Source: Myxococcales bacterium (lineage in GTDB: Bacteria > Myxococcota > UBA727 > GCA-2721815). Taken from it: a stretch of 64,000 nt of DNA. The notes below the pieces were generated by a model. That model saw only the letters and a program-made list of their open reading frames with translations, ran no database searches and was not told the origin of the DNA. Shown piece after piece: positions 1 to 64,000 of the stretch; the stretch's first letter is position 1, and each line of letters begins with the position of its first letter. The DNA lies in contig PBLQ01000061.1 in the NCBI GenBank assembly GCA_002721815.1, forward strand, positions 172,905 through 236,904, in the 5' to 3' direction. The translations under genes and the position numbers were made by a program.

Positions 1-15
1 GATTCCTTCTCTCAT
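1..15 (-). CDS. Start of a gene running off the left edge (possible response regulator)
   Basis: An ATG on the minus strand at 15-13 has an AAGG Shine-Dalgarno-like sequence about 8 bases upstream and reads M-R-E-G-I before the window ends. It lies downstream of, and in the same direction as, the sensor kinase ending at 124, so a partner response regulator is a natural guess. Only five codons are visible, so the function is inferred from position alone. Confidence 0.25.
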
Positions 16-25
16 GACTAAAACC

Positions 26-127
26 TTAAAAATCAGCAGATCGGGATTGATCTGTTGGCTGGGTTACGGGACGGGCTGCGACCCGGACCAGCGCCGAAAT
101 CCTAGGCAGCTCAAATGGCTTGGTCAA
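26..127 (-). pseudogene. Possible receiver-domain tail fragment
   Basis: Directly after the kinase stop, in a different frame, the minus strand encodes LTKPFELPRISALVRVAAR followed by a short tail and a TAA. The K-P-F motif followed by a helix of this type is the signature end (beta5-alpha5) of response regulator receiver domains. Only about 33 codons are open. The only possible start is a TTG that overlaps the kinase TGA, and the preceding ~90 residues of a receiver are absent. It may be a remnant of a deleted receiver domain, formerly fused to or following the kinase, or a chance match. Confidence 0.3.
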
Positions 128-2118
128 GGGGCTAAGCGGCTGTCTTCTTGAGGATTTTCGGCTGATTCGGCCTCTTCTTTTAAAAGGAAAGAAAAAGCCG
201 CCCCGCCGAGGTTGGAGTCCGAAATCTCGATTTCGCTGTTGTGTTCGCGAAGAATATCCCGGGTCAAGGTAAGCCCCAATCCGGTACCTTTCTTGCGTGT
301 GGTGAAAAAGGGGTTGAAGATTTTATCCTTATTTTCCGGCGGGATACCTGGACCAGTGTCATCGATGGTCACTCGGACCCCATTTGCTGAGGCAGCTGCG
401 GCAGAGAGCCGCACTGTGCCGCCTCTGCCAGCCACGGAAAGCGCATTTTGAAGCAGATTGAGGAGGGCTTGCCTCAAACGACCGGAATGAAAGGGCACTT
501 CAGCTAAATTTTGGCCCACCCTGAGTTCCAGCCGAACGCCATTTTGAGCCGCTTCTTCTTGGGAAAATGCGCACAAATCTGCCAAAAGATCCCCAATATC
601 TCCGAAATTTTCCTGGCCCGAGGGCAGCTTGGCCACTCTCAAGTAACCTTCTGTGATGGCTGTGAGACGATCAATTTCCCCAGAAACGGATTCCAAAACT
701 GAGCGGGCCTCTTGCCTTCTTTCCTCAGGCAGGGCCGGCAAGTCGTCTTCCAAAAGTTCGATATTGAGTCCAATGGCCGACAGCGGATTACGAATCTCAT
801 GGGTGATTTGTGCGGCGATGCGCCCGATGGCCGCCAATCGTTCTGATTCCACCAGTCGCTGTTTCGTGTTTTCTTGTTGGGTGACATCCTCTGCAAGGAC
901 CAGCACGTGCCCCGACGAAAAACCGGACGCATCCCGAATGGGCATGATGGCCACATCTAAAAGTCTGTCGTTTGTGTGGGTCGCGCGGTGCTGTCTGTTT
1001 TCGGAAGAAGACCGCACATGGGCCGCATCTTCGATGAGCTTCAGTCGACCTGCATCGCTGTGTGTCATGGCCAAGGGCTGTCCGGCCAGCTTCACCGGGG
1101 GCAGCCCGAAGAGGGACTGGGCTGCAGGGTTCACCAGCTGCACGTTGTCTGCATTGTCCAAAACCAAAATACCCACCTGAACCGAGCGGATAATATCTCC
1201 AAAAAAGTCGCGCAGTTCGGATATTTGATCGGTGTTCTGAGCCAGGGTGCTTTCGCGATCTTGGAGCGCTTTGGCCAAGTTGTTGAACTCGTTACTCAGC
1301 GCACCGAGGACGTCATTCGTTTCGACTCGTACTTGAACGTTGAGGTTGCCTTCTCGAATGGACTTGGCTGATTGCACCAAAACACTGAGCGGCGATAACG
1401 CTTTTTGAATCCACCAAAATCCGAAAAGGCTGGCTGCCAAAGCGATGCCCACCATGATCAGAAGGCTGAACAGATTGTCTTTTTCTTGTTGTGCAGTGAC
1501 CCGCAAGGTTTGACTGAGTTTGTTGTCTAAGGCGATGGACAGTCGCATTAATTGGGTGTGTAACGCTGCGTTTTTCGCTTTGTATTGCGCCCATTTTTCT
1601 GGGCTCATGTGGTTCAGACTCTCTTCGTTGACCACTTCTTGCTTGATTGAGTTGGGAGCCGCATCTTCTTTGGGGTCGTACTCCAGCAACTGCACGATAC
1701 TGACTTCGTATTCTTTTTGGAGCCGTTTTGTCGCCAAGACAGAGTTGTTCAGGCCGGTGAAAAAGGGCTTCTGCCTTTGGCCGAGGTCGGTTTTTTGAAT
1801 ATTTTTGATGGCCAAGAGCAGGGCATCTACTTTTTTGGGCAAACCGTCGGGGAAATTGGTGAGCAAATAGGTCCTGAGGTGTCGTTGTACCGCTGGGTTG
1901 GTTTCGGAGGTGATGCGGCGAACCCGTTCGTCTTGGACATCGGCGAGACTTTTGATTTGGGTGACCAAGCGATTGAGAGACAGGTAGCCATGGTGAACGC
2001 CATTTAACTCCTCAAAGGTCTGGTGCATCTGATAGGCCGCAGCCAGCCAAAAGACCAGGAACAGCCCGGCTATGGCCGCAAAACCAGCGCTTAATTTAGT
2101 GGTAATTCCCCAACGCAT
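124..2118 (-). CDS. Membrane sensor histidine kinase (HAMP-PAS-HisKA-HATPase)
   Basis: A 664-residue transmembrane sensor kinase. An N-terminal membrane helix (about residues 5-27) and a second helix (about 214-234) bracket a periplasmic sensing region. A HAMP linker (about 235-290), a PAS domain (about 300-410), a dimerisation/phosphoacceptor helix with HEIRNPL (His near residue 440) and an ATPase domain with LLNLLQNAL, DDTGPGIP, FFTTRKKGTGLGL follow. The layout resembles NtrB-like kinases that partner sigma-54 activators, although the sensed signal is unknown. The ATG at 2118 is preferred over the ATG at 2136 because AGGA lies 8 bases before it; an upstream extension to 2199 has no ribosome site. 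The next gene downstream begins at the window edge and could be its partner regulator. Confidence 0.9.
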   Translation of the reverse strand: MRWGITTKLSAGFAAIAGLFLVFWLAAAYQMHQTFEELNGVHHGYLSLNRLVTQIKSLADVQDERVRRITSETNPAVQRHLRTYLLTNFPDGLPKKVDALLLAIKNIQKTDLGQRQKPFFTGLNNSVLATKRLQKEYEVSIVQLLEYDPKEDAAPNSIKQEVVNEESLNHMSPEKWAQYKAKNAALHTQLMRLSIALDNKLSQTLRVTAQQEKDNLFSLLIMVGIALAASLFGFWWIQKALSPLSVLVQSAKSIREGNLNVQVRVETNDVLGALSNEFNNLAKALQDRESTLAQNTDQISELRDFFGDIIRSVQVGILVLDNADNVQLVNPAAQSLFGLPPVKLAGQPLAMTHSDAGRLKLIEDAAHVRSSSENRQHRATHTNDRLLDVAIMPIRDASGFSSGHVLVLAEDVTQQENTKQRLVESERLAAIGRIAAQITHEIRNPLSAIGLNIELLEDDLPALPEERRQEARSVLESVSGEIDRLTAITEGYLRVAKLPSGQENFGDIGDLLADLCAFSQEEAAQNGVRLELRVGQNLAEVPFHSGRLRQALLNLLQNALSVAGRGGTVRLSAAAASANGVRVTIDDTGPGIPPENKDKIFNPFFTTRKKGTGLGLTLTRDILREHNSEIEISDSNLGGAAFSFLLKEEAESAENPQEDSRLAP

Positions 2119-2309
2119 GATTGGTTTCCTACCCATTTTAAGGGGCAATGACCACCTTAACAGCCCAAAAATCAATCTTCGGGGCTTTTGGGCCCCCAAA
2201 TTATATCAAAATGTTTGAAAATCGGGTACTTGCCCCCTTGTCGACCTGTGGCCGGTCTGGCAAAACGATCGCCATGTTTAATCGAGACGCCTCTTTAGGG
2301 ATTTGCCAA

Positions 2310-3917
2310 ATGAAACAATCACGTTTTTTCGTTTCCCCCCTTTCCTTGTTGCTCACTGCGATTTTGTTGGTCGCAGGACCGACCCAAGCGCAAAGAGATG
2401 ATGATGACATTCTTTCGCCTGCGGATGATGACGCACTGTTTCCCCAAACCGGGCCCGAAAAAGTCAAAGAACTGGGCATCAAAATCGGTTTTTTCCCTTT
2501 GGTGGGCTTGGGCGATGCGGACAGCAAGTTAGGTAAAGAAATCAACAATGGCATTCGGCAAGAGCTTCGCGGTATTGGGGTGGACACCTACAAGCTCCGG
2601 TTGCCGGCGGCCAAACGCAGTAAAAGAGTGGGCAATGTGTCCATGGGCACGCATAAAACCAAACTCAAAGCGGCACAGAATTTTTTGCGGCGCGGAAAAA
2701 ACTCTTTAAAGAAATTGCGATTTAAGTCAGCCAATAAGTCTTTTCGCTCGGCGGTGAAACACTTTGAGGCAGGTGTCGGTGCGCTCAACTCCACGGATGA
2801 TGTGGTGACTGCATATTTGGGTTTGGCTGAGGCGGCGGCCCGGCAAGGGGTTGAGACGAAAACCATAAAGTACCTGCGCAAGGTGGCTGCCATCGCACCA
2901 GAGCTGAAAATGGACAGCAGCATTTACCCACCGCCTTTTATCCGCACGTTTCAATCGGCCCGTTACGATCTTTTCAAAGAGGGATTTGGCAGTCTCCTCA
3001 TCGATGAAAGCGCAGGCGGCGCCGAGGTGATGATCGATGGGCAAGTCATGGGAACCGCACCTTTGCGTGTTTCTGGTTTACCTTTCGGCAAACATTTTGT
3101 GAAGGTAACCTCTTTGAGAGGTACTTTTGCCAAGGTCATCGAATTAGGAGACTCAGAGATGACTTTATCCCCTCAGTTGTTGGGAGGCGCTGCATCGGGC
3201 CCTGTGGATGAAATGGCCAACAACAAACTTACACCAGCGGGTATCAAAAAGCTGGGCCGCATCATCCAGCAGTCCTCGCTGGACTACGGGGTGGTGGGTG
3301 TTTTCGCTGTTCAAGGAAATGAAGTTCCCACCAGCTTGATGATCATCAATCCCAAAGGCGGCGAGGTCATTCGGGTACCCAAGTTGGCTTTTGACGGTGA
3401 TCTTCTCAATCTATCCATTGAATCAGTGACGGTCCTCAATGCCATTCAAGATCTCAAGTCGGCACCCAACTTTTCGCCTATTGGCGACCGGCCTCTGTTA
3501 CGAGGTTTTTCCTCAGAAGGTTCTTTTGAACTCAGTGAGAAAAAGCTTCGATACCGCGCCAAGAAACCGCGTCGCCGTTTGGCGCGTGGCGGTGACTCAA
3601 GTGGTGGTACCCCCCGTCGTGGCTCTTTGGCCGATGACGATGGTGGCCGGATTATTGAGGGCGGGGGAAGTTCTGGGGGGCGTCGCAGCTCTTTGTTGGA
3701 CGAAGAGGAGGATACTTTTGGCCGTGAAACACGCCGAAACATCCTCGATGAGTCGAAACCGAAACCCATCACCGAAGAACCATGGTTTTGGCCCACCGTT
3801 ATCGGAGGCGGTTCGGTCATTGGCGTGGTGGGCTTGTCATCCGCTCTAATTGGCCTCGGCGTGGTTCCAAGTCCATTCCCTAAAGACAGTGTGGCCGTTG
3901 AAGTCACATTCCCATAA
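2310..3917 (+). CDS. PEGA-domain exported protein with C-terminal membrane segment
   Basis: A 535-residue protein with a signal peptide (MKQSRFF... ending near Ala-Gln-Ala-Gln), then an acidic stretch rich in Asp. A region resembling helical TPR-type repeats covers about residues 105-205. A PEGA domain follows (GGAEVMIDGQVMGTAPLRV), a fold common in surface and cell-wall proteins. Next come a long Ser/Gly/Arg-rich low-complexity segment and a hydrophobic segment near the C-terminus (PTVIGGGSVIGVVGLSSAL). The start at 2310 is chosen because it begins the signal peptide; the longer reading frame upstream has no signal-like sequence. The kelch lipoprotein gene starts 21 bases downstream, so the two are probably co-transcribed. 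The function is unknown; an envelope role is inferred. Confidence 0.8.
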   Translation: MKQSRFFVSPLSLLLTAILLVAGPTQAQRDDDDILSPADDDALFPQTGPEKVKELGIKIGFFPLVGLGDADSKLGKEINNGIRQELRGIGVDTYKLRLPAAKRSKRVGNVSMGTHKTKLKAAQNFLRRGKNSLKKLRFKSANKSFRSAVKHFEAGVGALNSTDDVVTAYLGLAEAAARQGVETKTIKYLRKVAAIAPELKMDSSIYPPPFIRTFQSARYDLFKEGFGSLLIDESAGGAEVMIDGQVMGTAPLRVSGLPFGKHFVKVTSLRGTFAKVIELGDSEMTLSPQLLGGAASGPVDEMANNKLTPAGIKKLGRIIQQSSLDYGVVGVFAVQGNEVPTSLMIINPKGGEVIRVPKLAFDGDLLNLSIESVTVLNAIQDLKSAPNFSPIGDRPLLRGFSSEGSFELSEKKLRYRAKKPRRRLARGGDSSGGTPRRGSLADDDGGRIIEGGGSSGGRRSSLLDEEEDTFGRETRRNILDESKPKPITEEPWFWPTVIGGGSVIGVVGLSSALIGLGVVPSPFPKDSVAVEVTFP

Positions 3918-3938
3918 AGGTTTCTGAAAGGTTGTCAG

Positions 3939-5495
3939 ATGCGTCAACGATTTTTTCTGTTTTCTGTTTTATTGACCATGATTGGGGCTTGCGCAAATCC
4001 AATTAAGGTAAATGTGTCGCTACAGGCGCCTTGTGACCAGCCGTCAGCGCTGTCTGGTGTATCCACTTACCGGGTCGTCGTTAATGATGGTGAAACCGTT
4101 TTGTCCGAGGGACAGTTCTCTTCCGATGAGCACAGCGGTGCAGCTTTTGATCAGTTGGCATTTGGTGAAAATATTCAAGTGTCTGTTGAAGGCTGGCAAG
4201 GACCCAATACCCCTGCCACAGTGGCTACCCCCTCAGCGGTGGTGGGCCGTACCCTTCCCATGAACCTCACAACTGAATCGGGTGCTGACGATTTGGAGCT
4301 TAAAGTACTCACCGGGACAACCAATTCATTTGGGACTGTGACCAGTGATGAAGGTGCCTGTCAGACCATCGCAGATGTGAATGGTCGTCATGGGCATACC
4401 TCTACTTATCTCCCCGCTCTCAACAAAGTGTTACTCGTAGGTGGTGCCGTGGTGGATCCTTCCAACGCAGCATCAGAAGCCTTTTTGAGCTCGGTCGAAT
4501 TATTTGACCCACTGACCGGTACGTTTGAAAAAATGCCCGCCATGGGACAGGTACGAGCCTATCACACCGCGACACTCCTCGACGATGGTACGGTCTTGGT
4601 TGTTGGCGGTTTTGGAAACGTCAATGGTATTCAGCAGCCGTTAGGCTCTTGGGTTCGAATCGACCCCACGCAAACTGAGGCTGCCACTGCTTACACGTTT
4701 GGGGCCATGGCCTCGGGGCAGGGCCGCGCGCATCACACTGCAACCCGTTTAGAGCCACTGCCTTCTTTGGTCGTTATCGCAGGCGGTTGTGTTGACAGCG
4801 GCTGTACGCCTAACAGTGTTTCAGCCTCCGCGATGGCCTCGGGCCGCGAGTTCAACAGTATCGAAGTTTTTGATGCCACGACGAATATGGTTACCGTCGC
4901 CAGTGTGGCGTTACAGCATCCCCGTTCCATGCATGCTGCATCTTATTTGGGCAGCGGATTCATTTTATTCACGGGTGGTGTTGGCGTGGGTGGCGTTGCT
5001 GAATGCAACGTTGAACTATTTAACTACTCCGCTTCGACCATTGTGGACAGTGGCGTTTTGCCAGAGTGTCCGCACTTACACCAGCAAGTGACCTTGAGTG
5101 ACGATTCGGCGATGCTGGTGGGCGGTGAAATCTTTTCTGGAAATGCCACGTCGGAAAGTAACCGCGTTTACATTTGGCGCAACGGTTCTATTGAGACCAA
5201 TGTGATCACCATGGTGACTGCGCGCTCTAAACACCAAGCTGTTCTTTTAGACAACGGCTCCATTATGGTGGTGGGTGGCATGCGGGTGGCCGGCGGCGCT
5301 GTGGCGGAACTGATTTCCTATGAGGCAGCCGTGGGTGGCTATACCGTCTCTTCGGTGGTCCTACCTCCAGCACAATCCAGAGATTGGTTGAGCGCGGTGA
5401 AGTTACCCAGCAACCAAGTGTTGATAACGGGTGGGATTACAGCTGTTGACCCCATCACAACTGTGAGATCGGCCGAAATCTTTTTTGGGCCTTAG
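3939..5495 (+). CDS. Kelch-repeat lipoprotein
   Basis: A 518-residue predicted lipoprotein; the signal peptide ends in the lipobox IGAC with Cys at residue 18. From about residue 140 there are repeated kelch-like blades, each with a hydrophobic run followed by GG: KVLLVGGAV, TVLVVGGFG, SLVVIAGGC, FILFTGGVG, SAMLVGGEI, SIMVVGGMR and QVLITGGIT. About seven blades would close a beta-propeller. The N-terminal ~120 residues look like an immunoglobulin-like or other beta domain. AAAGG precedes the start. It follows the PEGA gene closely and likely shares its transcript. Kelch propellers bind proteins or sugars, but no ligand can be read from the sequence. Confidence 0.85.
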   Translation: MRQRFFLFSVLLTMIGACANPIKVNVSLQAPCDQPSALSGVSTYRVVVNDGETVLSEGQFSSDEHSGAAFDQLAFGENIQVSVEGWQGPNTPATVATPSAVVGRTLPMNLTTESGADDLELKVLTGTTNSFGTVTSDEGACQTIADVNGRHGHTSTYLPALNKVLLVGGAVVDPSNAASEAFLSSVELFDPLTGTFEKMPAMGQVRAYHTATLLDDGTVLVVGGFGNVNGIQQPLGSWVRIDPTQTEAATAYTFGAMASGQGRAHHTATRLEPLPSLVVIAGGCVDSGCTPNSVSASAMASGREFNSIEVFDATTNMVTVASVALQHPRSMHAASYLGSGFILFTGGVGVGGVAECNVELFNYSASTIVDSGVLPECPHLHQQVTLSDDSAMLVGGEIFSGNATSESNRVYIWRNGSIETNVITMVTARSKHQAVLLDNGSIMVVGGMRVAGGAVAELISYEAAVGGYTVSSVVLPPAQSRDWLSAVKLPSNQVLITGGITAVDPITTVRSAEIFFGP

Positions 5496-5508
5496 GACTG
5501 GGCGCGTC

Positions 5509-7032
5509 TTAGTCGCTGTTCACATTCTTGAGCATTTCAATGAACGGGGTGCGCCAGTTTACAGCGGTGAGCTCAGGGTTGGGATCCATTCTGGAGAAGG
5601 GGAAACCATCTCCGCCTCGGTACATAAATTCATTGATAATGACTCGAACCTTTTTGTCATCTTCAATGGGGTTACCCACCCGGTCCAATAATTGGGTGAT
5701 CGTTTTTTTACCATCCTCGCTCTCGTGTACCGAATACATCACGCCAGCGGACAGACTTTCTTTTTTGAGTAAGACTTCTTTAAGTTCTGCGCCGGTGATG
5801 TGCACTGCGATGAGGGTATTTTCGAATGGCAATACTGAAATAACGTCGCTGACCCTCACGTCTCCCCGGTGCAGGTCTTGCCGAATGGCACCACGGTTGG
5901 TGATGGCGGCATCTGCTTTGGGAAAGAAATTCAACCAACTCTCCACCACTGCGCGGCCGAGTTCACCATCTTTTCGAAGAAGATCGTTCTCTAGCTTCGT
6001 GAGGTACGTTTTGGCGTAGGTATCTATTTGTGCGTGTGCATCATCAATTAGACTTTGAATCGCTTGGTGTGATTCTTGTTGAGCTTCATCGGTATCGAGG
6101 TGAACCACTTCAACTGCGCGGTGCAGTAGAGCGTTGTTTTTGTAGTGCAGATCAATGCGGCAGTAATTGCGCATGTAAGCGCCTGCATTGCAGATAATAA
6201 CGTCGTCATCAAAATTTTCTGGGGTGCCAGGGTCAAAGATTTCTTTGTGTGAGCGATGAGCGTGGCCAAGGCCTAAAATTCGAACACCAAGTTTACTGAG
6301 GGTCAGGACAATGTGACTGAGTTCCTCGTCAGGATGGTCGTGAATCAGAACTGCGATATCTTTTGCGCCTTCTTGACGCATGATTGGCACGTACTTTTTT
6401 ATGCCCTGGACGTAGTCAGTGAACTCAAGACCCACAAGGTTTTTGAGGTCTGTGGTCTCTGGTGTTTTCTTATTCGCAAAACCCAAGATGCCGATTTTGA
6501 CGCCATCAACATTGATGATTTGGTAGGGTTTGGACCAAGGTGGGTGGTCTTTGGTCTTGGACAAATGCAGATTGGCAGCCAAATAAGGAAATGTGGAATT
6601 TTTTATGTTAGCTGTGAGCTGGTCTTGACCAAAATCGAAATCATGATTTCCAATCACCGCGCCTTTATAATCAAGCGCATTCATGGTTTTCACCATGGGC
6701 TCCCCTTTGAGCAGCGTACTGAGGTAAGGGCCGGTCCACATATCTCCGATGCTGTACAACAGCACATTCTCTGGTTTGATGTCTTTTCGTTCTTCGGCCA
6801 AATGTGCGGCCAAAGAAACACTGCCCCCAACTTTCGTCCCGCCTTTTCCTCGGCCAGGTTCGAGCCATCCGTGTTCGTCTGTGGTGAGTAAAAGCCGAAC
6901 TTTCGCTTCCCCGCTAGGGTTCACCTTGCCTGTGGTTTCGGTTTGGACCTTTTCCCCACTGGATTTACAGCTCGGCAGTAAGGCCATCGCGGCCATGATG
7001 AGCGGCAAAAACATCCATTTGACGTGCGGCAT
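5509..7032 (-). CDS. 5'-nucleotidase / UshA-like metallophosphatase lipoprotein
   Basis: A 507-residue member of the UshA/5'-nucleotidase family, which hydrolyses nucleotides or related phosphoesters outside the cytoplasm. Its lipobox LPSC (Cys22) predicts membrane anchoring. The N-terminal metallophosphatase domain shows the metal ligands TTDEHG, GDMW, GNHDFDFG and a GHAH motif. The C-terminal domain (about 340-500) matches the 5'-nucleotidase substrate-binding domain, including TNRGAIR and VLPFENTL. AAGGGGAG precedes the ATG. It lies 15 bases downstream of trmB on the same strand and is probably co-transcribed. The exact substrate cannot be told from sequence. Confidence 0.9.
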   Translation of the reverse strand: MPHVKWMFLPLIMAAMALLPSCKSSGEKVQTETTGKVNPSGEAKVRLLLTTDEHGWLEPGRGKGGTKVGGSVSLAAHLAEERKDIKPENVLLYSIGDMWTGPYLSTLLKGEPMVKTMNALDYKGAVIGNHDFDFGQDQLTANIKNSTFPYLAANLHLSKTKDHPPWSKPYQIINVDGVKIGILGFANKKTPETTDLKNLVGLEFTDYVQGIKKYVPIMRQEGAKDIAVLIHDHPDEELSHIVLTLSKLGVRILGLGHAHRSHKEIFDPGTPENFDDDVIICNAGAYMRNYCRIDLHYKNNALLHRAVEVVHLDTDEAQQESHQAIQSLIDDAHAQIDTYAKTYLTKLENDLLRKDGELGRAVVESWLNFFPKADAAITNRGAIRQDLHRGDVRVSDVISVLPFENTLIAVHITGAELKEVLLKKESLSAGVMYSVHESEDGKKTITQLLDRVGNPIEDDKKVRVIINEFMYRGGDGFPFSRMDPNPELTAVNWRTPFIEMLKNVNSD

Positions 7033-7047
7033 ACTTAACGGCTCCCC

Positions 7048-7704
7048 TTAATTATGGGTTTTTTCATATAAAACCCGAAAGATGGGTATCTCCTGGGTAA
7101 CACATTTCTTTTCCCGATGCGACCTTGCGCCACTGGGATTATACGGGAAAAGACGAAAAGGGCCCATTTTGTTACGCAGTTGCGGAATTGGTTCGAAAGC
7201 CTCCATATAGCCCTCAAGCAGTGATGCCACGTCGGTTTGGATGAGCAGATGCCCCCCAGGGACAAGACGGGAAACAAACAGGTCCGCAAATACATCATTC
7301 ACAATGCGACGTTTGGCGTGCTTTTTTTTCCACCAGGGGTCAGGAAAATTGATGAAGATATTATGTAAGGATGCCTCTGGGAACAGGCCGCCGGTGAGCC
7401 ACCAGGCATTTCCATGTAAGGCGCAAGCATTTGGAATTGCATTCTTTTTTATGTTTTTTTGGGCCATGGCCACGTGGCGCCGCTTCCATTCAATCCCCAC
7501 AATATTGTGCGTGGGCTTCGCTGCCGCTCTTTCCAGGAAAAAATGGGGCCTGCCAAACCCGATCTCGAGCTCTAAAGGCTGCTCATGGGCGAAAACCTGG
7601 TCCCAATTGGGGGGGGCAGGGAACAAGCCCGGCCTGACCCGCGGTACTTGATGAAGTTCCTTGCCATCCAATGACCCTGTTTCGTTGTCTACCGGTTGCA
7701 CCAT
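7048..7704 (-). CDS. trmB: tRNA (guanine-N7-)-methyltransferase
   Basis: TrmB methylates N7 of G46 in the variable loop of tRNAs using S-adenosylmethionine. The sequence shows the SAM motif LELEIGFGRPHFFLERA, the family motif NFPDPWWKKKHAKRR and LIQTDV, all in the expected order. Length is about 218 residues if the ATG at 7704 is used, typical of the family; the frame is open up to 7818. No strong ribosome site marks either start, so the 5' end is uncertain. It is divergent from, and possibly overlaps, the neighbouring metallophosphoesterase gene. Confidence 0.93.
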   Translation of the reverse strand: MVQPVDNETGSLDGKELHQVPRVRPGLFPAPPNWDQVFAHEQPLELEIGFGRPHFFLERAAAKPTHNIVGIEWKRRHVAMAQKNIKKNAIPNACALHGNAWWLTGGLFPEASLHNIFINFPDPWWKKKHAKRRIVNDVFADLFVSRLVPGGHLLIQTDVASLLEGYMEAFEPIPQLRNKMGPFRLFPYNPSGARSHREKKCVTQEIPIFRVLYEKTHN

Positions 7705-7762
7705 GGTTCGTAAGTTGGCATGGCCTAACTCTGTTTTCAAGCAAGGTTCTAAGGGTTTCACA

Positions 7763-8458
7763 TTGGCTGTATTCGGAATTAGCGATTTGCATCTGTCTTT
7801 TGGCACAGATAAACCCATGGATGTTTTTGGGCCCCATTGGCAGGGTCATGCAGCCAAGATGGCGGCTAATTGGGACGCAATGGTGGGACCAGAGGACATT
7901 GTTTTATGCCCGGGGGATCTCAGTTGGGCCATGACCCTGGATGAGGCCCAAGCAGACTTATCTTGGATTGGCGCGCGGCCTGGTAAAAAAATTCTCGGCC
8001 GCGGAAATCACGACTACTGGTGGAGCGGCATTGGTAAGGTGAGGGCAGCACTTCCGCCGAATTGCTGGGCGTTGCAAAACGATGCCATCGATATGGGTGA
8101 AGTGGTGATCGCAGGCTCGCGACTGTGGTCTGGCCCCCACGCGCTGGACTTTAAAGCCCAAGATCAAAAAATCTATGATCGGGAGTTGGCTCGATTGGAA
8201 TTGTCACTGAAGCATGCCCAAAAGATTGCGGATGGCAAAACCATCATTGCCTCAGTTCATTATCCTCCCTTCGGGGCCAAAGGTCAGCCGACTCATTTTG
8301 TGCCGTTGCTTCATGAATATGGGGTGACCTTGTGTGTCTATGGGCATCTACACGGACATCATTCACACCGCTCGGCGAGCCAAGGACAGATTGACGGAAT
8401 CAACTACAAGCTCATTGCTTGTGATTACCTCAACTTCGCCCCCATTGAATTGATGTAA
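7763..8458 (+). CDS. Metallophosphoesterase (calcineurin-like)
   Basis: About 231 residues with all five blocks of a binuclear metallophosphoesterase: ISDLHLS, CPGDLSWA, GRGNHDYWW, ASVHYPP and YGHLHGHH. The fold hydrolyses phosphomono- or diesters; the particular substrate is not evident. A TTG start at 7763 is chosen because AAGGG lies about 7 bases upstream and the protein then begins just before the first metal-binding strand. An ATG at 7703 is possible but would coincide exactly with the opposite-strand trmB start. It is followed by the convergent RayT-like gene. Confidence 0.85.
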   Translation: MAVFGISDLHLSFGTDKPMDVFGPHWQGHAAKMAANWDAMVGPEDIVLCPGDLSWAMTLDEAQADLSWIGARPGKKILGRGNHDYWWSGIGKVRAALPPNCWALQNDAIDMGEVVIAGSRLWSGPHALDFKAQDQKIYDRELARLELSLKHAQKIADGKTIIASVHYPPFGAKGQPTHFVPLLHEYGVTLCVYGHLHGHHSHRSASQGQIDGINYKLIACDYLNFAPIELM

Positions 8459-8489
8459 ATCTGGTTGCTGGCAAGTGGTTAGAATGGCT

Positions 8490-9437
8490 TCAGGTGTGCA
8501 ATGTTTCAGGGACCAAAGCGTTGTATAATTCTTGAAAGACCTCATCTCTTTGAAGATCTTCTTCGCCCTGTGCATACAGCCTTGATATTTGACTTTTGTT
8601 ACGATTGAGCAAACGCGCTAAATCACTCCGTCGATGTCCACCCGTGCGCAGTGCCGCGGTGACAAGCAAGCGTCGGGCCATGACCAACCGGCCGTGTCGC
8701 GATGCACTTGTGAGCGTCGTGCTCGAAACTTGTAACAGAAGACAGGTTTCTTCCAAAAGGGAATCTAAGGAAAACAACGCGCGTTGTGGCGACGGACTTT
8801 TGGGTGCATCCAGACCCAAAAAATTAACAAGGTCTGCGGGCAAATGAACCCCCGGAATGACTTCGGTCATGTCCGCCAAATCGGTATCGAGGGCCGCGGA
8901 TTCAACAAATCGAGAAAACGCTTTCTGTGCCACAGGGACCGATTCATTGAATTGTGCCAGCACGGGTTGCAGATTGAGCCAGTGGCGCCAGGGATGATCT
9001 TGATTCACGTAGGCTCGGTGAGAGGAAAACCTTGGCGCAATGGTCGAGCGAAATTTACCCGTTCGCACTGGATACAGATGCACCTCCCTCACCGCTTCGG
9101 CCAAATGAAAGGGCGCAAAAAGAATCGAGCGAAATCGTCCCGCAAACAAGGCGCCCCGATGTCCATATTTCCGATTCATCAAACGGGTATGCCGTCCGTG
9201 TAAACTTTGGATATTGGGTGCCAGGGCTCGCTTGTTCGGTTGGACCACCAAGCGCAGGCTGTTGTTTTGCAAGCAAAAGCCAAAAACCTGTAGGTGCTCT
9301 TCGCGGACCTTTTGTTCCAAGGCCTGTAAATACAAATGAAAATCAGTTTCTTCTTCAAAAAGTGCACGCTCTGCAACACTTTGTGCAAAAATGAGGTATG
9401 GATAGCCTTGTAGTTTTTTACGGTAGGAGCGCGCCAT
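8490..9437 (-). CDS. REP-associated tyrosine transposase relative, catalytic residues lost
   Basis: A 315-residue protein with the N-terminal Y1/HUH fold of REP-associated transposases (RAYT) and a C-terminal helix-turn-helix region (about 225-305) resembling a DnaA-type DNA-binding domain. The family landmarks align: CLQNNSLRLVV stands where CLMPNHxHLLV is expected, and AVREVHLYPVRTG where SRYIHLNPVRAG is expected. Thus both HUH histidines (here Ser60 and Arg62) and the catalytic Tyr (here Glu118) are replaced. The frame is intact and long, which argues against simple decay and for a DNA-binding or domesticated role. No REP palindromes were recognised beside it. Its ATG overlaps the divergent lipoprotein start. 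Confidence 0.75.
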   Translation of the reverse strand: MARSYRKKLQGYPYLIFAQSVAERALFEEETDFHLYLQALEQKVREEHLQVFGFCLQNNSLRLVVQPNKRALAPNIQSLHGRHTRLMNRKYGHRGALFAGRFRSILFAPFHLAEAVREVHLYPVRTGKFRSTIAPRFSSHRAYVNQDHPWRHWLNLQPVLAQFNESVPVAQKAFSRFVESAALDTDLADMTEVIPGVHLPADLVNFLGLDAPKSPSPQRALFSLDSLLEETCLLLQVSSTTLTSASRHGRLVMARRLLVTAALRTGGHRRSDLARLLNRNKSQISRLYAQGEEDLQRDEVFQELYNALVPETLHT

Positions 9438-9966
9438 GATTCAGATGTTTAAACGAAATACTGCGGGATGCCAATGGGGCAAGCCATACCCCAGCGTTCT
9501 TTTGGGCGCGATGCTTTATCTGTTGATAGCGATAATGGGCTGTGAGCAAAACAAAACCATGGCCACCGGGCAAGAGGTTGTTCCGTCAAAAACAGAAGCC
9601 CAGGAGCCAGCCGCGGCCCAACCCGATAAAGCGTCCGAAATCTTTGATGGCATTCATTTGAAGGAGCGGGCCTGCAGCCAAGATGCCGATTGTGTCTTGG
9701 TACAGGCCAACTGTTGTTCGTGCAGGGCCGGAGGCTCTAAAACAGCAATCCATCGCCAGCACCTCGACAACATTAAAAAGCGTCGGGTTGAAGCGTGCGC
9801 GGAAATCATGTGTCCTCAGGTGATGAGTACCGTTTCATCATGCATGGCCACGACATCGAAGTGCGCTGAAGGTCAGTGTGTTCCCGACATGAAGCATTTG
9901 AATTTTCCCAAAAAGTTGCCATCGCTTCCACGCGGTGTCGGTGTAGAAAAGATACAAACGCCTTAG
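9436..9966 (+). CDS. Cys-rich lipoprotein, unknown function
   Basis: A 176-residue predicted lipoprotein with a long N-terminal region and the lipobox AIMGC (Cys36). After a Lys/Glu/Ala-rich linker there is a compact Cys-rich domain: ACSQDADCVLVQANCCSCRAGG, then CAEIMC and a C-terminal SSCMATTSKCAEGQC. The 'CxxDxDCxxv...CCxC' pattern recurs in small secreted proteins of delta- and gammaproteobacteria, but I know no function. AGGAG lies 7 bases before the start. Its ATG shares bases with the opposite-strand RayT start, so the promoters must lie inside the neighbouring coding regions. Confidence 0.75.
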   Translation: MIQMFKRNTAGCQWGKPYPSVLLGAMLYLLIAIMGCEQNKTMATGQEVVPSKTEAQEPAAAQPDKASEIFDGIHLKERACSQDADCVLVQANCCSCRAGGSKTAIHRQHLDNIKKRRVEACAEIMCPQVMSTVSSCMATTSKCAEGQCVPDMKHLNFPKKLPSLPRGVGVEKIQTP

Positions 9967-9973
9967 GCTTTTT

Positions 9974-11938
9974 TTAAGGGGTGCCTCCATCGGCACTTGT
10001 TGCACCGTTGTCGTAGGGCGTACCGCCATTGATCCATTGGTGAATGGTTTGGTACCGGTAATCGTCGGCATTGGGAAAGGCTTTCAATGGATGGCCGTCT
10101 ACAACCGTTGCTAACGGTTTTGTGAGGAGCAATGAAGCCGCTGGGTTGGCTGCATTTGCCCTAGCGCCATTGTTTTCAACGACGAAGTGATAATAAGCAC
10201 AGTCCGTTTGTGCATTTGGATTGCTGCCTTCATTGGCATCAATGCCCACAGCAGCATAGTCAAAATCGGTGACGCAACCATCGAGTGCCAAACCACCTTT
10301 CGGTCCACCGATGGCGGCAGGGCGCGAAGCGTAGTGACAACCCGTGCAACCAGCGCCCCCTGATTCTACTGGCCCCAATACGGCCAAAACATCATGAAGT
10401 GTCACATCAACATCAGGGTCTGGACCATTGCCTGCATCAACCATTTGGGTTGGATTTGCGTGTCGGGGCGCTCCCTGTTCAATCCACAGCGCAATGGTTT
10501 GCACGGGCGCATCGAAGAGGGAGGAGAAGGACGCGTTGGGGTGATCGGGAGGATGTTCGTACAGCGGTTTTTGAATGAGAGAGGAGGCAGTAGGGGCATC
10601 AGCACAAATGCGTTCGATGGATTCTTCTGCTGTACCAATCTCGCAGGTGGTGGTGGGCCACAGCAGGCTGGCGTAAACGGCGTTGGCATCGGTACCGCCG
10701 AGGTACAATGGACTTTCTTGCCCTGAAACCAATCCGTCTGGTTGGTGACATGCGTTGCAGCCATAATCTTCAAAAATGGGCAGAATCTCATTTTCAAAAT
10801 CCACCAAGGTAACATTTTCGATGACTGTGGTGGCCTTAATGGTGACCACACCCACATGACCCGCTTGCAAATAGGTCACGCCTTCAGAAAAAGTAGGTTG
10901 TCCATCAGCCGTTTGTACTCTGACGGCAGCTTGCCCGACGCCTGTGCTGTTTTCGCTGTTGGTCAAGCGGAAGATGGCAAAATAACCATTCGCATCACTG
11001 GCCGCATTTTGACTTCCTTTTAGGGCACCATTTTCTACCTCTAAAAAGCAAACATGGGTACCATTGCCATCATTATCATGGGTATTGGTATTGGTTGAGC
11101 CATTGTGAATCAAATCCACTTGAAGTTGGTCTTGGGTGATGTTGGCCACTCCTGTGCCCACTAAATCGGTGAGCCGACCCACCACGTGCGAGTTGATTGC
11201 ATCGGTGGGGGCTGATGCCACGTCGTCGTAAACCCCACAGTCAACCCCAGCTGATTTAAACCAGTCATGTGAAACATAAGGTATCGGTGTGTTGAGCAAT
11301 GATTCGTTGCCCACAAATATTTGGGTTTGCGTATCGAACGTCGAGGGATTGTTATCTGAGCGTAAGACCAGATTGAGCAAGGAGCCCGGTGGCAGCACGT
11401 CAAACAAAAACCCACTGGCATCGGTGATGTAGCAAAAGGGGTCGGTGGCTTCACTGGACGTTCCATCATAGCAAGCACCTGAATAGCTACAAGTGCCCTG
11501 TTCGCAGGTGCCATTTTCTTGGCAATCATCATTGTCGACACATTGTTCCGAGACGTTACTGATGCGCACAGTGATATCACTGGTGGGTGACTCGGTGAGC
11601 AGGTGAAATGGGCTGACGGTACCACTAAAACTGACAGCGGTATTTTCGTTGTTCGCATGGTCACCTGCATCTGGAAGTGGCTCTGAGATGGGCGTGCCGG
11701 CATCTTGTGGGCCGGTCATTGGACCCGCATCCATCGGAGGGGGCGGCGGTGGTGTGCCTGCATCCACGGCTAGGGGGGGCGGGTTCGCACCAGCGTCCTG
11801 CGCGGGAGGGTCTTTTTCTTTTTCTTCCTCTTGAGGTTCATCTGGTGGCGGGTCTGGAATCTCGTTGTTGGGACAGCCCGCAAGACACAGGGCGACCATG
11901 ACTGTTGCGGGCATGAACCAGGCAGACAAATGCTTCAT
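9974..11938 (-). CDS. DAG-linker lipoprotein with two CxxCH (cytochrome c-like) motifs
   Basis: A 654-residue predicted lipoprotein (CLAGC, Cys22). A Pro-rich linker with repeated Asp-Ala-Gly motifs spans about residues 25-95. An EGF-like Cys cluster (CVDNDDCQENGTCEQGTC) and a beta-rich domain come next. The C-terminal third carries two heme-binding-type motifs, CNACH (near residue 394) and CTGCH (near 529), each followed by the MxG- and 'KPL'-type segments seen in surface c-type cytochrome-like domains. It may bind heme on the cell surface, but the distal heme ligands cannot be assigned. The start at 11938 is chosen for its signal peptide and the AAGGAG before it. It diverges from mutL. Confidence 0.8.
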   Translation of the reverse strand: MKHLSAWFMPATVMVALCLAGCPNNEIPDPPPDEPQEEEKEKDPPAQDAGANPPPLAVDAGTPPPPPPMDAGPMTGPQDAGTPISEPLPDAGDHANNENTAVSFSGTVSPFHLLTESPTSDITVRISNVSEQCVDNDDCQENGTCEQGTCSYSGACYDGTSSEATDPFCYITDASGFLFDVLPPGSLLNLVLRSDNNPSTFDTQTQIFVGNESLLNTPIPYVSHDWFKSAGVDCGVYDDVASAPTDAINSHVVGRLTDLVGTGVANITQDQLQVDLIHNGSTNTNTHDNDGNGTHVCFLEVENGALKGSQNAASDANGYFAIFRLTNSENSTGVGQAAVRVQTADGQPTFSEGVTYLQAGHVGVVTIKATTVIENVTLVDFENEILPIFEDYGCNACHQPDGLVSGQESPLYLGGTDANAVYASLLWPTTTCEIGTAEESIERICADAPTASSLIQKPLYEHPPDHPNASFSSLFDAPVQTIALWIEQGAPRHANPTQMVDAGNGPDPDVDVTLHDVLAVLGPVESGGAGCTGCHYASRPAAIGGPKGGLALDGCVTDFDYAAVGIDANEGSNPNAQTDCAYYHFVVENNGARANAANPAASLLLTKPLATVVDGHPLKAFPNADDYRYQTIHQWINGGTPYDNGATSADGGTP

Positions 11939-12033
11939 GGGTACTCCTTTGCGGCCAGATGATATCCCTTTCGAGATCTTAACCCATGTGGGTGTTGGTT
12001 TCCAGCAAATCACCGGTTATAAGGGGGGAGAAA

Positions 12034-13785
12034 GTGAGGCAAAAAGTGGGCCTAATTCGAACCCTTACTGACGAAGTCATCAACAATCTTGCTGCGGGTG
12101 AGGTTGTGGAACGGCCTGCTTCTGTACTGAAAGAGTTGGTTGAAAACAGTCTGGATGCCGGTGCCACTGAGATCGAGGTGGCTATTTTCGCTGGGGGGAC
12201 CCAGTCCATCCGAGTGTCTGATAACGGTAAAGGCATGAGCCCCGAGGATGCTGTACATTGTTTCGGGCGGCATGCCACCAGTAAAATTCAAGGGGTCGAA
12301 GATCTCACCCATCTTCGTTCATTGGGTTTTCGAGGAGAAGCACTGGCTGCCATTGCAGCGGTGAGTGAAATTAATTTAAAAACGCGTGAAGCAGAAAAGG
12401 ATGTGGGCACAGAAGTTGATTTGTCCGGTGGTGATATTCAATCTGTTGCAGAGGCGGGTGTCCCAGTGGGCACGCGGTTAGAAGTTAAAAATCTGTTTTT
12501 CAATACACCGGCACGAAAAAAATTCTTAAAGAAAGAACAAACAGAGGCCAAATGGTTAGAAGTCAGTCTCAAAGCTTTGGCCTTGGCCGCGCCTCATGCT
12601 AATTTTCGGTTTGTTCAAGATGGCAAACCCAAATGGCAAATGACTGCAGATCCTGATTGGTTGTCTAATGAATCAGGCCCCGACCCAGAGCGGGTGGCCG
12701 CCTGCTTAGGAACTCAAGTTCGGTCTCATTTGCTGAGCTTCTCAGGTCAAACCGAAGCCTTAAATGTTTCTGGTTTTTTGGTGTCTCCAGAAGTTACCCG
12801 TCGAGACACGCAGGGAATACGCTTAATGGTGAATGGTCGTTGGGTTTCCGATCGCGTTTTATCTCAGACCATTAAAACCGCCTACGGGCCCTACTTGGAA
12901 CCTGGACGTTACCCCATGTGCGTGCTGCATTTACGTCTGCCCGATGAGCATGTGGACTACAATGTACACCCACAAAAATCAGAAGTGCGCATCTCCAACC
13001 GGCGCGAAGTGCAAGCCCACCTCATCAGGTTGATCACTGTTTTTTTGGTCACGAAGAAACCTCAGGTGTTACTGGGGACGAAGAACCACCCTGTCAACTA
13101 CGCGCTCAAAGGTACACCGCACACTTCCGCAGAAACACAATCCGGTTTAAGTGCTCGTGATTGGTTTCCCGGCGTTTCAGCAGAGCCCTCGGAGCCAGTG
13201 TTCCCTCCCATAACGCCAGTGACAGATCCTTTGCAGAGCAGTGCCAGTGACGAAGTGTTTCATAACCGATTTACTTTCGTGAAAACAGAGTCCGATTTGT
13301 GGGTTTTGGATGTGAACTCTTTTTTGCGTCACGAAGTGAAAGATAAAATCGCAGCTCAAATTCGCAGCGGTGCTGTGGGCAAGCAACGGTTACTTTTTCC
13401 TTTGCAGTTTGATGCACCTGCACTTGGCGGGCATAGCTTTGAAAGTATCGAAAAAGTACTTGAGGTATTTGGCTTTGAAATAAGCAACTTTGACGGTGAG
13501 AAATGGATGCTCAAATCATTGCCGAGTTTGTTGGCCGAAGACAACGCGCGTGATGTTTTTGAAAGTGCGTTAGGGGTTGTTTTAGAAAATGTACTTTTTG
13601 GCAAAGAGGCCATGACCGAAAAATACTTAGAGCGGGTTGCTGAAATTTTTGAACCCTACTGGGAGCGGCCCCAGTTACAGGATATAAAAAGACGGGCACT
13701 GCAGTTGCGACATCATCCGGACAGCGATGGCTTTATTCGTCCCGCTGATGTTGATTTTTTCAAAGAAATTTTTGGGGGTCGGTAG
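12034..13785 (+). CDS. mutL: DNA mismatch repair protein MutL
   Basis: MutL couples MutS mismatch recognition to strand incision and excision. The N-terminal GHKL ATPase is clear: AAGEVVERPASVLKELVENS, LDAGATEIEV, DNGKGM and GFRGEALAAIAAVSEI. The dimerisation region starts near residue 400. In the C-terminal domain, the place of the DQHAxxER endonuclease motif reads VLDVNSFLRHEVK, so it lacks the canonical metal site. A GTG start at 12034 follows GGGGGGAG; an upstream ATG gives an unconserved tail. At 583 residues it is slightly short. The miaA ATG directly follows its stop, so the two are translationally coupled. Confidence 0.96.
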   Translation: MRQKVGLIRTLTDEVINNLAAGEVVERPASVLKELVENSLDAGATEIEVAIFAGGTQSIRVSDNGKGMSPEDAVHCFGRHATSKIQGVEDLTHLRSLGFRGEALAAIAAVSEINLKTREAEKDVGTEVDLSGGDIQSVAEAGVPVGTRLEVKNLFFNTPARKKFLKKEQTEAKWLEVSLKALALAAPHANFRFVQDGKPKWQMTADPDWLSNESGPDPERVAACLGTQVRSHLLSFSGQTEALNVSGFLVSPEVTRRDTQGIRLMVNGRWVSDRVLSQTIKTAYGPYLEPGRYPMCVLHLRLPDEHVDYNVHPQKSEVRISNRREVQAHLIRLITVFLVTKKPQVLLGTKNHPVNYALKGTPHTSAETQSGLSARDWFPGVSAEPSEPVFPPITPVTDPLQSSASDEVFHNRFTFVKTESDLWVLDVNSFLRHEVKDKIAAQIRSGAVGKQRLLFPLQFDAPALGGHSFESIEKVLEVFGFEISNFDGEKWMLKSLPSLLAEDNARDVFESALGVVLENVLFGKEAMTEKYLERVAEIFEPYWERPQLQDIKRRALQLRHHPDSDGFIRPADVDFFKEIFGGR

Positions 13786-14718
13786 ATGACGATGGCCCCT
13801 CCTTTGGTGATTGCGGGTCCCACTGCCAGTGGCAAGAGTGGTGTGGCTTTAACCCTGGCCGAAGCGCTCAACGGTGCGATCATTTGTGCGGACAGTCGTC
13901 AGTTTTATGAAGGCATGGTGGTTGGAACTGCAGGCCCCTCCGAGCGAGAGCGCGCCCAAGTCCCGCATTTGCTTTTTCACGATTTCTCACCCGAATCGCC
14001 ATTGGATGCCGCCCGTTTTGTGCGACTTGCAGATGAGGCCATTGGAAAATGTCGGAAGCAAGCGCAACAACCTATTTTGGTGGGTGGCACAGGCCTTTAT
14101 TTACGATCTTGGCGCTATGGCATTGATGATGCGCCCCCTTCAGATCCTCAAATTAGGGAACATTTTGAGGCGCGCTTGCGTCAGGAGGGCATCGCGACCC
14201 TACACGCGGAATTATTGAATTTAGATCCTCAGGCGGCGTCTCGCATCCATCCCAATGATCCTGTTCGCACGGTTCGCGCGTTGGAGATCCACAAAATTAC
14301 CCAAAAACCACCGAGTCGTTTGTTGCCTGGTAATTTTGCAGAGCGGCCTCTGAGGCAGACGGGCCATCATGTTTTGATTTGGCCAACGCTGGAATGGCTT
14401 CGCCCCCGACTGCAGGCGCGGGCCAGAGAAATGTTTAATGAAGAACTTATTAAAGAGGTTCGCGACCTGCACAAAAGGCTTCCGGCGGAGAACAGGTTAT
14501 TAAAAACAATGGGTTATGAAGAGGCGCATCTATACGTGCAGGGTAAAATAAGCGAGGAAGAAGCCATTGCACAAATGATCAAACGCCAATGGACCTATGC
14601 CCGACGACAACGAACGTGGTTCAAAAAAGAAAATTGGTGGCGGGTCTATCCCGCGGACCAACCTAATTTGGCCCGGTCGATTTTGGCGGATTGGCGGGAC
14701 GTGGGCGCTACATCTTGA
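13786..14718 (+). CDS. miaA: tRNA dimethylallyltransferase
   Basis: MiaA transfers dimethylallyl from DMAPP to A37 of tRNAs reading UNN codons. The 310-residue sequence has the P-loop GPTASGKSGVAL, ICADSRQFYEGM, VGGTGLYLRSW and the C-terminal motif TYARRQRTWFKKE, all typical. The ATG follows the mutL TAG with no gap, the common mutL-miaA pairing. Confidence 0.97.
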   Translation: MTMAPPLVIAGPTASGKSGVALTLAEALNGAIICADSRQFYEGMVVGTAGPSERERAQVPHLLFHDFSPESPLDAARFVRLADEAIGKCRKQAQQPILVGGTGLYLRSWRYGIDDAPPSDPQIREHFEARLRQEGIATLHAELLNLDPQAASRIHPNDPVRTVRALEIHKITQKPPSRLLPGNFAERPLRQTGHHVLIWPTLEWLRPRLQARAREMFNEELIKEVRDLHKRLPAENRLLKTMGYEEAHLYVQGKISEEEAIAQMIKRQWTYARRQRTWFKKENWWRVYPADQPNLARSILADWRDVGATS

Positions 14719-14784
14719 CGTGGGCCAGCGCCCGTGCAGAATGGGCCTTCAAAACTTATAAAGAATAAAAATGTGGAGTTTCTG

Positions 14785-15912
14785 ATGCTGCCTTTGGTGC
14801 AACCCTTTATGAATGAGCTGGTCCCCTATATCCCGGGCAAACCCATAGAAGAAACCGAACGAGAGTATGGGGTGACCAATTTGGCCAAATTGGCCTCTAA
14901 TGAAAACTGCCTGGGTCCCTCCCCAAAGGCCATGGCTGCCTTGCAGAAAGCTCTGCCTGATTCCCATCTTTATCCAGACGCAGGGTGTTTTTACCTGAAG
15001 GAAGCACTTCTTTCCCGGCATGCCGAACATGCCATTGGCAATGAACATTTGGTTTTGGGGAATGGAACCAATGAAATTATTTCTTTGTTGGTGCGTGCAT
15101 TTATTGGGCCTGATGAGGCACTGCTGAATGCTTGGCCTTCTTTTGTTTGTTATCGGTTGGCTGCGCGCTCGTGCAACATTGAAGAAAAAGCGATTCCGCT
15201 CACATCCAGTTATGCGTACGACCTGGATGCCATGGCAGCTTATGCCAACAGTCCCACTGGGAAAAAGGTGAAAATGGTCTTCGTGGGGAACCCCAACAAT
15301 CCCACCGGGCGCTACATCCCAAAACCCGAGTTGGACGCATTCATTGAATCGATGCCTGCAGAGGTGATCGTCATCATCGATGAAGCTTACGCTGAATACG
15401 CCAACGAACCGGATTACCCAGATGCCATGTCTTGGGTGATGAAAAGACCTCGGACCGTCGTGACGAGAACATTTTCGAAGGCATTTGGCTTGGCGGCCTC
15501 CAGGGTGGGTTATGCGGTTTGTGATCCAGCGGTGGCCGACATTCTCAATCGTTTTCGCGACCCTTTCAATGTCAATGCGTGGGGGCAAGTGGCAGCGCTG
15601 GCGGCTTTAAAGGATGAGGAACACGTGGAAAAAAGTCGCGTGCACAATACTGAGCAGCTGCCGTTTATTGCGCGAGAACTCGCTTCTTTGGGGCTCAAAA
15701 TTACACCGAGTATTGCAAACTTTGTACTGGCTGAAATCCCCGAGGGTCAGCTTTCTTTGGATGACTTTTTCAAAAACATGATTCGTGAAGGCATCATCGT
15801 TCGACCCGTAGCCAACTATGGTTTCGAAAGAGGTGTGCGTATTAGTGTTGGCACCAACGAGGAAAATCTTCGACTTTTGGACGCTGCCAAAAAAGTATTA
15901 GCGGGTAACTAG
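14785..15912 (+). CDS. hisC: Histidinol-phosphate aminotransferase
   Basis: A PLP-dependent class I/II aminotransferase of the HisC type, converting imidazole-acetol phosphate to histidinol phosphate in histidine synthesis. Seen are LASNENCLGPSPKA, LGNGTNEIISLL, FVGNPNNPTGRYI, IIDEAYAEYA and the PLP lysine in RTFSKAFGLAASRVGY. With the ATG at 14785 (GGAG 6 bases upstream) it is 375 residues. No other his genes are nearby except hisS, so involvement with tyrosine/phenylalanine transamination, which HisC paralogs also do, cannot be excluded. Confidence 0.92.
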   Translation: MLPLVQPFMNELVPYIPGKPIEETEREYGVTNLAKLASNENCLGPSPKAMAALQKALPDSHLYPDAGCFYLKEALLSRHAEHAIGNEHLVLGNGTNEIISLLVRAFIGPDEALLNAWPSFVCYRLAARSCNIEEKAIPLTSSYAYDLDAMAAYANSPTGKKVKMVFVGNPNNPTGRYIPKPELDAFIESMPAEVIVIIDEAYAEYANEPDYPDAMSWVMKRPRTVVTRTFSKAFGLAASRVGYAVCDPAVADILNRFRDPFNVNAWGQVAALAALKDEEHVEKSRVHNTEQLPFIARELASLGLKITPSIANFVLAEIPEGQLSLDDFFKNMIREGIIVRPVANYGFERGVRISVGTNEENLRLLDAAKKVLAGN

Positions 15913-15924
15913 GACGACGAGAAA

Positions 15925-16620
15925 ATGGGTATCATCGTAGCAATTGATGGGCCGGCAGGTGCTGGCAAAAGCTCAGTGGCGAAAGCTGTAGCACGACAAA
16001 CCGGAATGACTTTTGTGGACACCGGTGCAATTTATCGGGCACTGGCTTTCAGTGCGCGACAAAATGATGTCGATTTCGATGATGAAAAAGGGCTGGCCCA
16101 ACTCACCGAAAATTTACCCATTCGATTTCAGAACACGGAGAACGAACAAAAACTCTTCTTGGGTGATGATGAAGTAACGCATGCCATTCGTGCTCCTGAG
16201 GTGAGCGAATGGGCATCGAAAGTGAGTCAGTATCCGTTGGTTCGGGCTGGTTTGTTAAACTTACAACGCCGACTGGGAGAGGGGCCCGACGGTGCGGTGG
16301 CCGAAGGGCGCGATATTGGGACGGTGGTGTTCCCCCATGCTGAAGTGAAAATTTTTCTCACCGCAGATCCGCAAGCGCGTGCGAAGCGACGGGTGGCACA
16401 GCTGGCAGAAAAAGGCATTCAGATTACCGTCGAAGAAATACTGAACGAAATGAAAGTGCGTGATGAACGTGACAGCCAACGGGCAACGGCGCCTTTGGTG
16501 AAGGCTGACGACGCGGTAGAAATCGATTCCACCCAAGTCACCATGGACCAGGTGATATCGCAAATCATTCAACTCGTTCATAATTGCAAAAACGCATCTG
16601 TGGAGGCCGTCCATGGCTGA
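15925..16620 (+). CDS. cmk: Cytidylate kinase
   Basis: Phosphorylates CMP/dCMP to the diphosphates. The 231-residue sequence starts with AIDGPAGAGKSSVAKAVA, followed by FVDTGAIYRAL, the AEGRDIGTVVFPHA motif and the FLTADPQARAKRR lid region. It is 12 bases after hisC and overlaps hisS by 8 bases, so it lies in the middle of the mutL-miaA-hisC-cmk-hisS run. Confidence 0.97.
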   Translation: MGIIVAIDGPAGAGKSSVAKAVARQTGMTFVDTGAIYRALAFSARQNDVDFDDEKGLAQLTENLPIRFQNTENEQKLFLGDDEVTHAIRAPEVSEWASKVSQYPLVRAGLLNLQRRLGEGPDGAVAEGRDIGTVVFPHAEVKIFLTADPQARAKRRVAQLAEKGIQITVEEILNEMKVRDERDSQRATAPLVKADDAVEIDSTQVTMDQVISQIIQLVHNCKNASVEAVHG

Positions 16621-17869
16621 AATACGCTCTATCAAAGGGATGAACGACCTATTTGAAAACGAATTGGTTTGGTGGCGCCGTGTCACCTCAACGGCTGAGA
16701 AGGTATTTCAGAGTTACGGTTACGGTGAGTTGCGCACGCCCGTTTTAGAGGAAGCACAACTGTTTATCCGGGGCGTGGGTGAGACCACGGACATCGTTGA
16801 AAAAGAAATGTATCTTTTTAAAGACCGTGATGAAAAAATGGTGTGTTTGCGTCCCGAGAACACCGCAGGTGTGGTTCGTGCCATGCTGCAGCACGGTAAA
16901 ATTCGCCCCGACATGGAAGAAAAAGTCTATTACTTTGGACCTATGTTTCGAAGGGAACGACCTCAAAAAGGCCGTTATCGACAGTTTCATCAGTTGGGTG
17001 TTGAAGCGTTCGGCTTAGAAGCACCCAGTGCTGACGTTGAATGTATGGCCATGTTGCACACCTTTTTGTCTTCTTTGGGTCTTAAAGGCATCAACTTGGT
17101 CATCAACTCGCTGGGCGAGGGGGCCGAGAGACAGGCCTATACCGGTGCGCTCAAAACTTATTTTACCCAACACAAAGAAGATTTGTGCGCCGATTGTCAG
17201 CGGCGATTGGATAAGAATGTCCTTCGTATTTTGGACTGTAAGGTTCCTGGTTGCAGAGAGATTGCCGCTTCTGCGCCCACTGCCATCGAAAGTTTGGGGG
17301 CGGAATCGCGTGCTCATTTCGAGGCCGTAGAAAATGGACTCAGCGTGCTCGGCATTCCATATCAAGTCTCTCACCGTCTGGTTCGAGGTTTGGACTATTA
17401 CACACGAACCGTTTTTGAGGCCATGGCTGAAACGGGTTTAGGGGCCCAAAATACCGTGATTGCCGGAGGGCGATATGATGGCCTGGTGAGTGATTTCGGG
17501 GGTAAGAAAACGCCTGCGGTGGGGTTTGCAGGCGGCATCGAGCGCTTGGTCCTTTTGCTGCAAGAGACAGAAACGAGCCTTGAAACGGCCAGCCCAGACT
17601 TGCTTTTGGTGTCCGCAGATGAAAAAGGGCGCGAAATAGCCAGTAAACTAGCGTTTTTCTTGCGTGCAGAGGGCTTTTTTGTTGAGGTTGACCACAAATC
17701 TCGGAGCGTGAAGGCGCAAATGCGCCGCGCAAACCGGATGGGAGCCCGCTTCACCATGGTTTTAGGTGCAGATGAAATCCAAAAAAATGTCGCCGAATTG
17801 AAGAATTTGGATTCGGGAGACGTTCAAACATTGGAACTACAAGGGGCAGCCATTGCTGCTCGTTTATAA
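16613..17869 (+). CDS. hisS: Histidyl-tRNA synthetase
   Basis: A class II aminoacyl-tRNA synthetase of 418 residues. Motif 1 region RSIKGMNDL, motif 2 with CLRPENTAGVVRAML and FRRERPQKGRYRQFHQLGVE, the histidine-specific LVRGLDYYTRTVFE, and motif 3 VGFAGGIERLVLLL are present. A C-terminal anticodon-binding domain begins near residue 325. GGAGG precedes the start inside the cmk 3' end. Confidence 0.97.
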   Translation: MAEIRSIKGMNDLFENELVWWRRVTSTAEKVFQSYGYGELRTPVLEEAQLFIRGVGETTDIVEKEMYLFKDRDEKMVCLRPENTAGVVRAMLQHGKIRPDMEEKVYYFGPMFRRERPQKGRYRQFHQLGVEAFGLEAPSADVECMAMLHTFLSSLGLKGINLVINSLGEGAERQAYTGALKTYFTQHKEDLCADCQRRLDKNVLRILDCKVPGCREIAASAPTAIESLGAESRAHFEAVENGLSVLGIPYQVSHRLVRGLDYYTRTVFEAMAETGLGAQNTVIAGGRYDGLVSDFGGKKTPAVGFAGGIERLVLLLQETETSLETASPDLLLVSADEKGREIASKLAFFLRAEGFFVEVDHKSRSVKAQMRRANRMGARFTMVLGADEIQKNVAELKNLDSGDVQTLELQGAAIAARL

Positions 17870-17879
17870 GAGGTTAGCT

Positions 17880-18554
17880 TTGAAACATTGTTTTCGTACT
17901 CGACTCATCACATTAATGGCGCTTTGCTCCTTTTTGAGTACAGGGCCCACGCTGGCCGCTGATTCTGTGGAAGGATTGCCTCCTGGTACTGCAGCGCCGA
18001 ATTTTCGGTTGCCCGTGGTGAACCAACAAGCTGCTGATGATGTTGGTAAATGGTTTGGTCCTGCCAAATGGGTGGGTAAAAAGCCCAAAGACCCCAAGAA
18101 GCTCACCGTGGTGAGTTTCTTTGCCACCTATTGCGTGCCATGCCGAAAAGAAATGCCCGAAATGGTTCGGCTGTACAATGAGTATAAAGACCAGGGGATG
18201 GGCGTGATGTTGGTCTCCATCGATAAAACCCTTGAGAAGCGTGATGAAGTGGCCCAGCTCGCATTAGAGAATAAGGTGAATTTCCCGGTGTTGCATGACC
18301 GATTCGGAGTGGTGGGACGCCGGTACAAGGCTGAGAGACTTCCCTACATGCTCTTCATTGACCAAGCCGGGGTGATTCAAAAGGTGCACATTGGTTATAC
18401 CGAAGAAATGAAAGCTCAACTTGAAAATGAAGTACGCGCTGGATTGGGCCTCGAGGCCTTAGCTGCCGAAAAAGAACCTGTGGCCGACAAAGCGGTGGGC
18501 AAGAAAAAGAAAAAATCCAAAAAGAAGAAAAGAAGAAAGCCCAAAAAAGGTTAA
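17880..18554 (+). CDS. TlpA-like periplasmic thioredoxin with Lys-rich tail
   Basis: A 224-residue exported thioredoxin-fold protein of the TlpA/ResA/peroxiredoxin-like class. After a signal peptide (ending near GPTLAADS) it has FFATYCVPCRKEMPE, a CxxC redox motif, and the cis-Pro region RLPYMLFID. Such proteins reduce disulfides in cytochrome c maturation or similar. The last ~25 residues are almost all Lys/Arg (KKKKKSKKKKRRKPKKG), which is not typical of the family. The TTG at 17880 with AGAGG upstream is preferred over the ATG at 17853, which overlaps hisS and adds residues before the signal peptide. Confidence 0.85.
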   Translation: MKHCFRTRLITLMALCSFLSTGPTLAADSVEGLPPGTAAPNFRLPVVNQQAADDVGKWFGPAKWVGKKPKDPKKLTVVSFFATYCVPCRKEMPEMVRLYNEYKDQGMGVMLVSIDKTLEKRDEVAQLALENKVNFPVLHDRFGVVGRRYKAERLPYMLFIDQAGVIQKVHIGYTEEMKAQLENEVRAGLGLEALAAEKEPVADKAVGKKKKKSKKKKRRKPKKG

Positions 18555-18594
18555 GCAAATTTGGGGCGTCTAACCCTAAAATGAAGGCTGTACA

Positions 18595-19104
18595 TTGAAT
18601 CGCTATTTTCCCATCCTATTCTTACTACTGCTTGGTTTATCGCAATCGGCCCAAGCGGGCGAGACCGAAATCTATATTGACGCGGTACATGGCGAGGGTG
18701 ATTATGCCTTAAAAGCGATCGAATACGATAAGTTGCTTTGTGTGGCGGGAACCAATCTCGGAGACTTACAGAAGAAGACGACTTTGTGCGCACATGAAGT
18801 CAAAGCGATGATGCAGCATTTTGCCATGAGTCAGAATTTGGGGCTCGGTAGTACGGGGTCAATTAAAGGGCCGGAATATCACTTTCAGCATGCGAAGGTG
18901 GTGTTTCGAGCGTATGTTGAACAAGGCAGAAAGAAAGACGGGACGCCGCAGGCAATGTTACGGATTCAAAGACTCGAAGGTGGTAACCCTCCCCGGCTGG
19001 TCAAGGAGCAAAGCATCCCGCTAAGCAGCGTGCCCAAAAATCATGAGATTTCCTTCATTCAAGATCTCATGTTGTCTCTGTTGCGATATAAAAAAGTAAA
19101 ATGA
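18595..19104 (+). CDS. Small exported protein, unknown function
   Basis: A 169-residue protein starting at TTG 18595 with AAGG upstream. A clear signal peptide (LFLLLLGLSQSAQAGE) precedes a mature domain of about 150 residues with two Cys (CVAG and TLCAHEV) that could form a disulfide. No family was recognised. It lies 40 bases after the TlpA-like gene, on the same strand, and may belong to the same transcript; it ends against the convergent rRNA methyltransferase gene. Confidence 0.75.
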   Translation: MNRYFPILFLLLLGLSQSAQAGETEIYIDAVHGEGDYALKAIEYDKLLCVAGTNLGDLQKKTTLCAHEVKAMMQHFAMSQNLGLGSTGSIKGPEYHFQHAKVVFRAYVEQGRKKDGTPQAMLRIQRLEGGNPPRLVKEQSIPLSSVPKNHEISFIQDLMLSLLRYKKVK

Positions 19105-19105
19105 G

Positions 19106-20458
19106 CTAACAACTCTGGGTCAAATAAACCACTGTTTCAACCTCTGGTGTGCCACCAAAGAGGTCGTATGGAACCACAGCACAAATTCGATAACCCGCAT
19201 CTAAAAAGTGAGGTACGTCGCGGCCAATGGCATCGGGGTTACAGAAAACCAAGGCCACTCGACTCGCACCCAGCGCGGCCAGCGCAGCAGCAGAGTGTTG
19301 CAATCCTTTTTGTGGTGGATCCGCAACGACAGCATCGATGGTTCGTGTTTTCATTTGGGCCAGCGCATCGTCCACTGAACAAATAAAAACTTCATCAGCA
19401 ATGTGATGAAGGGGTTGCTGGCAAAGCGGGTGTGTTTCGATGGCCATAACCTTGTGGGGTGACAACTGTTTGATGGCGTGTGAAAAACCGCCGTTGCCCG
19501 CGTAGGCATCTAAGATTGTACCGTCGGGGGCGGCCCCTTTTAAAAAGTGTGCCACATCGCGATAAAGCGTTTTTGCCAGGTTCGGATTGGCTTGGCAGAA
19601 AGTGTCCACATGAACTCGAGGTCCGCCCTCCAGCGGAGACAGCCAAAGAGCTCCGGCGTGACGGATGATTTCGCCACTCACGATGCTGTTGCTTTCTCGC
19701 GGTCGTAATCGCAGACCGAAGCCTGTGAAGAAGTCGTCCGCAATCAATTCTTTCATCCAGTTCCATGCTGCGTCAGGGAGGGGGGTGTCAGAGACCCAAA
19801 TAGCAGCAACGCCTTCTTCCCCTAAACGTAATGTGACGGCCACGGGGAGAGCATCGTCACGAAGTTGTTGGTTTTTGATGAGGCTATTCAAACCCATTTG
19901 TAACATATCGGCACAGATGTTGAGCGCTGGGTGAACCAACGCGCATGACGTCGCCATTTGAAGATGATGAGACCCTGGCCTGAAGAGTCCCAATCGCACT
20001 TTACCTTTGTAAACCCGAATCATGAGTTTCACTTTTTGTCGGTAGCCACGGTGGGTGAGGTCTGATTTGACGTCCTCTACGGTGTCGCTCAAACCAGCGC
20101 GATCCAGTGCTTGTTCAACACGGCATTTTTTCAGTTCCAAAGCAAAAGTTGTTTGAGCCGTTTCCAATGGACAGGCTGCGCAGGGGGAGGCGTGGGTACA
20201 TTCGCTGGCCTCACGACAAGGGCCTGATGAAAGCACTTCTTGGGCACGGGCCACGAGCAGTCGCCTTTGAGCGTAAATTTTTTCCACCACTGCGCTCACA
20301 TGATCACCGGGGAATGCACCCCGGATGGCCACATCCACTTCTTCCGCTTCAAGGCCAGGGTAGAGTGCTCGTCCGCGACCTTCTTCGTCCATAATGTCGA
20401 TGTAAACCTCGAACCGCGTGCCCGGTGCAGGCAAGGATACGCCTTTTCTTTTTTTCAT
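19106..20458 (-). CDS. 23S rRNA (uracil-C5)-methyltransferase, RlmD/RumA type
   Basis: A 450-residue TrmA-family RNA m5U methyltransferase. An N-terminal TRAM-like RNA-binding domain (about 1-75) precedes a 4Fe-4S cluster motif of four cysteines (CREASECTHASPCAAC, near 80-95). The SAM domain shows LDAYAGNGGFSHAI and ADPPQKGLQHSA, and the catalytic Cys lies in VFCNPDAIGRD. Of the family's members RlmD and RlmCD use such a cluster, but the exact uridine target cannot be read. The frame overlaps the upstream moaD-moaE fusion by 4 bases, so the two are coupled. Confidence 0.9.
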   Translation of the reverse strand: MKKRKGVSLPAPGTRFEVYIDIMDEEGRGRALYPGLEAEEVDVAIRGAFPGDHVSAVVEKIYAQRRLLVARAQEVLSSGPCREASECTHASPCAACPLETAQTTFALELKKCRVEQALDRAGLSDTVEDVKSDLTHRGYRQKVKLMIRVYKGKVRLGLFRPGSHHLQMATSCALVHPALNICADMLQMGLNSLIKNQQLRDDALPVAVTLRLGEEGVAAIWVSDTPLPDAAWNWMKELIADDFFTGFGLRLRPRESNSIVSGEIIRHAGALWLSPLEGGPRVHVDTFCQANPNLAKTLYRDVAHFLKGAAPDGTILDAYAGNGGFSHAIKQLSPHKVMAIETHPLCQQPLHHIADEVFICSVDDALAQMKTRTIDAVVADPPQKGLQHSAAALAALGASRVALVFCNPDAIGRDVPHFLDAGYRICAVVPYDLFGGTPEVETVVYLTQSC

Positions 20459-21129
20459 GGTCCTAACCCAATCCAGGTTTGGCCGTTGTCACGGGTCTCG
20501 TATTTCCAGATGGGTGCATCTTTTTTGAGCGCCTCGATGACAAACCGACAGGCAGCAAAAGCTTCTTCTCGATGGGGTGCGCCTGCCCCCACGATGACGG
20601 CTCGATCTCCAATTTGGAGGTGATCCACCCGATGGCTAAGCGCCACTTCCACCCCCGGGAACTGCTCGCGCGCTTTGTCTAAAATGGCATGAAACACTTT
20701 TTCAACCATGGGGTTGTAAGCTTCGTACTTGAGAGCTTTCACCGATTCGCCTTCATTGTGATCACGAACCGTGCCGATCATGAGAACTTGGGCACCAATA
20801 TTCGGCTGCGACAGGCGTTCCAAAATGGGCTGTAAGGATAGTGCGTCTTTTTGTAGCATCCTGAAACCTTGCTGGGGTTCAGGTTGCCCTCCGGCCACAG
20901 GCGGAATGAAAACCACCTCATCATCGTCCTGCAATGCATGGTCCAAATCGACGAAATCTTGATTCACCGCGACGCGACAAGCTTGTAAAACGCCTTCGGT
21001 GGTTGGGTAGTGCTCGGCGAAACGAACCAACAATTGACGCACTGTGGCGTAACCATCGAGGACCATATCTTCCTGATTTTTACCAACTAAATCTTTAATT
21101 ACCGCAAAATAGAGCAAACGAATTTTCAT
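20455..21129 (-). CDS. Fused molybdopterin synthase MoaD-MoaE
   Basis: A 224-residue fusion of the two molybdopterin synthase subunits, which convert precursor Z (cPMP) to molybdopterin. Residues 1-81 are the ubiquitin-like MoaD (MKIRLLYFAVIKDLVG ... IPPVAGG). About 95-224 are MoaE (VLMIGTVRDHNEGE, LKYEAYNPM, RVDHLQIGDRAVIV, PHREEAFAACRF, LKKDAPIWKYE) with both expected lysines. The MoaD Gly-Gly (80-81), which must be a free C-terminus to form the thiocarboxylate, is internal here. The start at 21129 is the beginning of MoaD; an upstream ATG adds eight residues. No other mo genes are in the window. Confidence 0.92.
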   Translation of the reverse strand: MKIRLLYFAVIKDLVGKNQEDMVLDGYATVRQLLVRFAEHYPTTEGVLQACRVAVNQDFVDLDHALQDDDEVVFIPPVAGGQPEPQQGFRMLQKDALSLQPILERLSQPNIGAQVLMIGTVRDHNEGESVKALKYEAYNPMVEKVFHAILDKAREQFPGVEVALSHRVDHLQIGDRAVIVGAGAPHREEAFAACRFVIEALKKDAPIWKYETRDNGQTWIGLGP

Positions 21130-21218
21130 GGTGAGACCTTTGGTGTCCGGCACATATTGAAAAGATTGGTGTTCTTAGTAGTGCAAGGCGACCGCAACCG
21201 CAAAGGGGGAGTTTTCCC

Positions 21219-22163
21219 ATGGGACAAATCGCTTATTTATTTCCAGGCCAGGGCTCACAAAAAGTAGGCATGGCACAAGATTTTTTTGACGGCAGTGACG
21301 ATGTCAAAGGCCAGTTCCATCAAATCGACAGTGCGCTGGACCTGTCCCTGTCTCAGATCATGTTTGAAGGCCCCGAGGAGGACCTCAAGCGGACCGAAAA
21401 TACCCAACCCGCCATCTTAACCCATTCAGTGTTGGCTTTTGAAGCTTTGATGGCAGCCGGTGCGCCCCAGCCAGATGTGGTCGCAGGGCATTCCTTAGGA
21501 GAATATTCAGCGCTGGTCGCTGCGGGATGCTTGGATTTAGAATCCGCCGCAAAGGCCGTTCAGTTGCGCGGTCGGCTGATGCAGAATGCTGTGCCTGTGG
21601 GAACGGGTGCCATGGCGGCTGTATTAGGCTTAGCACCCGATGAGGTGGAAAACCTGTGTTCGCAAGCCAGTGAAAATGAAAACGACTACGTAGGTGTGGC
21701 CAACTATAACGGTTCGGGCCAAACGGTCGTGGCAGGAAAAGCGGGCACGGTGGAACGTCTTTTGCCACTGTTCAAAGAAGCGGGCGCCAAACGAGCTTTG
21801 CCATTACCGGTGAGCGCCCCTTTTCATTGTGATTTAATGTTACCAGTACAAGCGCCTTTGCAGAGTCATCTCGAGACCCTGGCTTGGGCGACGCCTCGCA
21901 TGCCATGGATCGCAAATGTGGATGCAGTGGCGCACGATCGTAAAGAAGACATTATCCCACTGCTCACTGCGCAGGTCACCGCGCCGGTTCGTTTCACCCA
22001 AATGGTTCAAACACTTTTGGGCCAAGGGGTTGATACTTTTGTGGAAATTGGGCCTGGGAAGGTTTTAACCGGGATCTTGAAGCGAGAAGCAAAGGGATGT
22101 CGGCTGTTGAATGTGTCACACAAAAGTGACGTTGCGGATGTTGCGAATACCTTAAGCGCATGA
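21219..22163 (+). CDS. fabD: Malonyl-CoA:ACP transacylase
   Basis: Loads malonate from CoA to acyl carrier protein for fatty acid synthesis. The 314-residue sequence begins YLFPGQGSQKVGMAQ and has the nucleophile motif VVAGHSLGEYSAL (Ser92), with the SAPFHCDLM His and the VEIGPGKVL end block. GGGGGAG precedes the ATG. It is the first gene of the fabD-fabG-acpP-fabF cluster. Confidence 0.97.
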   Translation: MGQIAYLFPGQGSQKVGMAQDFFDGSDDVKGQFHQIDSALDLSLSQIMFEGPEEDLKRTENTQPAILTHSVLAFEALMAAGAPQPDVVAGHSLGEYSALVAAGCLDLESAAKAVQLRGRLMQNAVPVGTGAMAAVLGLAPDEVENLCSQASENENDYVGVANYNGSGQTVVAGKAGTVERLLPLFKEAGAKRALPLPVSAPFHCDLMLPVQAPLQSHLETLAWATPRMPWIANVDAVAHDRKEDIIPLLTAQVTAPVRFTQMVQTLLGQGVDTFVEIGPGKVLTGILKREAKGCRLLNVSHKSDVADVANTLSA

Positions 22164-22194
22164 TGCGAAGGGCATTAAGAAAAGGGAGCGAGTC

Positions 22195-22947
22195 ATGTTG
22201 CAGCTAGAAAATAAAACGGCATTGGTCACTGGCGGGTCTCGTGGGATCGGACGGGCCATATGTTTGTCCCTGGCAAAACAAGGGGCCAAAGTGATTGTGA
22301 ACTTCGCAGGCAACCGTGCAGCCGCAGAAGAGACCGAGCAAGCCATCAAAAACTTGGGTGCGCCTGAACCTCTATTATTGCAGTTTGACGTTGGAAACGA
22401 AGAAGCCGTGGCAGATGCATTTAGCAGCATCAAAGCCGCCGGCCTCACCGTCGATATTTTGGTCAATAATGCAGGGGTGTCCAAGGATGCGCTGTTGCCT
22501 CGATTTAAAAAAGAGGATTGGGATCGCATTATCAATATCAATCTTACCGGAGCGTTCTTGTGCGCCAAGGCTGCGGCCCGTGGCATGATGAAGAGCCGTT
22601 GGGGCCGCATCATCAATATTTCAAGCGTGGTGGGCGAGCAGGGGAACGCAGGGCAGGTTGCCTATTGTGCGGCCAAAGCCGGCATTCTTGGGATGACCAA
22701 GTCCATGGCCAAAGAGCTCGCGTCCCGCCAGGTCACCGTGAATGCTGTAACGCCCGGCTATATTGAAACCGATATGACTTCGGCGTTGCCAGACGAGGTT
22801 CGAGACCAGTTCGCGGCCCAAATCCCTTTGGCTAGGGTAGGGCAGGCGGGTGAAGTTGCCGCTTTGGTGACTTTTCTCGCCAGTGAAGAAGCTGCTTATT
22901 TGACGGGGCAAACCCTCGGCGTAAACGGCGGATTAAACATGAGATAA
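22195..22947 (+). CDS. fabG: 3-oxoacyl-ACP reductase
   Basis: A short-chain dehydrogenase that reduces beta-ketoacyl-ACP with NADPH. The 250-residue sequence has TGGSRGIGRAI, LVNNAGVSKD, ISSVVGEQGN, the YCAAKAG catalytic Tyr/Lys and VTPGYIETDMT. It follows fabD by 31 bases with GGGAG upstream, in an operon with acpP and fabF. Confidence 0.96.
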   Translation: MLQLENKTALVTGGSRGIGRAICLSLAKQGAKVIVNFAGNRAAAEETEQAIKNLGAPEPLLLQFDVGNEEAVADAFSSIKAAGLTVDILVNNAGVSKDALLPRFKKEDWDRIININLTGAFLCAKAAARGMMKSRWGRIINISSVVGEQGNAGQVAYCAAKAGILGMTKSMAKELASRQVTVNAVTPGYIETDMTSALPDEVRDQFAAQIPLARVGQAGEVAALVTFLASEEAAYLTGQTLGVNGGLNMR

Positions 22948-23048
22948 TTTTCCGGCGCACTGGCCAGACACGTTTTTTTGTTAAATGGCTTGTCAGTGCA
23001 CCAATAAGTGATAAACGAGCTTTGAGTTTACTTAAATAGGAGACCGAT

Positions 23049-23279
23049 ATGACCATTGAAGCACGTGTACGTTCCATTATTGCTGACCAGTTAGGCGTTT
23101 CTGAAGAAGAGATTCGTCCTGAATCCAACTTCATCGAAGATCTGGGCGCAGACTCCTTGGACATTGTTGAACTGATCATGGCCATGGAAGAAGAATTTGA
23201 AACAGAAATTCCTGATGAAGAAGCAGAAAACATTCGTACGGTGGGTGACGCCGTTTCTTATGTGTCTGCACATCAGTAA
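23049..23279 (+). CDS. acpP: Acyl carrier protein
   Basis: A 76-residue acidic ACP that carries the growing acyl chain on 4'-phosphopantetheine. The attachment Ser36 is in [10 protein letters not shown], and all four helices have normal lengths. AGGAG lies 7 bases before the ATG. A 100-base gap after fabG suggests extra control of this highly expressed gene. Confidence 0.98.
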
Positions 23280-23306
23280 GACATAAACAAATAGACATTC
23301 ATATTT

Positions 23307-23340
23307 CATAAAGCTTTCGTGCTGTGCCGGAAGCTTTATG
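23307..23340 (+). promoter_or_regulatory. Inverted repeat between acpP and fabF
   Basis: CATAAAGCTTTC is followed, ten bases later, by GGAAGCTTTATG, giving a stem of at least ten perfect pairs. It is followed by CTTTTG, only a weak U-tract. It may act as a partial terminator or processing/stability hairpin that keeps acpP mRNA more abundant than fabF mRNA. It may also be a protein-binding palindrome. Confidence 0.5.
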
Positions 23341-23377
23341 CTTTTGCGGTCCAGCTGCTGAATCGAAGAGGTGTGTG

Positions 23378-24649
23378 ATGAGCCGTCGTGTGGTCATTAC
23401 CGGGATGGGGTGTGTGAGCCCTGTCGGTAACAGTGTCGAAGAGTCATGGGATAACTTGGTCAACGGTCGTACGGGCGTCGATCACATTCCTGCGTGGGTA
23501 GAAGCCAGATACAACGACCGGCCGCTGACCGTTCATATTGGCGGGCAGGTTAAAAATTTCGACCCCAAAGATTGGATCACCCCGGTCAAAGATGTGAAGC
23601 GCATGGATCGTTTCATTCACTTGGCCATCGCTGCTGGTGAGCAAGCTTGGGCCTCATCTGGGTTGCCTGAAAAATTAACCGACGAAGAGGCGGCTAGAGC
23701 GGGCGGCATTATCGGCGTTGGATTGGGCGGTATCATTACTTTGCTCAATGAGTACGAGCGGTTTGTCCATGGCGCGGCGAAAAAAGTGTCCGCTTTCATG
23801 ATCCCAGGGATTATCGGCAACTTAGCACCTGGTCACTTGGCCATTCGTCACAATCTCAAGGGGCCCAGCTGGGCACCTGCCTCAGCCTGTTCTTCGGGGG
23901 CTCATGGTATTGGTGAGAGTTTCCAGCACATTAAAGAAGGCCGAGCTGATTTGATGGTTTGTGGGGGCTCAGAAGCAGCTCTACATCCCCTGGCCATGAT
24001 GGGATTTGCGTCCATGCAGGCACTGTGCAGCACGCACAATGACAATCCCAAAGCCGCCTCGCGTCCTTTCGACCTCCAAAGAAACGGGTTCGTCATGGGC
24101 GAAGGGGCCGGTGTGGTTATTTTAGAAAGTTTGGAGAGAGCCCAGGCCCGAGGTGCCAAAATTTACGGTGAAATCGTTGGATATGGCTCTTCTGGGGATG
24201 CCAACCACATCACCGCGCCCGCCCCTCAAGGCGAAGGCGCCCAGAGGGCCATCAAAGAGGCCATCGGCATGTCTGGTTTGTCCATCGAAGATGTGGACTA
24301 TGTGAATGCACACGGAACCTCCACCCCATTCAACGACAAAACAGAGACCCAAGCCTTGCGAGGGGTATTTGGCGCCCATGCGGACAAACTGCTCGTAAGC
24401 TCCACCAAATCCATGACCGGGCACCTTTTGGGTGCTGCGGGAGGGGTCGAGGCTATTTTCAGTGCTTTGGCGCTTGAGAACGGGATCGTTCCCCCAACAC
24501 TCAACCTAGACAATCCTGATCCAGACTGTGATTTGGATTATGTACCTCATGAAGCCCGAAAAGCGGATATTTCAGTCGCCATCTCCAACTCCTTCGGATT
24601 TGGCGGTACAAATGCCGTTTTGATGCTCAAAAAGTATACTGGGGCTTAA
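23378..24649 (+). CDS. fabF: 3-oxoacyl-ACP synthase II
   Basis: Condenses malonyl-ACP with acyl-ACP in chain elongation. The Cys-His-His triad is in PASACSSGAHG, NAHGTSTPFND and STKSMTGHLLGAAGG; SNSFGFGGTNAV ends the fold. The 423-residue protein starts at ATG 23378 (MSRRVVITGMGCVSP) with GAGGTG upstream; the longer frame from 23324 begins in the hairpin and is unlikely. No fabH or accessory condensing gene is adjacent. Confidence 0.97.
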   Translation: MSRRVVITGMGCVSPVGNSVEESWDNLVNGRTGVDHIPAWVEARYNDRPLTVHIGGQVKNFDPKDWITPVKDVKRMDRFIHLAIAAGEQAWASSGLPEKLTDEEAARAGGIIGVGLGGIITLLNEYERFVHGAAKKVSAFMIPGIIGNLAPGHLAIRHNLKGPSWAPASACSSGAHGIGESFQHIKEGRADLMVCGGSEAALHPLAMMGFASMQALCSTHNDNPKAASRPFDLQRNGFVMGEGAGVVILESLERAQARGAKIYGEIVGYGSSGDANHITAPAPQGEGAQRAIKEAIGMSGLSIEDVDYVNAHGTSTPFNDKTETQALRGVFGAHADKLLVSSTKSMTGHLLGAAGGVEAIFSALALENGIVPPTLNLDNPDPDCDLDYVPHEARKADISVAISNSFGFGGTNAVLMLKKYTGA

Positions 24650-24668
24650 GCAAGGACGCGATTTCTTG

Positions 24669-24712
24669 AAGGTTTTGGCGGGCCCTTTTTTGGGAAACCG
24701 CCCGAAACCTTG
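24669..24712 (+). terminator. Hairpin after fabF, possible terminator
   Basis: AAGGTTTTGGCGG pairs with CCGCCCGAAACCTT around a loop that contains a T6 run. There is no U-tract after the stem, so if it terminates it does so by a non-canonical route; a TTGACA hexamer follows at 24713, upstream of the ExbB-like gene. It separates the fatty acid cluster from the transport module. Confidence 0.4.
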
Positions 24713-24827
24713 TTGACATTTGCGCTCAATTCCTGTTTCCTCCCCCAGAAATATTTAGATTGCGCTCCCATTTCGGAGCGGGATCGATCACATGAGTGAC
24801 AACTCATTTTGTAAGGAGCCTTGAGGC

Positions 24828-25499
24828 ATGGGTGAAGTTTTTACTGATTTAGCGCAAGCGTATCGTCACGGTGGATTTTGGATGATTCCGATTTCAGCCT
24901 TCCAAGCATTTTCCTTCGCCATTATGGCAGAACGCGTTTACGCGCTGTTCCTAAAAGTGCGTCTGAACAAAGAAGTGGTCTTGAACGGGCTGCGCGAACG
25001 TATCTTCCGTGGCGACGTCATGGGTGGCATTCGCTTCTTGGCAGACCAACCTCAAAGCCCTCTGACCCGTATTCTCAAAGCCGGGTTGTTGGAAGTTCGT
25101 CACGGCGAAGAAGAAGTACAGGCCGCCATGGATGAGGCCAGCATGCACGAACTGCCTTTCATTGAGAAGCGAACGGGTTATCTCTCCATGATTTCCAATG
25201 GTGCAACGCTCGCCGGTCTTCTGGGTACCATTCTCGGTATGATCAAGGTGTTCGCAGCGGTGGCTCAGGTCTCCGCGGCTGATAAATCCACCATGTTGTC
25301 CGCTGGTATTTCCGAAGCGATGAACTGTACAGCATACGGCTTGATCGCTGCGATTCCGCCGTTGGTTGCTTACTCCATCCTTCAAGGCCGTGCGCAAGCC
25401 CTCAACGATGACATCAGCGCCAGCGTTGCGACCACCATTAACATGGTCCTACGCAACAAAGAAAAGCTGAACATCGAAGCCATTGAAGGCGAAGGGTAG
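24828..25499 (+). CDS. MotA/TolQ/ExbB-family proton channel protein
   Basis: A 223-residue inner-membrane protein of the ExbB/TolQ/MotA/AglR family, which with ExbD/TolR partners converts proton flow into mechanical work across the periplasm. A first membrane helix is near the N-terminus (SAFQAFSFAIMAERVYALFL), and the family core is GATLAGLLGTILGMIKVF followed by AMNCTAYGLIAAIPPLVAYS. AAGGAG precedes the start. Two ExbD-like genes follow at once, so it is the channel part of a three-gene motor module. Confidence 0.9.
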   Translation: MGEVFTDLAQAYRHGGFWMIPISAFQAFSFAIMAERVYALFLKVRLNKEVVLNGLRERIFRGDVMGGIRFLADQPQSPLTRILKAGLLEVRHGEEEVQAAMDEASMHELPFIEKRTGYLSMISNGATLAGLLGTILGMIKVFAAVAQVSAADKSTMLSAGISEAMNCTAYGLIAAIPPLVAYSILQGRAQALNDDISASVATTINMVLRNKEKLNIEAIEGEG

Positions 25500-25504
25500 G
25501 ACCT

Positions 25505-25981
25505 ATGGGTGGTGCTGCACCAGAGGAGGGGAAAGGCAAACGGAGTTTAGACGCTCCGATCAACCTTGTTCCCTACATCGACTTAATGACCACCATCATC
25601 ACTTTCTTGATGATGACCGCGGTATGGACGCGTATTGCGGCCCTTGAGGTGCAAAACGCGTCCGGCGGTAACCCGCCGGAAGAAGAAGAAGAAGAAGAAA
25701 AAGATAGGCCCAAGCCCATCATCGTTTTAATCACCGACAAGGCCCTCAAAGTCCAGGAGGAAGGTTCTGAGATGAGAGAGCTGCCGACAACAGGTGAAGA
25801 TTACGATTTTGAGGCGCTCACCGAGCAACTGAAGGCTTTTAAAGAAGCGCGCCCAGAGCGTGTCGAGATTAAAATTCAAGCCGAAGATGGCGTTCAGTAC
25901 AACGCGGTAGCACGGGTTATCGATATTTCGACCGGGTTAGAATTGACGGGTTTGACTCTCACACCGGCATCGGCCAACTAG
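25505..25981 (+). CDS. ExbD/TolR-family protein (first copy)
   Basis: A 158-residue biopolymer-transport protein with one N-terminal membrane helix (NLVPYIDLMTTIITFLMM) carrying the conserved Asp of the proton path, then an acidic linker (Glu-run near residue 60) and a periplasmic domain. It is 5 bases downstream of the ExbB-like gene and 28 bases upstream of a second ExbD-like gene. The partner of the periplasmic domain is not visible. Confidence 0.88.
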   Translation: MGGAAPEEGKGKRSLDAPINLVPYIDLMTTIITFLMMTAVWTRIAALEVQNASGGNPPEEEEEEEKDRPKPIIVLITDKALKVQEEGSEMRELPTTGEDYDFEALTEQLKAFKEARPERVEIKIQAEDGVQYNAVARVIDISTGLELTGLTLTPASAN

Positions 25982-26009
25982 GCAGGCCGTACAGAGAAGA
26001 GGTGTTTTC

Positions 26010-26609
26010 ATGGCCGTAGGTATTCGGCAACACAGGCAATCACATCGTTTCCACTCGATGAAGCTGTTAGGCAAAGAGGGTGGGGCACGTAGTGGCGACG
26101 TGTACATCAATGTTACGGCGCTGGTCGATATGATGACAGTGCTGGTGATTTTCCTTGTGATGAACTTTAACGCCAGTGGGGAAATGCTGTTCGTGTCCAA
26201 AGACATGAAGACGCCAACGGCGGAAAACGGCGTAGAAATCACGCGGGTTCCAATCATCTCACTCAATCGCGTTGGAGATTTATATTTTGAGGGATCTATT
26301 TTGGTCTCAAGCCTCGGGAACAATGCCGATGATGTAGACTGGCGAATCCCAGAGCTCGAAGACGAACTCAACGAGAACCGGGAGAAGTTTGAAGCCATCG
26401 GCGGAAATCGAGCAGCCGCCATGAATCCTGGGGAGGACCCAACCAGCACGGTCAACGTTCAGGTTGATAATGAGGTCGAATTCTCGATTTTGAAGCGGGT
26501 TCTGCACACTTGTGAGCTTGCTGGCTATGGTCGTATCCGACTGACAGTAGGGGATGGCCGCAAAGGTGACATGACCGAAGAGGAAATTCACAACGCAGTG
26601 GCAAATTAA
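26010..26609 (+). CDS. ExbD/TolR-family protein (second copy)
   Basis: A 199-residue ExbD-like protein whose membrane helix reads ALVDMMTVLVIFLVMNF, with the conserved Asp. Its N-terminus is longer and basic (His/Arg/Gln-rich), and its periplasmic domain is longer than that of the first copy. One channel subunit followed by two ExbD-like subunits is the AglR-AglQ-AglS arrangement of the myxobacterial gliding motor, and it is also seen in Tol and other energising systems; the resemblance does not prove the function. A terminator follows. Confidence 0.85.
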   Translation: MAVGIRQHRQSHRFHSMKLLGKEGGARSGDVYINVTALVDMMTVLVIFLVMNFNASGEMLFVSKDMKTPTAENGVEITRVPIISLNRVGDLYFEGSILVSSLGNNADDVDWRIPELEDELNENREKFEAIGGNRAAAMNPGEDPTSTVNVQVDNEVEFSILKRVLHTCELAGYGRIRLTVGDGRKGDMTEEEIHNAVAN

Positions 26610-26641
26610 GCCTCTAGGCCTCAAATTTTGAGCGTAAGTCG

Positions 26642-26668
26642 AAAGTGGTCCAGTAGGGCCACTTTTTT
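26642..26668 (+). terminator. Intrinsic terminator after the ExbB-ExbD-ExbD genes
   Basis: AAAGTGGTCC-AGTA-GGGCCACTT forms a tight hairpin (one G-U pair) followed directly by six T residues. It ends the three-gene transcript. Confidence 0.85.
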
Positions 26669-26788
26669 GTTAAGTTTCCGCATTTTATGTAGATATTCCA
26701 CTTGCGTAAATCGGAGGATCGGTCATAACATTAAGGCACATTTGTGTGTTGATGGGAAGAGCGGGTTGGCGACGAGGACCGAGCGATA

Positions 26789-28258
26789 ATGATCCTCGAC
26801 CGGAAATTTTGGATTAGATTGATGATGCTGGCAGCAAAGAGCGGGACAAAATGGGGTGGCATGGCATGTTTAGCCATCGCATTTGCCGTTAGCTTTTCTA
26901 CCTCCATCAACGCTCAATCTTCAGGGTCAGCCGGACAGGCGCAGCAGGCCAACGGCCGTACGGACCCAGGAATCGCCAACAATCAGCAGTTCGGCGTACA
27001 AACCAACGGTCAAGGCCGTGGCGTGGCCGTTAAATCTAAAAAAACCCGAATGCACCTCAGCCTAGACGCTGCGGCAGGGGTCGATACCAACCCTTATTCA
27101 GTCCCCTCAGACCCCGATATCAACGGTGACCAAGTGGGTGCCGATATGGTGTTAAGGCTGCGGCCCGGTCTGGCCATGTCCAACTCAGACGCAGCCATCC
27201 TATGGGACACAGGATTCACGTTTGACTGGGGCATGATGCCAGGTGTGTTCAACGAACGTACGCAAAACAACTTGCTCTACCATGCTAACGCGCACGCTGG
27301 GCTCGAGTTTAATCGCGGCGCCCCTATGTCCTTTGCGATTCGAGATACTGTTGGTGCTTTCAGCGATCCTGGCCAAGTATCTTTAGGCCAAGTACAAAGC
27401 CGAATTAACAATGATTTCCTGGCCGGTTTGGCCTTCAAGCCTGGCGGCGGCGCATTGGTTCTCCGAACGGACTACAATTTTGGCTTCGAAAGATACATCA
27501 CACCCATCGGCTTTGAAGAGGGCAGCTCTAACATGGCCAATGGTGATTTCGACAGCATGAGGCACTATGCGCACGCTCGCGTCGATTGGCGCTTCTTTCC
27601 CAGAACTGGGGCCTATCTTGACCTGCGCGGCGGTGCCCATGTGTTCCCGTTTTCAGATGTGAACCCCGATTCTTATCCGTTCTGGGTTCGAACCGGTATT
27701 CTCGGGCAGTTCTCGCGTAAAAGCTCCGGTGTTGTCTCGCTCGGTTACGGCAATCCTTTCGTTATGGATACCCCCACAGGCGGTGGTGAGAAGACTTTAG
27801 TTACCGCTTCGTTCCCTGGCGTTATTGGTCACATGGAATACCGGTGGTTTCCCAACATGACCACCCAAATCGCTGGTGGTTTGAAACGGGATGTGACTCC
27901 GGCAGCGGTCTATCAATACGTTGCGAACTCAAGGGCGTACGTTCAATTTCAGCAAAAATTTGGTCGTAAAATGACCGCTTCGGGCGATGTTAGCTACGGT
28001 ATTCTCGAGTTTGGTGACGAACAATATTCGGGTCCTTACCCGTTCACCACCAAGCCTACAGGCCGTGTTGACCAAAACATCGGGGCCCGGCTTGAACTGG
28101 GATACAGCGTTTTCGAGTGGATGAGTGTTGGCCTGATGGAGCGATTCGCTTACAGAATTACCGAAGCGAACATGGTTGATTCCCTTTCTGGTAGAGTTTC
28201 CGGTAACTTAAGCTTTTTACGAAACGAACTCTTTGTTATCGGCTCCGTGCGTTACTAG
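26789..28258 (+). CDS. Outer-membrane beta-barrel protein beside polysaccharide export genes
   Basis: A 489-residue protein with a signal peptide (ends near STSINAQ), a Gln/Gly-rich linker and then a long run of alternating hydrophobic/polar strands, ending in an aromatic/Arg C-terminal strand (ELFVIGSVRY), typical of outer-membrane barrels. It immediately precedes the OPX and Wzc-type kinase genes, 90 bases apart. In Myxococcus xanthus a barrel encoded with a short OPX protein completes the outer-membrane polysaccharide channel; the same role is inferred here from length and position. An internal ATG at 26822 is an alternative start. Confidence 0.75.
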   Translation: MILDRKFWIRLMMLAAKSGTKWGGMACLAIAFAVSFSTSINAQSSGSAGQAQQANGRTDPGIANNQQFGVQTNGQGRGVAVKSKKTRMHLSLDAAAGVDTNPYSVPSDPDINGDQVGADMVLRLRPGLAMSNSDAAILWDTGFTFDWGMMPGVFNERTQNNLLYHANAHAGLEFNRGAPMSFAIRDTVGAFSDPGQVSLGQVQSRINNDFLAGLAFKPGGGALVLRTDYNFGFERYITPIGFEEGSSNMANGDFDSMRHYAHARVDWRFFPRTGAYLDLRGGAHVFPFSDVNPDSYPFWVRTGILGQFSRKSSGVVSLGYGNPFVMDTPTGGGEKTLVTASFPGVIGHMEYRWFPNMTTQIAGGLKRDVTPAAVYQYVANSRAYVQFQQKFGRKMTASGDVSYGILEFGDEQYSGPYPFTTKPTGRVDQNIGARLELGYSVFEWMSVGLMERFAYRITEANMVDSLSGRVSGNLSFLRNELFVIGSVRY

Positions 28259-28346
28259 GTGAGTTGGACCTAAGAAAAACCACCAAAACACCATTTGTCA
28301 TGCTATAGAGAGTGCATAGGCCTCAAATTTCGGGATTATATCAGTG

Positions 28347-28955
28347 ATGAGCTTCAGGACGAGTTTGACATTTCAGGTTTTGGCCTGTGGGTTATTGCTC
28401 GGCTGTGCCCACTCAGAGCCCGTGACGCCCGTCGTGACGGTTCAAGTGACCAATGCGGAAGCGCCGGTAACCATGCTTGGCGCAGGCGATGTCCTGGAGA
28501 TTCGAATCTATAACGAGCCGGAATTAAGTGGTATTCATCAGATTGGGTCGGATGGGAGTGTTCGCCTTCCATTGCTCGGGCCGATTATTCTTCAGGGGCT
28601 GTCCCCCGAGGACGCGACGGAGAAAATTACCGCGGGGTATAATTCAGAATTTTTACAGAACGCCCAAGTTTCTGTTTTTGTGAAAGAATTCAACTCGCGT
28701 AAGGTGTACGTACTTGGACAGGTGAAGAACCCAGGTCCTTATCCATTTGATGATAAAATGACCATTATTGCCGCAATTGCGAAGGCAGGCGGGACCACGA
28801 GATTGGCCGACCCGAATCGAACGGTGGTGACCCGAGACCAGGAAGGAAACCAGACCCGTTTGAATGCAATGGTTGGCGATATCGGTAAAGGGGAGGCACC
28901 AGATTTATCTCTGATGCCCGGTGATATTGTATTCGTTCCCGAAAGCCTGTTTTAA
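28347..28955 (+). CDS. Polysaccharide export lipoprotein (OPX/Wza family, short form)
   Basis: A 202-residue lipoprotein (LLLGC, Cys20) with the polysaccharide-biosynthesis/export domain: LGAGDVLEIRIYNEPELSG, RLPLLGPI near residues 50-90, and a SLBB-like segment VYVLGQVKNPGPYPF. Classical Wza is about 380 residues and ends in an amphipathic helix that forms the outer-membrane pore; this protein ends soon after the second domain and has no such helix. It must therefore work with another pore, most simply the adjacent barrel protein. ATG 28347 is used (GTG 28344 is also possible). The kinase gene follows after 2 bases. Confidence 0.9.
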   Translation: MSFRTSLTFQVLACGLLLGCAHSEPVTPVVTVQVTNAEAPVTMLGAGDVLEIRIYNEPELSGIHQIGSDGSVRLPLLGPIILQGLSPEDATEKITAGYNSEFLQNAQVSVFVKEFNSRKVYVLGQVKNPGPYPFDDKMTIIAAIAKAGGTTRLADPNRTVVTRDQEGNQTRLNAMVGDIGKGEAPDLSLMPGDIVFVPESLF

Positions 28956-28957
28956 CC

Positions 28958-31303
28958 ATGGATGAGCAACAAAATAAACCTCACCAGCCTTCCGAGGTCT
29001 GGCCCAATGTGACCCCGTTGCCCGGCCGAGGTAACGCAATTACGACGGATGTGCACAATACCCAGAGCGAGTCTGACTCTGAGTCTGCTATCGATTTATT
29101 TGAATACTTATTTATGATTCGTAAGCACTGGATGGTGTTTACGGTGGTCATTTTTGTTTCTGCCGTTGCTTCCGTTCTTTGGACGATGAAGCAGCCAAAG
29201 GTCTACAAGTCGCACGCGAGCATTATTATCAACAGTCGCGCGCCCAGGGTGCTCACGAATGTTCAAGAAGTAAATCCGGCTGGCGGCGGCAATTATTGGG
29301 CCACCGAATATTTTTACCGAACGGAATATAAAGTACTCGAAAGCCGCATGGTTGCTGCCCGGGCTGCTGAAATATTAAATATTGCTGCCGACGATGAGCA
29401 CAACGGAATCGCACGTATCAAAGAGGAAACGAAAAAAGCAGAAGCCAGGGCTCGTATGGATCCCGCTGCTTTGGTGCGCAGCATGTATTATATCGAACCC
29501 GATAAAAAATCTCGTGTGACCCGTGTGGTGGTAGAGCACCAAGACCCTCAGTACACGGCCAGGGTTGCGAATGCTGTGAGTGAAGCCTATTTGGAGCAAA
29601 ACCTGGATCAAAAAACTGCCAGTACCCGAGAGGCATCCAGTTGGCTCGCTGTTCAACACCAAGACCTCAAGAAAAAGTTAGAACAGTCTGAGCAAGCACT
29701 TTTTGATTATATGGCGACCAAGAATGTTTTGAATGCGAGTCTGGAAAGCCAGGAAGCGGAAGTGCTCCAAAGATTAACGGCGTTCAATTCCAGGTTGGCG
29801 GAGGTGCAAGCGGAGCGTATCGCGTCGGAACTCCGTGTGGAGGCACTTCAACAGGCCCGGCAAGATACCAACACGCTCGACTCTTTAGATGAAGTCAGGC
29901 AAACGGTGATTATTGGTGAGTTAAAGAGCCGATTGGTAGAGCTTAATGGCAAAAAATCTGACCTGGAAAGCCGGTATAAGAAAGCACACCCAAAGGTCCA
30001 AACCATCAACCGTCAAATTCAGTTAGTTAAAGCCAACCTCGCTAAGGAGGTTGATGGGGTATTAATGGGGCTGGAGCGTGCCGCCGCTTCTTTGCAAACC
30101 ACTGAGCAAGGCCTCAAAACTGCGATCGCAAATGAAAAGTCGAAGGAAGCCTATCTCAACAAACTGAAGTTGGATTACACCAGGCTTAAAAGGGAAGTCG
30201 ATACCAATAAAAAGTTATTCGAGCTTGTGACGAGCCGTCTGAAAGAAACGGATCTATCGGGCATGTTACGTGTGAACAACGCCTTCATTTTGGATCCCGC
30301 AAAGGTGCCCAATGCACCGTTCAAGCCCAGTCTTCGTCGTAATGGCTTCATGGGCTGTTTATTGGGACTCTTCCTCGCACTGGCGTTGGTGGTGTTTTTG
30401 GAGGTCACGGATAATACTTTGAGGTCTCCGGAGGACATTCAGGAAATCCTTGGTACTGCTTTTCTTGGCATGTTACCTGTGATCGACCGGGAAGAGGAAA
30501 ACATACCGAAGAATGTGGTGCCCGTCTCTGAGACGGTCAAGCAAACCAAGCACAGGGATTTCTATATTCTAGAGAATCCCAAAAGTATGTCTGCAGAATG
30601 TATCCGATCCATTCGAACCAACCTGCTGTTCATGAGCCCCGATCGTGCTTTAGAGAGTATGGTGGTAACGTCGGCCATTCCGCAAGAGGGGAAAACAACC
30701 ACCGCCATTTCATTGGCCATCACGATGGCGCAGTCAGGTTCTCGAACGTTGTTGGTGGATACAGACATGCGTCGCCCCCGGTTACACCGATCGTTTGGGC
30801 TTAAAAACGAAGTGGGAATTACCAGTGCCATTGTTGGGGATAAAACCTTAGACGAGGCGATTCAAAGAACAGAAGTGGAAGGCCTCGACTTATTGGTTTG
30901 CGGGCCTGTGCCACCCAATCCGGCAGAGTTGCTGCACACCCAGCGGTTCGTAAAGGTATTTAATGATCTGAAGGCCAGGTACGACAGGGTCATTTTTGAT
31001 TCACCACCCGTGGGGGCGGTTACCGATCCTGTGATTTTGTCCACACTTGTAGACGGCACAATCTTGGTTGTGAAGAGTGGAAAAACCACGCGTCACCTGG
31101 GCCGTCAGTCCATGAGAACGCTGCGAGACGCCAACGTCAACGTTCTGGGGGCCATCCTCAACGATGTTGCCTTGTCGAGAAAGAAATACGGCTACTACTA
31201 CAGCCGATACTATCGATACGGTACCTATTACGGCCAGTATTACGGACCCTATGGTGCTGACGAAAGCGAAGACGGGGGCGGGGACCAAAAGAATTCGGCT
31301 TAG
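28958..31303 (+). CDS. Wzc-type chain-length/tyrosine kinase (BY-kinase)
   Basis: A 781-residue co-polymerase with two membrane helices (HWMVFTVVIFVSAVASVLW and MGCLLGLFLALALVVFLE) flanking a coiled-coil periplasmic Wzz domain. Its cytoplasmic BY-kinase has Walker A (IPQEGKTTTAI, near 577), Walker A' (LLVDTDMRRPRLH) and Walker B (VIFDSPPVGA). The C-terminal tail has about a dozen Tyr in a short stretch, the autophosphorylation cluster that controls polymer length and export. With the barrel and OPX genes it forms an export line across both membranes; no polymerase, flippase or glycosyltransferase is in this window. Confidence 0.93.
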   Translation: MDEQQNKPHQPSEVWPNVTPLPGRGNAITTDVHNTQSESDSESAIDLFEYLFMIRKHWMVFTVVIFVSAVASVLWTMKQPKVYKSHASIIINSRAPRVLTNVQEVNPAGGGNYWATEYFYRTEYKVLESRMVAARAAEILNIAADDEHNGIARIKEETKKAEARARMDPAALVRSMYYIEPDKKSRVTRVVVEHQDPQYTARVANAVSEAYLEQNLDQKTASTREASSWLAVQHQDLKKKLEQSEQALFDYMATKNVLNASLESQEAEVLQRLTAFNSRLAEVQAERIASELRVEALQQARQDTNTLDSLDEVRQTVIIGELKSRLVELNGKKSDLESRYKKAHPKVQTINRQIQLVKANLAKEVDGVLMGLERAAASLQTTEQGLKTAIANEKSKEAYLNKLKLDYTRLKREVDTNKKLFELVTSRLKETDLSGMLRVNNAFILDPAKVPNAPFKPSLRRNGFMGCLLGLFLALALVVFLEVTDNTLRSPEDIQEILGTAFLGMLPVIDREEENIPKNVVPVSETVKQTKHRDFYILENPKSMSAECIRSIRTNLLFMSPDRALESMVVTSAIPQEGKTTTAISLAITMAQSGSRTLLVDTDMRRPRLHRSFGLKNEVGITSAIVGDKTLDEAIQRTEVEGLDLLVCGPVPPNPAELLHTQRFVKVFNDLKARYDRVIFDSPPVGAVTDPVILSTLVDGTILVVKSGKTTRHLGRQSMRTLRDANVNVLGAILNDVALSRKKYGYYYSRYYRYGTYYGQYYGPYGADESEDGGGDQKNSA

Positions 31304-31821
31304 CTCGTCTCGTCCATCTTTTTGTATTCTTGCGCGTAATTTTTATAGGTCATCCAGCCACCCGCAATCATCATCTGGTCTTTTTCATTGACCGGTCTTA
31401 TGACTTTGGCTGGACTTCCCATGACTAAAGAACCGGGTGGGATTTGTGTACCGACGGTGACCAGGGCTCCTGCGGCCACCAGCGAGCCTTTTCCGATGGT
31501 CGCGTTATCAAGTACGATCGCGCCCATTCCGATGAGACATTCATCTTCAACGGTACAGCCATGCAAAACCACATTGTGTCCAACCGTGACGCGATCTCCC
31601 ACTCGGGTATGACTAAAGCCTTCAGTGAGATGGATGACCGTACCGTCTTGTATGGAAGTGTCTTCACCTACTTCAATCTGACCCATATCGCCACGCAACA
31701 CCACGCTGGGCCACACGCTGGAGCCTGCCCCGATCTTGATTTGTCCGATCAGGGTTGCCATGGGGTGGATATAAGCCGTGTCGTTGATTGTTGGTGTATT
31801 GCCATTAAATGTTTGAATCAT
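31300..31821 (-). CDS. Gamma-carbonic anhydrase-like left-handed beta-helix protein
   Basis: A 173-residue protein of the YrdA/PaaY/CaiE class, a hexapeptide-repeat trimer. Seen are WPSVVLRGDMGQIEVGEDTS, the metal-binding TVIHLTEGF, VTVGHNVVLHGCTV and PPGSLVMGSPAKVIR. The three His in TVIH and VGHNVVLHG would hold a metal, so carbonic anhydrase-like activity is possible, but several relatives lack it. It is followed, 2 bases further in its upstream direction, by a DUF192 lipoprotein gene, which suggests co-transcription. Confidence 0.85.
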   Translation of the reverse strand: MIQTFNGNTPTINDTAYIHPMATLIGQIKIGAGSSVWPSVVLRGDMGQIEVGEDTSIQDGTVIHLTEGFSHTRVGDRVTVGHNVVLHGCTVEDECLIGMGAIVLDNATIGKGSLVAAGALVTVGTQIPPGSLVMGSPAKVIRPVNEKDQMMIAGGWMTYKNYAQEYKKMDETS

Positions 31822-31823
31822 GT

Positions 31824-32315
31824 CTACCTCACCAAAGCCAAGTTAATGTCTTGGGTTATAATTTTTTGACCACTTTTGATGTTGTGTTTTCGACAAGTAC
31901 CGGCGATGACTTCAAGTACGTAACGTGATTGTTTCTCTACGTGACGAGACTCTAAAGTCATGGGCTCTGCATTTTCCACAATGCCCACGATCTCCATCGC
32001 TTCATTAATAAAAATAATGTCCAATGGAACGTAAGTGTTTTTCATCCAAAAGCTCAATCGCTCGGTATGCGGGAAGATGAAAAACATGCCTTCGTTAGGC
32101 TGTAGGCTCTCTCGAAACATCAGCCCTTTTTGACGGTCTGTCGGGGTTCGGGCGATACTGACCTTTATATTAATTTTTTTATTGGACGTTTCGAGGACAA
32201 CCGTTGGATTTACTTCTGTTGTTGTAACCAATGTTTTATTTGTTTCCTGTGGTGAGGTACAGGCAATGCCGATTGCCAGTGAAGATAAGAAAGCAGGTAA
32301 GATCGTGGGTGACAT
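31824..32315 (-). CDS. DUF192 lipoprotein
   Basis: A 163-residue predicted lipoprotein (lipobox GIAC, Cys19) with a DUF192 domain: RQKGLMFRESLQPNEGMFF, SFWMKNTYVPLDIIFI and a VLEVIAG block. The family is widespread, and its role is not established. It sits directly downstream of the exonuclease and upstream of the beta-helix gene in a three-gene run. Confidence 0.88.
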   Translation of the reverse strand: MSPTILPAFLSSLAIGIACTSPQETNKTLVTTTEVNPTVVLETSNKKINIKVSIARTPTDRQKGLMFRESLQPNEGMFFIFPHTERLSFWMKNTYVPLDIIFINEAMEIVGIVENAEPMTLESRHVEKQSRYVLEVIAGTCRKHNIKSGQKIITQDINLALVR

Positions 32316-33020
32316 TTAAGTGTTACTTTCTTGGCTCGCATTCTTTTTAGCGAGGTAAGCTTGGAATGATTTTTCTTGCTCTGTTTTCAATATGTTTTGT
32401 TGGTCCATTAAATCCTCTAAGGATTTCCGTCCTATCTTTTTTCTTAACTTAAGGAGCAGTTCAGCAGTGGCCGTCGCATCAGCCAACGCACGATGGGCGC
32501 CATTTAAACTCACACCCCATCGGCGCGAGGCATCGGTCAGTTTTTTGCCCTTTTTATATTTGTCGAATTCTTTGATGAACACACAAGGGTCTACCCAGGC
32601 CAGGGTGGGTAATTCTTTGTTTTCATTTTCAAACGCCTTTTCTATAAAACGGCGATCAAAGTCGGCGTTATAAGCGACCATAAATGCTGATCTTTCCATG
32701 AGCGCTTGCAGCTCGGGCATGACCTCTTGCCACGCAGGGGCGTGTCGTAGCATCTCGTCTTGAATCCCTGTGAGTTGCTTGATTTCATTGGACAACTCGC
32801 CCTTGAACTCGATGAGGTGTGCGCCCTTTGAAATGAGATGGCCATGACGACAATACACCCAGGCCAACTCAATGATTTGGTCTTTATGTGGGTGGAGGCC
32901 CGTGGTTTCAGTGTCTACCACCAAAAAAGGCAGGGAAGCCCAATTGGAGGCATTATCGCCTTCATTGGCCATCTGCGTGGTCGGTTTGCCCGAAAATAAA
33001 GAAAGTTGGTGTTCGTCCAT
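32316..33020 (-). CDS. DEDDh 3'-5' exonuclease (DnaQ/epsilon-like)
   Basis: A 234-residue 3'-5' exonuclease of the DnaQ fold with FLVVDTETTGLHP (DxE), VAYNADFDRRFIEKAF and HRALADATATAELLL. These place the D, E, D, H and final D residues correctly. A C-terminal helical tail of about 50 residues follows. It may proofread or act in repair; no polymerase gene adjoins it. The start at 33020 is chosen; an ATG at 33044 would add eight residues. Confidence 0.88.
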   Translation of the reverse strand: MDEHQLSLFSGKPTTQMANEGDNASNWASLPFLVVDTETTGLHPHKDQIIELAWVYCRHGHLISKGAHLIEFKGELSNEIKQLTGIQDEMLRHAPAWQEVMPELQALMERSAFMVAYNADFDRRFIEKAFENENKELPTLAWVDPCVFIKEFDKYKKGKKLTDASRRWGVSLNGAHRALADATATAELLLKLRKKIGRKSLEDLMDQQNILKTEQEKSFQAYLAKKNASQESNT

Positions 33021-33160
33021 GATCGTCTTGCACCATGAAACCACAACAAGAGACGAAAGCCAACGATTGTAAGATGAACATCAATGCACAGAGCTACGGC
33101 ACGTTGCTCGTCATCATCGCATGAGGGATAATTGTTGAGAGATTCTGGTGTGATGACGGC

Positions 33161-33601
33161 TTAGGCACGCCCTGTGTCATCAAAAAGCAGGAGGGTTTTT
33201 CCGATTCGGAGCCGGTCTCCGGGCTTCAAGCTGGCGTCATTGACCGCTTGCCCGTTGACTTTGACACCATTGGTGCTCATCAAATCTGCCACGCTGAGGC
33301 CATTGGGGTGGGCAAAAATCATGGCATGAGATTTACTCACGGCAGGGTCTTCCAACAAAATATCGTTGTCGCGCTCATCGAATTGAAGGCGGCTTGCAGC
33401 GCCATCGTGTGTGTTCAGATGTTCTTGCATGCGGCTTTGCAAACGCTCCGTGAGAATTTGGTCGCCAGAAAGCGTCACTTGCATGGTGATTTCTTGGGTT
33501 TGGTCCAAACGACCGATGAGGCGGAAGGTGCCCGGTTTCAAATTGAACCGGGTTCCATGTACAGGGCCGTCAATAATTACCAACTGGTTTTGATGCTGCA
33601 T
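33161..33601 (-). CDS. FHA-domain protein
   Basis: A 146-residue protein with one forkhead-associated domain: the canonical SHAMIFAHPNG (Ser-His), STNGVKVNGQAV and PGDRLRIGKTLLLF. FHA domains bind phosphothreonine peptides. An N-terminal strand set (FRLIGRLDQTQ) begins the fold, with an insertion of about 35 residues before SHAM. GGAGG lies 7 bases before the ATG at 33601. It stands alone, opposite the patatin gene, so its partner kinase is unknown. Confidence 0.88.
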   Translation of the reverse strand: MQHQNQLVIIDGPVHGTRFNLKPGTFRLIGRLDQTQEITMQVTLSGDQILTERLQSRMQEHLNTHDGAASRLQFDERDNDILLEDPAVSKSHAMIFAHPNGLSVADLMSTNGVKVNGQAVNDASLKPGDRLRIGKTLLLFDDTGRA

Positions 33602-33747
33602 GGGGCGTCCTCCATGAAATCCCAAAAATCCTAAGGGCTTAAACCTTTATAGCCCGGGCCCGAGAAAAAAGCAGATTTTTGACCTTTTCCGCATTCTTGC
33701 ATTTGACTGAGGACAGTCCTATTTTCCCTGAAAGATTTTTTCGGGGG

Positions 33748-35214
33748 ATGGAGGAGTCGGCCTTGTCCGTGCAACAGGACGCATACGACCTGCTACAACA
33801 ACGTGCCTTTGTTGCTCAGCTTGCCTCAATTGAAATTGCAATGGTGCAACAAATGGTGGCCGAACCCAGCTGGCTAACGTCGGAAGATGAGGCAACCTTA
33901 CGATGGGCATTGTCCATGGCGCGGGTTTCCCAGGTGGTATCCGACGAGACCCGGCCCCATTCGGCGATCGATGTGGGCCACGCCACTGATATGTTTCGGC
34001 AAAAGCTACACAAATTGCTCGCCCCTTGCGTGGGAACCTCAATGGTGGTGAGGCGCGATGTGGTGCCTAAACAAATGAAGGCCATTTCAAAGTTGCTCAC
34101 CGAAGAAAGAGCGGCTTTGTTGAGTTTGTATGGAACTCGGATGTCGCCAGAAGCGTTGGATCGTGCTGTTCGGAAGAGACCTCTGGCTTTGGCATTGGGT
34201 GGGGGCGGTGGAACCGGCTACGTATTTTTGGGTGCGATGATGGAATTGGATGAGGCGGGTTTGGTGCCCGATGTCATCGCGGGCAGCTCAATGGGGGCTA
34301 TCTTGGGCGCTTTCCGGGCAATCACCCCACATTTTCACGTGGAAGAGATGCGTAAATTGATTTCGTCGCTGTCTTGGTCACGCGTCTTTCGTCTCTTTGA
34401 ACGAAAAAGTAGGTTTGGCATCCCCGCCACCTTATCCCTCTACCTGCGTGAGGTCATCGGCCATGAGTTCGAGCGGGAGGAAGGTTTTTTGGCCCTCAAG
34501 GATTTGAGTATTCCTCTGAGGGTGGTGGTGGCCGGCCTGAAAGGTACTGATGAAGAGAATGCGCTCGATTTGGACCGGTATGCCCACCTGCTCGACGATA
34601 CGGCCGAAAACCCTTTAAATATGCGCAAAAGGGCTGGTAGCATCCTAAAAACGGTGGTGGATTTTGCACGACAGCCCATCAAAAGAATTACTTTGGGTTT
34701 GACCGAGCAAAGCCAAACGTTTGATGTGCTGGACGCCATCGGTTTTTCAGCATCTGTGCCCGGCATGATTCATTACGATATAGAACGGAATGACCCCAGG
34801 ATGCTGGATTTGGTTGAAGGCATAATGGCCCAAGAAGGTGTTTCCCGGTTTTTTGATGGTGGCTTTGCAGACAACTTGCCGGGTCTGGACGCGTGGTATG
34901 CGGCTCAAGATGGCAGTATTTGCCAAAGAGACCCCTTCGTTCTGACCCTGGATAGTTTTGCGCCCCAAATATCGCGGCACATATTGTTTTTGCCGCTGAT
35001 GCGCCTGGCTGCAGAGCGCAGCAAGGAGGGGCGCGCGGTATCCGACCTAAATATCGAGTATAAAAAGGTTTTATCTCCAATACACGTGGTTCCGAAGGCC
35101 GAGGCGTTCGTTCGTGCTGTGAAGAATGGCCGTAACGAAACCAAGCCTCACATCCCATTCATTCGTAAAATGGTGGGCCCCATTCCTGAGCCGCCTTGCC
35201 TAAAATCGTCGTAA
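33748..35214 (+). CDS. Patatin-like phospholipase
   Basis: About 488 residues with a patatin lipase domain: the oxyanion loop LALGGGGGTGYVFLGAM, the nucleophile elbow GSSMGAILGAF (GxSxG) and the DGGFADNLPG catalytic Asp motif. An N-terminal helical region of about 140 residues and an insert between the Ser and Asp motifs make it longer than plant patatins. No signal peptide is obvious. The first ATG with a suitable context is 33748, but the frame is open from a TTG at 33679, so the 5' end is uncertain. Confidence 0.85.
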   Translation: MEESALSVQQDAYDLLQQRAFVAQLASIEIAMVQQMVAEPSWLTSEDEATLRWALSMARVSQVVSDETRPHSAIDVGHATDMFRQKLHKLLAPCVGTSMVVRRDVVPKQMKAISKLLTEERAALLSLYGTRMSPEALDRAVRKRPLALALGGGGGTGYVFLGAMMELDEAGLVPDVIAGSSMGAILGAFRAITPHFHVEEMRKLISSLSWSRVFRLFERKSRFGIPATLSLYLREVIGHEFEREEGFLALKDLSIPLRVVVAGLKGTDEENALDLDRYAHLLDDTAENPLNMRKRAGSILKTVVDFARQPIKRITLGLTEQSQTFDVLDAIGFSASVPGMIHYDIERNDPRMLDLVEGIMAQEGVSRFFDGGFADNLPGLDAWYAAQDGSICQRDPFVLTLDSFAPQISRHILFLPLMRLAAERSKEGRAVSDLNIEYKKVLSPIHVVPKAEAFVRAVKNGRNETKPHIPFIRKMVGPIPEPPCLKSS

Positions 35215-35283
35215 AGGGCTTTAAACCGAGCTGAAAAAGATCCAGATTGCTGCACCTTTCTTGTCTGAAAAAGGGTTTAAGCT

Positions 35284-35312
35284 TTGACAAAGGGGGTTCC
35301 GCCCTTTAAAGA
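35284..35312 (+). promoter_or_regulatory. Possible promoter with spacer palindrome upstream of the Fic-fold gene
   Basis: TTGACA at 35284-35289 is followed, after 17 bases, by TAAAGA at 35307-35312. Within the spacer AAAGGG and CCCTTT form an inverted repeat around 7 bases, which would be suited to a repressor. The rest of the 326-base gap (35215-35540) shows no convincing gene; the leader from here to the ATG would be about 220 bases. Confidence 0.35.
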
Positions 35313-35540
35313 CCCGATCGTTCAAGACATAGAGTCTTGGCTACCAAAAAGGTTATTAAAGCATTTTATGCCATACTTGAGGCAAAAAATATGTGTAAAA
35401 CCTGGACTGAGACGCCACGCGCCTAAGTGGGCCTCGTCCAACATCAGGCAGCATTTTGCTGTTCAGAGCACCGCTTCTGTTCATAAACCTGACTTTACTG
35501 TACTGGAATGCACCTTTTCTTGTGGGGAGAATATTTAGAT

Positions 35541-36377
35541 ATGTCTTTTGATTTTGATGATTTTGAAGTTCGAGGCCGGTTTTACGATATCGAAGAGAAA
35601 ACCGAAGTGCTTCGGGAGCTGATGGGAACGCTTTATAAAGAAGAGCAAGACGACCTTCACGAAGCCTGGGCCATTGCTTACATTCACCACGATTGCGCCC
35701 TAGACGGGACGGTTTTAAATCATGAAGAACTGCGTCCGGTTTGTTCTCGCAAGGTGGCGCAGACCCCTCGTGCCATGAACGGCGTTCAGTTGGTACGTAA
35801 CCATCACGAATTATTGAGCCAGTTGCTGGGACAAAAAAGCTTCGCATCAAAAGGAGAGGCGCTCGTTTTGGATGTGCAAGCGTTGGTGGATTTAAACGAG
35901 GCCATCATGCTGAATTTGCCTCGAAAAAAGCCGGGACAATGGCGTAAAGAAATGCCTTTGCACCGCACTTACTTTCACACCTTCATGGAGCCTGAAGAAA
36001 TCCAGCAGGGCCTGGAAGCGGTTTGTCGAGCCACCACTGAGGAAGAATTTCAAAGCCAGCATCCGGTCAACCAAGCGGCATTGTTTCACCACGCGTTCAT
36101 GCAGGTTTTTCCCTTCGCAGAAGGTACCGGGACCATTGGGCGCCACTTGATGAATAGCTTTTTGGTGCGCGGTGGGTATGACCCCTGCGTGATTCACGCC
36201 AGCGACCGTCAAGCATACTACGAAGCGTTGCTACATGGTCCTGAAGGCCTCAGAGCCTTGATTCTCGATAGCCTGGAAGCCCAACTGGAGGCCCAAATCA
36301 AATATGTGAAGGGTTTGATCCGAGAGCGGGAAAAACAGAACCAACGTCCCAACAACTATCGTGGGCTGGCTGTTTGA
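35541..36377 (+). CDS. Fic-fold protein lacking the catalytic motif
   Basis: A 278-residue protein with the Fic/DOC helical fold; FHHAFMQVFPFAEGTGTIGRH (about residues 181-202) corresponds to the motif HxFx(D/E)GNGRxxR. The catalytic His is Phe, and Asn and Arg of GNGR are Thr, so AMP transfer by the usual mechanism is not expected. An N-terminal region of about 100 residues includes WAIAYIHHDCALDGTVLNHEE, similar to Fic N-terminal helices. Start 35541 has GGGGAG upstream. It is followed by a strong terminator. Its role is unknown; a regulatory or pseudoenzyme function is inferred. Confidence 0.75.
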   Translation: MSFDFDDFEVRGRFYDIEEKTEVLRELMGTLYKEEQDDLHEAWAIAYIHHDCALDGTVLNHEELRPVCSRKVAQTPRAMNGVQLVRNHHELLSQLLGQKSFASKGEALVLDVQALVDLNEAIMLNLPRKKPGQWRKEMPLHRTYFHTFMEPEEIQQGLEAVCRATTEEEFQSQHPVNQAALFHHAFMQVFPFAEGTGTIGRHLMNSFLVRGGYDPCVIHASDRQAYYEALLHGPEGLRALILDSLEAQLEAQIKYVKGLIREREKQNQRPNNYRGLAV

Positions 36378-36401
36378 GCTGTCGCTGCAAGTATTTGAAA
36401 G

Positions 36402-36428
36402 AAAAGGGGCATTGAGCCCCTTTTTTTT
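36402..36428 (+). terminator. Intrinsic terminator after the Fic-fold gene
   Basis: AAAAGGGGC-ATTGA-GCCCC followed by eight T residues: a strong hairpin with a clean U-tract. Confidence 0.9.
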
Positions 36429-36563
36429 GGTTTTTGAAGGATTTCATTGCACCGGCCCATCTTGACAAATGCCCATCAGAAAGCCTACCTAATAGGCGCT
36501 TATTGAGCCAGGCGATCGGGTGATCTTCCCCTTGGATCTCACCGCCTTGAGGAGCAACGCAAC

Positions 36564-38207
36564 ATGACTGAAACGGGTAATGCATCCAAAGAAAACGAAC
36601 AAAAAGCACCGGGGATATATAATCCAGGTATTAATCCTGAGAGCGTGCCATCGGTAATCATTCAAATCGCCGTGTTTGCGCTGGTGGTGACCGGAGCTTT
36701 GGCTTGGTATTACTCCTACGTTTCTGAGCTTAAACGGGTGGCCGAGCTTTTTGCAAAAGCCCGTGAGGTTCAGGCAGGGGGTGACGCCACCGCATTCCTC
36801 GAAGCACGCAAGTATTACATCGAAACAGGTAAAATCGAAGACGACGATAGTTTGCTGGCTCACATGGGCGAGGTGACCGCTCTTTTGTACGGCGTCTACG
36901 GCATGGACGACTTGGCCGGCGAGGCCGGTGATTATCTGTCCTTGATGCGTTCTCGTGATTTACGAAAAGCAGAACGTTACGCGGCAGAGGCATACTATTA
37001 CCTGGGCCAAGGCCGCAGCAATCCCGAGGCTTATGGCCAAGCGGAGAGCGTCATCACAGCCATCACCTCCCAAGGGATTCGCCACGGTAAAATTCTACAC
37101 GCACTGTCTTTGTCGGTGTTGGGTCAGGGCAGACCCGCAGAAGCACAAAGAGCGGCTGAAGAAGGCATGAAGTTGGCAACTGGTTTGGTGCGACTGCCCA
37201 TCGCTCAGGGCGACGCATTGTTGGCACAGGAGAACTACGGCTCAGCACGTGCTTCCTACGCGAAGGCTCTAGCGACCAATGGCCAGCACATTTGGGCGCG
37301 GACCGCCATTCAGCTCACCGACGCCATCACCCGTGAGGGCAAGCCAGCGCTGTTGTTGCGTGAATGCGATAAGCTGCTCCGCGAACTTGAAACGCTGCAC
37401 CCCGAGAACCCACCAGTGCGTACCAAAGCATTTATTCTTTCCACCAAAGGCGAAGTCTTTTTCGTGGACGGACAATCGGAAGCGGCGCTCAAGTCCGCCA
37501 ACGATTCCTTGGCGCTGTTTCCATTTAACGACCGTGCGCATTTGTTGAAAGGTCGTGCGCTGGCACGTTTGGGCAAGAACGACGAAGCCAAAGCAGCTTT
37601 CGCAGAAGCCACGAAACTGTCTCCGAAGAGTTTGGACGTGGCGAAGCAAATCGCTTGGTACATGAACTACATGGAAGACAAAGAGGGCGCGCTTGCGGTT
37701 CTTGAAGCGGTCAAAACGGCCAATGAAGAAGAAAGTCTCGTCTACCCAGAACTGGTGAAGGCATATATCGCCCTCGAAAAAGTGGACGAAGCAAAGGCCG
37801 CGGCCGAAGAAACCATCAAGCGTTTGGGTGATGCGCATGAACTGGGCAACCTGTCTATGGCGCGCGTTCACATCGCTAAAAAAGAAGCCGACGAGGCCAA
37901 AGCACAGTTGGTGGAAGCCCATACCAACAAAGGCAAGCCATGGGCGGAGCTCACCGTGGAGTTAGCCAGATTTGGCGCCCTGGGTGGCGATAAGTTGGGG
38001 GCGGCAAACACCTTCGTAGAGGTCATTAAGCTTTACGAAAAAGAAAACGCACCAGTGGAGCAGATGTACGAAGCATATACCCGCGCTGCCACCGCCATGA
38101 AGGCCGTGGGCTTGTGGGCTCAGTTGCAAAAGTCCAAAGAGCTCGAGGCTGAGGCCAAGCTTTTGTGGGAAAAAGCACCCGAGGCACCGGCCGCCGCGAC
38201 ACCTTAG
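36564..38207 (+). CDS. Membrane-anchored TPR protein
   Basis: A 547-residue protein with an N-terminal membrane helix (IIQIAVFALVVTGALAWYY) and a long helical repeat region (about residues 60-530) of tetratricopeptide type, for example DRAHLLKGRALARLGKNDEA and KAAFAEATKLSPKSLDVAKQ. The tail is Ala/Pro-rich. TPR scaffolds assemble complexes; the neighbours give no clear hint of its partners. GAGGAG lies about 10 bases before the ATG. A bidirectional hairpin follows. Confidence 0.85.
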   Translation: MTETGNASKENEQKAPGIYNPGINPESVPSVIIQIAVFALVVTGALAWYYSYVSELKRVAELFAKAREVQAGGDATAFLEARKYYIETGKIEDDDSLLAHMGEVTALLYGVYGMDDLAGEAGDYLSLMRSRDLRKAERYAAEAYYYLGQGRSNPEAYGQAESVITAITSQGIRHGKILHALSLSVLGQGRPAEAQRAAEEGMKLATGLVRLPIAQGDALLAQENYGSARASYAKALATNGQHIWARTAIQLTDAITREGKPALLLRECDKLLRELETLHPENPPVRTKAFILSTKGEVFFVDGQSEAALKSANDSLALFPFNDRAHLLKGRALARLGKNDEAKAAFAEATKLSPKSLDVAKQIAWYMNYMEDKEGALAVLEAVKTANEEESLVYPELVKAYIALEKVDEAKAAAEETIKRLGDAHELGNLSMARVHIAKKEADEAKAQLVEAHTNKGKPWAELTVELARFGALGGDKLGAANTFVEVIKLYEKENAPVEQMYEAYTRAATAMKAVGLWAQLQKSKELEAEAKLLWEKAPEAPAAATP

Positions 38208-38231
38208 TTGTATTGACAAAATATAAAATTC

Positions 38232-38268
38232 AAAAAAGCAGCATCGTGTATCCGTATGCTGCTTTTTT
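38232..38268. terminator. Bidirectional terminator between TPR and ppsR genes
   Basis: AAAAAAGCAGCAT is followed by ATGCTGCTTTTTT, a perfect stem flanked by A and T runs, so it would terminate both convergent transcripts. Confidence 0.9.
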
Positions 38269-38286
38269 CGTTATGAACCATTCGAC

Positions 38287-39117
38287 TTATTTCTGTGAGC
38301 CAAACCGTTCGTCGTGCAGATGAATAATCTTTGCCGCGGTTTCTTCTACGGCTTTGCCTGTGACGTCGTGTACAGCCCATGAAGGGTGACTTTGATAAAA
38401 AGTGCGGCACCACTGTAGCTCTTGGCGAACGTTGTCACGCATGGCGTAGGTGCTTTCTGAAGGCATGCCCAGGTGCTTGAGCCGTTCGCGACGAATGCGA
38501 ACCAGGGTGGGCAAATCAATGATCAAGGCATGCACACGGTTTTGGTCGATGTTCGACAGTTCTGTAGGTGCAGGAATATGTGGCACCAAGGGAACATTGG
38601 CCACTTTAAAACCTTTTTGGGCCAAATAAGTGGAGAGGGGGGTTTTTGAGGTACGCGACAACCCGACTAAGACGATGTCTGCTTTTTCCAAGTGACGTGG
38701 CTCTTGCCCATCGTCGTGCTTAACGGCGAACTCCACAGCCTCCACGCGCTTGTAATAGTCAGCATCGAGACCTGCTTTAAGACCAGACTGCATGGCGGGG
38801 TTGATGGCCAGAAACTGGGAGAGTTTGACAATGAGTGAGCCAATCAGGTCGTGGGTATCCACTTCGAGCGCTTCGGCCAAAGTCAGAATGTGCTGCCGCA
38901 ACTCGGTATCCACCAATGTGTAGGCCACAAAGGCATCTTCTGCGTGCGCCAACTTGATAATGCGATCCACTTCATCTTGATGCCGAATCTTTAAGAAATA
39001 TCGAATTTTGACCTTACGGGCCGGAAATTGGAGCAAAGCCGCTGAAACGACCTTTTCTGCGGTCTCACCGGTGGCATCGGAGACAATAAAAACCTTTTTG
39101 GGGCCGTCACTTTTCAT
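38287..39117 (-). CDS. Kinase/pyrophosphorylase of the PpsR (DUF299) family
   Basis: A 276-residue member of the ADP-dependent kinase/phosphate-dependent pyrophosphorylase family. In bacteria and plants this enzyme reversibly phosphorylates PEP synthase or pyruvate phosphate dikinase on a Thr. The family marks VFIVSDATGETAEKVV and the P-loop-like VGLSRTSKTPLSTYLAQKG are present. The target enzyme is not in the window, so which form it controls cannot be told. The ATG at 39117 with AGGAG upstream is used. Confidence 0.92.
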   Translation of the reverse strand: MKSDGPKKVFIVSDATGETAEKVVSAALLQFPARKVKIRYFLKIRHQDEVDRIIKLAHAEDAFVAYTLVDTELRQHILTLAEALEVDTHDLIGSLIVKLSQFLAINPAMQSGLKAGLDADYYKRVEAVEFAVKHDDGQEPRHLEKADIVLVGLSRTSKTPLSTYLAQKGFKVANVPLVPHIPAPTELSNIDQNRVHALIIDLPTLVRIRRERLKHLGMPSESTYAMRDNVRQELQWCRTFYQSHPSWAVHDVTGKAVEETAAKIIHLHDERFGSQK

Positions 39118-39195
39118 GGATGCTCCTTTTTTTTCAAAATCGGATGCGCTACGCATGATGGCCACAGTTCACATCGGCTTTCAAGGAGTCTGCGC

Positions 39196-39963
39196 ATGCG
39201 TCAATTACCCATCTTAGCTACCATTTCCTTTTTGGGCTGTTTGCTTTTCTCCACTGAAGGGCAAGCGCGCAATGGCGCCTTTTATTTCCAGGTGGCCCCA
39301 GGGTACGGCACTTACGAAACCACAGAAGTGGTCATCGACAAGTCAGGCAACTATCCAGAAACGAATTTCACCCCCAGTCTGCAAATGGGTCTCAACCTGT
39401 TTGGATACGGTGGTTTTTACGGCGAATTCACGGCGTTTGGGTGGGACCTGACTTCGAGCAATATCGGAGGGGGCGGTTTTGCGGGCGGTGGCGTGCGCAT
39501 TCTACCTTTAGAGCTGTTGCAGTATCTGTGGCCACACGTTTGGCCCGACATGCCATTGATTCCCACAGCCTCAAATCCCGAAGGTGTCAGCTGGCACGAT
39601 CGCCCTTTTGAGCTGGGTTTGTCCTGGGGCATGGGCTACCACATGCTCGGTGAAGAATACGCCTACGAAGCCGAGTACACGAAATTCGGCATCGACTTGC
39701 AGTATTTTGTCACCGACACCTTTGCCGTGGGCTTGGATTTTCCTTTTTACACGCCAACGTTTGAACCAGTAAGGGTGGTCGATTGGGAAGACAACCGCGT
39801 GGCATGTGTGGACGGTCGTGACTTTGTTTTGGCGGGGCCCAATACGTACCTCACTTATAACAAAGACCAGATCACCGACGACACCTGTACCGGCGTCGCT
39901 CCCCGGGCTGGCTTTTCGGCTGCCTACCTCACCATCACCATGCTGGCCGACTTTGGCATCTAG
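39196..39963 (+). CDS. Exported outer-membrane beta-barrel-like protein
   Basis: A 255-residue protein with a signal peptide (SFLGCLLFSTEGQARNG), followed by aromatic-rich strands with alternating polarity and a hydrophobic final strand (SAAYLTITMLADFGI), suggesting a small outer-membrane barrel. A signal-peptide Cys lies in a poor lipobox. No family was recognised. AAGGAG precedes the ATG. A bidirectional terminator follows. Confidence 0.7.
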   Translation: MRQLPILATISFLGCLLFSTEGQARNGAFYFQVAPGYGTYETTEVVIDKSGNYPETNFTPSLQMGLNLFGYGGFYGEFTAFGWDLTSSNIGGGGFAGGGVRILPLELLQYLWPHVWPDMPLIPTASNPEGVSWHDRPFELGLSWGMGYHMLGEEYAYEAEYTKFGIDLQYFVTDTFAVGLDFPFYTPTFEPVRVVDWEDNRVACVDGRDFVLAGPNTYLTYNKDQITDDTCTGVAPRAGFSAAYLTITMLADFGI

Positions 39964-39967
39964 ACAC

Positions 39968-40007
39968 AAAAAAACCTCGCTGCCACATGTGCGCTGCGAG
40001 GTTTTTT
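39968..40007. terminator. Bidirectional terminator between barrel and thioredoxin genes
   Basis: AAAAAAACCTCGC and GCGAGGTTTTTTG form a stem with a 15-base loop, with A-tract and T-tract at the two sides, serving both converging genes. Confidence 0.88.
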
Positions 40008-40028
40008 GAGCAACAAAGGGGCAGTGAC

Positions 40029-40358
40029 TTAGCCCACTTGCTTGTTCATCATTTCTTCAAGTTTGCTCTTGGCAACGGCGCCCACCACTTGGTCTACGGG
40101 GCGGCCACCTTTAAACATCACCAAAGTGGGGATGGAGCGCACGCCCAAAGAGCCGGGGGTGCCAGGGTTTTCGTCGATGTTCATTTTGCCTACTTTGACC
40201 TTGCCAGCAAAATCGGTGGCCAAGGCATCAACCGTGGGGGTCAGGGCACGGCAAGGGGCGCACCAGGGTGCCCAAAAGTCCACTAAGACCGGTTCGCTGG
40301 ATTCGAGGACTTCAGATTGGAAGTTGGCGTCAGTTAAATCGATGGTGTTTTCAGACAT
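40029..40358 (-). CDS. trxA: Thioredoxin
   Basis: A 109-residue cytoplasmic thioredoxin. The active site reads FWAPWCAPCRALTP, with CAPC in place of the classical CGPC. The cis-Pro region GVRSIPTLVMFKGG and the terminal helix are normal. Ala for Gly at this position occurs in some thioredoxins and changes the redox potential. The start at 40358 gives the usual length; an upstream in-frame ATG adds seven residues. Confidence 0.94.
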   Translation of the reverse strand: MSENTIDLTDANFQSEVLESSEPVLVDFWAPWCAPCRALTPTVDALATDFAGKVKVGKMNIDENPGTPGSLGVRSIPTLVMFKGGRPVDQVVGAVAKSKLEEMMNKQVG

Positions 40359-40512
40359 AATTGGCTCCTTTAGGCGCAAAATAAGCGATCTGGGGCATCA
40401 AACCTCATTTTCTGGTCCGGGGCAACACCGATCGGTGCGGAAAACCAGTTTACTTTGCATTTTTTGTGGCTAAGCTTTGAGAGTACTTTTGGGGTGTGGT
40501 TAGGAGATATAA

Positions 40513-41499
40513 ATGGTTCGAATGCAGGTGAATCAGTCCGTACCTCTAAACGAGGATGTTTTTGACGCGATTGAACGGGTCAAGAACGAAAAAAATGCTG
40601 TTATTTTGGCCCATTATTACCAGGATCCAGACATCCAAGACCTGGCCGACCATTTGGGTGACAGTCTCAAGTTGGCCCAGCTGGCACAGAAGTCTCAAGC
40701 GGATGTCATTCTATTTTGTGGCGTTCATTTCATGGCCGAAACAGCCAAGATACTTAACCCCACTCGCACGGTGATCATTCCAGACTTGAATGCGGGATGT
40801 TCCTTGGCTGACTCTTGTCCTGCGCCCATGCTCAAGGCGTATAAAGCGCAGCACCCTGACCATATGGTCGTCTCGTACATCAACTGTTCGGCAGGTGTGA
40901 AAGCGCTCTCCGATGTGATTTGCACTTCCTCCAATGCAGAGAAAATCATTGGCGCCATTCCTGAAGACAAAAAAATCCTCTTCACCCCTGACCAGCATTT
41001 GGGTCGTTATCTCATGGAGAAAACGGGTCGTGACATGAAGTTGTGGCAGGGGTCTTGTATCGTTCACGAGATTTTTTCTGAACGTGAGATTTTGGCGCTG
41101 AAGCAAAAACACCCGCAAGCCGATTTGATTGCGCACCCAGAATGCGCACAAGCCATTTTGAAGCATGCGGACCACGTGGGCTCCACCACGTCGTTACTTC
41201 AGTACGCAGCGGTGACGGACACCCAAGAGCTCATCGTTGCCACCGAAGAAGGTATTTTACATCAAATGCAAAAAGGGGCGCCCAACAAAACGTTCATTCA
41301 AGCGCCCACGCAAGAGGGCTGTGCTTGTAACGTCTGCCCACACATGCGCTTAAATACGCTGGAGAAAATTTATCAAGCATTGGTAACCTTAGAGCCTGCC
41401 ATCGAAATGGAAGAAACATTACGTTTGCGTGCTGCTTTGCCATTGGAGCGGATGCTGCAAATTACGGCTGGCGAAGACGTGGACTGGTCGACGCCCTAA
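40513..41499 (+). CDS. nadA: Quinolinate synthase
   Basis: Joins iminoaspartate with dihydroxyacetone phosphate to give quinolinate for NAD synthesis. The 328-residue sequence has AHYYQDPDIQDLADHLGDS, the cluster cysteines in AGCSLADSCPAP, GCACNVCPHM and the HPECAQAI block, and TPDQHLGRYL. The nadB ATG overlaps its stop (TAATG), so the two partner enzymes are translated together. Confidence 0.97.
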   Translation: MVRMQVNQSVPLNEDVFDAIERVKNEKNAVILAHYYQDPDIQDLADHLGDSLKLAQLAQKSQADVILFCGVHFMAETAKILNPTRTVIIPDLNAGCSLADSCPAPMLKAYKAQHPDHMVVSYINCSAGVKALSDVICTSSNAEKIIGAIPEDKKILFTPDQHLGRYLMEKTGRDMKLWQGSCIVHEIFSEREILALKQKHPQADLIAHPECAQAILKHADHVGSTTSLLQYAAVTDTQELIVATEEGILHQMQKGAPNKTFIQAPTQEGCACNVCPHMRLNTLEKIYQALVTLEPAIEMEETLRLRAALPLERMLQITAGEDVDWSTP

Positions 41500-43055
41500 T
41501 GGACCAGCCTCAAACCATAAACGCTGATGTGTTGGTCATCGGCAGTGGCTTGGCTGGCTGCATTGCTGCCATGACCGCCGCCGATCTCGGACGACAGGTG
41601 GTGTTGGTCACCCGTTCTGCAAAGATCCAAAGTGGAAGTTCGGCGTGGGCCCAGGGTGGGATTGTATTTAAAGGGGAGGGCGACAGCCGACAATGCCTCA
41701 AAGATGACATCATCAATGCCTCAGGGGGCCACAGTTACGAGCCCGCGGTGGACCAACTTTGTAATATGGGGCCCGAGCTGGTTGAGCGTTGGTTGTTAGA
41801 TCGTTTGAAAGTGCCCTTCTCAAAGAGTGAGCAGGGGGCGTACAGTAAAACTGCCGAGGCTGCGCACAGTGTGCCTCGTATTTTGTACGCGGCAGATCAC
41901 ACTGGAAAAACCATTACTCAAAAATTGGTGGAGGGGGTGGTTGCCCACGAGAACGTCACGGTGATGACAGATTTAACGGCAGTGGAGTTGCTCACCACCA
42001 ACCACCACAGCCTCGACTTGAATGACACTTACGAGCCCGCGCGATGTTTTGGCGCACGTTTTTGGCAGCGGGAAGATCAAAAGATTGTTGCCATTTGTGC
42101 CGAGCACACCATTTTGGCTACCGGTGGACTGGGTCAGTTGTTTTTGCACACCACGAATCCGCGAGAATCCCGTGGCGACGGTATCGCCATGGCCTACCGC
42201 GCCGGTGCGCGATGCGTGAATCTCGAATACATTCAATTTCACCCCACCAAGTTATACCATGATAAAGAGCGGTTTTTGGTATCCGAAGCCGTGCGGGGTG
42301 AGGGGGGCGAACTCGTCGATGGTTCTGGGACACCCTTCATGAAAAGGTTTCACGAACTGGGTTCTTTGGCGCCGCGGGACGTCGTGGCGAGAGCCATTCA
42401 TCAGGTCATGCTCGAACAATCGGCCAAGTGTGTCTACCTCGATATACGTCACAAAGACGAAGTCTGGCTGAAGGAACGATTCCCCTCTATTTGGTCTCAT
42501 CTAGAGAGCATCGGAATCAACATGTCCACTGATTTGATCCCGGTGGTGCCTGCGGCTCACTATGCCATCGGTGGGGTGGCGGTGGACCTCAACGGGAAAA
42601 CCTCTTTGGCGCGTTTGTATGCGGTGGGTGAGACGGCTTGCACCGGGGTGCACGGCGCGAACCGGTTGGCCAGTACGTCGCTGTTGGAGTGTTTGGTGTG
42701 GGGGTATTTGGCCGGTCAAAAAGCGGGTGACAATGATACCCGGCTGGGTTTCCCAGAATTTACACCGTGGCGTTACGAAAGCGGAAACATCGATCCTGCG
42801 TTGGTGGCCCAAGATTGGCAAACTTTGAGAAACATTATGTGGAACTATGTGGGGTTGGTGCGAACCCCACATCGCCTTGCCAGAGCGGAGAAAATGTTGC
42901 GAGAGCTGCTTTTGGAAGTGGAAGAGTTCTATAAAAAGGCAACTCTGTCTGACAGCGTTATGGGGCTGCGGCACGGCATTCAAACCGCATTGGCGGTTAC
43001 CCTCTCTGCGGCAAAGGCCAAGGTTTCTCGTGGTAGTCATTACGTGGTCAAATAG
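41499..43055 (+). CDS. nadB: L-aspartate oxidase
   Basis: An FAD enzyme that oxidises aspartate to iminoaspartate for NadA. The 518-residue sequence has the dinucleotide-binding VIGSGLAGCIAAM, SGSSAWAQGGI, the substrate-site motifs EYIQFHPTKL and PAAHYAIGGV, and the helical C-terminal domain. It follows nadA in a TAATG overlap; nadC is not in this window. Confidence 0.97.
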   Translation: MDQPQTINADVLVIGSGLAGCIAAMTAADLGRQVVLVTRSAKIQSGSSAWAQGGIVFKGEGDSRQCLKDDIINASGGHSYEPAVDQLCNMGPELVERWLLDRLKVPFSKSEQGAYSKTAEAAHSVPRILYAADHTGKTITQKLVEGVVAHENVTVMTDLTAVELLTTNHHSLDLNDTYEPARCFGARFWQREDQKIVAICAEHTILATGGLGQLFLHTTNPRESRGDGIAMAYRAGARCVNLEYIQFHPTKLYHDKERFLVSEAVRGEGGELVDGSGTPFMKRFHELGSLAPRDVVARAIHQVMLEQSAKCVYLDIRHKDEVWLKERFPSIWSHLESIGINMSTDLIPVVPAAHYAIGGVAVDLNGKTSLARLYAVGETACTGVHGANRLASTSLLECLVWGYLAGQKAGDNDTRLGFPEFTPWRYESGNIDPALVAQDWQTLRNIMWNYVGLVRTPHRLARAEKMLRELLLEVEEFYKKATLSDSVMGLRHGIQTALAVTLSAAKAKVSRGSHYVVK

Positions 43056-43072
43056 GCTGGAGCCCCTGACCC

Positions 43073-43525
43073 ATGAACACAGACTGGCTGACTCCCGTAG
43101 TTTTCGAAGAACACGTTTCCGATGAGGAAGAAAAGGTCACGGTTTCCACGCGACTCAGCGGCGACGGTATCGCGCTTATTGAAGTCAGAGGCATGGGCTC
43201 AGTGAATGGGATGAACGCCGCGGCCCAATCTTTTGAAAGAGGGTTTGCATGCCTCCAAGATGACCAAGCAATCCGCGTCTTATTGGAGCTGAACGACTTT
43301 CAAGGGGCGCCGCTGCGCGCCCAGCTTCAGTTATTAGATTGGATGTTAAAGTATCAGAAACGTTTTGATTTTATGATCATTATAGGGGGTGAGACCAGAG
43401 CCCTAAAGATCGCACGCAAAGTCCAGTCTTGGCTGCCTTTTGGTAAGCGCATCGTTTTCGTGACAGCTTTGCAGGATGGCCTCGAGCGATTGCGGCGGCG
43501 CAGTGAGGGCGAAGGGGGTATTTAA
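43073..43525 (+). CDS. Small STAS/SpoIIAA-like protein, unknown function
   Basis: A 150-residue soluble protein with alternating beta and alpha segments: IALIEVRGMGSVNGMNA, VLLELNDFQGAPLRAQLQLL, DFMIIIGGETRALKIARK and RIVFVTAL. The order resembles the SpoIIAA/STAS-like fold that binds lipids or regulators, but the assignment is tentative. It is 18 bases after nadB on the same strand, so likely part of that transcript. Confidence 0.55.
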   Translation: MNTDWLTPVVFEEHVSDEEEKVTVSTRLSGDGIALIEVRGMGSVNGMNAAAQSFERGFACLQDDQAIRVLLELNDFQGAPLRAQLQLLDWMLKYQKRFDFMIIIGGETRALKIARKVQSWLPFGKRIVFVTALQDGLERLRRRSEGEGGI

Positions 43526-43668
43526 TGTTGAAAAAAGATTTCTTGAATACCGCCGACGCATTGCTTATCCATGTGACAACGCATGCGAAGCGTGTGTGTC
43601 ACTTTACGGCTCTGTCTTTTGACAGCAGGGTCAGCAACGGGCAGACCCGGTTTTTTGTTTTTGGTTAG
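43525..43668 (+). CDS. Possible 47-residue ORF overlapping the previous stop (TAATG)
   Basis: An ATG overlaps the stop of the preceding gene and opens 47 codons (begins MLKKDFLNTADALLIHVTT), ending at TAG. The sequence also folds: GTGACAACGC...GCGTGTGTGTCAC is near-palindromic, and the segment ends in a terminator, so it may be structured RNA instead. No ribosome site is obvious. Confidence 0.2.
   Translation: MLKKDFLNTADALLIHVTTHAKRVCHFTALSFDSRVSNGQTRFFVFG
43628..43657 (+). terminator. Terminator-like hairpin upstream of asnB
   Basis: GGGTC-agcaacgggca-GACCC followed by GGTTTTTTG: a five-pair stem with a U-tract, ending the nadA-nadB transcript before asnB. Confidence 0.6.
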
Positions 43669-43682
43669 GACGATAAAGTATC

Positions 43683-45563
43683 ATGTGTGGAATTGGCGGA
43701 TTTGTTGATTGGTCAGAGTCGTGGTCTCACGCACAGATCAAAGATCGACTCACCACCATCATGCATTCTATGAACCATCGGGGACCCGATGCCCAAAACA
43801 CTTTTTATTCTGCCACCGACGCAGTGGCTTTGGCTCATACCCGTTTGTCCATTGTTGATTTAACTGAAAACGGTCGGCAGCCCATGTCAAATGTCGAACT
43901 GGGAACCCATTTGGTTTTTAATGGTGAAATTTACAACCACGAGGAACTTCGCGAAGAGTTGGTGGCCCAAGGCATCCAATTTCAAGGAACCTCCGATACA
44001 GAAGTCTTGCTCGTTTGGTTGAGTTTGTTTGGCATTGAGGGCTTAGCCAAAGTCGATGGCATGTTCGCTTTTTGTTTTTATGACGAAAAGAAAAAGACAC
44101 TCCTGTTGGATCGCGACCCCATGGGGGAAAAGCCGCTTTATTTTGTGCATCACCCCCAACGCTTGTTTGCTTTTGCAAGCGAAACCCAAACCTTGTTAAA
44201 AGCGAATTTGAGCCATGGCCAAATTAGTGCGGATGGTTTGTCTTATTTACTGCGGCAAGGGAGTATTCCACCACCCTTTACCCATATCGACGACATCCAA
44301 TTTTTACGGCCCGGTCATTTGTTGCGGGTTGACCTCAAGAACAAAGCGGTGGACGAAAAAGTCTATTGGCAAAATCCTTTTCAAGTCGCAAGCAGCGTGT
44401 CTTTACTTTCTGACGAAGAGGCGGCACAACTTCTAGAAGGTGAAATAAAAGTTGCGTTCCAGCGGCGTCTCAGAGCGGATGTGCCGGTCGGCGCTTTTCT
44501 GTCCGGCGGGATTGATTCCACCTACGTGTGTGCCCGACTGCAAGAGGCCGGGGCGTCCGATTTAAATACATTTACAGTGGTGATGCCCAACCAGCCAGGC
44601 GATGAAAGCGTTTACGCGCGCGAGATTTCAAAACGCTTGGGGACCACCCACCACGAAATCCCTATTGATTTAGATGCCGATAAAGATTGGCTCAACCAAG
44701 CACTGGAAGACATGGATGTGCCCAGTGTGGATGGCCCAAACACATGGTTGGTGTCCCGTGCAGTTGCGCAACAGGGCTTCAAGGTGGCGTGCTCAGGCGT
44801 GGGAGGTGATGAACTCTTTTACGGGTATCCCAGTTTTTCTTTGGCGGCCAAAAGCAATTGGACTTCCAGTGGCTTGGCTAAGCGCATGGCACCTTTAGGA
44901 AAGACCATCGCTCCGGTGCTCAAAAAAGTCGCGTCTCACCCCAAGGGCTTGCGTGTGTTGGACGCCGTAGAGGCCGGGGTAGATGTGGCGAGTATGTGGA
45001 TGGCCAAGCGCATGATTTTCTCAGAAAAAGAAATCCAAGAATGTATCAACGATGCAATCCACCACAAGGTGAAAGCGCAAAATCCATTTGAGCGTGCCCG
45101 TGAATTGGCGTGCGATGAAGATGTGCATCCCCTTCGGCAGGTATCTGCCTTAGAGCAGCAAATCTACATGCATGATCAATTGCTTCGCGACACTGATGCC
45201 ATGTCCATGGCTCACAGCCTGGAGGTTCGCCTGCCTTTGATCGGCAAGCACATCGTAGAGGCGGTGGCGCGTGTGTCGCCCGAATGGTTGTGGCGTCACG
45301 GGCCGAAGTGGGTTTTAAAGGATTGGTTGTCTCGCAAGGGCTTCGAGGGTTTTTTCGACAGGCCCAAGCAAGGGTTTACTTTGAATTGGCCGAAAATATT
45401 AAGCGCGTATTTTAATGACAACACGATTCAATGGCATGAAGAGTATTTTGATACGTCTTTTGTTGAAGCAGAGAAAAAACGATTCTTAACGGGCGAAAGG
45501 CCTTACGGCCGTACGTTTTGTTTTCTTGCAGCGCACAAAAAGTTTGCAGAGGCTTCGGCTTAG
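43683..45563 (+). CDS. asnB: Asparagine synthase, glutamine-hydrolysing
   Basis: A 626-residue AsnB-type enzyme: the N-terminal glutaminase has Cys2 as nucleophile (MCGIGGFVDW) plus NGEIYNHEELR and DRDPMGEKPLYF, and the synthetase domain has the PP-loop LSGGIDSTYV and CSGVGGDELFYGYPSF. Such enzymes make asparagine, or amidate other acids in special pathways. Its stop overlaps the convergent lipoprotein stop, with no terminator between. Confidence 0.94.
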   Translation: MCGIGGFVDWSESWSHAQIKDRLTTIMHSMNHRGPDAQNTFYSATDAVALAHTRLSIVDLTENGRQPMSNVELGTHLVFNGEIYNHEELREELVAQGIQFQGTSDTEVLLVWLSLFGIEGLAKVDGMFAFCFYDEKKKTLLLDRDPMGEKPLYFVHHPQRLFAFASETQTLLKANLSHGQISADGLSYLLRQGSIPPPFTHIDDIQFLRPGHLLRVDLKNKAVDEKVYWQNPFQVASSVSLLSDEEAAQLLEGEIKVAFQRRLRADVPVGAFLSGGIDSTYVCARLQEAGASDLNTFTVVMPNQPGDESVYAREISKRLGTTHHEIPIDLDADKDWLNQALEDMDVPSVDGPNTWLVSRAVAQQGFKVACSGVGGDELFYGYPSFSLAAKSNWTSSGLAKRMAPLGKTIAPVLKKVASHPKGLRVLDAVEAGVDVASMWMAKRMIFSEKEIQECINDAIHHKVKAQNPFERARELACDEDVHPLRQVSALEQQIYMHDQLLRDTDAMSMAHSLEVRLPLIGKHIVEAVARVSPEWLWRHGPKWVLKDWLSRKGFEGFFDRPKQGFTLNWPKILSAYFNDNTIQWHEEYFDTSFVEAEKKRFLTGERPYGRTFCFLAAHKKFAEASA

Positions 45564-46240
45564 TAGCACCAAACTTCCCACCATCCCGGTGGGCAATAGC
45601 CTTCTTCCCAATAACCGTCATTCACGTAAACCAACTCGCAGATGAGTTCGTTGTTGGAATCGTAGTAGCACTCTTCGGTGTAATAGGATGTGTCGATCCA
45701 TTCATCCGGCTCACAGGGAACGTCCTCCCAGTGATACCAACACTCTTGACCCTCGTATTCGCTTTGATTGGAAATGGGGTCGGATGGTGGTGGGCTGTCG
45801 GCCATGGCGCAGTAGCATTCTTCGGCCACAAAGTAGCCCCCCGCTTGGGTGCAGTTGCTTTGGCTGGCGCCATTGGGGTCGCACATGCACGTGTTGTTGA
45901 TGCATTGGTACAGCGAGTTGCTGTCCCCGTAATGAGGGCCACAGTCTTGCCATTGGACACAGCTCTCCGTGCCAGGTTCCGGGACATAGGGGTCCTCAGG
46001 GTCTTCTTGAGGATCTGAGTTATCCTCTGGCGGTGGGTCAGAGGGCTCATCGGGCTCGGTGGGGTCATTGGGCACGGGGGGGTCGCGCTCTTCATCGGCG
46101 TCATCATCGCCGCCCATAAAAATCAGTGCTTCGGCGTCCGTTTCTTGGTATTGGGTGCCGCTGTTTTCAACATCGATGGAGGACACACATCCGCCGAAAA
46201 GGAAGAGAAAACACAGAGCTTGGAGCATTCTTAAGGCCAT
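45560..46240 (-). CDS. Acidic, Cys-rich lipoprotein with aromatic tail
   Basis: A 226-residue predicted lipoprotein (FGGC, Cys18). A long Asp/Glu/Pro-rich linker (about residues 35-90) precedes a Cys-rich domain with EGF-like spacing (CVQWQDCGPH, CINNTCMCDPN, CTQAGGYF, ECYCAM) and an unusual Tyr/Trp/Cys-rich end (YCPPGWWEVWCY). The pattern of acidic linker plus disulfide domain suggests a surface protein; no family was recognised. ATG 46240 is used, with 46228 as an alternative. Confidence 0.7.
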   Translation of the reverse strand: MALRMLQALCFLFLFGGCVSSIDVENSGTQYQETDAEALIFMGGDDDADEERDPPVPNDPTEPDEPSDPPPEDNSDPQEDPEDPYVPEPGTESCVQWQDCGPHYGDSNSLYQCINNTCMCDPNGASQSNCTQAGGYFVAEECYCAMADSPPPSDPISNQSEYEGQECWYHWEDVPCEPDEWIDTSYYTEECYYDSNNELICELVYVNDGYWEEGYCPPGWWEVWCY

Positions 46241-46273
46241 GAATCCATTATCGGAGGAATTTCAAAAATGTTT

Positions 46274-48192
46274 TCAATGATTTGGATAATGTTCTTCCAA
46301 CAGGCTGCTGACCCGTTCCCACTCCAACATTTTCTCTTCTAAGTCATTGTTTAATTGAGACTCTTCTTCAGACAAAGCTTGAATTGCGTCACCGGCCACC
46401 GACTTGTGGAAATCGGGAGAGAGGTAGAGATCTTGGATCTCCTGCAGTCGGCGCTCAATTTGCTCGATTTGGGCGGTAATTTGGGCCTGGTCTTTTTTGA
46501 GTTTTTGCACATTGGGCGGGCGTTTGTTGGACGCCATTTTCGTCGGGGCTGCTTTGTCTGGGGCTTTATTGGGGGTCTTGGTTCTTTTACCAGCGGCCAA
46601 GTAGTCTCTTTGGGTGGCCTGGGTGAAACTGTCGTAGTCGCCCGGATAATGAAAAGCACCATCCCATTTGAGTTCGAGGACTTCGGTGGCCAACGCTGAG
46701 AGAAAATGGCGGTGGTGAGATACGAAAATAATCGAGCCATCGTAGTCTGATAGGGCGGCCTCTAAAGCTTCAATGGCTTCCATGTCCAAATGGTTGGTGG
46801 GCTCATCGAGCAAGAGGATGTTGGGCCGCTGTTGGGTGAGCCATGCGAACTGCAACCGTGCTGCTTCGCCCCCTGAAACCCGTTGGACTTTCTTTTTCAC
46901 ATCATCCGATGAAAAAAGCATTTGGCCCAAAAGGGAGCGCACCACGGTTTCACTTTGGTCTGCCATTTTTGCCACAACCAATCCAAGAGATTGTCAGCTG
47001 ATTTTTTTAAGGCCTTGAGTGGGTCTTGCGAATAATGTCCCCATTGTACGTTGTGTCCCCATTCAAAAGAGCCAGCGCTGGGTTCTAGCTCATTCACAAG
47101 ACAATTGATGAAGGTACTTTTGCCCACTCCGTTGGGCCCCACCACTGCCAACCGAGTGCCGCGTCGCAGTTGTATGCTCAAATCTTGGATCACCGATTTG
47201 TCGTTAAAACTTTTACAAAGGTTTTTCACGCGCAAGATCTCTTTACCGCTGGTGTGACCAGCCGCAAATGAAAAGTTCGGTGCACGACGAGAACTTTGGG
47301 GCAATGGCTCTATTTTTATTTTTTCTACTTGTTTGACCCGGCTTTGCGCCTGGCGGGCTTTACTGGCCTTCGCTTTAAATCGAGAAATAAAGGCTTCGCG
47401 ATGAGCGATTTCTTTTTCGCGTTTGGCGATTTCTTTTTCACGGGTTTCGCGGTCACCGGCTTTACGGGAGAGAAAATAGTTATAGTCGCCGGGATAATGC
47501 GTGATGGTTTCGTAATCCACATCCAAGGTGTCTGAGCATACGCGCAACAAAAATGTGTGGTCGTGTGAAACCAGTAACAAGCAGCCACGGTATTGGGATA
47601 GAAAATTTTCCAGCCAATGAATGGCCATCAAGTCCAGATGGTTGGTGGGTTCATCCAACAAAAGAACATCGGGGTTACCGATCAGTGTTTTTGCCAGAAG
47701 AACTCGAAGCCGGTAACCGCCCGATAAGGTGTGGAGCGCGTTGTTGTGATCCTGCGCTGGAATCCCAAGACCTTCCAAAATCTGAGCGGCCCTAGGGGCC
47801 AAGGTGTAGCCATCGGTGCTGGCCAACACATCCTGGTGTTTGGCATAGGCGGCTTCATCCAGTTGCTGGTCTCCATGTTCAGCTGAGTCGAGAGCCCTTA
47901 AGGCTTCAAATGCTTCAGGTTGCCCGGTCATGGCCACATCCAAAATGGGCCATTCGAGCCAAGGGGAAAAATCCTGCTCCAAGAATCCAATGGTGGTACC
48001 GCTCCGAGAGGTGACATCTCCAGAGGATGCCTCCTCCTGACCCGCTAAAATGCGCAGGAGGGTGGATTTACCGGACCCATTGGCGCCCACCAAACCGTAA
48101 CGCTTCCCGCTTTCCAGGGGCAGCTGCACCTTTTTGAAGAGAACGCGACCGGCAATGGTTTTTTCCAGTTGGTTCAGGGCCAGTAAGCTCAC
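46274..48192 (-). pseudogene. ABC-F ATPase interrupted by a one-base frameshift
   Basis: An ABC-F family protein of about 640 residues, a ribosome-associated ATPase with two nucleotide-binding domains and a linker. The first domain is complete (GANGSGKSTLL, LSGGYRLRVLL, LLLDEPTNHLD). The second begins with GPNGVGKSTF, but the frame breaks near 46966 at a run of five A on the coding strand. Reading continues in the -1 frame with ADQSETVVRSLLGQMLF, VSGGEAARLQF and LLLDEPTNHLD. Six A residues would restore WQKMADQSETVV exactly, and the total length (1919 bases) is one base short. It could be a true mutation, a sequencing/assembly homopolymer error, or slippage. A GTG start at 48192 has GGAGG upstream. 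Confidence 0.85.
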
Positions 48193-48257
48193 TGTTTTGG
48201 GTCCTCCCTGGTTGAATCCTGAGGTTTTAGGCGGTAAAGCAAGCGAGCACAACCCGC

Positions 48258-48848
48258 ATGGAGCCATGTATGTCACCTTACCAAAAATATGAAATGTATA
48301 AGTTAATCCATCTCTTTGGAATTTTCCTCACCTTTGTGGTTTTGGGTGGACTCGGTCTGCATGTGATGAATGGTGGGGCGAAAGAGACCAACCAACAACG
48401 AAAGTTGGTGGCCATTTTGCACGGCCTTGGCGTCTTTCTCATCCTTTTGGGCGGATTTGGCACTTTGGCCTATGTGTACAAAATTGCGGGAAGCAGCCAG
48501 ATGGCCAACGGTTTAGAGCCTTGGGTCATGATGAAGTTGGCCATTTGGTTCGTTTTGGCCATGGGCTTAATGTTATTTTACCGGCTGCCCAAATTGGGAT
48601 TGGTGCTTTTCATTGTGCTGCCGTTTTTAGGTTTGACTGCAGGCTATGTGGCCATCAAAAAACCATCCTTTGGTGGTGGAGAAAGCAGTGAATCCGCATC
48701 CGGCGGTGGCGGCGTCGGTGTTGGCTCGGGCGGGTCAGGCGGGTCAGGCGGGTCTGGCAGCGCTAACGAGGTGGTGGGAACACAAGTGACTTACAAGAGT
48801 TCTGCCAACGATGTTCAAATTAATAAAGGGTGTGCCTGCGGCAAATAA
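48258..48848 (+). CDS. Small membrane protein with Gly/Ser linker and C-terminal CAC motif
   Basis: A 196-residue protein with four predicted membrane helices: LFGIFLTFVVLGGLGLHV, VAILHGLGVFLILLGGFG, MKLAIWFVLAMGLMLF and LVLFIVLPFLGLTAGYVA. After a Gly/Ser-rich segment (about residues 134-166) it ends in NKGCACGK. The two Cys near the end could bind metal or form a disulfide. No family was recognised. Start codons at 48258, 48270 and 48294 are all possible. It is divergent from the ABC-F gene and 18 bases upstream of the next one. Confidence 0.7.
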   Translation: MEPCMSPYQKYEMYKLIHLFGIFLTFVVLGGLGLHVMNGGAKETNQQRKLVAILHGLGVFLILLGGFGTLAYVYKIAGSSQMANGLEPWVMMKLAIWFVLAMGLMLFYRLPKLGLVLFIVLPFLGLTAGYVAIKKPSFGGGESSESASGGGGVGVGSGGSGGSGGSGSANEVVGTQVTYKSSANDVQINKGCACGK

Positions 48849-48866
48849 GGCACCAGTGGGGCTATC

Positions 48867-50486
48867 ATGTTAACGGTCAATGAACTTACTCAGAATTTTG
48901 GCGCGCAGCTTTTATTTGAAAATGTCAATGCGACTTTTTCACCGCAGCGGCGGTATGGCTTAACGGGGCCCAACGGCTCCGGCAAATCCACCTTCATGAA
49001 ATTTTTAGCAGGTATTGAAGAGCCTGGGCGTGGTTCGGTATCGCGGCCTCGAAAAACATCTTTCTTGCGTCAAGACCATTATGTTTTTGATGAAAATAAT
49101 GTGTTGGACACTGTGGTGATGGGCAACCAGCCCCTGTGGACAGCCATGCAAGAAAAAGAAGAGCTCTTGGCGCGCATGGAGGCGGGCGAGTATACCGAAG
49201 AAATGGGTATGCGCTTGGGGGAGCTGGAGGGCGTGATTGCCGATGAAGATGGTTATAGCGCTGAAAGCGAAGCCGCGGCCCTTCTCGAAGGACTGGGCAT
49301 TTTTGCTGCCGATCATCAAAAACTGATGAAAAACTTTTCCGGGGGAGAAAAGCTTCGGGTGCTTTTGGCCCAGGCGCTTTTTGGTAAGCCTGAATGTTTG
49401 TTACTCGATGAGCCCACCAACCACTTGGACATGGATTCTATTTCTTGGTTGGAGAGCTTTTTACTGACCTACGAAGGCATTTTGGTGGTGATCAGCCACG
49501 ATCGCCATTTTCTCAATGCAGTGACCACCCACATTGCCGATATCGATTATGAAACCATCATCATGTACACGGGCTGTTATGACGATATGGTGCTACAAAA
49601 AAGCCAGGTGCGCTCTCGCTTAGAGCAACAAAATGCAGCCAAAGAAGCAAAAATTGATCAACTCAAAGATTTTGTACAACGCTTTGGGGCAGGGACTCGA
49701 GCGAGCCAGGTGCAAAGTCGCAAGAAAGAAATCGCCAAACTCCAAGTGAACGATTTGAAAAAATCGAACATTCAACGTCCCTTTATCCGTTTTGAAGTGG
49801 GTGACAAACCATCGGGAAAAGACGTGTTGCGCGTGGAGGGTTTGAGTAAGAAATTCAATGATGAAGCCGGCGAAGAGGTTCCCATCTGTGAAAACTTCGA
49901 CTTCATGATCATGCGTGGTGAGAAAGTGGCCATTTTAGGACCCTCCGGCATCGGCAAAACCACCTTGATTCGCATGCTCCTAGAGCAACTCGAAAAAGAC
50001 AAAGGCGATATCAAATGGGGCCACCAAACGCGGGTGGGCTATTTTGCACAAGATCACCGCGAGGGCATCCCCGAAGGCCAAGAGCTTTGGGCATGGCTTC
50101 ACCAGTTTGATGAGAGCGCCGCTCGTGAAGACATTCGCGGCTTGTTGGGTCGCATGCTCTTTTCGGGCGAAGATGGCAACAAGCACACCCATGTTTTGTC
50201 TGGGGGCGAAACGGCACGTCTTCTTTTTGCTAAGCTGATGCTCAAAAAAGACAATGTATTGATTTTCGACGAGCCCACCAATCACTTGGATCTAGAGAGC
50301 ATCTCTGCATTGCGTGAAGCCATTCAACATTTCAAAGGCACGGTGATTTACGTGACCCACGATCGCAACCTCGTGGAGGGCACCGCCAACCGTGTGATTG
50401 CCATGGGTAGAAGTGGGGTCATCGATTTTCCAGGCAGCTACGAAGAGTTCCGCGAGAAAATGGGCGACGTGCGCTTGGACCGTTAA
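48867..50486 (+). CDS. ABC-F ATPase, YbiT-like
   Basis: A 539-residue ABC-F protein, intact and of a different subtype from its frameshifted neighbour. It has GPNGSGKSTFM and a first-domain SGGEKLRVLLAQALF with LLLDEPTNHLDMDS, a linker of about 80 residues, then the second Walker A GPSGIGKTTLI, LSGGETARLLFAKLML and IFDEPTNHLDLES. ABC-F proteins act on the ribosomal E-site to relieve translation stalling or antibiotic effects. Its start follows the membrane-protein stop by 18 bases. Confidence 0.92.
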   Translation: MLTVNELTQNFGAQLLFENVNATFSPQRRYGLTGPNGSGKSTFMKFLAGIEEPGRGSVSRPRKTSFLRQDHYVFDENNVLDTVVMGNQPLWTAMQEKEELLARMEAGEYTEEMGMRLGELEGVIADEDGYSAESEAAALLEGLGIFAADHQKLMKNFSGGEKLRVLLAQALFGKPECLLLDEPTNHLDMDSISWLESFLLTYEGILVVISHDRHFLNAVTTHIADIDYETIIMYTGCYDDMVLQKSQVRSRLEQQNAAKEAKIDQLKDFVQRFGAGTRASQVQSRKKEIAKLQVNDLKKSNIQRPFIRFEVGDKPSGKDVLRVEGLSKKFNDEAGEEVPICENFDFMIMRGEKVAILGPSGIGKTTLIRMLLEQLEKDKGDIKWGHQTRVGYFAQDHREGIPEGQELWAWLHQFDESAAREDIRGLLGRMLFSGEDGNKHTHVLSGGETARLLFAKLMLKKDNVLIFDEPTNHLDLESISALREAIQHFKGTVIYVTHDRNLVEGTANRVIAMGRSGVIDFPGSYEEFREKMGDVRLDR

Positions 50487-50565
50487 AATCGGGCTGGACC
50501 GCAGTCGAAAGGCCTCATGGCGCTCCTGACAATCTCTAGTTATTGGAGAAACGTTCGTTTGAATT

Positions 50566-51900
50566 TCACCGGGGAAACTTGTACTCGCCTGTAAGCTCAT
50601 GCTCTCTGGCATCACTGATTCTTTCAATGGCAGTTTTGAAGTCTGGGTATCGTTGTAGTAAGCGATCAAAACTCAATTTATCTAAACTATAAATATTGCA
50701 AAATTCCAAGGCGCGAACGGTGGCGTTTCGGGGCTGTGCTCTCAATAATGATGTCTCTCCGAAGAAACTGCCCTCACCCAAAACCGCCATGGTTTCTTTG
50801 TTGTTGGCATCTAAAATAGCCACATTGCCTTTACTGATGAAAAACATGCTGTCACCGGTATCTCCTTTGACCACTACGTTGTCACCCGGCATGTAAACAT
50901 GAATGTTCAAATGATGAACCACTTCATGATGAAAGTCCGTGCTGGCCTCTCTAAAGAGAGGGACCTTCGAGATAAGCGGTTTACGCAAAAAGAGCGCCAC
51001 TTCGGTTTTAAGCGAGTCGGGAAGATCACCGATGACCTCATCTTCATCATGGTCGAGCCGGTTATCCCAAATGTAGGCATAGTAAGCGCGAATGCGTTTT
51101 TCGAGTTGCGGCGGGATATCTCGGTACGCCAAAAAAGCATTCACGATGGCCATCTTTTTTGAAAAATCGATTTTCGCAGTGTCGATATTCCCTAGGAAGT
51201 TGGCCAGGTTGGCAATGACGTAGCCATAGGTTCCCACACCTACGATCATCACAAACATGGCATAAATGATTTGAATGTTGGAGGTGGGGGTGATGTCGCC
51301 ATAGCCAACAGTCGTCATCGTGGTGAACACCCAATAGATGGCTTGGAGATAAGTGCGAACCAAATCATCTTTGAGAGGGGCAGTATCTAAAGCAATCCAA
51401 CCACATGCGATCCAATGGGCGGCAAAGAAGATGAGAAAGAAAAATAACAGCATTCTAAAAACACTGGGATTGAGGTTCAGCACATCCCGCCATTTACGAA
51501 TCAGCGGTACCATTTTCGCAAGTTTGAGAAGCCGGGTGAGTCGAATTAAACGTATGGCTTTCACGCCATGGGTGGCGTCTAAGGGGAGTCCCGTCAAAAA
51601 CCAGCCGAAGGGAAAGGCTGCGATGAAGTCAACCGTGAACCATGTCTTGACATATTTGAGGTTCAATGGGTGTTTTTTGGGCAGATGTGCCTCATTCCCA
51701 GAGGCGACAGGAATGAGATTGATCAGGACATCAAGGGTGAAAAAAAGCGTTAAAACTAAATCCATGGCGAAAACAAAATTAGATTCGGGGTACTGCAGCA
51801 CCAAACGCAATGGAATTTCAATGCCGGCCACGATGGCCAGAAACATGATCCAGGCATCCCAAACATCTTTGTATTTACTGTCGCGAATAAAATAGAGCAT
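50566..51900 (-). CDS. Cyclic-nucleotide-gated K+ channel
   Basis: A 444-residue member of the CNBD/EAG-type channel family. Six membrane helices include an S4-like Arg/Lys series (GVKAIRLIRLTRLLKLAK), the pore helix and filter TMTTVGYGDITP (K+-selective), a C-linker, and a cyclic nucleotide-binding domain (about 300-420) with EGSFFGETSLLRAQPRNATV containing the cAMP-phosphate Arg and the Glu. Such channels set membrane potential or K+ flow in response to cAMP or cGMP. A second CNB protein lies 1.1 kb away. Confidence 0.92.
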   Translation of the reverse strand: MLYFIRDSKYKDVWDAWIMFLAIVAGIEIPLRLVLQYPESNFVFAMDLVLTLFFTLDVLINLIPVASGNEAHLPKKHPLNLKYVKTWFTVDFIAAFPFGWFLTGLPLDATHGVKAIRLIRLTRLLKLAKMVPLIRKWRDVLNLNPSVFRMLLFFFLIFFAAHWIACGWIALDTAPLKDDLVRTYLQAIYWVFTTMTTVGYGDITPTSNIQIIYAMFVMIVGVGTYGYVIANLANFLGNIDTAKIDFSKKMAIVNAFLAYRDIPPQLEKRIRAYYAYIWDNRLDHDEDEVIGDLPDSLKTEVALFLRKPLISKVPLFREASTDFHHEVVHHLNIHVYMPGDNVVVKGDTGDSMFFISKGNVAILDANNKETMAVLGEGSFFGETSLLRAQPRNATVRALEFCNIYSLDKLSFDRLLQRYPDFKTAIERISDAREHELTGEYKFPR

Positions 51901-52173
51901 GGACTTGGTCCACTCCTGTGATCCATGAGTTTGAACAGATTTTACCTGTCCCCAATGAGAGACGAAAGATTTTGACCGTGATTTGACGGCTCCAGAACCC
52001 TAAAAAAAACTCTAGATTACAGGCACTTAATGGTTTCATGTGCGTGCGAGGGGGAAACAGCGATGCTGATCACACATTCAAGGTCGTGCGGTAGAACGTC
52101 AAAAACTCTTTTTTCAATGCGGTTTTGAGATGTAGAGTGGATTGTTCATGGCCCCGCATGTATCGGTTTCAAG

Positions 52174-52947
52174 ATGAAGATACCCCAGGATCGCGCAACT
52201 TCAATCAGAGAGAAATTACGGTTTCATCGTATGGAACGGTCTGTCTTTAATGCCTCTTATGTTTCAGAGGTTATTGAAGGGTTAACCGCCACTGAATGGA
52301 TTTCCGAAAATGTGTTGACCGACGGGTTTTTGGGGACGCAAGGTTTTAGTCTGCAATTCACGCGAGAGGGCATTTCCAAAGTTAGAGCGCGTTTACCGGT
52401 ATTAAACCAGTACCTCGATCTCATTGAGGGCTCGACAGGCTTATTGGCGCTACGCCCGTCATGGCACCGCTGGTTAAAACCTACCAATGACCCAAAACCC
52501 AACGCATTTTATCTGAACTTTCTCGAGGTCCCAGTGGGCGATTGCGTCAACCCCCATGTGGATGGAACCCTTTCGCTCAAGCATGGTTTCTCCTGGTCGC
52601 CACCCATTTTCAATACGGTGATGTATTTGAGGGTATTACCGAACAGTGCGCGTTTTGCTTTGCGGTTGCCAGGAAAAAGCCCAAAGTACTTTGAGGAGCA
52701 GGATGGTGATGTCTTATATTTTCGAGGCGATTGCATCCATTCCCTGGACAGATTGGGTGAAGATTTTGTTGACCCAGGTGATCATCGCACCCGGCTGTCC
52801 TTGGTGTGTGAACAGTATTATTTTTCAGAAGAAATGCTGACCAAAGTACCATTGATGAAACTGGAATCGAAGGATGCATTTAAACGCGTTTTAGAAAAAA
52901 GGCAGCAACAGGGAATTGAGAAAGACGAGGTTGATATTCTGATCTAA
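52174..52947 (+). CDS. 2-oxoglutarate/Fe(II) oxygenase-like protein
   Basis: A 257-residue protein with the Fe(II) facial triad pattern: NPHVDGTLS (HxD) and GDCIHSLDRL (distal His), followed by HRTRLSLVCEQY, where Arg could bind the 2-oxoglutarate carboxylate. The double-stranded beta-helix strands around these residues are recognisable (TVMYLRVLPNSARFALRLPG). The substrate is unknown; a peptidyl or small-molecule hydroxylase is likely. It lies alone between two divergent/convergent cNMP-related genes. Confidence 0.7.
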   Translation: MKIPQDRATSIREKLRFHRMERSVFNASYVSEVIEGLTATEWISENVLTDGFLGTQGFSLQFTREGISKVRARLPVLNQYLDLIEGSTGLLALRPSWHRWLKPTNDPKPNAFYLNFLEVPVGDCVNPHVDGTLSLKHGFSWSPPIFNTVMYLRVLPNSARFALRLPGKSPKYFEEQDGDVLYFRGDCIHSLDRLGEDFVDPGDHRTRLSLVCEQYYFSEEMLTKVPLMKLESKDAFKRVLEKRQQQGIEKDEVDILI

Positions 52948-53044
52948 TCAAAGTGGGGGAGCCGTTGTTGTTCATGTTGGCCTTATACCAAAAGGCGCCG
53001 GCACATGCAGTCTGTTGGGATGAACGCTTGCGGCAGGGGGAGTG

Positions 53045-53815
53045 TTAGCGTTTTATTTCGCGTTGGCCAGAGCTGTGATTGCGATGGTTGACATTGGCGC
53101 GCGTTAGTCTTTGGGCCAGTATTTTAGAAAGGTTACGAAATAAGAATAATCCGATTTCGGGGTCCAAATCAAAAACTGTGAGCAAAGTGTCGGGGTCCCA
53201 AACTTTAAATGTTGAGAGCCGAACCGCCGTAACGGTTGCAGATCGGGGGTGGTCACTCACCAATGCCATTTCTCCAAACGCAGTGCCGGCCCCCAAAGAA
53301 GCCATGGTCCTTCCTGCTTGCGAAATTTCACAACGACCCATTTGCAGTAAGAAGAGTGTTTGTTCTTTTGCGCCTTCTTCAAATACCACGTCACCAGAAT
53401 CAAGGGTGAGTGTATCGGCCTGGTGGAGCAGAATTTTGATTTGATTGTCATTCATCCCTCGGAACAAAGCAACGTGCTTAAAGTCATCAATGGTCATGAC
53501 CTTGCCTTTGGCCCAACTTTTGTCTTTAACCAGCGGTTTTGGTTCGGATGGAGGTGATGATGATGTTGCGGCCTTTTGTTGTTGTGGAAGCACAGGCGCG
53601 GGGGAGGCGCCAGTTGTTGTCTGGGAAGGCATTGGCGCTGGTGGGCTTGGCGTTGCAGCAGGAGGGGGTGGCACTGCTGCTTTGGGCGGCGGCGGTGGTG
53701 GGGGAGACTTCGCAACTGGGGCTGGCGTTGGTTGGGTTTCTTTTGGGGGTTTAAGTGCATCTTTGTAAGACACGATATTGAAACCGCTCGGCGTACCGCC
53801 TTTTCTGGTGGCCAT
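53045..53815 (-). CDS. Cyclic nucleotide-binding domain protein with Pro-rich N-terminus
   Basis: A 256-residue protein. Residues 20-100 are Pro/Ala/Ser-rich with PPPPPPP, and the C-terminal ~130 residues are a cyclic nucleotide-binding domain: FRGMNDNQIKILLHQAD, GDVVFEEG, LGAGTAFGEMALVSDHPRS (phosphate-binding cassette with Glu and Arg) and ATVTAVRLSTFKVW. No DNA-binding domain follows, so it is not a CRP-type regulator. Start 53815 has AAGGGG upstream. It could act as a cNMP-controlled adaptor through the Pro-rich segment. Confidence 0.82.
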   Translation of the reverse strand: MATRKGGTPSGFNIVSYKDALKPPKETQPTPAPVAKSPPPPPPPKAAVPPPPAATPSPPAPMPSQTTTGASPAPVLPQQQKAATSSSPPSEPKPLVKDKSWAKGKVMTIDDFKHVALFRGMNDNQIKILLHQADTLTLDSGDVVFEEGAKEQTLFLLQMGRCEISQAGRTMASLGAGTAFGEMALVSDHPRSATVTAVRLSTFKVWDPDTLLTVFDLDPEIGLFLFRNLSKILAQRLTRANVNHRNHSSGQREIKR

Positions 53816-53996
53816 GTTTTCCCCTTGAAGGTGTTGAGACAGCCTAGAGTTTAATCTGTGCCCGGTTGGAAAACAAGTGAATGCCCTGGCCAAATTAATC
53901 CAGAAAACCGGTCAAGAGCGCGGAAAAGTAGATTCAACGGGCTTTAGGCAAAGGGGGCGCTTGGTGTCGGTATGCCCCATGACCCACAGACTTGGT

Positions 53997-56477
53997 TTAT
54001 TCGGGACTGTAAGCCGTAGGCAACCGGTCAACGATGGGGTGGTCATTGTCATCGCCAATGGTTTCAGGGCCCCAACATCTTAACTTGTTGTCATCACGAA
54101 TGGCACAGGCTGCGCTGGAGCCCATGGTTAGGTTCCAGTAGGTATCAGTCGTCGTAGGTACGGTGGTCAGGGCAGCGCTATTTCCCCAGCAGTGGACGGT
54201 GCCGTCCGTTTTCAAACCGCAGTTCTCAAAGTCTGCGCCACCGACTTTGACGAAGGCCCCATCGGGATTCCCCACATCCACAAAACCCCAGCATTTCAAT
54301 TCTTGTGCATCCGAGACGGCGCACATGTGGTTATACGCCATGGCAAATTCCATAATGGCGCCCATGCCATCGGGTGCGTCATCCAAAAAGGTTTCGCCTT
54401 GGCCCCAGCACCTTAATTCACCGGTCGCGGTCAAACCGCATCCACTGTAACCTGCCACTTGCACATCCACGAAAGGCCCGTCAGGAATAGAGTTGTAAAA
54501 AGCGTCCCAGCTCACCTGGTTATCGGGGCTGTTGCCATCATCGCCTTTGCCCCAACAGTGAAGGTCGCCATCTCTTTTGAGCCCACAGTTAAAGTAGTCA
54601 TCGCTGGCCACCCGCCAAAAGGACCCTTCTGGATTGATGGCTTGTCCAAATTCGGGTTCTTCATTGGTTTTGGTTTTGCCCAAGCCCCAGCATTTGATGG
54701 CCCCTTCAGCTGTGACTGCGCATCCGTGAAACCTACCCAGACTCACATGGGTGGCATTGCTTGGCGCACCCTCTACAGATTCAGGGCAAGCGTTGGGAGT
54801 GGCACAGGCACTGGCTTCGGTATCGCCCCAGCATTCTAAATCTCCTGACAAAGGAAGCACACAGGCGTCATAATGCGCCAAATACACCTGGAAGTCACAG
54901 GCATCTCCAATGTCATTGGCATTGAGGTCGGTCTGGTTTCTGGTTGGAAGGTTGGGACATGAATCGCAAACGTCGCCCATTAAATCGTTGTCTGTGTCTG
55001 CTTGCTCTGGGTTGATGTCCTCGATGCAATTATCGCAAACATCGCCCACGTTGTCATTATCCGAGTCTGATTGGTCATTATTAGAAACCTCCACGCAGTT
55101 GTCTGTATCGTCACATATGCCATCGGCATCCGTGTCGCCCGTGGCTGAATAGGGGCACGTATCGCAGAGGTCACCCATTCCATCGTTATCACTATCGGCT
55201 TGATCGGGGTTTGGGGTCCCATTGCAGTTGTCGCAAGCATCACCGGCATTGTCCATATCGATATCTGCTTGGTCCTCGTTGGACGTGAGGTCACAGTTAT
55301 CGCAAGCGTCCCCTAAGGTGTCCCCATCATTGTTGGCCTGGTCTGGATTGTGGACATCGATACAGTTGTCCACGTCATTGCAGATACCATCATCGTCGCT
55401 ATCAGTGGATACGCCATTTTCAGGGGGACAAGCCTCGCAGATGTCACCGATGCCATTGTTATCGGTGTCCTCCTGATCATTGTTGGCATCGTTCACGCAA
55501 TTATCTTCATTGTCACAAATTCCATCCGAGTCAGTGTCTCCAGTGGCAGAGTTGGGGCAGGCATCGCAGACATCGCCTTGGCCATCACTGTCTGCATCGG
55601 CTTGATCGGGGTTGGCGTCTTGATCGCAATTGTCAGCGCTTTCACAAATACCGTCTTCATCTTGGTCATTGAGTGTATCGGCAGGGCAGGGATCGCACAC
55701 ATTCCCCAAACCGTCACCATCGGCATCCACTTGATCGGGGTTTGCATCTTGGGGACAGTTGTCATCTTCACAAATGCCATCATTGTCTGGATCGTTCAGC
55801 GGATCGTCTGGGCAAGGGTCTTCATCGTCAGGCAAACCGTCGTCATCTCGATCGGGTGGCGCGGGGGTGTTGCCTTCATCTTCATTGCAACGTCCGGTTT
55901 CTTCGTTGCACCCACTTTCACACTCCACGGTGCGCGCATGGTATTGACACTGATCATCGACACAAGTGCCCCGGTTATCATAGAGCAATAAGGTCGTTTC
56001 GGTGAGACAGACAGATTCGGGTGGGTTATCGCATTCACCACAGATGGTTGGATCGATACCTTCTCCATTCAAGGTTATCGTTTGGCCATCTTCGTTGCGC
56101 GAGTTACTCTCCAAGGTGAGTACGGTTTGATAAGACTGAATCTCCGTGGGTTTGAAGCGCACGTAGATGAGGGCAGAGTCTTCGGACAAAACAGACAGCT
56201 GGGTTGTGTCGGTGGAGAAAACCGAGTTGTTTTCAGAAAAAGAAATGCCAGTGATTTCGAGTTTTTGTTGCCCAGAGTTTAATATGCGAATGGATCGAAT
56301 GGCTTCTGTGCCCACCGGAACCTCGCCGAATTCGAGCAGTTCGGTGTTGGCCACCAATAAGGGTGGGGTTTGCCGTGAGATGACATCGCCGTCTGGACAA
56401 CCCGTACCAAAGACACCTGTGACGGGGATCGTGACGATCGCCAAGATTTTAAGAATATTGGGATGAAATACATTCAT
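53997..56477 (-). CDS. Large lipoprotein with ASPM/Hydin-like domain, thrombospondin type-3 and RCC1-like repeats
   Basis: An 826-residue lipoprotein (lipobox FGTGC, Cys27). Residues 35-145 form an ASPM/SPD-2/Hydin-type beta domain (LEFGEVPVGTEAIRSI, LIYVRFKPTE). A short Cys region follows (CGECDNPPESVC, CVDDQC). About a dozen thrombospondin type-3 calcium-binding units (DxDxDGxGDxCDxC) cover about 215-525. The C-terminal third (about 525-826) has roughly seven RCC1/BNR-like blades, each with L-x-C-W-G (DLECWGDT, AIKCWGLG, DLHCWGKG, ELRCWGQG, ELKCWGFV, TVHCWGNS, KLRCWGPE), enough for a beta-propeller. CAGGAG precedes the ATG. A surface-exposed, calcium-stiffened stalk bearing a propeller head is the inferred design. 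Confidence 0.88.
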   Translation of the reverse strand: MNVFHPNILKILAIVTIPVTGVFGTGCPDGDVISRQTPPLLVANTELLEFGEVPVGTEAIRSIRILNSGQQKLEITGISFSENNSVFSTDTTQLSVLSEDSALIYVRFKPTEIQSYQTVLTLESNSRNEDGQTITLNGEGIDPTICGECDNPPESVCLTETTLLLYDNRGTCVDDQCQYHARTVECESGCNEETGRCNEDEGNTPAPPDRDDDGLPDDEDPCPDDPLNDPDNDGICEDDNCPQDANPDQVDADGDGLGNVCDPCPADTLNDQDEDGICESADNCDQDANPDQADADSDGQGDVCDACPNSATGDTDSDGICDNEDNCVNDANNDQEDTDNNGIGDICEACPPENGVSTDSDDDGICNDVDNCIDVHNPDQANNDGDTLGDACDNCDLTSNEDQADIDMDNAGDACDNCNGTPNPDQADSDNDGMGDLCDTCPYSATGDTDADGICDDTDNCVEVSNNDQSDSDNDNVGDVCDNCIEDINPEQADTDNDLMGDVCDSCPNLPTRNQTDLNANDIGDACDFQVYLAHYDACVLPLSGDLECWGDTEASACATPNACPESVEGAPSNATHVSLGRFHGCAVTAEGAIKCWGLGKTKTNEEPEFGQAINPEGSFWRVASDDYFNCGLKRDGDLHCWGKGDDGNSPDNQVSWDAFYNSIPDGPFVDVQVAGYSGCGLTATGELRCWGQGETFLDDAPDGMGAIMEFAMAYNHMCAVSDAQELKCWGFVDVGNPDGAFVKVGGADFENCGLKTDGTVHCWGNSAALTTVPTTTDTYWNLTMGSSAACAIRDDNKLRCWGPETIGDDNDHPIVDRLPTAYSPE
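54895..55850 (-). repeat. Thrombospondin type-3 repeat array (in the propeller lipoprotein)
   Basis: About a dozen units of 60-80 bases encode the pattern D-x-D-x-D-G-x-G-D-x-C-D. Neighbouring units are similar but not identical, and the antisense strand shows long open frames because of this regularity. The encoded units bind calcium and form a stiff rod in the family. Confidence 0.85.
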
Positions 56478-56691
56478 TTGAACTCCTGAAGGCAGACCAA
56501 TCTTTAAAAGAACTGTTACCTCATTCTAGGCCCAGGGTAACGCATATCACGGCCCTGGTGCCATTATTGTTTCGGGGTATTATATGGTAGGGAAAGGTAG
56601 GACTTAGAGGTTTACAATGGGTTCACTTGACGCTGGTGACCCCACCCAATTACCGTTATGATTGCCAACTCAACCATGAATGGACAATCGA

Positions 56692-58251
56692 ATGAAAACC
56701 GTGCTCAGCTTTTGTTTGCTGCTTCCCCTGTGCTTGTTGACCGCGTGCCCTCCAGATGTACCGCCGCCCAAAGACGATGAAAAGGAACAGCCCGAGCCAG
56801 ATCCTGATCCACTTCCATCGGCCGACGCTGGCAACACCGAACCCACTCAGTCCGTGGATGCAGGCGGTGACCCTTCTCCTGTCACAGCGGATGCCGGCAC
56901 GCCCACCACACCGGATACGGAGGACGCCGGCACGGCTGCGTCGCCTGTGACTGATGATGCCGGCACGGCTGCGCCGCCTGTGACTGAGGACGCCGGCACG
57001 GCTGCGCCGCCTGTGACTGATGATGCCGGTACCACTGCGCCACCTGTGACGGAAGATGCCGGAACGAGCATCGGGCCTGGCTCGGAAGATGCGGGTACCA
57101 CCGTGGCAAACGAGCCCGCAGATGCGGGCGTGACCGACCTTGCGGAAGAAGATGCGGGGACACCGACGTGCCCGAACGGCACCACTGGCGATGGAATTGA
57201 TTGTACTGACATCAACGAATGCAATGACAATAATGGCGGCTGTTATGCCAATGCATCGTGCACCAATGCCGCTGTTTCTGGTGATGCGCCTTCTTGTGAA
57301 TGCAACGCAGGTTATGAGGGTAACGGTCAAGAATGCACAGACATCGATGAGTGTGCGACCAACAATGGTGGTTGCCCCTCTAATGCCACCTGTACCGATG
57401 CCGACACAGCCGGCGTGGCGCCTCTATGCACGTGCAATACGGGTTACACCGAAGACATCATGGGCAATTGTAAACCTGATGCCTTGGATTGGGATGTAGA
57501 ATACACCGACACCAATCACAGTATTTTTATTCTCAACACCGCTTTAGACGGTATTGCTCAAGTTGAAGCCGGTGATTATATTGGCGTGTTTTACGCCCGT
57601 GAGAACCACTTCTTGGGTTGTGGCGCCTTCACTGAATGGAATGGCGAAACCACCATGCTCGCAGCCCAAGGTGAAGAGCTGGGTGACGTAGAAAATGATG
57701 GTGGTGTGGCTGCCGGTGTGGTTGCAGGTGGCTTTGAAGTGGGTGAAGAATTTCATTGGGTCTTTTGGGATGCATCGTCAGGAAATACATTTTCGCTGAT
57801 CCCTATTTTTGACGCGACATCACCAAACGGCAACTCTTTTGTTCCCAATGGCATTTCCCAAGTCGTGGGTTTTGAATCTCCAAATCCTGGATGGATTGCC
57901 GAGATCACTGATAACAATCACAGTGTCTTCATTAAGGATACCGCTTTCGATAATTGGCCTGAAATTAAACCTGGCGATTATGTCGGCGTTTTCTTTGAAG
58001 ACAGTTCGTCTGAGCCACAATGCGGCGGCCTGGTGAAATGGGAAGGCGCCTTTACACAGATTCCCGCCTACGGCGCAGAGGGGACTGGGATTGTTGAAGG
58101 ATTTGCAGTCGGTGAAACCTTTCAGTGGCGGGTTTGGGATGCCTCGGCCAATGCATTTCACGAAGCGACAGCGACCTATGCCGCTGCTGGTCAAGATGTT
58201 TATGCGCCTAATGGCTTATCGTTTGTCGACGAATTAGTAGCTACACCATAA
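56692..58251 (+). CDS. DAG-repeat/EGF lipoprotein with duplicated C-terminal module
   Basis: A 519-residue lipoprotein (CLLTAC, Cys19). A Pro/Asp linker is followed by the repeat [11 protein letters not shown] (about residues 75-145), then two EGF-like domains ([36 protein letters not shown], about 160-260). The C-terminal half is two copies of a ~120-residue beta module: the first has [15 protein letters not shown] ... [13 protein letters not shown] ... [10 protein letters not shown], the second [15 protein letters not shown] ... [13 protein letters not shown] ... [11 protein letters not shown] know such modules from surface proteins of marine Bacteroidota, from memory only. The ATG at 56692 is used; 56680 is possible. 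It diverges from the propeller gene. Confidence 0.82.
56923..57054 (+). repeat. 33-bp in-frame tandem repeats (DAG unit)
   Basis: Four consecutive 33-base units encode variants of [11 protein letters not shown]/Glu. Repeated GGCACGGCTGCG is nearly identical in the first three units, indicating recent amplification. Partial or diverged units flank it on both sides. Confidence 0.85.
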
Positions 58252-58292
58252 TCAAACGGGGCAACAAAGAGACATTAAGAGAGGGTTCCGTC

Positions 58293-61200
58293 ATGAATAG
58301 AATGAGTTGTTGTTTTTTGTTTTTGTTAGGTGTGTTGTCGGCTGATGTGCAAGCAGAAACACTTTCTGTTGATGCGGATGCTTTTACGCAGCTTGATGTT
58401 TATAATTCTATCGGGCAGCCAGTTTATAACCCTGCTGATGGTACCTTTAGCGGAGATAATTGTAACCAGCTGCAATACACACATTCTTTAGATGCGGCGA
58501 TATCATTGAATGAAGGCGATACACTTGATGAGATTACCTGCTCAGTGATCGACGGTGACAACTTAAGCCTTGCAGCCAATTTTACCCTCTATTGGGAATA
58601 TAAGGGTCTCCAGCTTTTTGATGGGCCGGTTGGCGATGCGGGTAATAGTAGTCAACTGGGCCAATGGAATTTATATGGTGATGGTTTAAACACGAACCCT
58701 TTTAATGGTTACAACTTTTCTGAGAGCAATACTTGGTATCCATTTAATGAAACAGATTTTAGTTGGAGTGGCGTGCCCTTTTTTCCTATTGAGATAACCT
58801 CGAGCAGCAGTCTTTGGGTGCGTTTTATGGTTGAGCCTCAAAGTCAAACGGGCTCTTGTGAGCCGGAGTTACAGTTCTTAGGTTGTGATGTCACTTATAC
58901 CGAGCCGCCACCCGCTGACCCTTGTGAGAGTGTGACTTGTGATGTGAATGCCACTTGTGATTCTGATGATGGTGTTTGTCATTGTAACGAGGGCTTTACG
59001 GGGGATGGCAGCAGTTGCAGTGATTTGGATGAATGCGCAGAAGGCGTTGATGATTGCCACGAAACAGCTGTTTGTACCAACCAGCCAGACGGTGAAGGCT
59101 TTTTATGTGAATGTGAAGCAGGTTATTGGCTCTTAGATGATGGTTCTTGCCTGGATTCTGATGAGTGTGCTTTAGGTTGGGATAACTGTGCTCCCAATGC
59201 GACTTGTAACAATACGGCGGGCGCTTTTACGTGTACTTGCCCAGCAGAAACTCTCGATGAAAACGGCGATGGTACAAGCTGCCCTCCTGGGGTGAATGAG
59301 GTAGATGACTGTGCAGACAATCCATGTCTTAATGGCGGCGCCTGCTTTGATGGGGATGGTACTTATACTTGCGAATGCAGTAACGGTTTTGAAGGCCCTA
59401 ATTGCGAGACGGCATCCACACCCACGTGTCCGGTGGGGGAGGCGCTCACATCGTCAATTTTTGTCCCAGCCAATGAGTATGATTTTCCTTTTGGGCAGCA
59501 ATATTGGATCGATACTGGCGTCCAATCTGACGATGGTCATTTTGGCTACACCACTGGTGGTAGCTGGACGGCTTATAAATGGGTGAACATCCCCGCAGGC
59601 GCTCTGTTTGCGGAGCAAGTCTGCTATTTTTATGACCACAACACCGAGATTAGCCCAATAGGATTTGCTGATTTCATTAAAAATAACGATTCTGCTGCGG
59701 TCAACTGGGACAAATTCAATCCCGAGTTGTGCCCAGCAGAGGGAGACTGCGTTGCGTCAGAGGACAAGCTGGTTGGGGACTTTTCGTATTGGTCATTTAA
59801 TGGCATCACGAATAATGGGCCACATCTGATATCGCCCTCAGAAACACTCTTTTTAAGTTCAATGGCTTTTCACTGGATGGGGTCAATAGATGGAACACTC
59901 GTTAGCAGGCTGCCCGAAGGTTCACTGGGACAGTATCAAGACATCGGCGCCTATGGTTGTGAAATTTTCTTTGCTGAGCCCATATGCCAACCCATTGACG
60001 AATGCGCAGATGACCCTTGTCAGAACAACGGAACATGCATTGATGGTGTCGGGGAGTATACTTGTAACTGCCTGCCTGGCTATGAAGGCGACATGTGTGA
60101 AAATGAGGTTGTGAATCTGGTCAACATTACTTTAGATTTGCCACCCTCTGTTTTTGCTGATGGTCTGCCGAATGATTTTGTTGATTATATCGTGACTGAA
60201 GAAGGAGGCGTTGAGTTAGGGACCTTACCCGTGGATCCTTCTTTTACGTTACAGAATACCAACCCTTCAACAACGGACTATTGCTCTGACGAAATCGCCC
60301 CACCGCTATTTAACTATACAACAGGTCACATTTTCGCGGTTCTCGATATTCTGGCGGGGCAGAACGTCACAGATATGAGCTGCTCGGCCTCTTCTGGTGG
60401 TAATGACTTTTTGTTAGACGCTGTTTTTTCACGTTATTACGGGACCAATGCGGCCGACTTCACCTCTGATACCCCCATCTCATTTTCTTTACCGGACAAT
60501 ACGTCATCTGGGCCCTCGACTGTCCCGGAGGCGGACGGTGAGAGTGCGCTCGTTCTCATGATTAATCTTGCCGGCCCTGATTTTTGCGGTGGTCAGGTAG
60601 AGTTTCATGGTTGTTCCGTCACCATTAGCGGTGAAAATAATTGTGAAAATGGTGGCTCATTGGTGTTTGGTGAAGAGGGAATCGTTTGTGATTGTCCCGA
60701 TGGTTTCGGCGGGCCGACCTGTGAAAACGGTGTTTTTGTAATGGATTTTGAGCCGGAATTATTCGCCCACGAAAACGTCGCATTTAGTAGTGGGTTTGAA
60801 GGGCCCTATGAAACAATATATTTCGCGGACAATGGCGAGGGCTATTGGGCTGACTTAACGACAAATGGCGGTGCCTGTTTTAACACACGCGATGTGGCTG
60901 TAGATCTTAGGCCACACCTTATCGCCGGTGACGAGATTCAAGAAGTCAACTGTGATTTTGACTGGTCTTCTTCAGTGGCAGAACCGACGACACAGGGTAA
61001 CAGCGGCATCACCTGGTTATGGGCATTGACAGACCCGTCTGCCGTAAACGATGACTCAGATTCTCAAGAAGTCTTTATTGATATTCTGGGCCATGCGACT
61101 GATTATGGAAGCAATCCAGACGACTCGGCCTTGATGATTGACGAACCATCTTACGGTTCGTTACCCTTCGTCATTCCGGAAATGGATGACCTCCGTATTG

Positions 61201-61802
61201 AAGTCCATGCACGATTTAGAAACTCACCGAGCCAAGGCGCTGAATGTACGGATGAGTTTGTTTTTAAGGGTTGCACGGTCAAAGTTGCTGGACCAGATCG
61301 TCAACTTGTCAGCATTCCTGAAGGTTGGAGTATGATTTCAACTTATATTGATATGAGAACCGATACCGGTATGCGTGCTTTTGACGAAGTTATTTCACCA
61401 ATTCAAGATTCAGTGATCATTGCAAAAAATAACAATGGGTCTGCATATTTGGTTGAATGGGGTTACAATGGTATCGGCGATTGGCTCAATGGGCAGGGTT
61501 ATCAAATCAAGTTATATGAGTCTCGCGATTTACTGATTGTTGGTTCAAAAATACCGATGGTAGATAGGTATGTAGATTTGGTCGCTGGGTGGAATATGAT
61601 TGGTTACCTTAAGGAAGTCCCTCAAGATGCCATGGAAGTGTTTGCAGACTTAATCGCAAACAACAATTTAATTATCGCGAAGCATTACAACGGCTCTGCA
61701 CTCTTACCTGAATGGAATTTCAACGGTGTAGGTAACTTAGAACCAGGCTTGGGTTACCAAGTTAAGGTGGAAGAGGCGGCAACGCTTTCTTTTACAGAAT
61801 AG
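58293..61802 (+). CDS. Large exported EGF-domain protein with C-terminal tandem GWNMIGYL-type module
   Basis: A 1169-residue exported protein with a signal peptide (ends near SADVQAET). Several beta-domains are interleaved with EGF-like ones: a cluster of four (about 210-373: [57 protein letters not shown]), one near 567-606 ([15 protein letters not shown]) and a partial one near 782-813. The last ~165 residues are two tandem copies of a module: [10 protein letters not shown] ... [19 protein letters not shown] ... GQGYQIK, then [11 protein letters not shown] ... [20 protein letters not shown] ... GLGYQVK. GAGAGGG precedes the ATG. The same module ends the next gene. Codons here are more AT-rich than in neighbours. 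Confidence 0.85.
61304..61799 (+). repeat. Tandem GWNMIGYL-type C-terminal module, copy in the 1169-residue protein
   Basis: Two ~80-residue repeats share G-W-(S/N)-M-I, an IIAK segment, NGSA, W-x-(Y/F)-N-G and G-Y-Q-(I/V)-K. This gives an internal duplication and makes a candidate surface-attachment or ligand domain; function is unknown. Confidence 0.75.
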
Positions 61803-61814
61803 TTTACTAAAGGG

Positions 61815-63194
61815 ATGATGACAATGTTGAATAAATGTTTTTTGCCTCTGTTATTTATTTTTACAACCCTATTTGCCAATACGGGGCAAGCAGACTCATG
61901 GACCACCATGTATCCCTCAGACTTTATTCATATTCCTATGCCACCGGTGGTTGCTCCGGTGACTTGGAACGCGGTAGGGATGGGCGAGGGCTCCTTTACC
62001 AGTGATGTACTCGATGGCACTCAGGGGACACAACATCTCATAGGAGCGATGCCTTTTCCTGCTGATATGGCGACCACTGGGGAGGGCATTCCCGTATCCG
62101 TTAATTGTGTCTTTCACGATGCGCTCAACAAACCAACTCAAACTGGACTGACGCCAGAAGAAGCTGCTGCAAATGCCGCACAAGAATATTGGAAGATTGA
62201 TGCCGGTGAATATGGACTGATGGGTTCATATACTTTTGATATCGAAAGTCCGACCGACCTCTCTACGCTATCTCAAATAGCACCGCTGTATAAGACCTGT
62301 GGCCCTTGGCAAATGATGAACGGTAACTGTAACGGCCCTACAACCAACGCGCCTGAGAACCAAACCAGTTTCGATTGGAACGCTTACTTACCCACGGGGA
62401 ATATCCAAGCCTTTGGTACTTACTATTTACAAATCCCTGTTAGGCCAATTTGCAACCCTGGCGACGACTGTCTTGGCGGCCTTACTTTTGAAATGTGTCG
62501 CATCAGATGGGGCAAGAATGCTGAGATCAGCAATGTGTGCCCCAGCGACCCATGTGATGAAAACGCAAGTTGTTTGTACGACGGCCAAACGGTTTATTGT
62601 GAATGTGACGAAGGTTACGAGGGAGATGGGTTTACTTGTGTTGATCCGCTCGTGCCTCTTGAACAAACCTGTAGTCTGAGTAGCGGCTGGAACATGGTTT
62701 CGCTGTATATGGACCCGGAAGACCCAGATCTTGAAGAGGTCCTACTCGGTCTCGACGGCGTGAGTACCACTGACGATATCGGTAACATTATCATCATTGT
62801 CAAAAATTACCTGGGCCAGGCGCTACTTCCACAGTGGGGTTTTAATGGGATTGGCGATTGGTTGATTGGCCAGGGGTACCAGATTAAAACCTCGGCGGCA
62901 GTGGACCTCACAGTGAGCGGTACCTATTTAACGCCCGAGGACAATCCCATCGATTTGGTACAGGGTTGGAATATGATTGGGTATCTTCGTGTAGAGCCTG
63001 CAGACATGATAGCGGTTTTTCAAGAAATCACCGACGATGAAAATCTTATTATTGCCAAGGACAACCTGGGCTCTGCATATTTACCAGAGTACGGTTTTAA
63101 TGGCATTGGAGACATGGCGCCATGTCAAGGCTATCAAGTAAAGGTCCACGAACCAGACGTGTTGCACTTTAATGCAAACAGCGACCCCTATTAA
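61815..63194 (+). CDS. Exported protein with EGF-like domain and tandem GWNMIGYL-type module
   Basis: A 459-residue exported protein: signal peptide ending near NTGQADSW, a ~200-residue N-terminal region without recognised domain, one EGF-like domain (CPSDPCDENASCLYDGQ ... CECDEGYEGDGF, about 238-276), then the same C-terminal module as the preceding gene in two copies (GWNMVSLYMDP ... IIVKNYLGQALLPQWGFNG ... [19 protein letters not shown] ... LIIAKDNLGSAYLPEYGFNG ... CQGYQVK). It starts 12 bases after the previous stop, so the pair is very likely one operon. ATG 61815, 61818 and 61824 are alternatives. Confidence 0.82.
   Translation: MMTMLNKCFLPLLFIFTTLFANTGQADSWTTMYPSDFIHIPMPPVVAPVTWNAVGMGEGSFTSDVLDGTQGTQHLIGAMPFPADMATTGEGIPVSVNCVFHDALNKPTQTGLTPEEAAANAAQEYWKIDAGEYGLMGSYTFDIESPTDLSTLSQIAPLYKTCGPWQMMNGNCNGPTTNAPENQTSFDWNAYLPTGNIQAFGTYYLQIPVRPICNPGDDCLGGLTFEMCRIRWGKNAEISNVCPSDPCDENASCLYDGQTVYCECDEGYEGDGFTCVDPLVPLEQTCSLSSGWNMVSLYMDPEDPDLEEVLLGLDGVSTTDDIGNIIIIVKNYLGQALLPQWGFNGIGDWLIGQGYQIKTSAAVDLTVSGTYLTPEDNPIDLVQGWNMIGYLRVEPADMIAVFQEITDDENLIIAKDNLGSAYLPEYGFNGIGDMAPCQGYQVKVHEPDVLHFNANSDPY
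62659..63190 (+). repeat. Tandem GWNMIGYL-type C-terminal module, copy in the 459-residue protein
   Basis: Two ~85-residue repeats closely matching those at the end of the preceding protein, including the GDW(L)-GQGYQ and PE(W/Y)(N/G)FNGIGD blocks. Shared use by adjacent genes indicates duplication and a common function. Confidence 0.75.
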
Positions 63195-63745
63195 GAAGCG
63201 CCGCCAATTTGGAGCGGTTCAGCACAGTCTGGTTTTACCACGCTGCCATCTTTTAGGTTGATGAATTTGTAATTGACTTGGCCCGTCCCACTCACGCCTG
63301 TTTTTGAAACGGTGGCATTGTAGGTATAGGTGAATTGGGCTTGGCCCTTGGTTTCGTTGTCAATGGGCATATCCACGTGCATTTCTCGCTGGCCCGTTAA
63401 CTGACACCCTTGAGCTGTGCTGGCAACCTTGAGTTGGTTCAACACTTTGGTGACACCACTGGAGTCGGGCTGGATTTGTTTCACCCCTTTTTGTCCATCG
63501 GGTGTGGCGATGACTTCGAACACATGGACACTGTCGCTTTGCGCTTGTCCGCCCCCTTGCTGACAACCTTGTCCGGCAGGTGCGGTACTGCTGATGTTCA
63601 ATGTAATTTGCTGCCCTATCTCACAGAGCATCGACGCAGGTGCTGTGTTGGTGGGGGCTTCTTGAGTGGGAGTCACTTGCGGCGCCGGTGCATTGCAGGC
63701 GGTGAGAACGAATAAGAGAAATGCGGGGCATAAATAGCGATTCAT
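63191..63745 (-). CDS. Small lipoprotein, unknown function
   Basis: A 184-residue predicted lipoprotein: signal peptide with lipobox FVLTAC (Cys17), then a Thr/Pro-rich linker (about 18-40) and a ~140-residue domain with four Cys (MLCEIG, GQGCQQGGG, AQGCQL, KPDCAEP). It has no recognised family. The start at 63745 is preferred because AAGGAA lies upstream; the frame extends further but without a signal sequence. It converges on the preceding surface-protein gene with a 4-base overlap and no terminator. Confidence 0.75.
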   Translation of the reverse strand: MNRYLCPAFLLFVLTACNAPAPQVTPTQEAPTNTAPASMLCEIGQQITLNISSTAPAGQGCQQGGGQAQSDSVHVFEVIATPDGQKGVKQIQPDSSGVTKVLNQLKVASTAQGCQLTGQREMHVDMPIDNETKGQAQFTYTYNATVSKTGVSGTGQVNYKFINLKDGSVVKPDCAEPLQIGGAS

Positions 63746-63907
63746 GAAAGGTGTTCCTTCTGCTGAGCAATTGCGCTGAATGATTAAACCATAGCGAGAT
63801 TGGTGGCGTTTAGCTAATGAAATGGGCCAAAAAACCAGAACGAAAAAAGCTAGAAAAAACAGACTCTTAAGGGCTTTCAGGCCGCTGCAATGCACCATGA
63901 CGCCCGG

Positions 63908-64000
63908 CTATGGGCGGCGACGGCGTTGGTAACGCGTATCAACATGAACATTCAAAATACGTTGGGCTTCGGCCCGAACAGCTGGGTGATTCTTGAAGGT
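63908..64000 (-). CDS. C-terminal end of a gene entering from the right edge
   Basis: The minus-strand frame is open from the window edge to a TAG at 63908. The last 30 residues include FKNHPAVRAEAQRILNV and end YQRRRRP. The protein cannot be identified from so short a piece. Confidence 0.5.
   Translation of the reverse strand, partial: TFKNHPAVRAEAQRILNVHVDTRYQRRRRP

Follow-up and report, generated by a model that had tools for sequence, protein, structure and literature searches.

Polysaccharide translocons that combine a short OPX protein with an outer-membrane beta-barrel were described in 2022, and the exporter type is known across myxobacteria and their relatives. The composite translocon was shown for the EPS pair of Myxococcus xanthus, EpsX/EpsY, in which a D1D2 OPX is joined by an 18-stranded barrel (PMC9601211); in that pair the OPX gene precedes the barrel gene (PMC9603273), and the PCP and the kinase of the EPS system are separate proteins (PMC7310880). 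The BPS export set of the same species, WzpB (MXAN_1916), WzaB (MXAN_1915) and WzcB, has a barrel followed by a short Class 3 OPX on one strand and a PCP-2A with a fused kinase, and its OPX and barrel genes lie away from the synthesis genes (PMC7310880). Here we analysed three genes in a 64,000-nucleotide stretch of DNA (the window) from an uncultured Myxococcota lineage, which add a member to this translocon type. Very probably their products form the export end, spanning the envelope, of a single polysaccharide pathway of the Wzx/Wzy type, orthologous to the BPS export set.

The export trio

The barrel, OPX and Wzc-type BY-kinase genes are consecutive on the + strand. A WzpB-like outer-membrane beta-barrel (26789..28258, ATG start, 489 aa) is followed by a short, WzaB-like D1D2 lipoprotein (28344..28955) and by a WzcB-like PCP-2A with a fused BY-kinase (28958..31303, 781 aa), the gap between the OPX stop and the kinase ATG being 2 bp. 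A first-pass annotation of this DNA had put the OPX gene between a 489-residue barrel gene and a Wzc-type kinase, and its coordinates proved exact. Its length of 202 residues for the OPX is correct from the ATG at 28347, but becomes 203 aa if the GTG start is taken.

The OPX carries a Pfam Poly_export domain (28458-28682, + strand; 65.7 bits against a cut-off of 28) and one copy of the SLBB domain (28698-28937, + strand; Pfam). Its build is a lipobox, D1 and one D2, without a helix. The lipobox, LLGC, predicts a lipoprotein, and its Cys21 is almost invariant across 15 sequences. In the AF2 model (mean pLDDT 86.8), the helices are confined to D1/D2 and the signal peptide, and none lies at the C-terminal end. 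The protein therefore has the form expected of a composite-translocon OPX (at most 280 aa, D1 and D2 only, no C-terminal helix) and lacks the C-terminal amphipathic pore helix that defines Class 1 OPX proteins such as classical Wza.

The kinase protein contains the Pfam domains Wzz, GNVR and AAA_31, scores 188.6 with the NCBIfam tyrosine autokinase model TIGR01007 (cut-off 108.05), and gives the only PF02706 match in the genome; Wzc, CapB and VpsO match it in the PDB. The kinase domain occupies about 30599-31204 (+ strand) and is followed by a C-terminal Tyr-rich tail. The protein contains PQEGKTT, LLVDTDMR and VIFDSPP, which correspond to the Walker A, A' and B motifs of BY-kinases.

The barrel protein consists of a signal peptide region and a barrel domain from about residue 86 (27044, + strand). 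A Pfam search assigned it no family. Its AF2 model (alignment A2; pLDDT 81.7, pTM 0.77) has 18 long strands, so that the gene coupled to the OPX is predicted to supply the 18-stranded outer-membrane barrel of a composite translocon. Foldseek returned the AlgE and PgaA barrels from the PDB at TM ~0.4, a moderate match, among TonB-type receptors, which rank alongside AlgE; the fold search was uninformative beyond pointing to a large outer-membrane barrel.

Comparison with the BPS, EPS and Wza systems

The three proteins were compared with a Myxococcus reference genome, G057, which across 6.9 kb is 94% identical at the DNA level to M. xanthus AM003. The OPX scored 143 bits against an OPX at 2.32 Mb and 101 and 71 bits against two others, the barrel matched solely the barrel at the 2.32-Mb locus, and the best match of the kinase was the one PCP-2A of full length there, at 1.26 Mb (42%). 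OPX, barrel and PCP are thus all nearest to the BPS versions, not to the EPS or spore-coat ones, and on these sequence comparisons we assign the trio as orthologous to WzpB-WzaB-WzcB. As a member of the BPS branch it would be predicted to export a surface-active polymer rich in ManNAcA. The match to the composite OPX/beta-barrel system of M. xanthus made in the first-pass annotation is supported, with the BPS proteins rather than EpsX/EpsY as the nearest. EpsX/EpsY were rejected as closest relatives in favour of WzpB/WzaB: EpsY is 29% identical to the OPX (71 bits versus 143 for WzaB), and the EpsX-type barrel is unmatched by BLAST with the barrel of the window.

The top PDB match of the OPX, by sequence and by Foldseek E-value, was 9n9a, M. 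xanthus WzaB, a structure for which our literature search found no paper. Superposition of the OPX model gave a TM of 0.48-0.57 with 9n9a and higher values, up to 0.77, with Wza D1-D2 entries, perhaps owing to domain orientation. The trio resembles E. coli Wza-Wzc in its Poly_export and SLBB domains and in its Wzc-type kinase, but D3 and the C-terminal helix are missing and a barrel is added.

The locus also differs from its Myxococcus counterpart. The PCP-kinase gene directly follows the OPX gene here but lies ~1 Mb away in Myxococcus, so that the BPS branch is seen in the window as a contiguous barrel-OPX-PCP set that is split in M. xanthus. Furthermore, an AglRQS-class motor lies upstream here, where Myxococcus has a Glt-like cluster.

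Motor and Glt-like genes beside the exporter

Three genes on the + strand precede the barrel gene, the last of them ending 179 bp before it: an AglR-class proton channel subunit of the TolQ/ExbB type (24828..25499; PF01618), an AglQ-like ExbD/TolR-type subunit with its proton Asp at residue 26 (25505..25981; PF02472), and a second, AglS-like ExbD/TolR-type subunit with Asp40 (26010..26609; PF02472 and alignment). In a TolQ tree the first shares a clade with the 8.16-Mb TolQ of Myxococcus, apart from the 3.54-Mb one (support 100/100), and Asp26 aligns with Asp28 of the Myxococcus homologue. The order TolQ-ExbD-ExbD, the AglR clade and the conserved proton Asp identify an AglRQS-class motor, the 8.16-Mb Myxococcus triad being itself called AglRQS from Asp28 and map position and not from a named record. 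The triad is the likeness to the Agl-Glt and Agl-Nfs machines; the genes here are not tied to motility.

Counting that of the window, 7 genomes of the order carry the triad directly upstream of the exporter; in the six others TolQ is 69-85% identical. Conservation of this neighbourhood is not specific, because at 4/6 loci of the order the motor is itself preceded by fabG and/or fabF. Two genomes, G005 and G007, carry the trio but no motor. In relatives the export pair has GltG-like neighbours, a likeness to clusters G4 and M2 of M. xanthus. Among loci with at least 2.5 kb of upstream sequence, a GltG-like gene was found upstream on the same strand at 35/58 loci in set A and 38/57 in set B, these sets overlapping and eight of the loci having seeded the HMM. 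A GltG-like gene was not found within 13-14 kb of the ExoA and EpsY loci. Myxococcus has the order GltD/GltE-like, GltG-like, cNMP-binding-like, small secreted protein, barrel, OPX; this upstream cluster is the published G4 cluster, and the motor genes are located away from it. The TolQ tree places two distinct motor classes beside the barrel-OPX pair. In the window's own genome a GltG-like gene, the type of transducer with which an AglRQS motor would work, is present on contig C10, where its neighbour is another motor, of class B. The NCBIfam GltE model was non-specific: it gave 14 matches in this genome, none over the cut-off, and also fires in 12/14 control genomes.

These neighbours suggest, tentatively, that the trio works within a larger machine. 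Its other part, a motor of the AglRQS class in this genome and a Glt-like core plus an M2-class motor in other members of the phylum, would act on the same polymer and span the periplasm left open by the short OPX. This would add to the export-end reading and not replace it. In its favour are the upstream triads, the frequent GltG-like genes, the G4 cluster before the Myxococcus pair, the occurrence of two motor classes beside one pair, the ExoA and EpsY loci, and the movement of surface polysaccharide by AglRQS during sporulation (PMC3858216). Against it stand the fab genes, the two motorless loci, the distant motor genes of Myxococcus, and the statement in the same source that the Agl systems come into play once export has occurred and take no part in sugar synthesis or export (PMC3858216). 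The functional link is inferred.

The wider gene order carries more weight than the trio itself, since it places G4 beside wzpB-wzaB; the functions of G4 and M2 are published as unknown (PMC3169522). Less expected is the repeated presence, right beside the exporter, of motor or gliding-machinery-like genes, the motors being of two classes. With these and G4 beside the same exporter, polysaccharide handling becomes testable as a role of the gliding-machinery relatives. Possibly, though we would not favour it at even odds, the BPS-type exporter is half of an envelope machine in which a proton motor and a Glt-like transducer pass energy from the inner membrane to the short-OPX/barrel translocon. 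Such a machine would be the missing role of G4 and M2, and a candidate for what the 'ancestral core' that gave rise to gliding first did. Among the papers listed in a search of open-access main texts, none names MXAN_1922 together with MXAN_1915 or MXAN_1916.

Biosynthesis genes and the type of pathway

The genome holds a single OPX, a single Wzz-type PCP and a single PGT match, and all its PGT, Wzx-type and Wzy_C family matches lie outside the window. PGT and flippase genes are on contig C54, with Wzx-type matches on C54 and C5; the three Wzy_C matches do not single out the acting Wzy. That no polymerase or glycosyltransferase gene adjoins the trio, as first annotated, holds for the stretch read (22-36 kb), and the proposed separation of export from biosynthesis is real here, the flippase and PGT matches of the genome search being on contigs other than that of the trio. 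In relatives, one query for PGT genes found such a gene at most 8 kb from the export locus at 4/80 loci. Such separation is not new, having been published for WzaB, which lies 1.016 Mb from its biosynthesis cluster (PMC7310880).

The composite-translocon reading of the trio is supported, and it predicts that barrel and OPX bind and that polymer passes through them. Weighing against it are the loci at which a barrel or an OPX was found without its partner, the moderate PDB matches of the barrel, and the better superposition of the OPX model on Wza than on 9n9a. Repeat units would be supplied by the PGT/flippase genes of C54 together with sugar genes on contig C64, and the kinase-bearing co-polymerase in the inner membrane would control chain growth. 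The polymer would then be threaded through a ring that the short OPX lipoprotein forms in the periplasm, and would leave via the 18-stranded barrel, which would replace the helical pore of Wza. That the trio instead serves an ABC-transporter- or synthase-dependent polymer seems improbable. No Wzx or Wzy gene adjoins it, as such a role would allow, but a PCP-2A with a BY-kinase is of the Wzx/Wzy-pathway type, PGT and Wzx-type flippase matches are present in the genome, and in one relative, G029, genes for a Wzy_C protein and the kinase come after the same barrel-OPX pair.

Gene coupling and OPX ends in relatives

The barrel was followed by an OPX gene in 55/67 relatives' loci, 52 of these pairs being at most 400 bp apart, contrary to a scattering of barrel homologues away from OPX genes. 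In the other 12 the retrieved sequence contained no OPX; 4 of these loci are at contig ends and 8 are not. In the reverse survey from the OPX, a barrel lay at most 500 bp upstream in 67/80 loci and 3.1 kb off in one further locus, and none was found in 12. PCP/kinase was the next gene in 8/8 same-order loci with an OPX and enough sequence.

Of the 67 loci examined for OPX ends, 13 had no OPX ORF or a cut one, and the end point was identical in all 54 remaining homologous ORFs (54/54). In a second set the end fell within 2 residues in 78/80, the remaining two carrying 18 extra residues. A longer alternative end with a helix was sought and did not occur in either set. The initial claim that the OPX lacks a C-terminal pore helix is thereby confirmed by the common end, the AF2 model and the stop just before the kinase gene. 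It is accordingly very improbable that the OPX is a Wza shorn of its pore helix by truncation or frameshift beside an unrelated porin: the barrel's lack of a Pfam family would fit this, but the shared end of complete homologues, the 2-bp spacing and the phylum-wide barrel-OPX adjacency largely refute it, and it was rejected.

Promoter and terminator scans gave matches at chance level. A 14-bp exact repeat occurs on the + strand in the gap before the barrel (26615..26628) and again in the gap before the OPX (28317..28330). It was dropped as a conserved element, being absent from 7 relatives checked; these two copies are the total for the whole 4.6-Mb genome.

Organisation and conservation of the three export genes

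As the first-pass annotation had read them, a short OPX protein lies between a barrel gene and a Wzc-type kinase, all in line on the + strand at 26789-31303. The barrel (26789-28258, 489 aa) matched no Pfam family, the OPX protein (28344-28955, 202/203 aa) carries Pfam Poly_export and one SLBB domain, and the kinase (28958-31303, 781 aa) matched Wzz, GNVR and AAA_31 and scored above the cut-off for TIGR01007 (polysaccharide tyrosine autokinase). Barrel and OPX are 85 bp apart, OPX and kinase 2 bp. The reading of these genes as a composite translocon is well supported, and ordinary for the phylum. In the gaps preceding the barrel and OPX, a 14-bp exact repeat (26615-26628 and 28317-28330) was spotted by eye, post hoc; these are its sole copies in the 4.6-Mb genome, and it was absent from the 7 relatives checked. 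Genes for a patatin-like protein (33679-35214) and a Fic-domain protein (35508-36377) lie downstream.

The barrel was matched in 68 of 97 genomes searched, including the window's own, and the other 67 loci were fetched. A same-strand OPX gene followed the barrel in 55, at 400 bp or less in 52 and at 2.4-3.3 kb in three; in the fetched stretch of the remaining 12 OPX was not found, and in four of these cases the stretch stops no more than 1.3 kb from the barrel. In the reverse direction, from 80 OPX-seeded loci that overlap this set, the barrel lay within 500 bp upstream in 67 and 3.1 kb off in one, and was not found at 12. The co-occurrence anticipated earlier is therefore seen from both sides, and barrels are not mostly found away from OPX. 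The kinase, anticipated as the third partner, came next in 8/8 same-order loci having OPX and room, and was rarer outside the order. At one locus (L059, genome G007), two ORFs, LigD- and Ku-like by eye, separate OPX from barrel (between 3703 and 6898). Two record titles are probably wrong: 'Euryarchaeota archaeon' (L108, genome G013) bears a Myxococcota-type locus, and 'Comamonas sp. KCTC 72670' (L184, probably the Myxococcus-like G072:C11) bears the barrel-OPX pair.

The OPX protein was said to lack the C-terminal pore helix, and its AF2 model (pLDDT 86.8) indeed has two domains and no terminal helix. All 54 complete frames from the 67 relatives' barrel loci stop at the window protein's final residue. 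In a separate set of 80 OPX loci from named genome records, 57 had the same end, 21 ended within two residues of it (78/80 together) and 2 had 18 extra residues; the search for a longer alternative end thus revealed no hidden helix. Both sequence and Foldseek E-value rank 9n9a, the Class-3 OPX WzaB of M. xanthus, first among solved structures; Foldseek TM-scores were higher to Wza entries than to 9n9a. The barrel model (pLDDT 81.7, pTM 0.77) has 18 long strands by our count of the listed elements, and its PDB fold matches were large outer-membrane barrels, AlgE and PgaA amid TonB receptors, with modest TM-scores. Eighteen is the count given for EpsX, ExoB and WzpB in PMC9601211.

Assignment to the BPS branch

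The Myxococcus reference genome was 94% identical in DNA to M. xanthus AM003 across 6.9 kb at the barrel locus, where its OPX is nearly identical to 9n9a. Against the three reference OPX proteins the window OPX scored 143, 101 and 71 bits, highest to WzaB; ExoA and EpsY, the other two, were taken as told apart by map position. The window barrel's sole match was the WzaB-linked barrel, and the kinase's top match was the only full-length PCP-kinase there, at 1.26 Mb. According to PMC7310880, WzaB is an orphan lying 1.016 Mb away from its cluster, and in WzcB a kinase is fused to the PCP. Together, these matches and the published layout place the predicted trio in the BPS branch, with the PCP adjoining OPX and barrel, whereas in the reference genome the PCP-kinase lies about 1.06 Mb from the barrel.

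Motor and Glt-like neighbours

Beyond the translocon itself, loci of this kind have motor or Glt-like neighbours, which the first reading did not mention. A TolQ-ExbD-ExbD triad (24828-26609) lies directly upstream of the barrel. Seven of the order's genomes, counting that of the window, have it ahead of the barrel, and TolQ of the six others is 69-85% identical; in G004, an eighth genome, the triad part and the trio part both stop at contig ends. In G005 and G007 the trio was present and the triad was not upstream. In the tree, the window TolQ and the Myxococcus TolQ at 8.16 Mb fell together, separated from the TolQ at 3.54 Mb with 100/100 support. The ExbD adjoining the 8.16-Mb TolQ has Asp at residue 28 (our count), the residue named for AglQ (D28N) in PMC3858216. 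On this basis the triad is called AglRQS-class, a putative assignment.

In other Myxococcota the barrel-OPX pair lies downstream of a related but different set, consisting of TPR proteins, a GltG-like protein and, at many loci, the second-class TolQ-ExbD-ExbD. Such a Glt-like core is directly upstream of the pair across families (L199 of the reference genome G057, L159, L153, L193, L130 and others). In three GltG-like proteins scanned, the C-terminal AgmX/PglI domain scored 89-118 bits (NCBIfam cut-off 40), and the same three fell below the GltG equivalog cut-off (143-172 vs 650). Using HMMs built from eight Glt-type loci, with those seed loci included in the counts, a GltG-like gene was upstream on the same strand in 35/58 barrel loci and 38/57 of a second set, and a small secreted protein in 40/58 and 50/57. 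Counted loci had at least 2.5 kb upstream, which dropped 9/67 and 10 of 67 barrel-bearing loci, respectively. The small protein (~190-220 aa, directly upstream of the barrel, e.g. L068:6048-6704 and L159:5885-6457) had no Pfam match.

The order in the Myxococcus genome is GltD/GltE-like, GltG-like, cNMP-binding-like (by eye), small secreted, barrel, OPX. PMC3169522 includes MXAN_1922, a gltD homologue, in the G4 cluster and reports G4 and M2 function as unknown; barrel and OPX being MXAN_1916 and MXAN_1915, the numbering fits G4 upstream of the pair. The arrangement was not found in the stretches fetched at the ExoA and EpsY loci or at the presumed G1, the true gliding cluster. The window's own genome has a GltE-like, class-B TolQ, ExbD, ExbD, GltG-like cluster on contig C10; the barrel was not found within the 20 kb read around it.

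These neighbours make testable a bolder hypothesis, drawn from gene order only, that the motor or Glt-like core works together with the exporter. That fabG and/or fabF are likewise upstream in 4/6 order loci carrying the triad speaks against specificity of the link. Agl-Nfs data, as given in PMC3858216, also count against it, since they place the motor after export, not within it.

Synthesis genes elsewhere in the genome

The window is C61:172905-236904 of its genome, whose one Poly_export match and one Wzz match are both at the trio. The search for Wzx/Wzy genes proposed earlier found flippase-type matches on C54 and C5, and Wzy_C matches on C64 (with sugar-nucleotide enzymes and GTs), on C20, and on C61 beyond the limits of the window. 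The single PGT is on C54, which additionally encodes GT4, GT2 and sulfatase-fold proteins. By elimination, these genes may form one pathway. The claimed separation of export from biosynthesis thus holds in this genome, with PGT and flippase-type genes on other contigs, but fails as a universal rule: G029 has, after the pair, a Wzy_C protein, then the kinase and a GT2-like ORF. Within the PGT/flippase cluster (L037, C54:10001-26000), two adjoining membrane proteins of 660-700 aa are alike in sequence; the first matches Pfam Sulfatase and is presumably LtaS-like.
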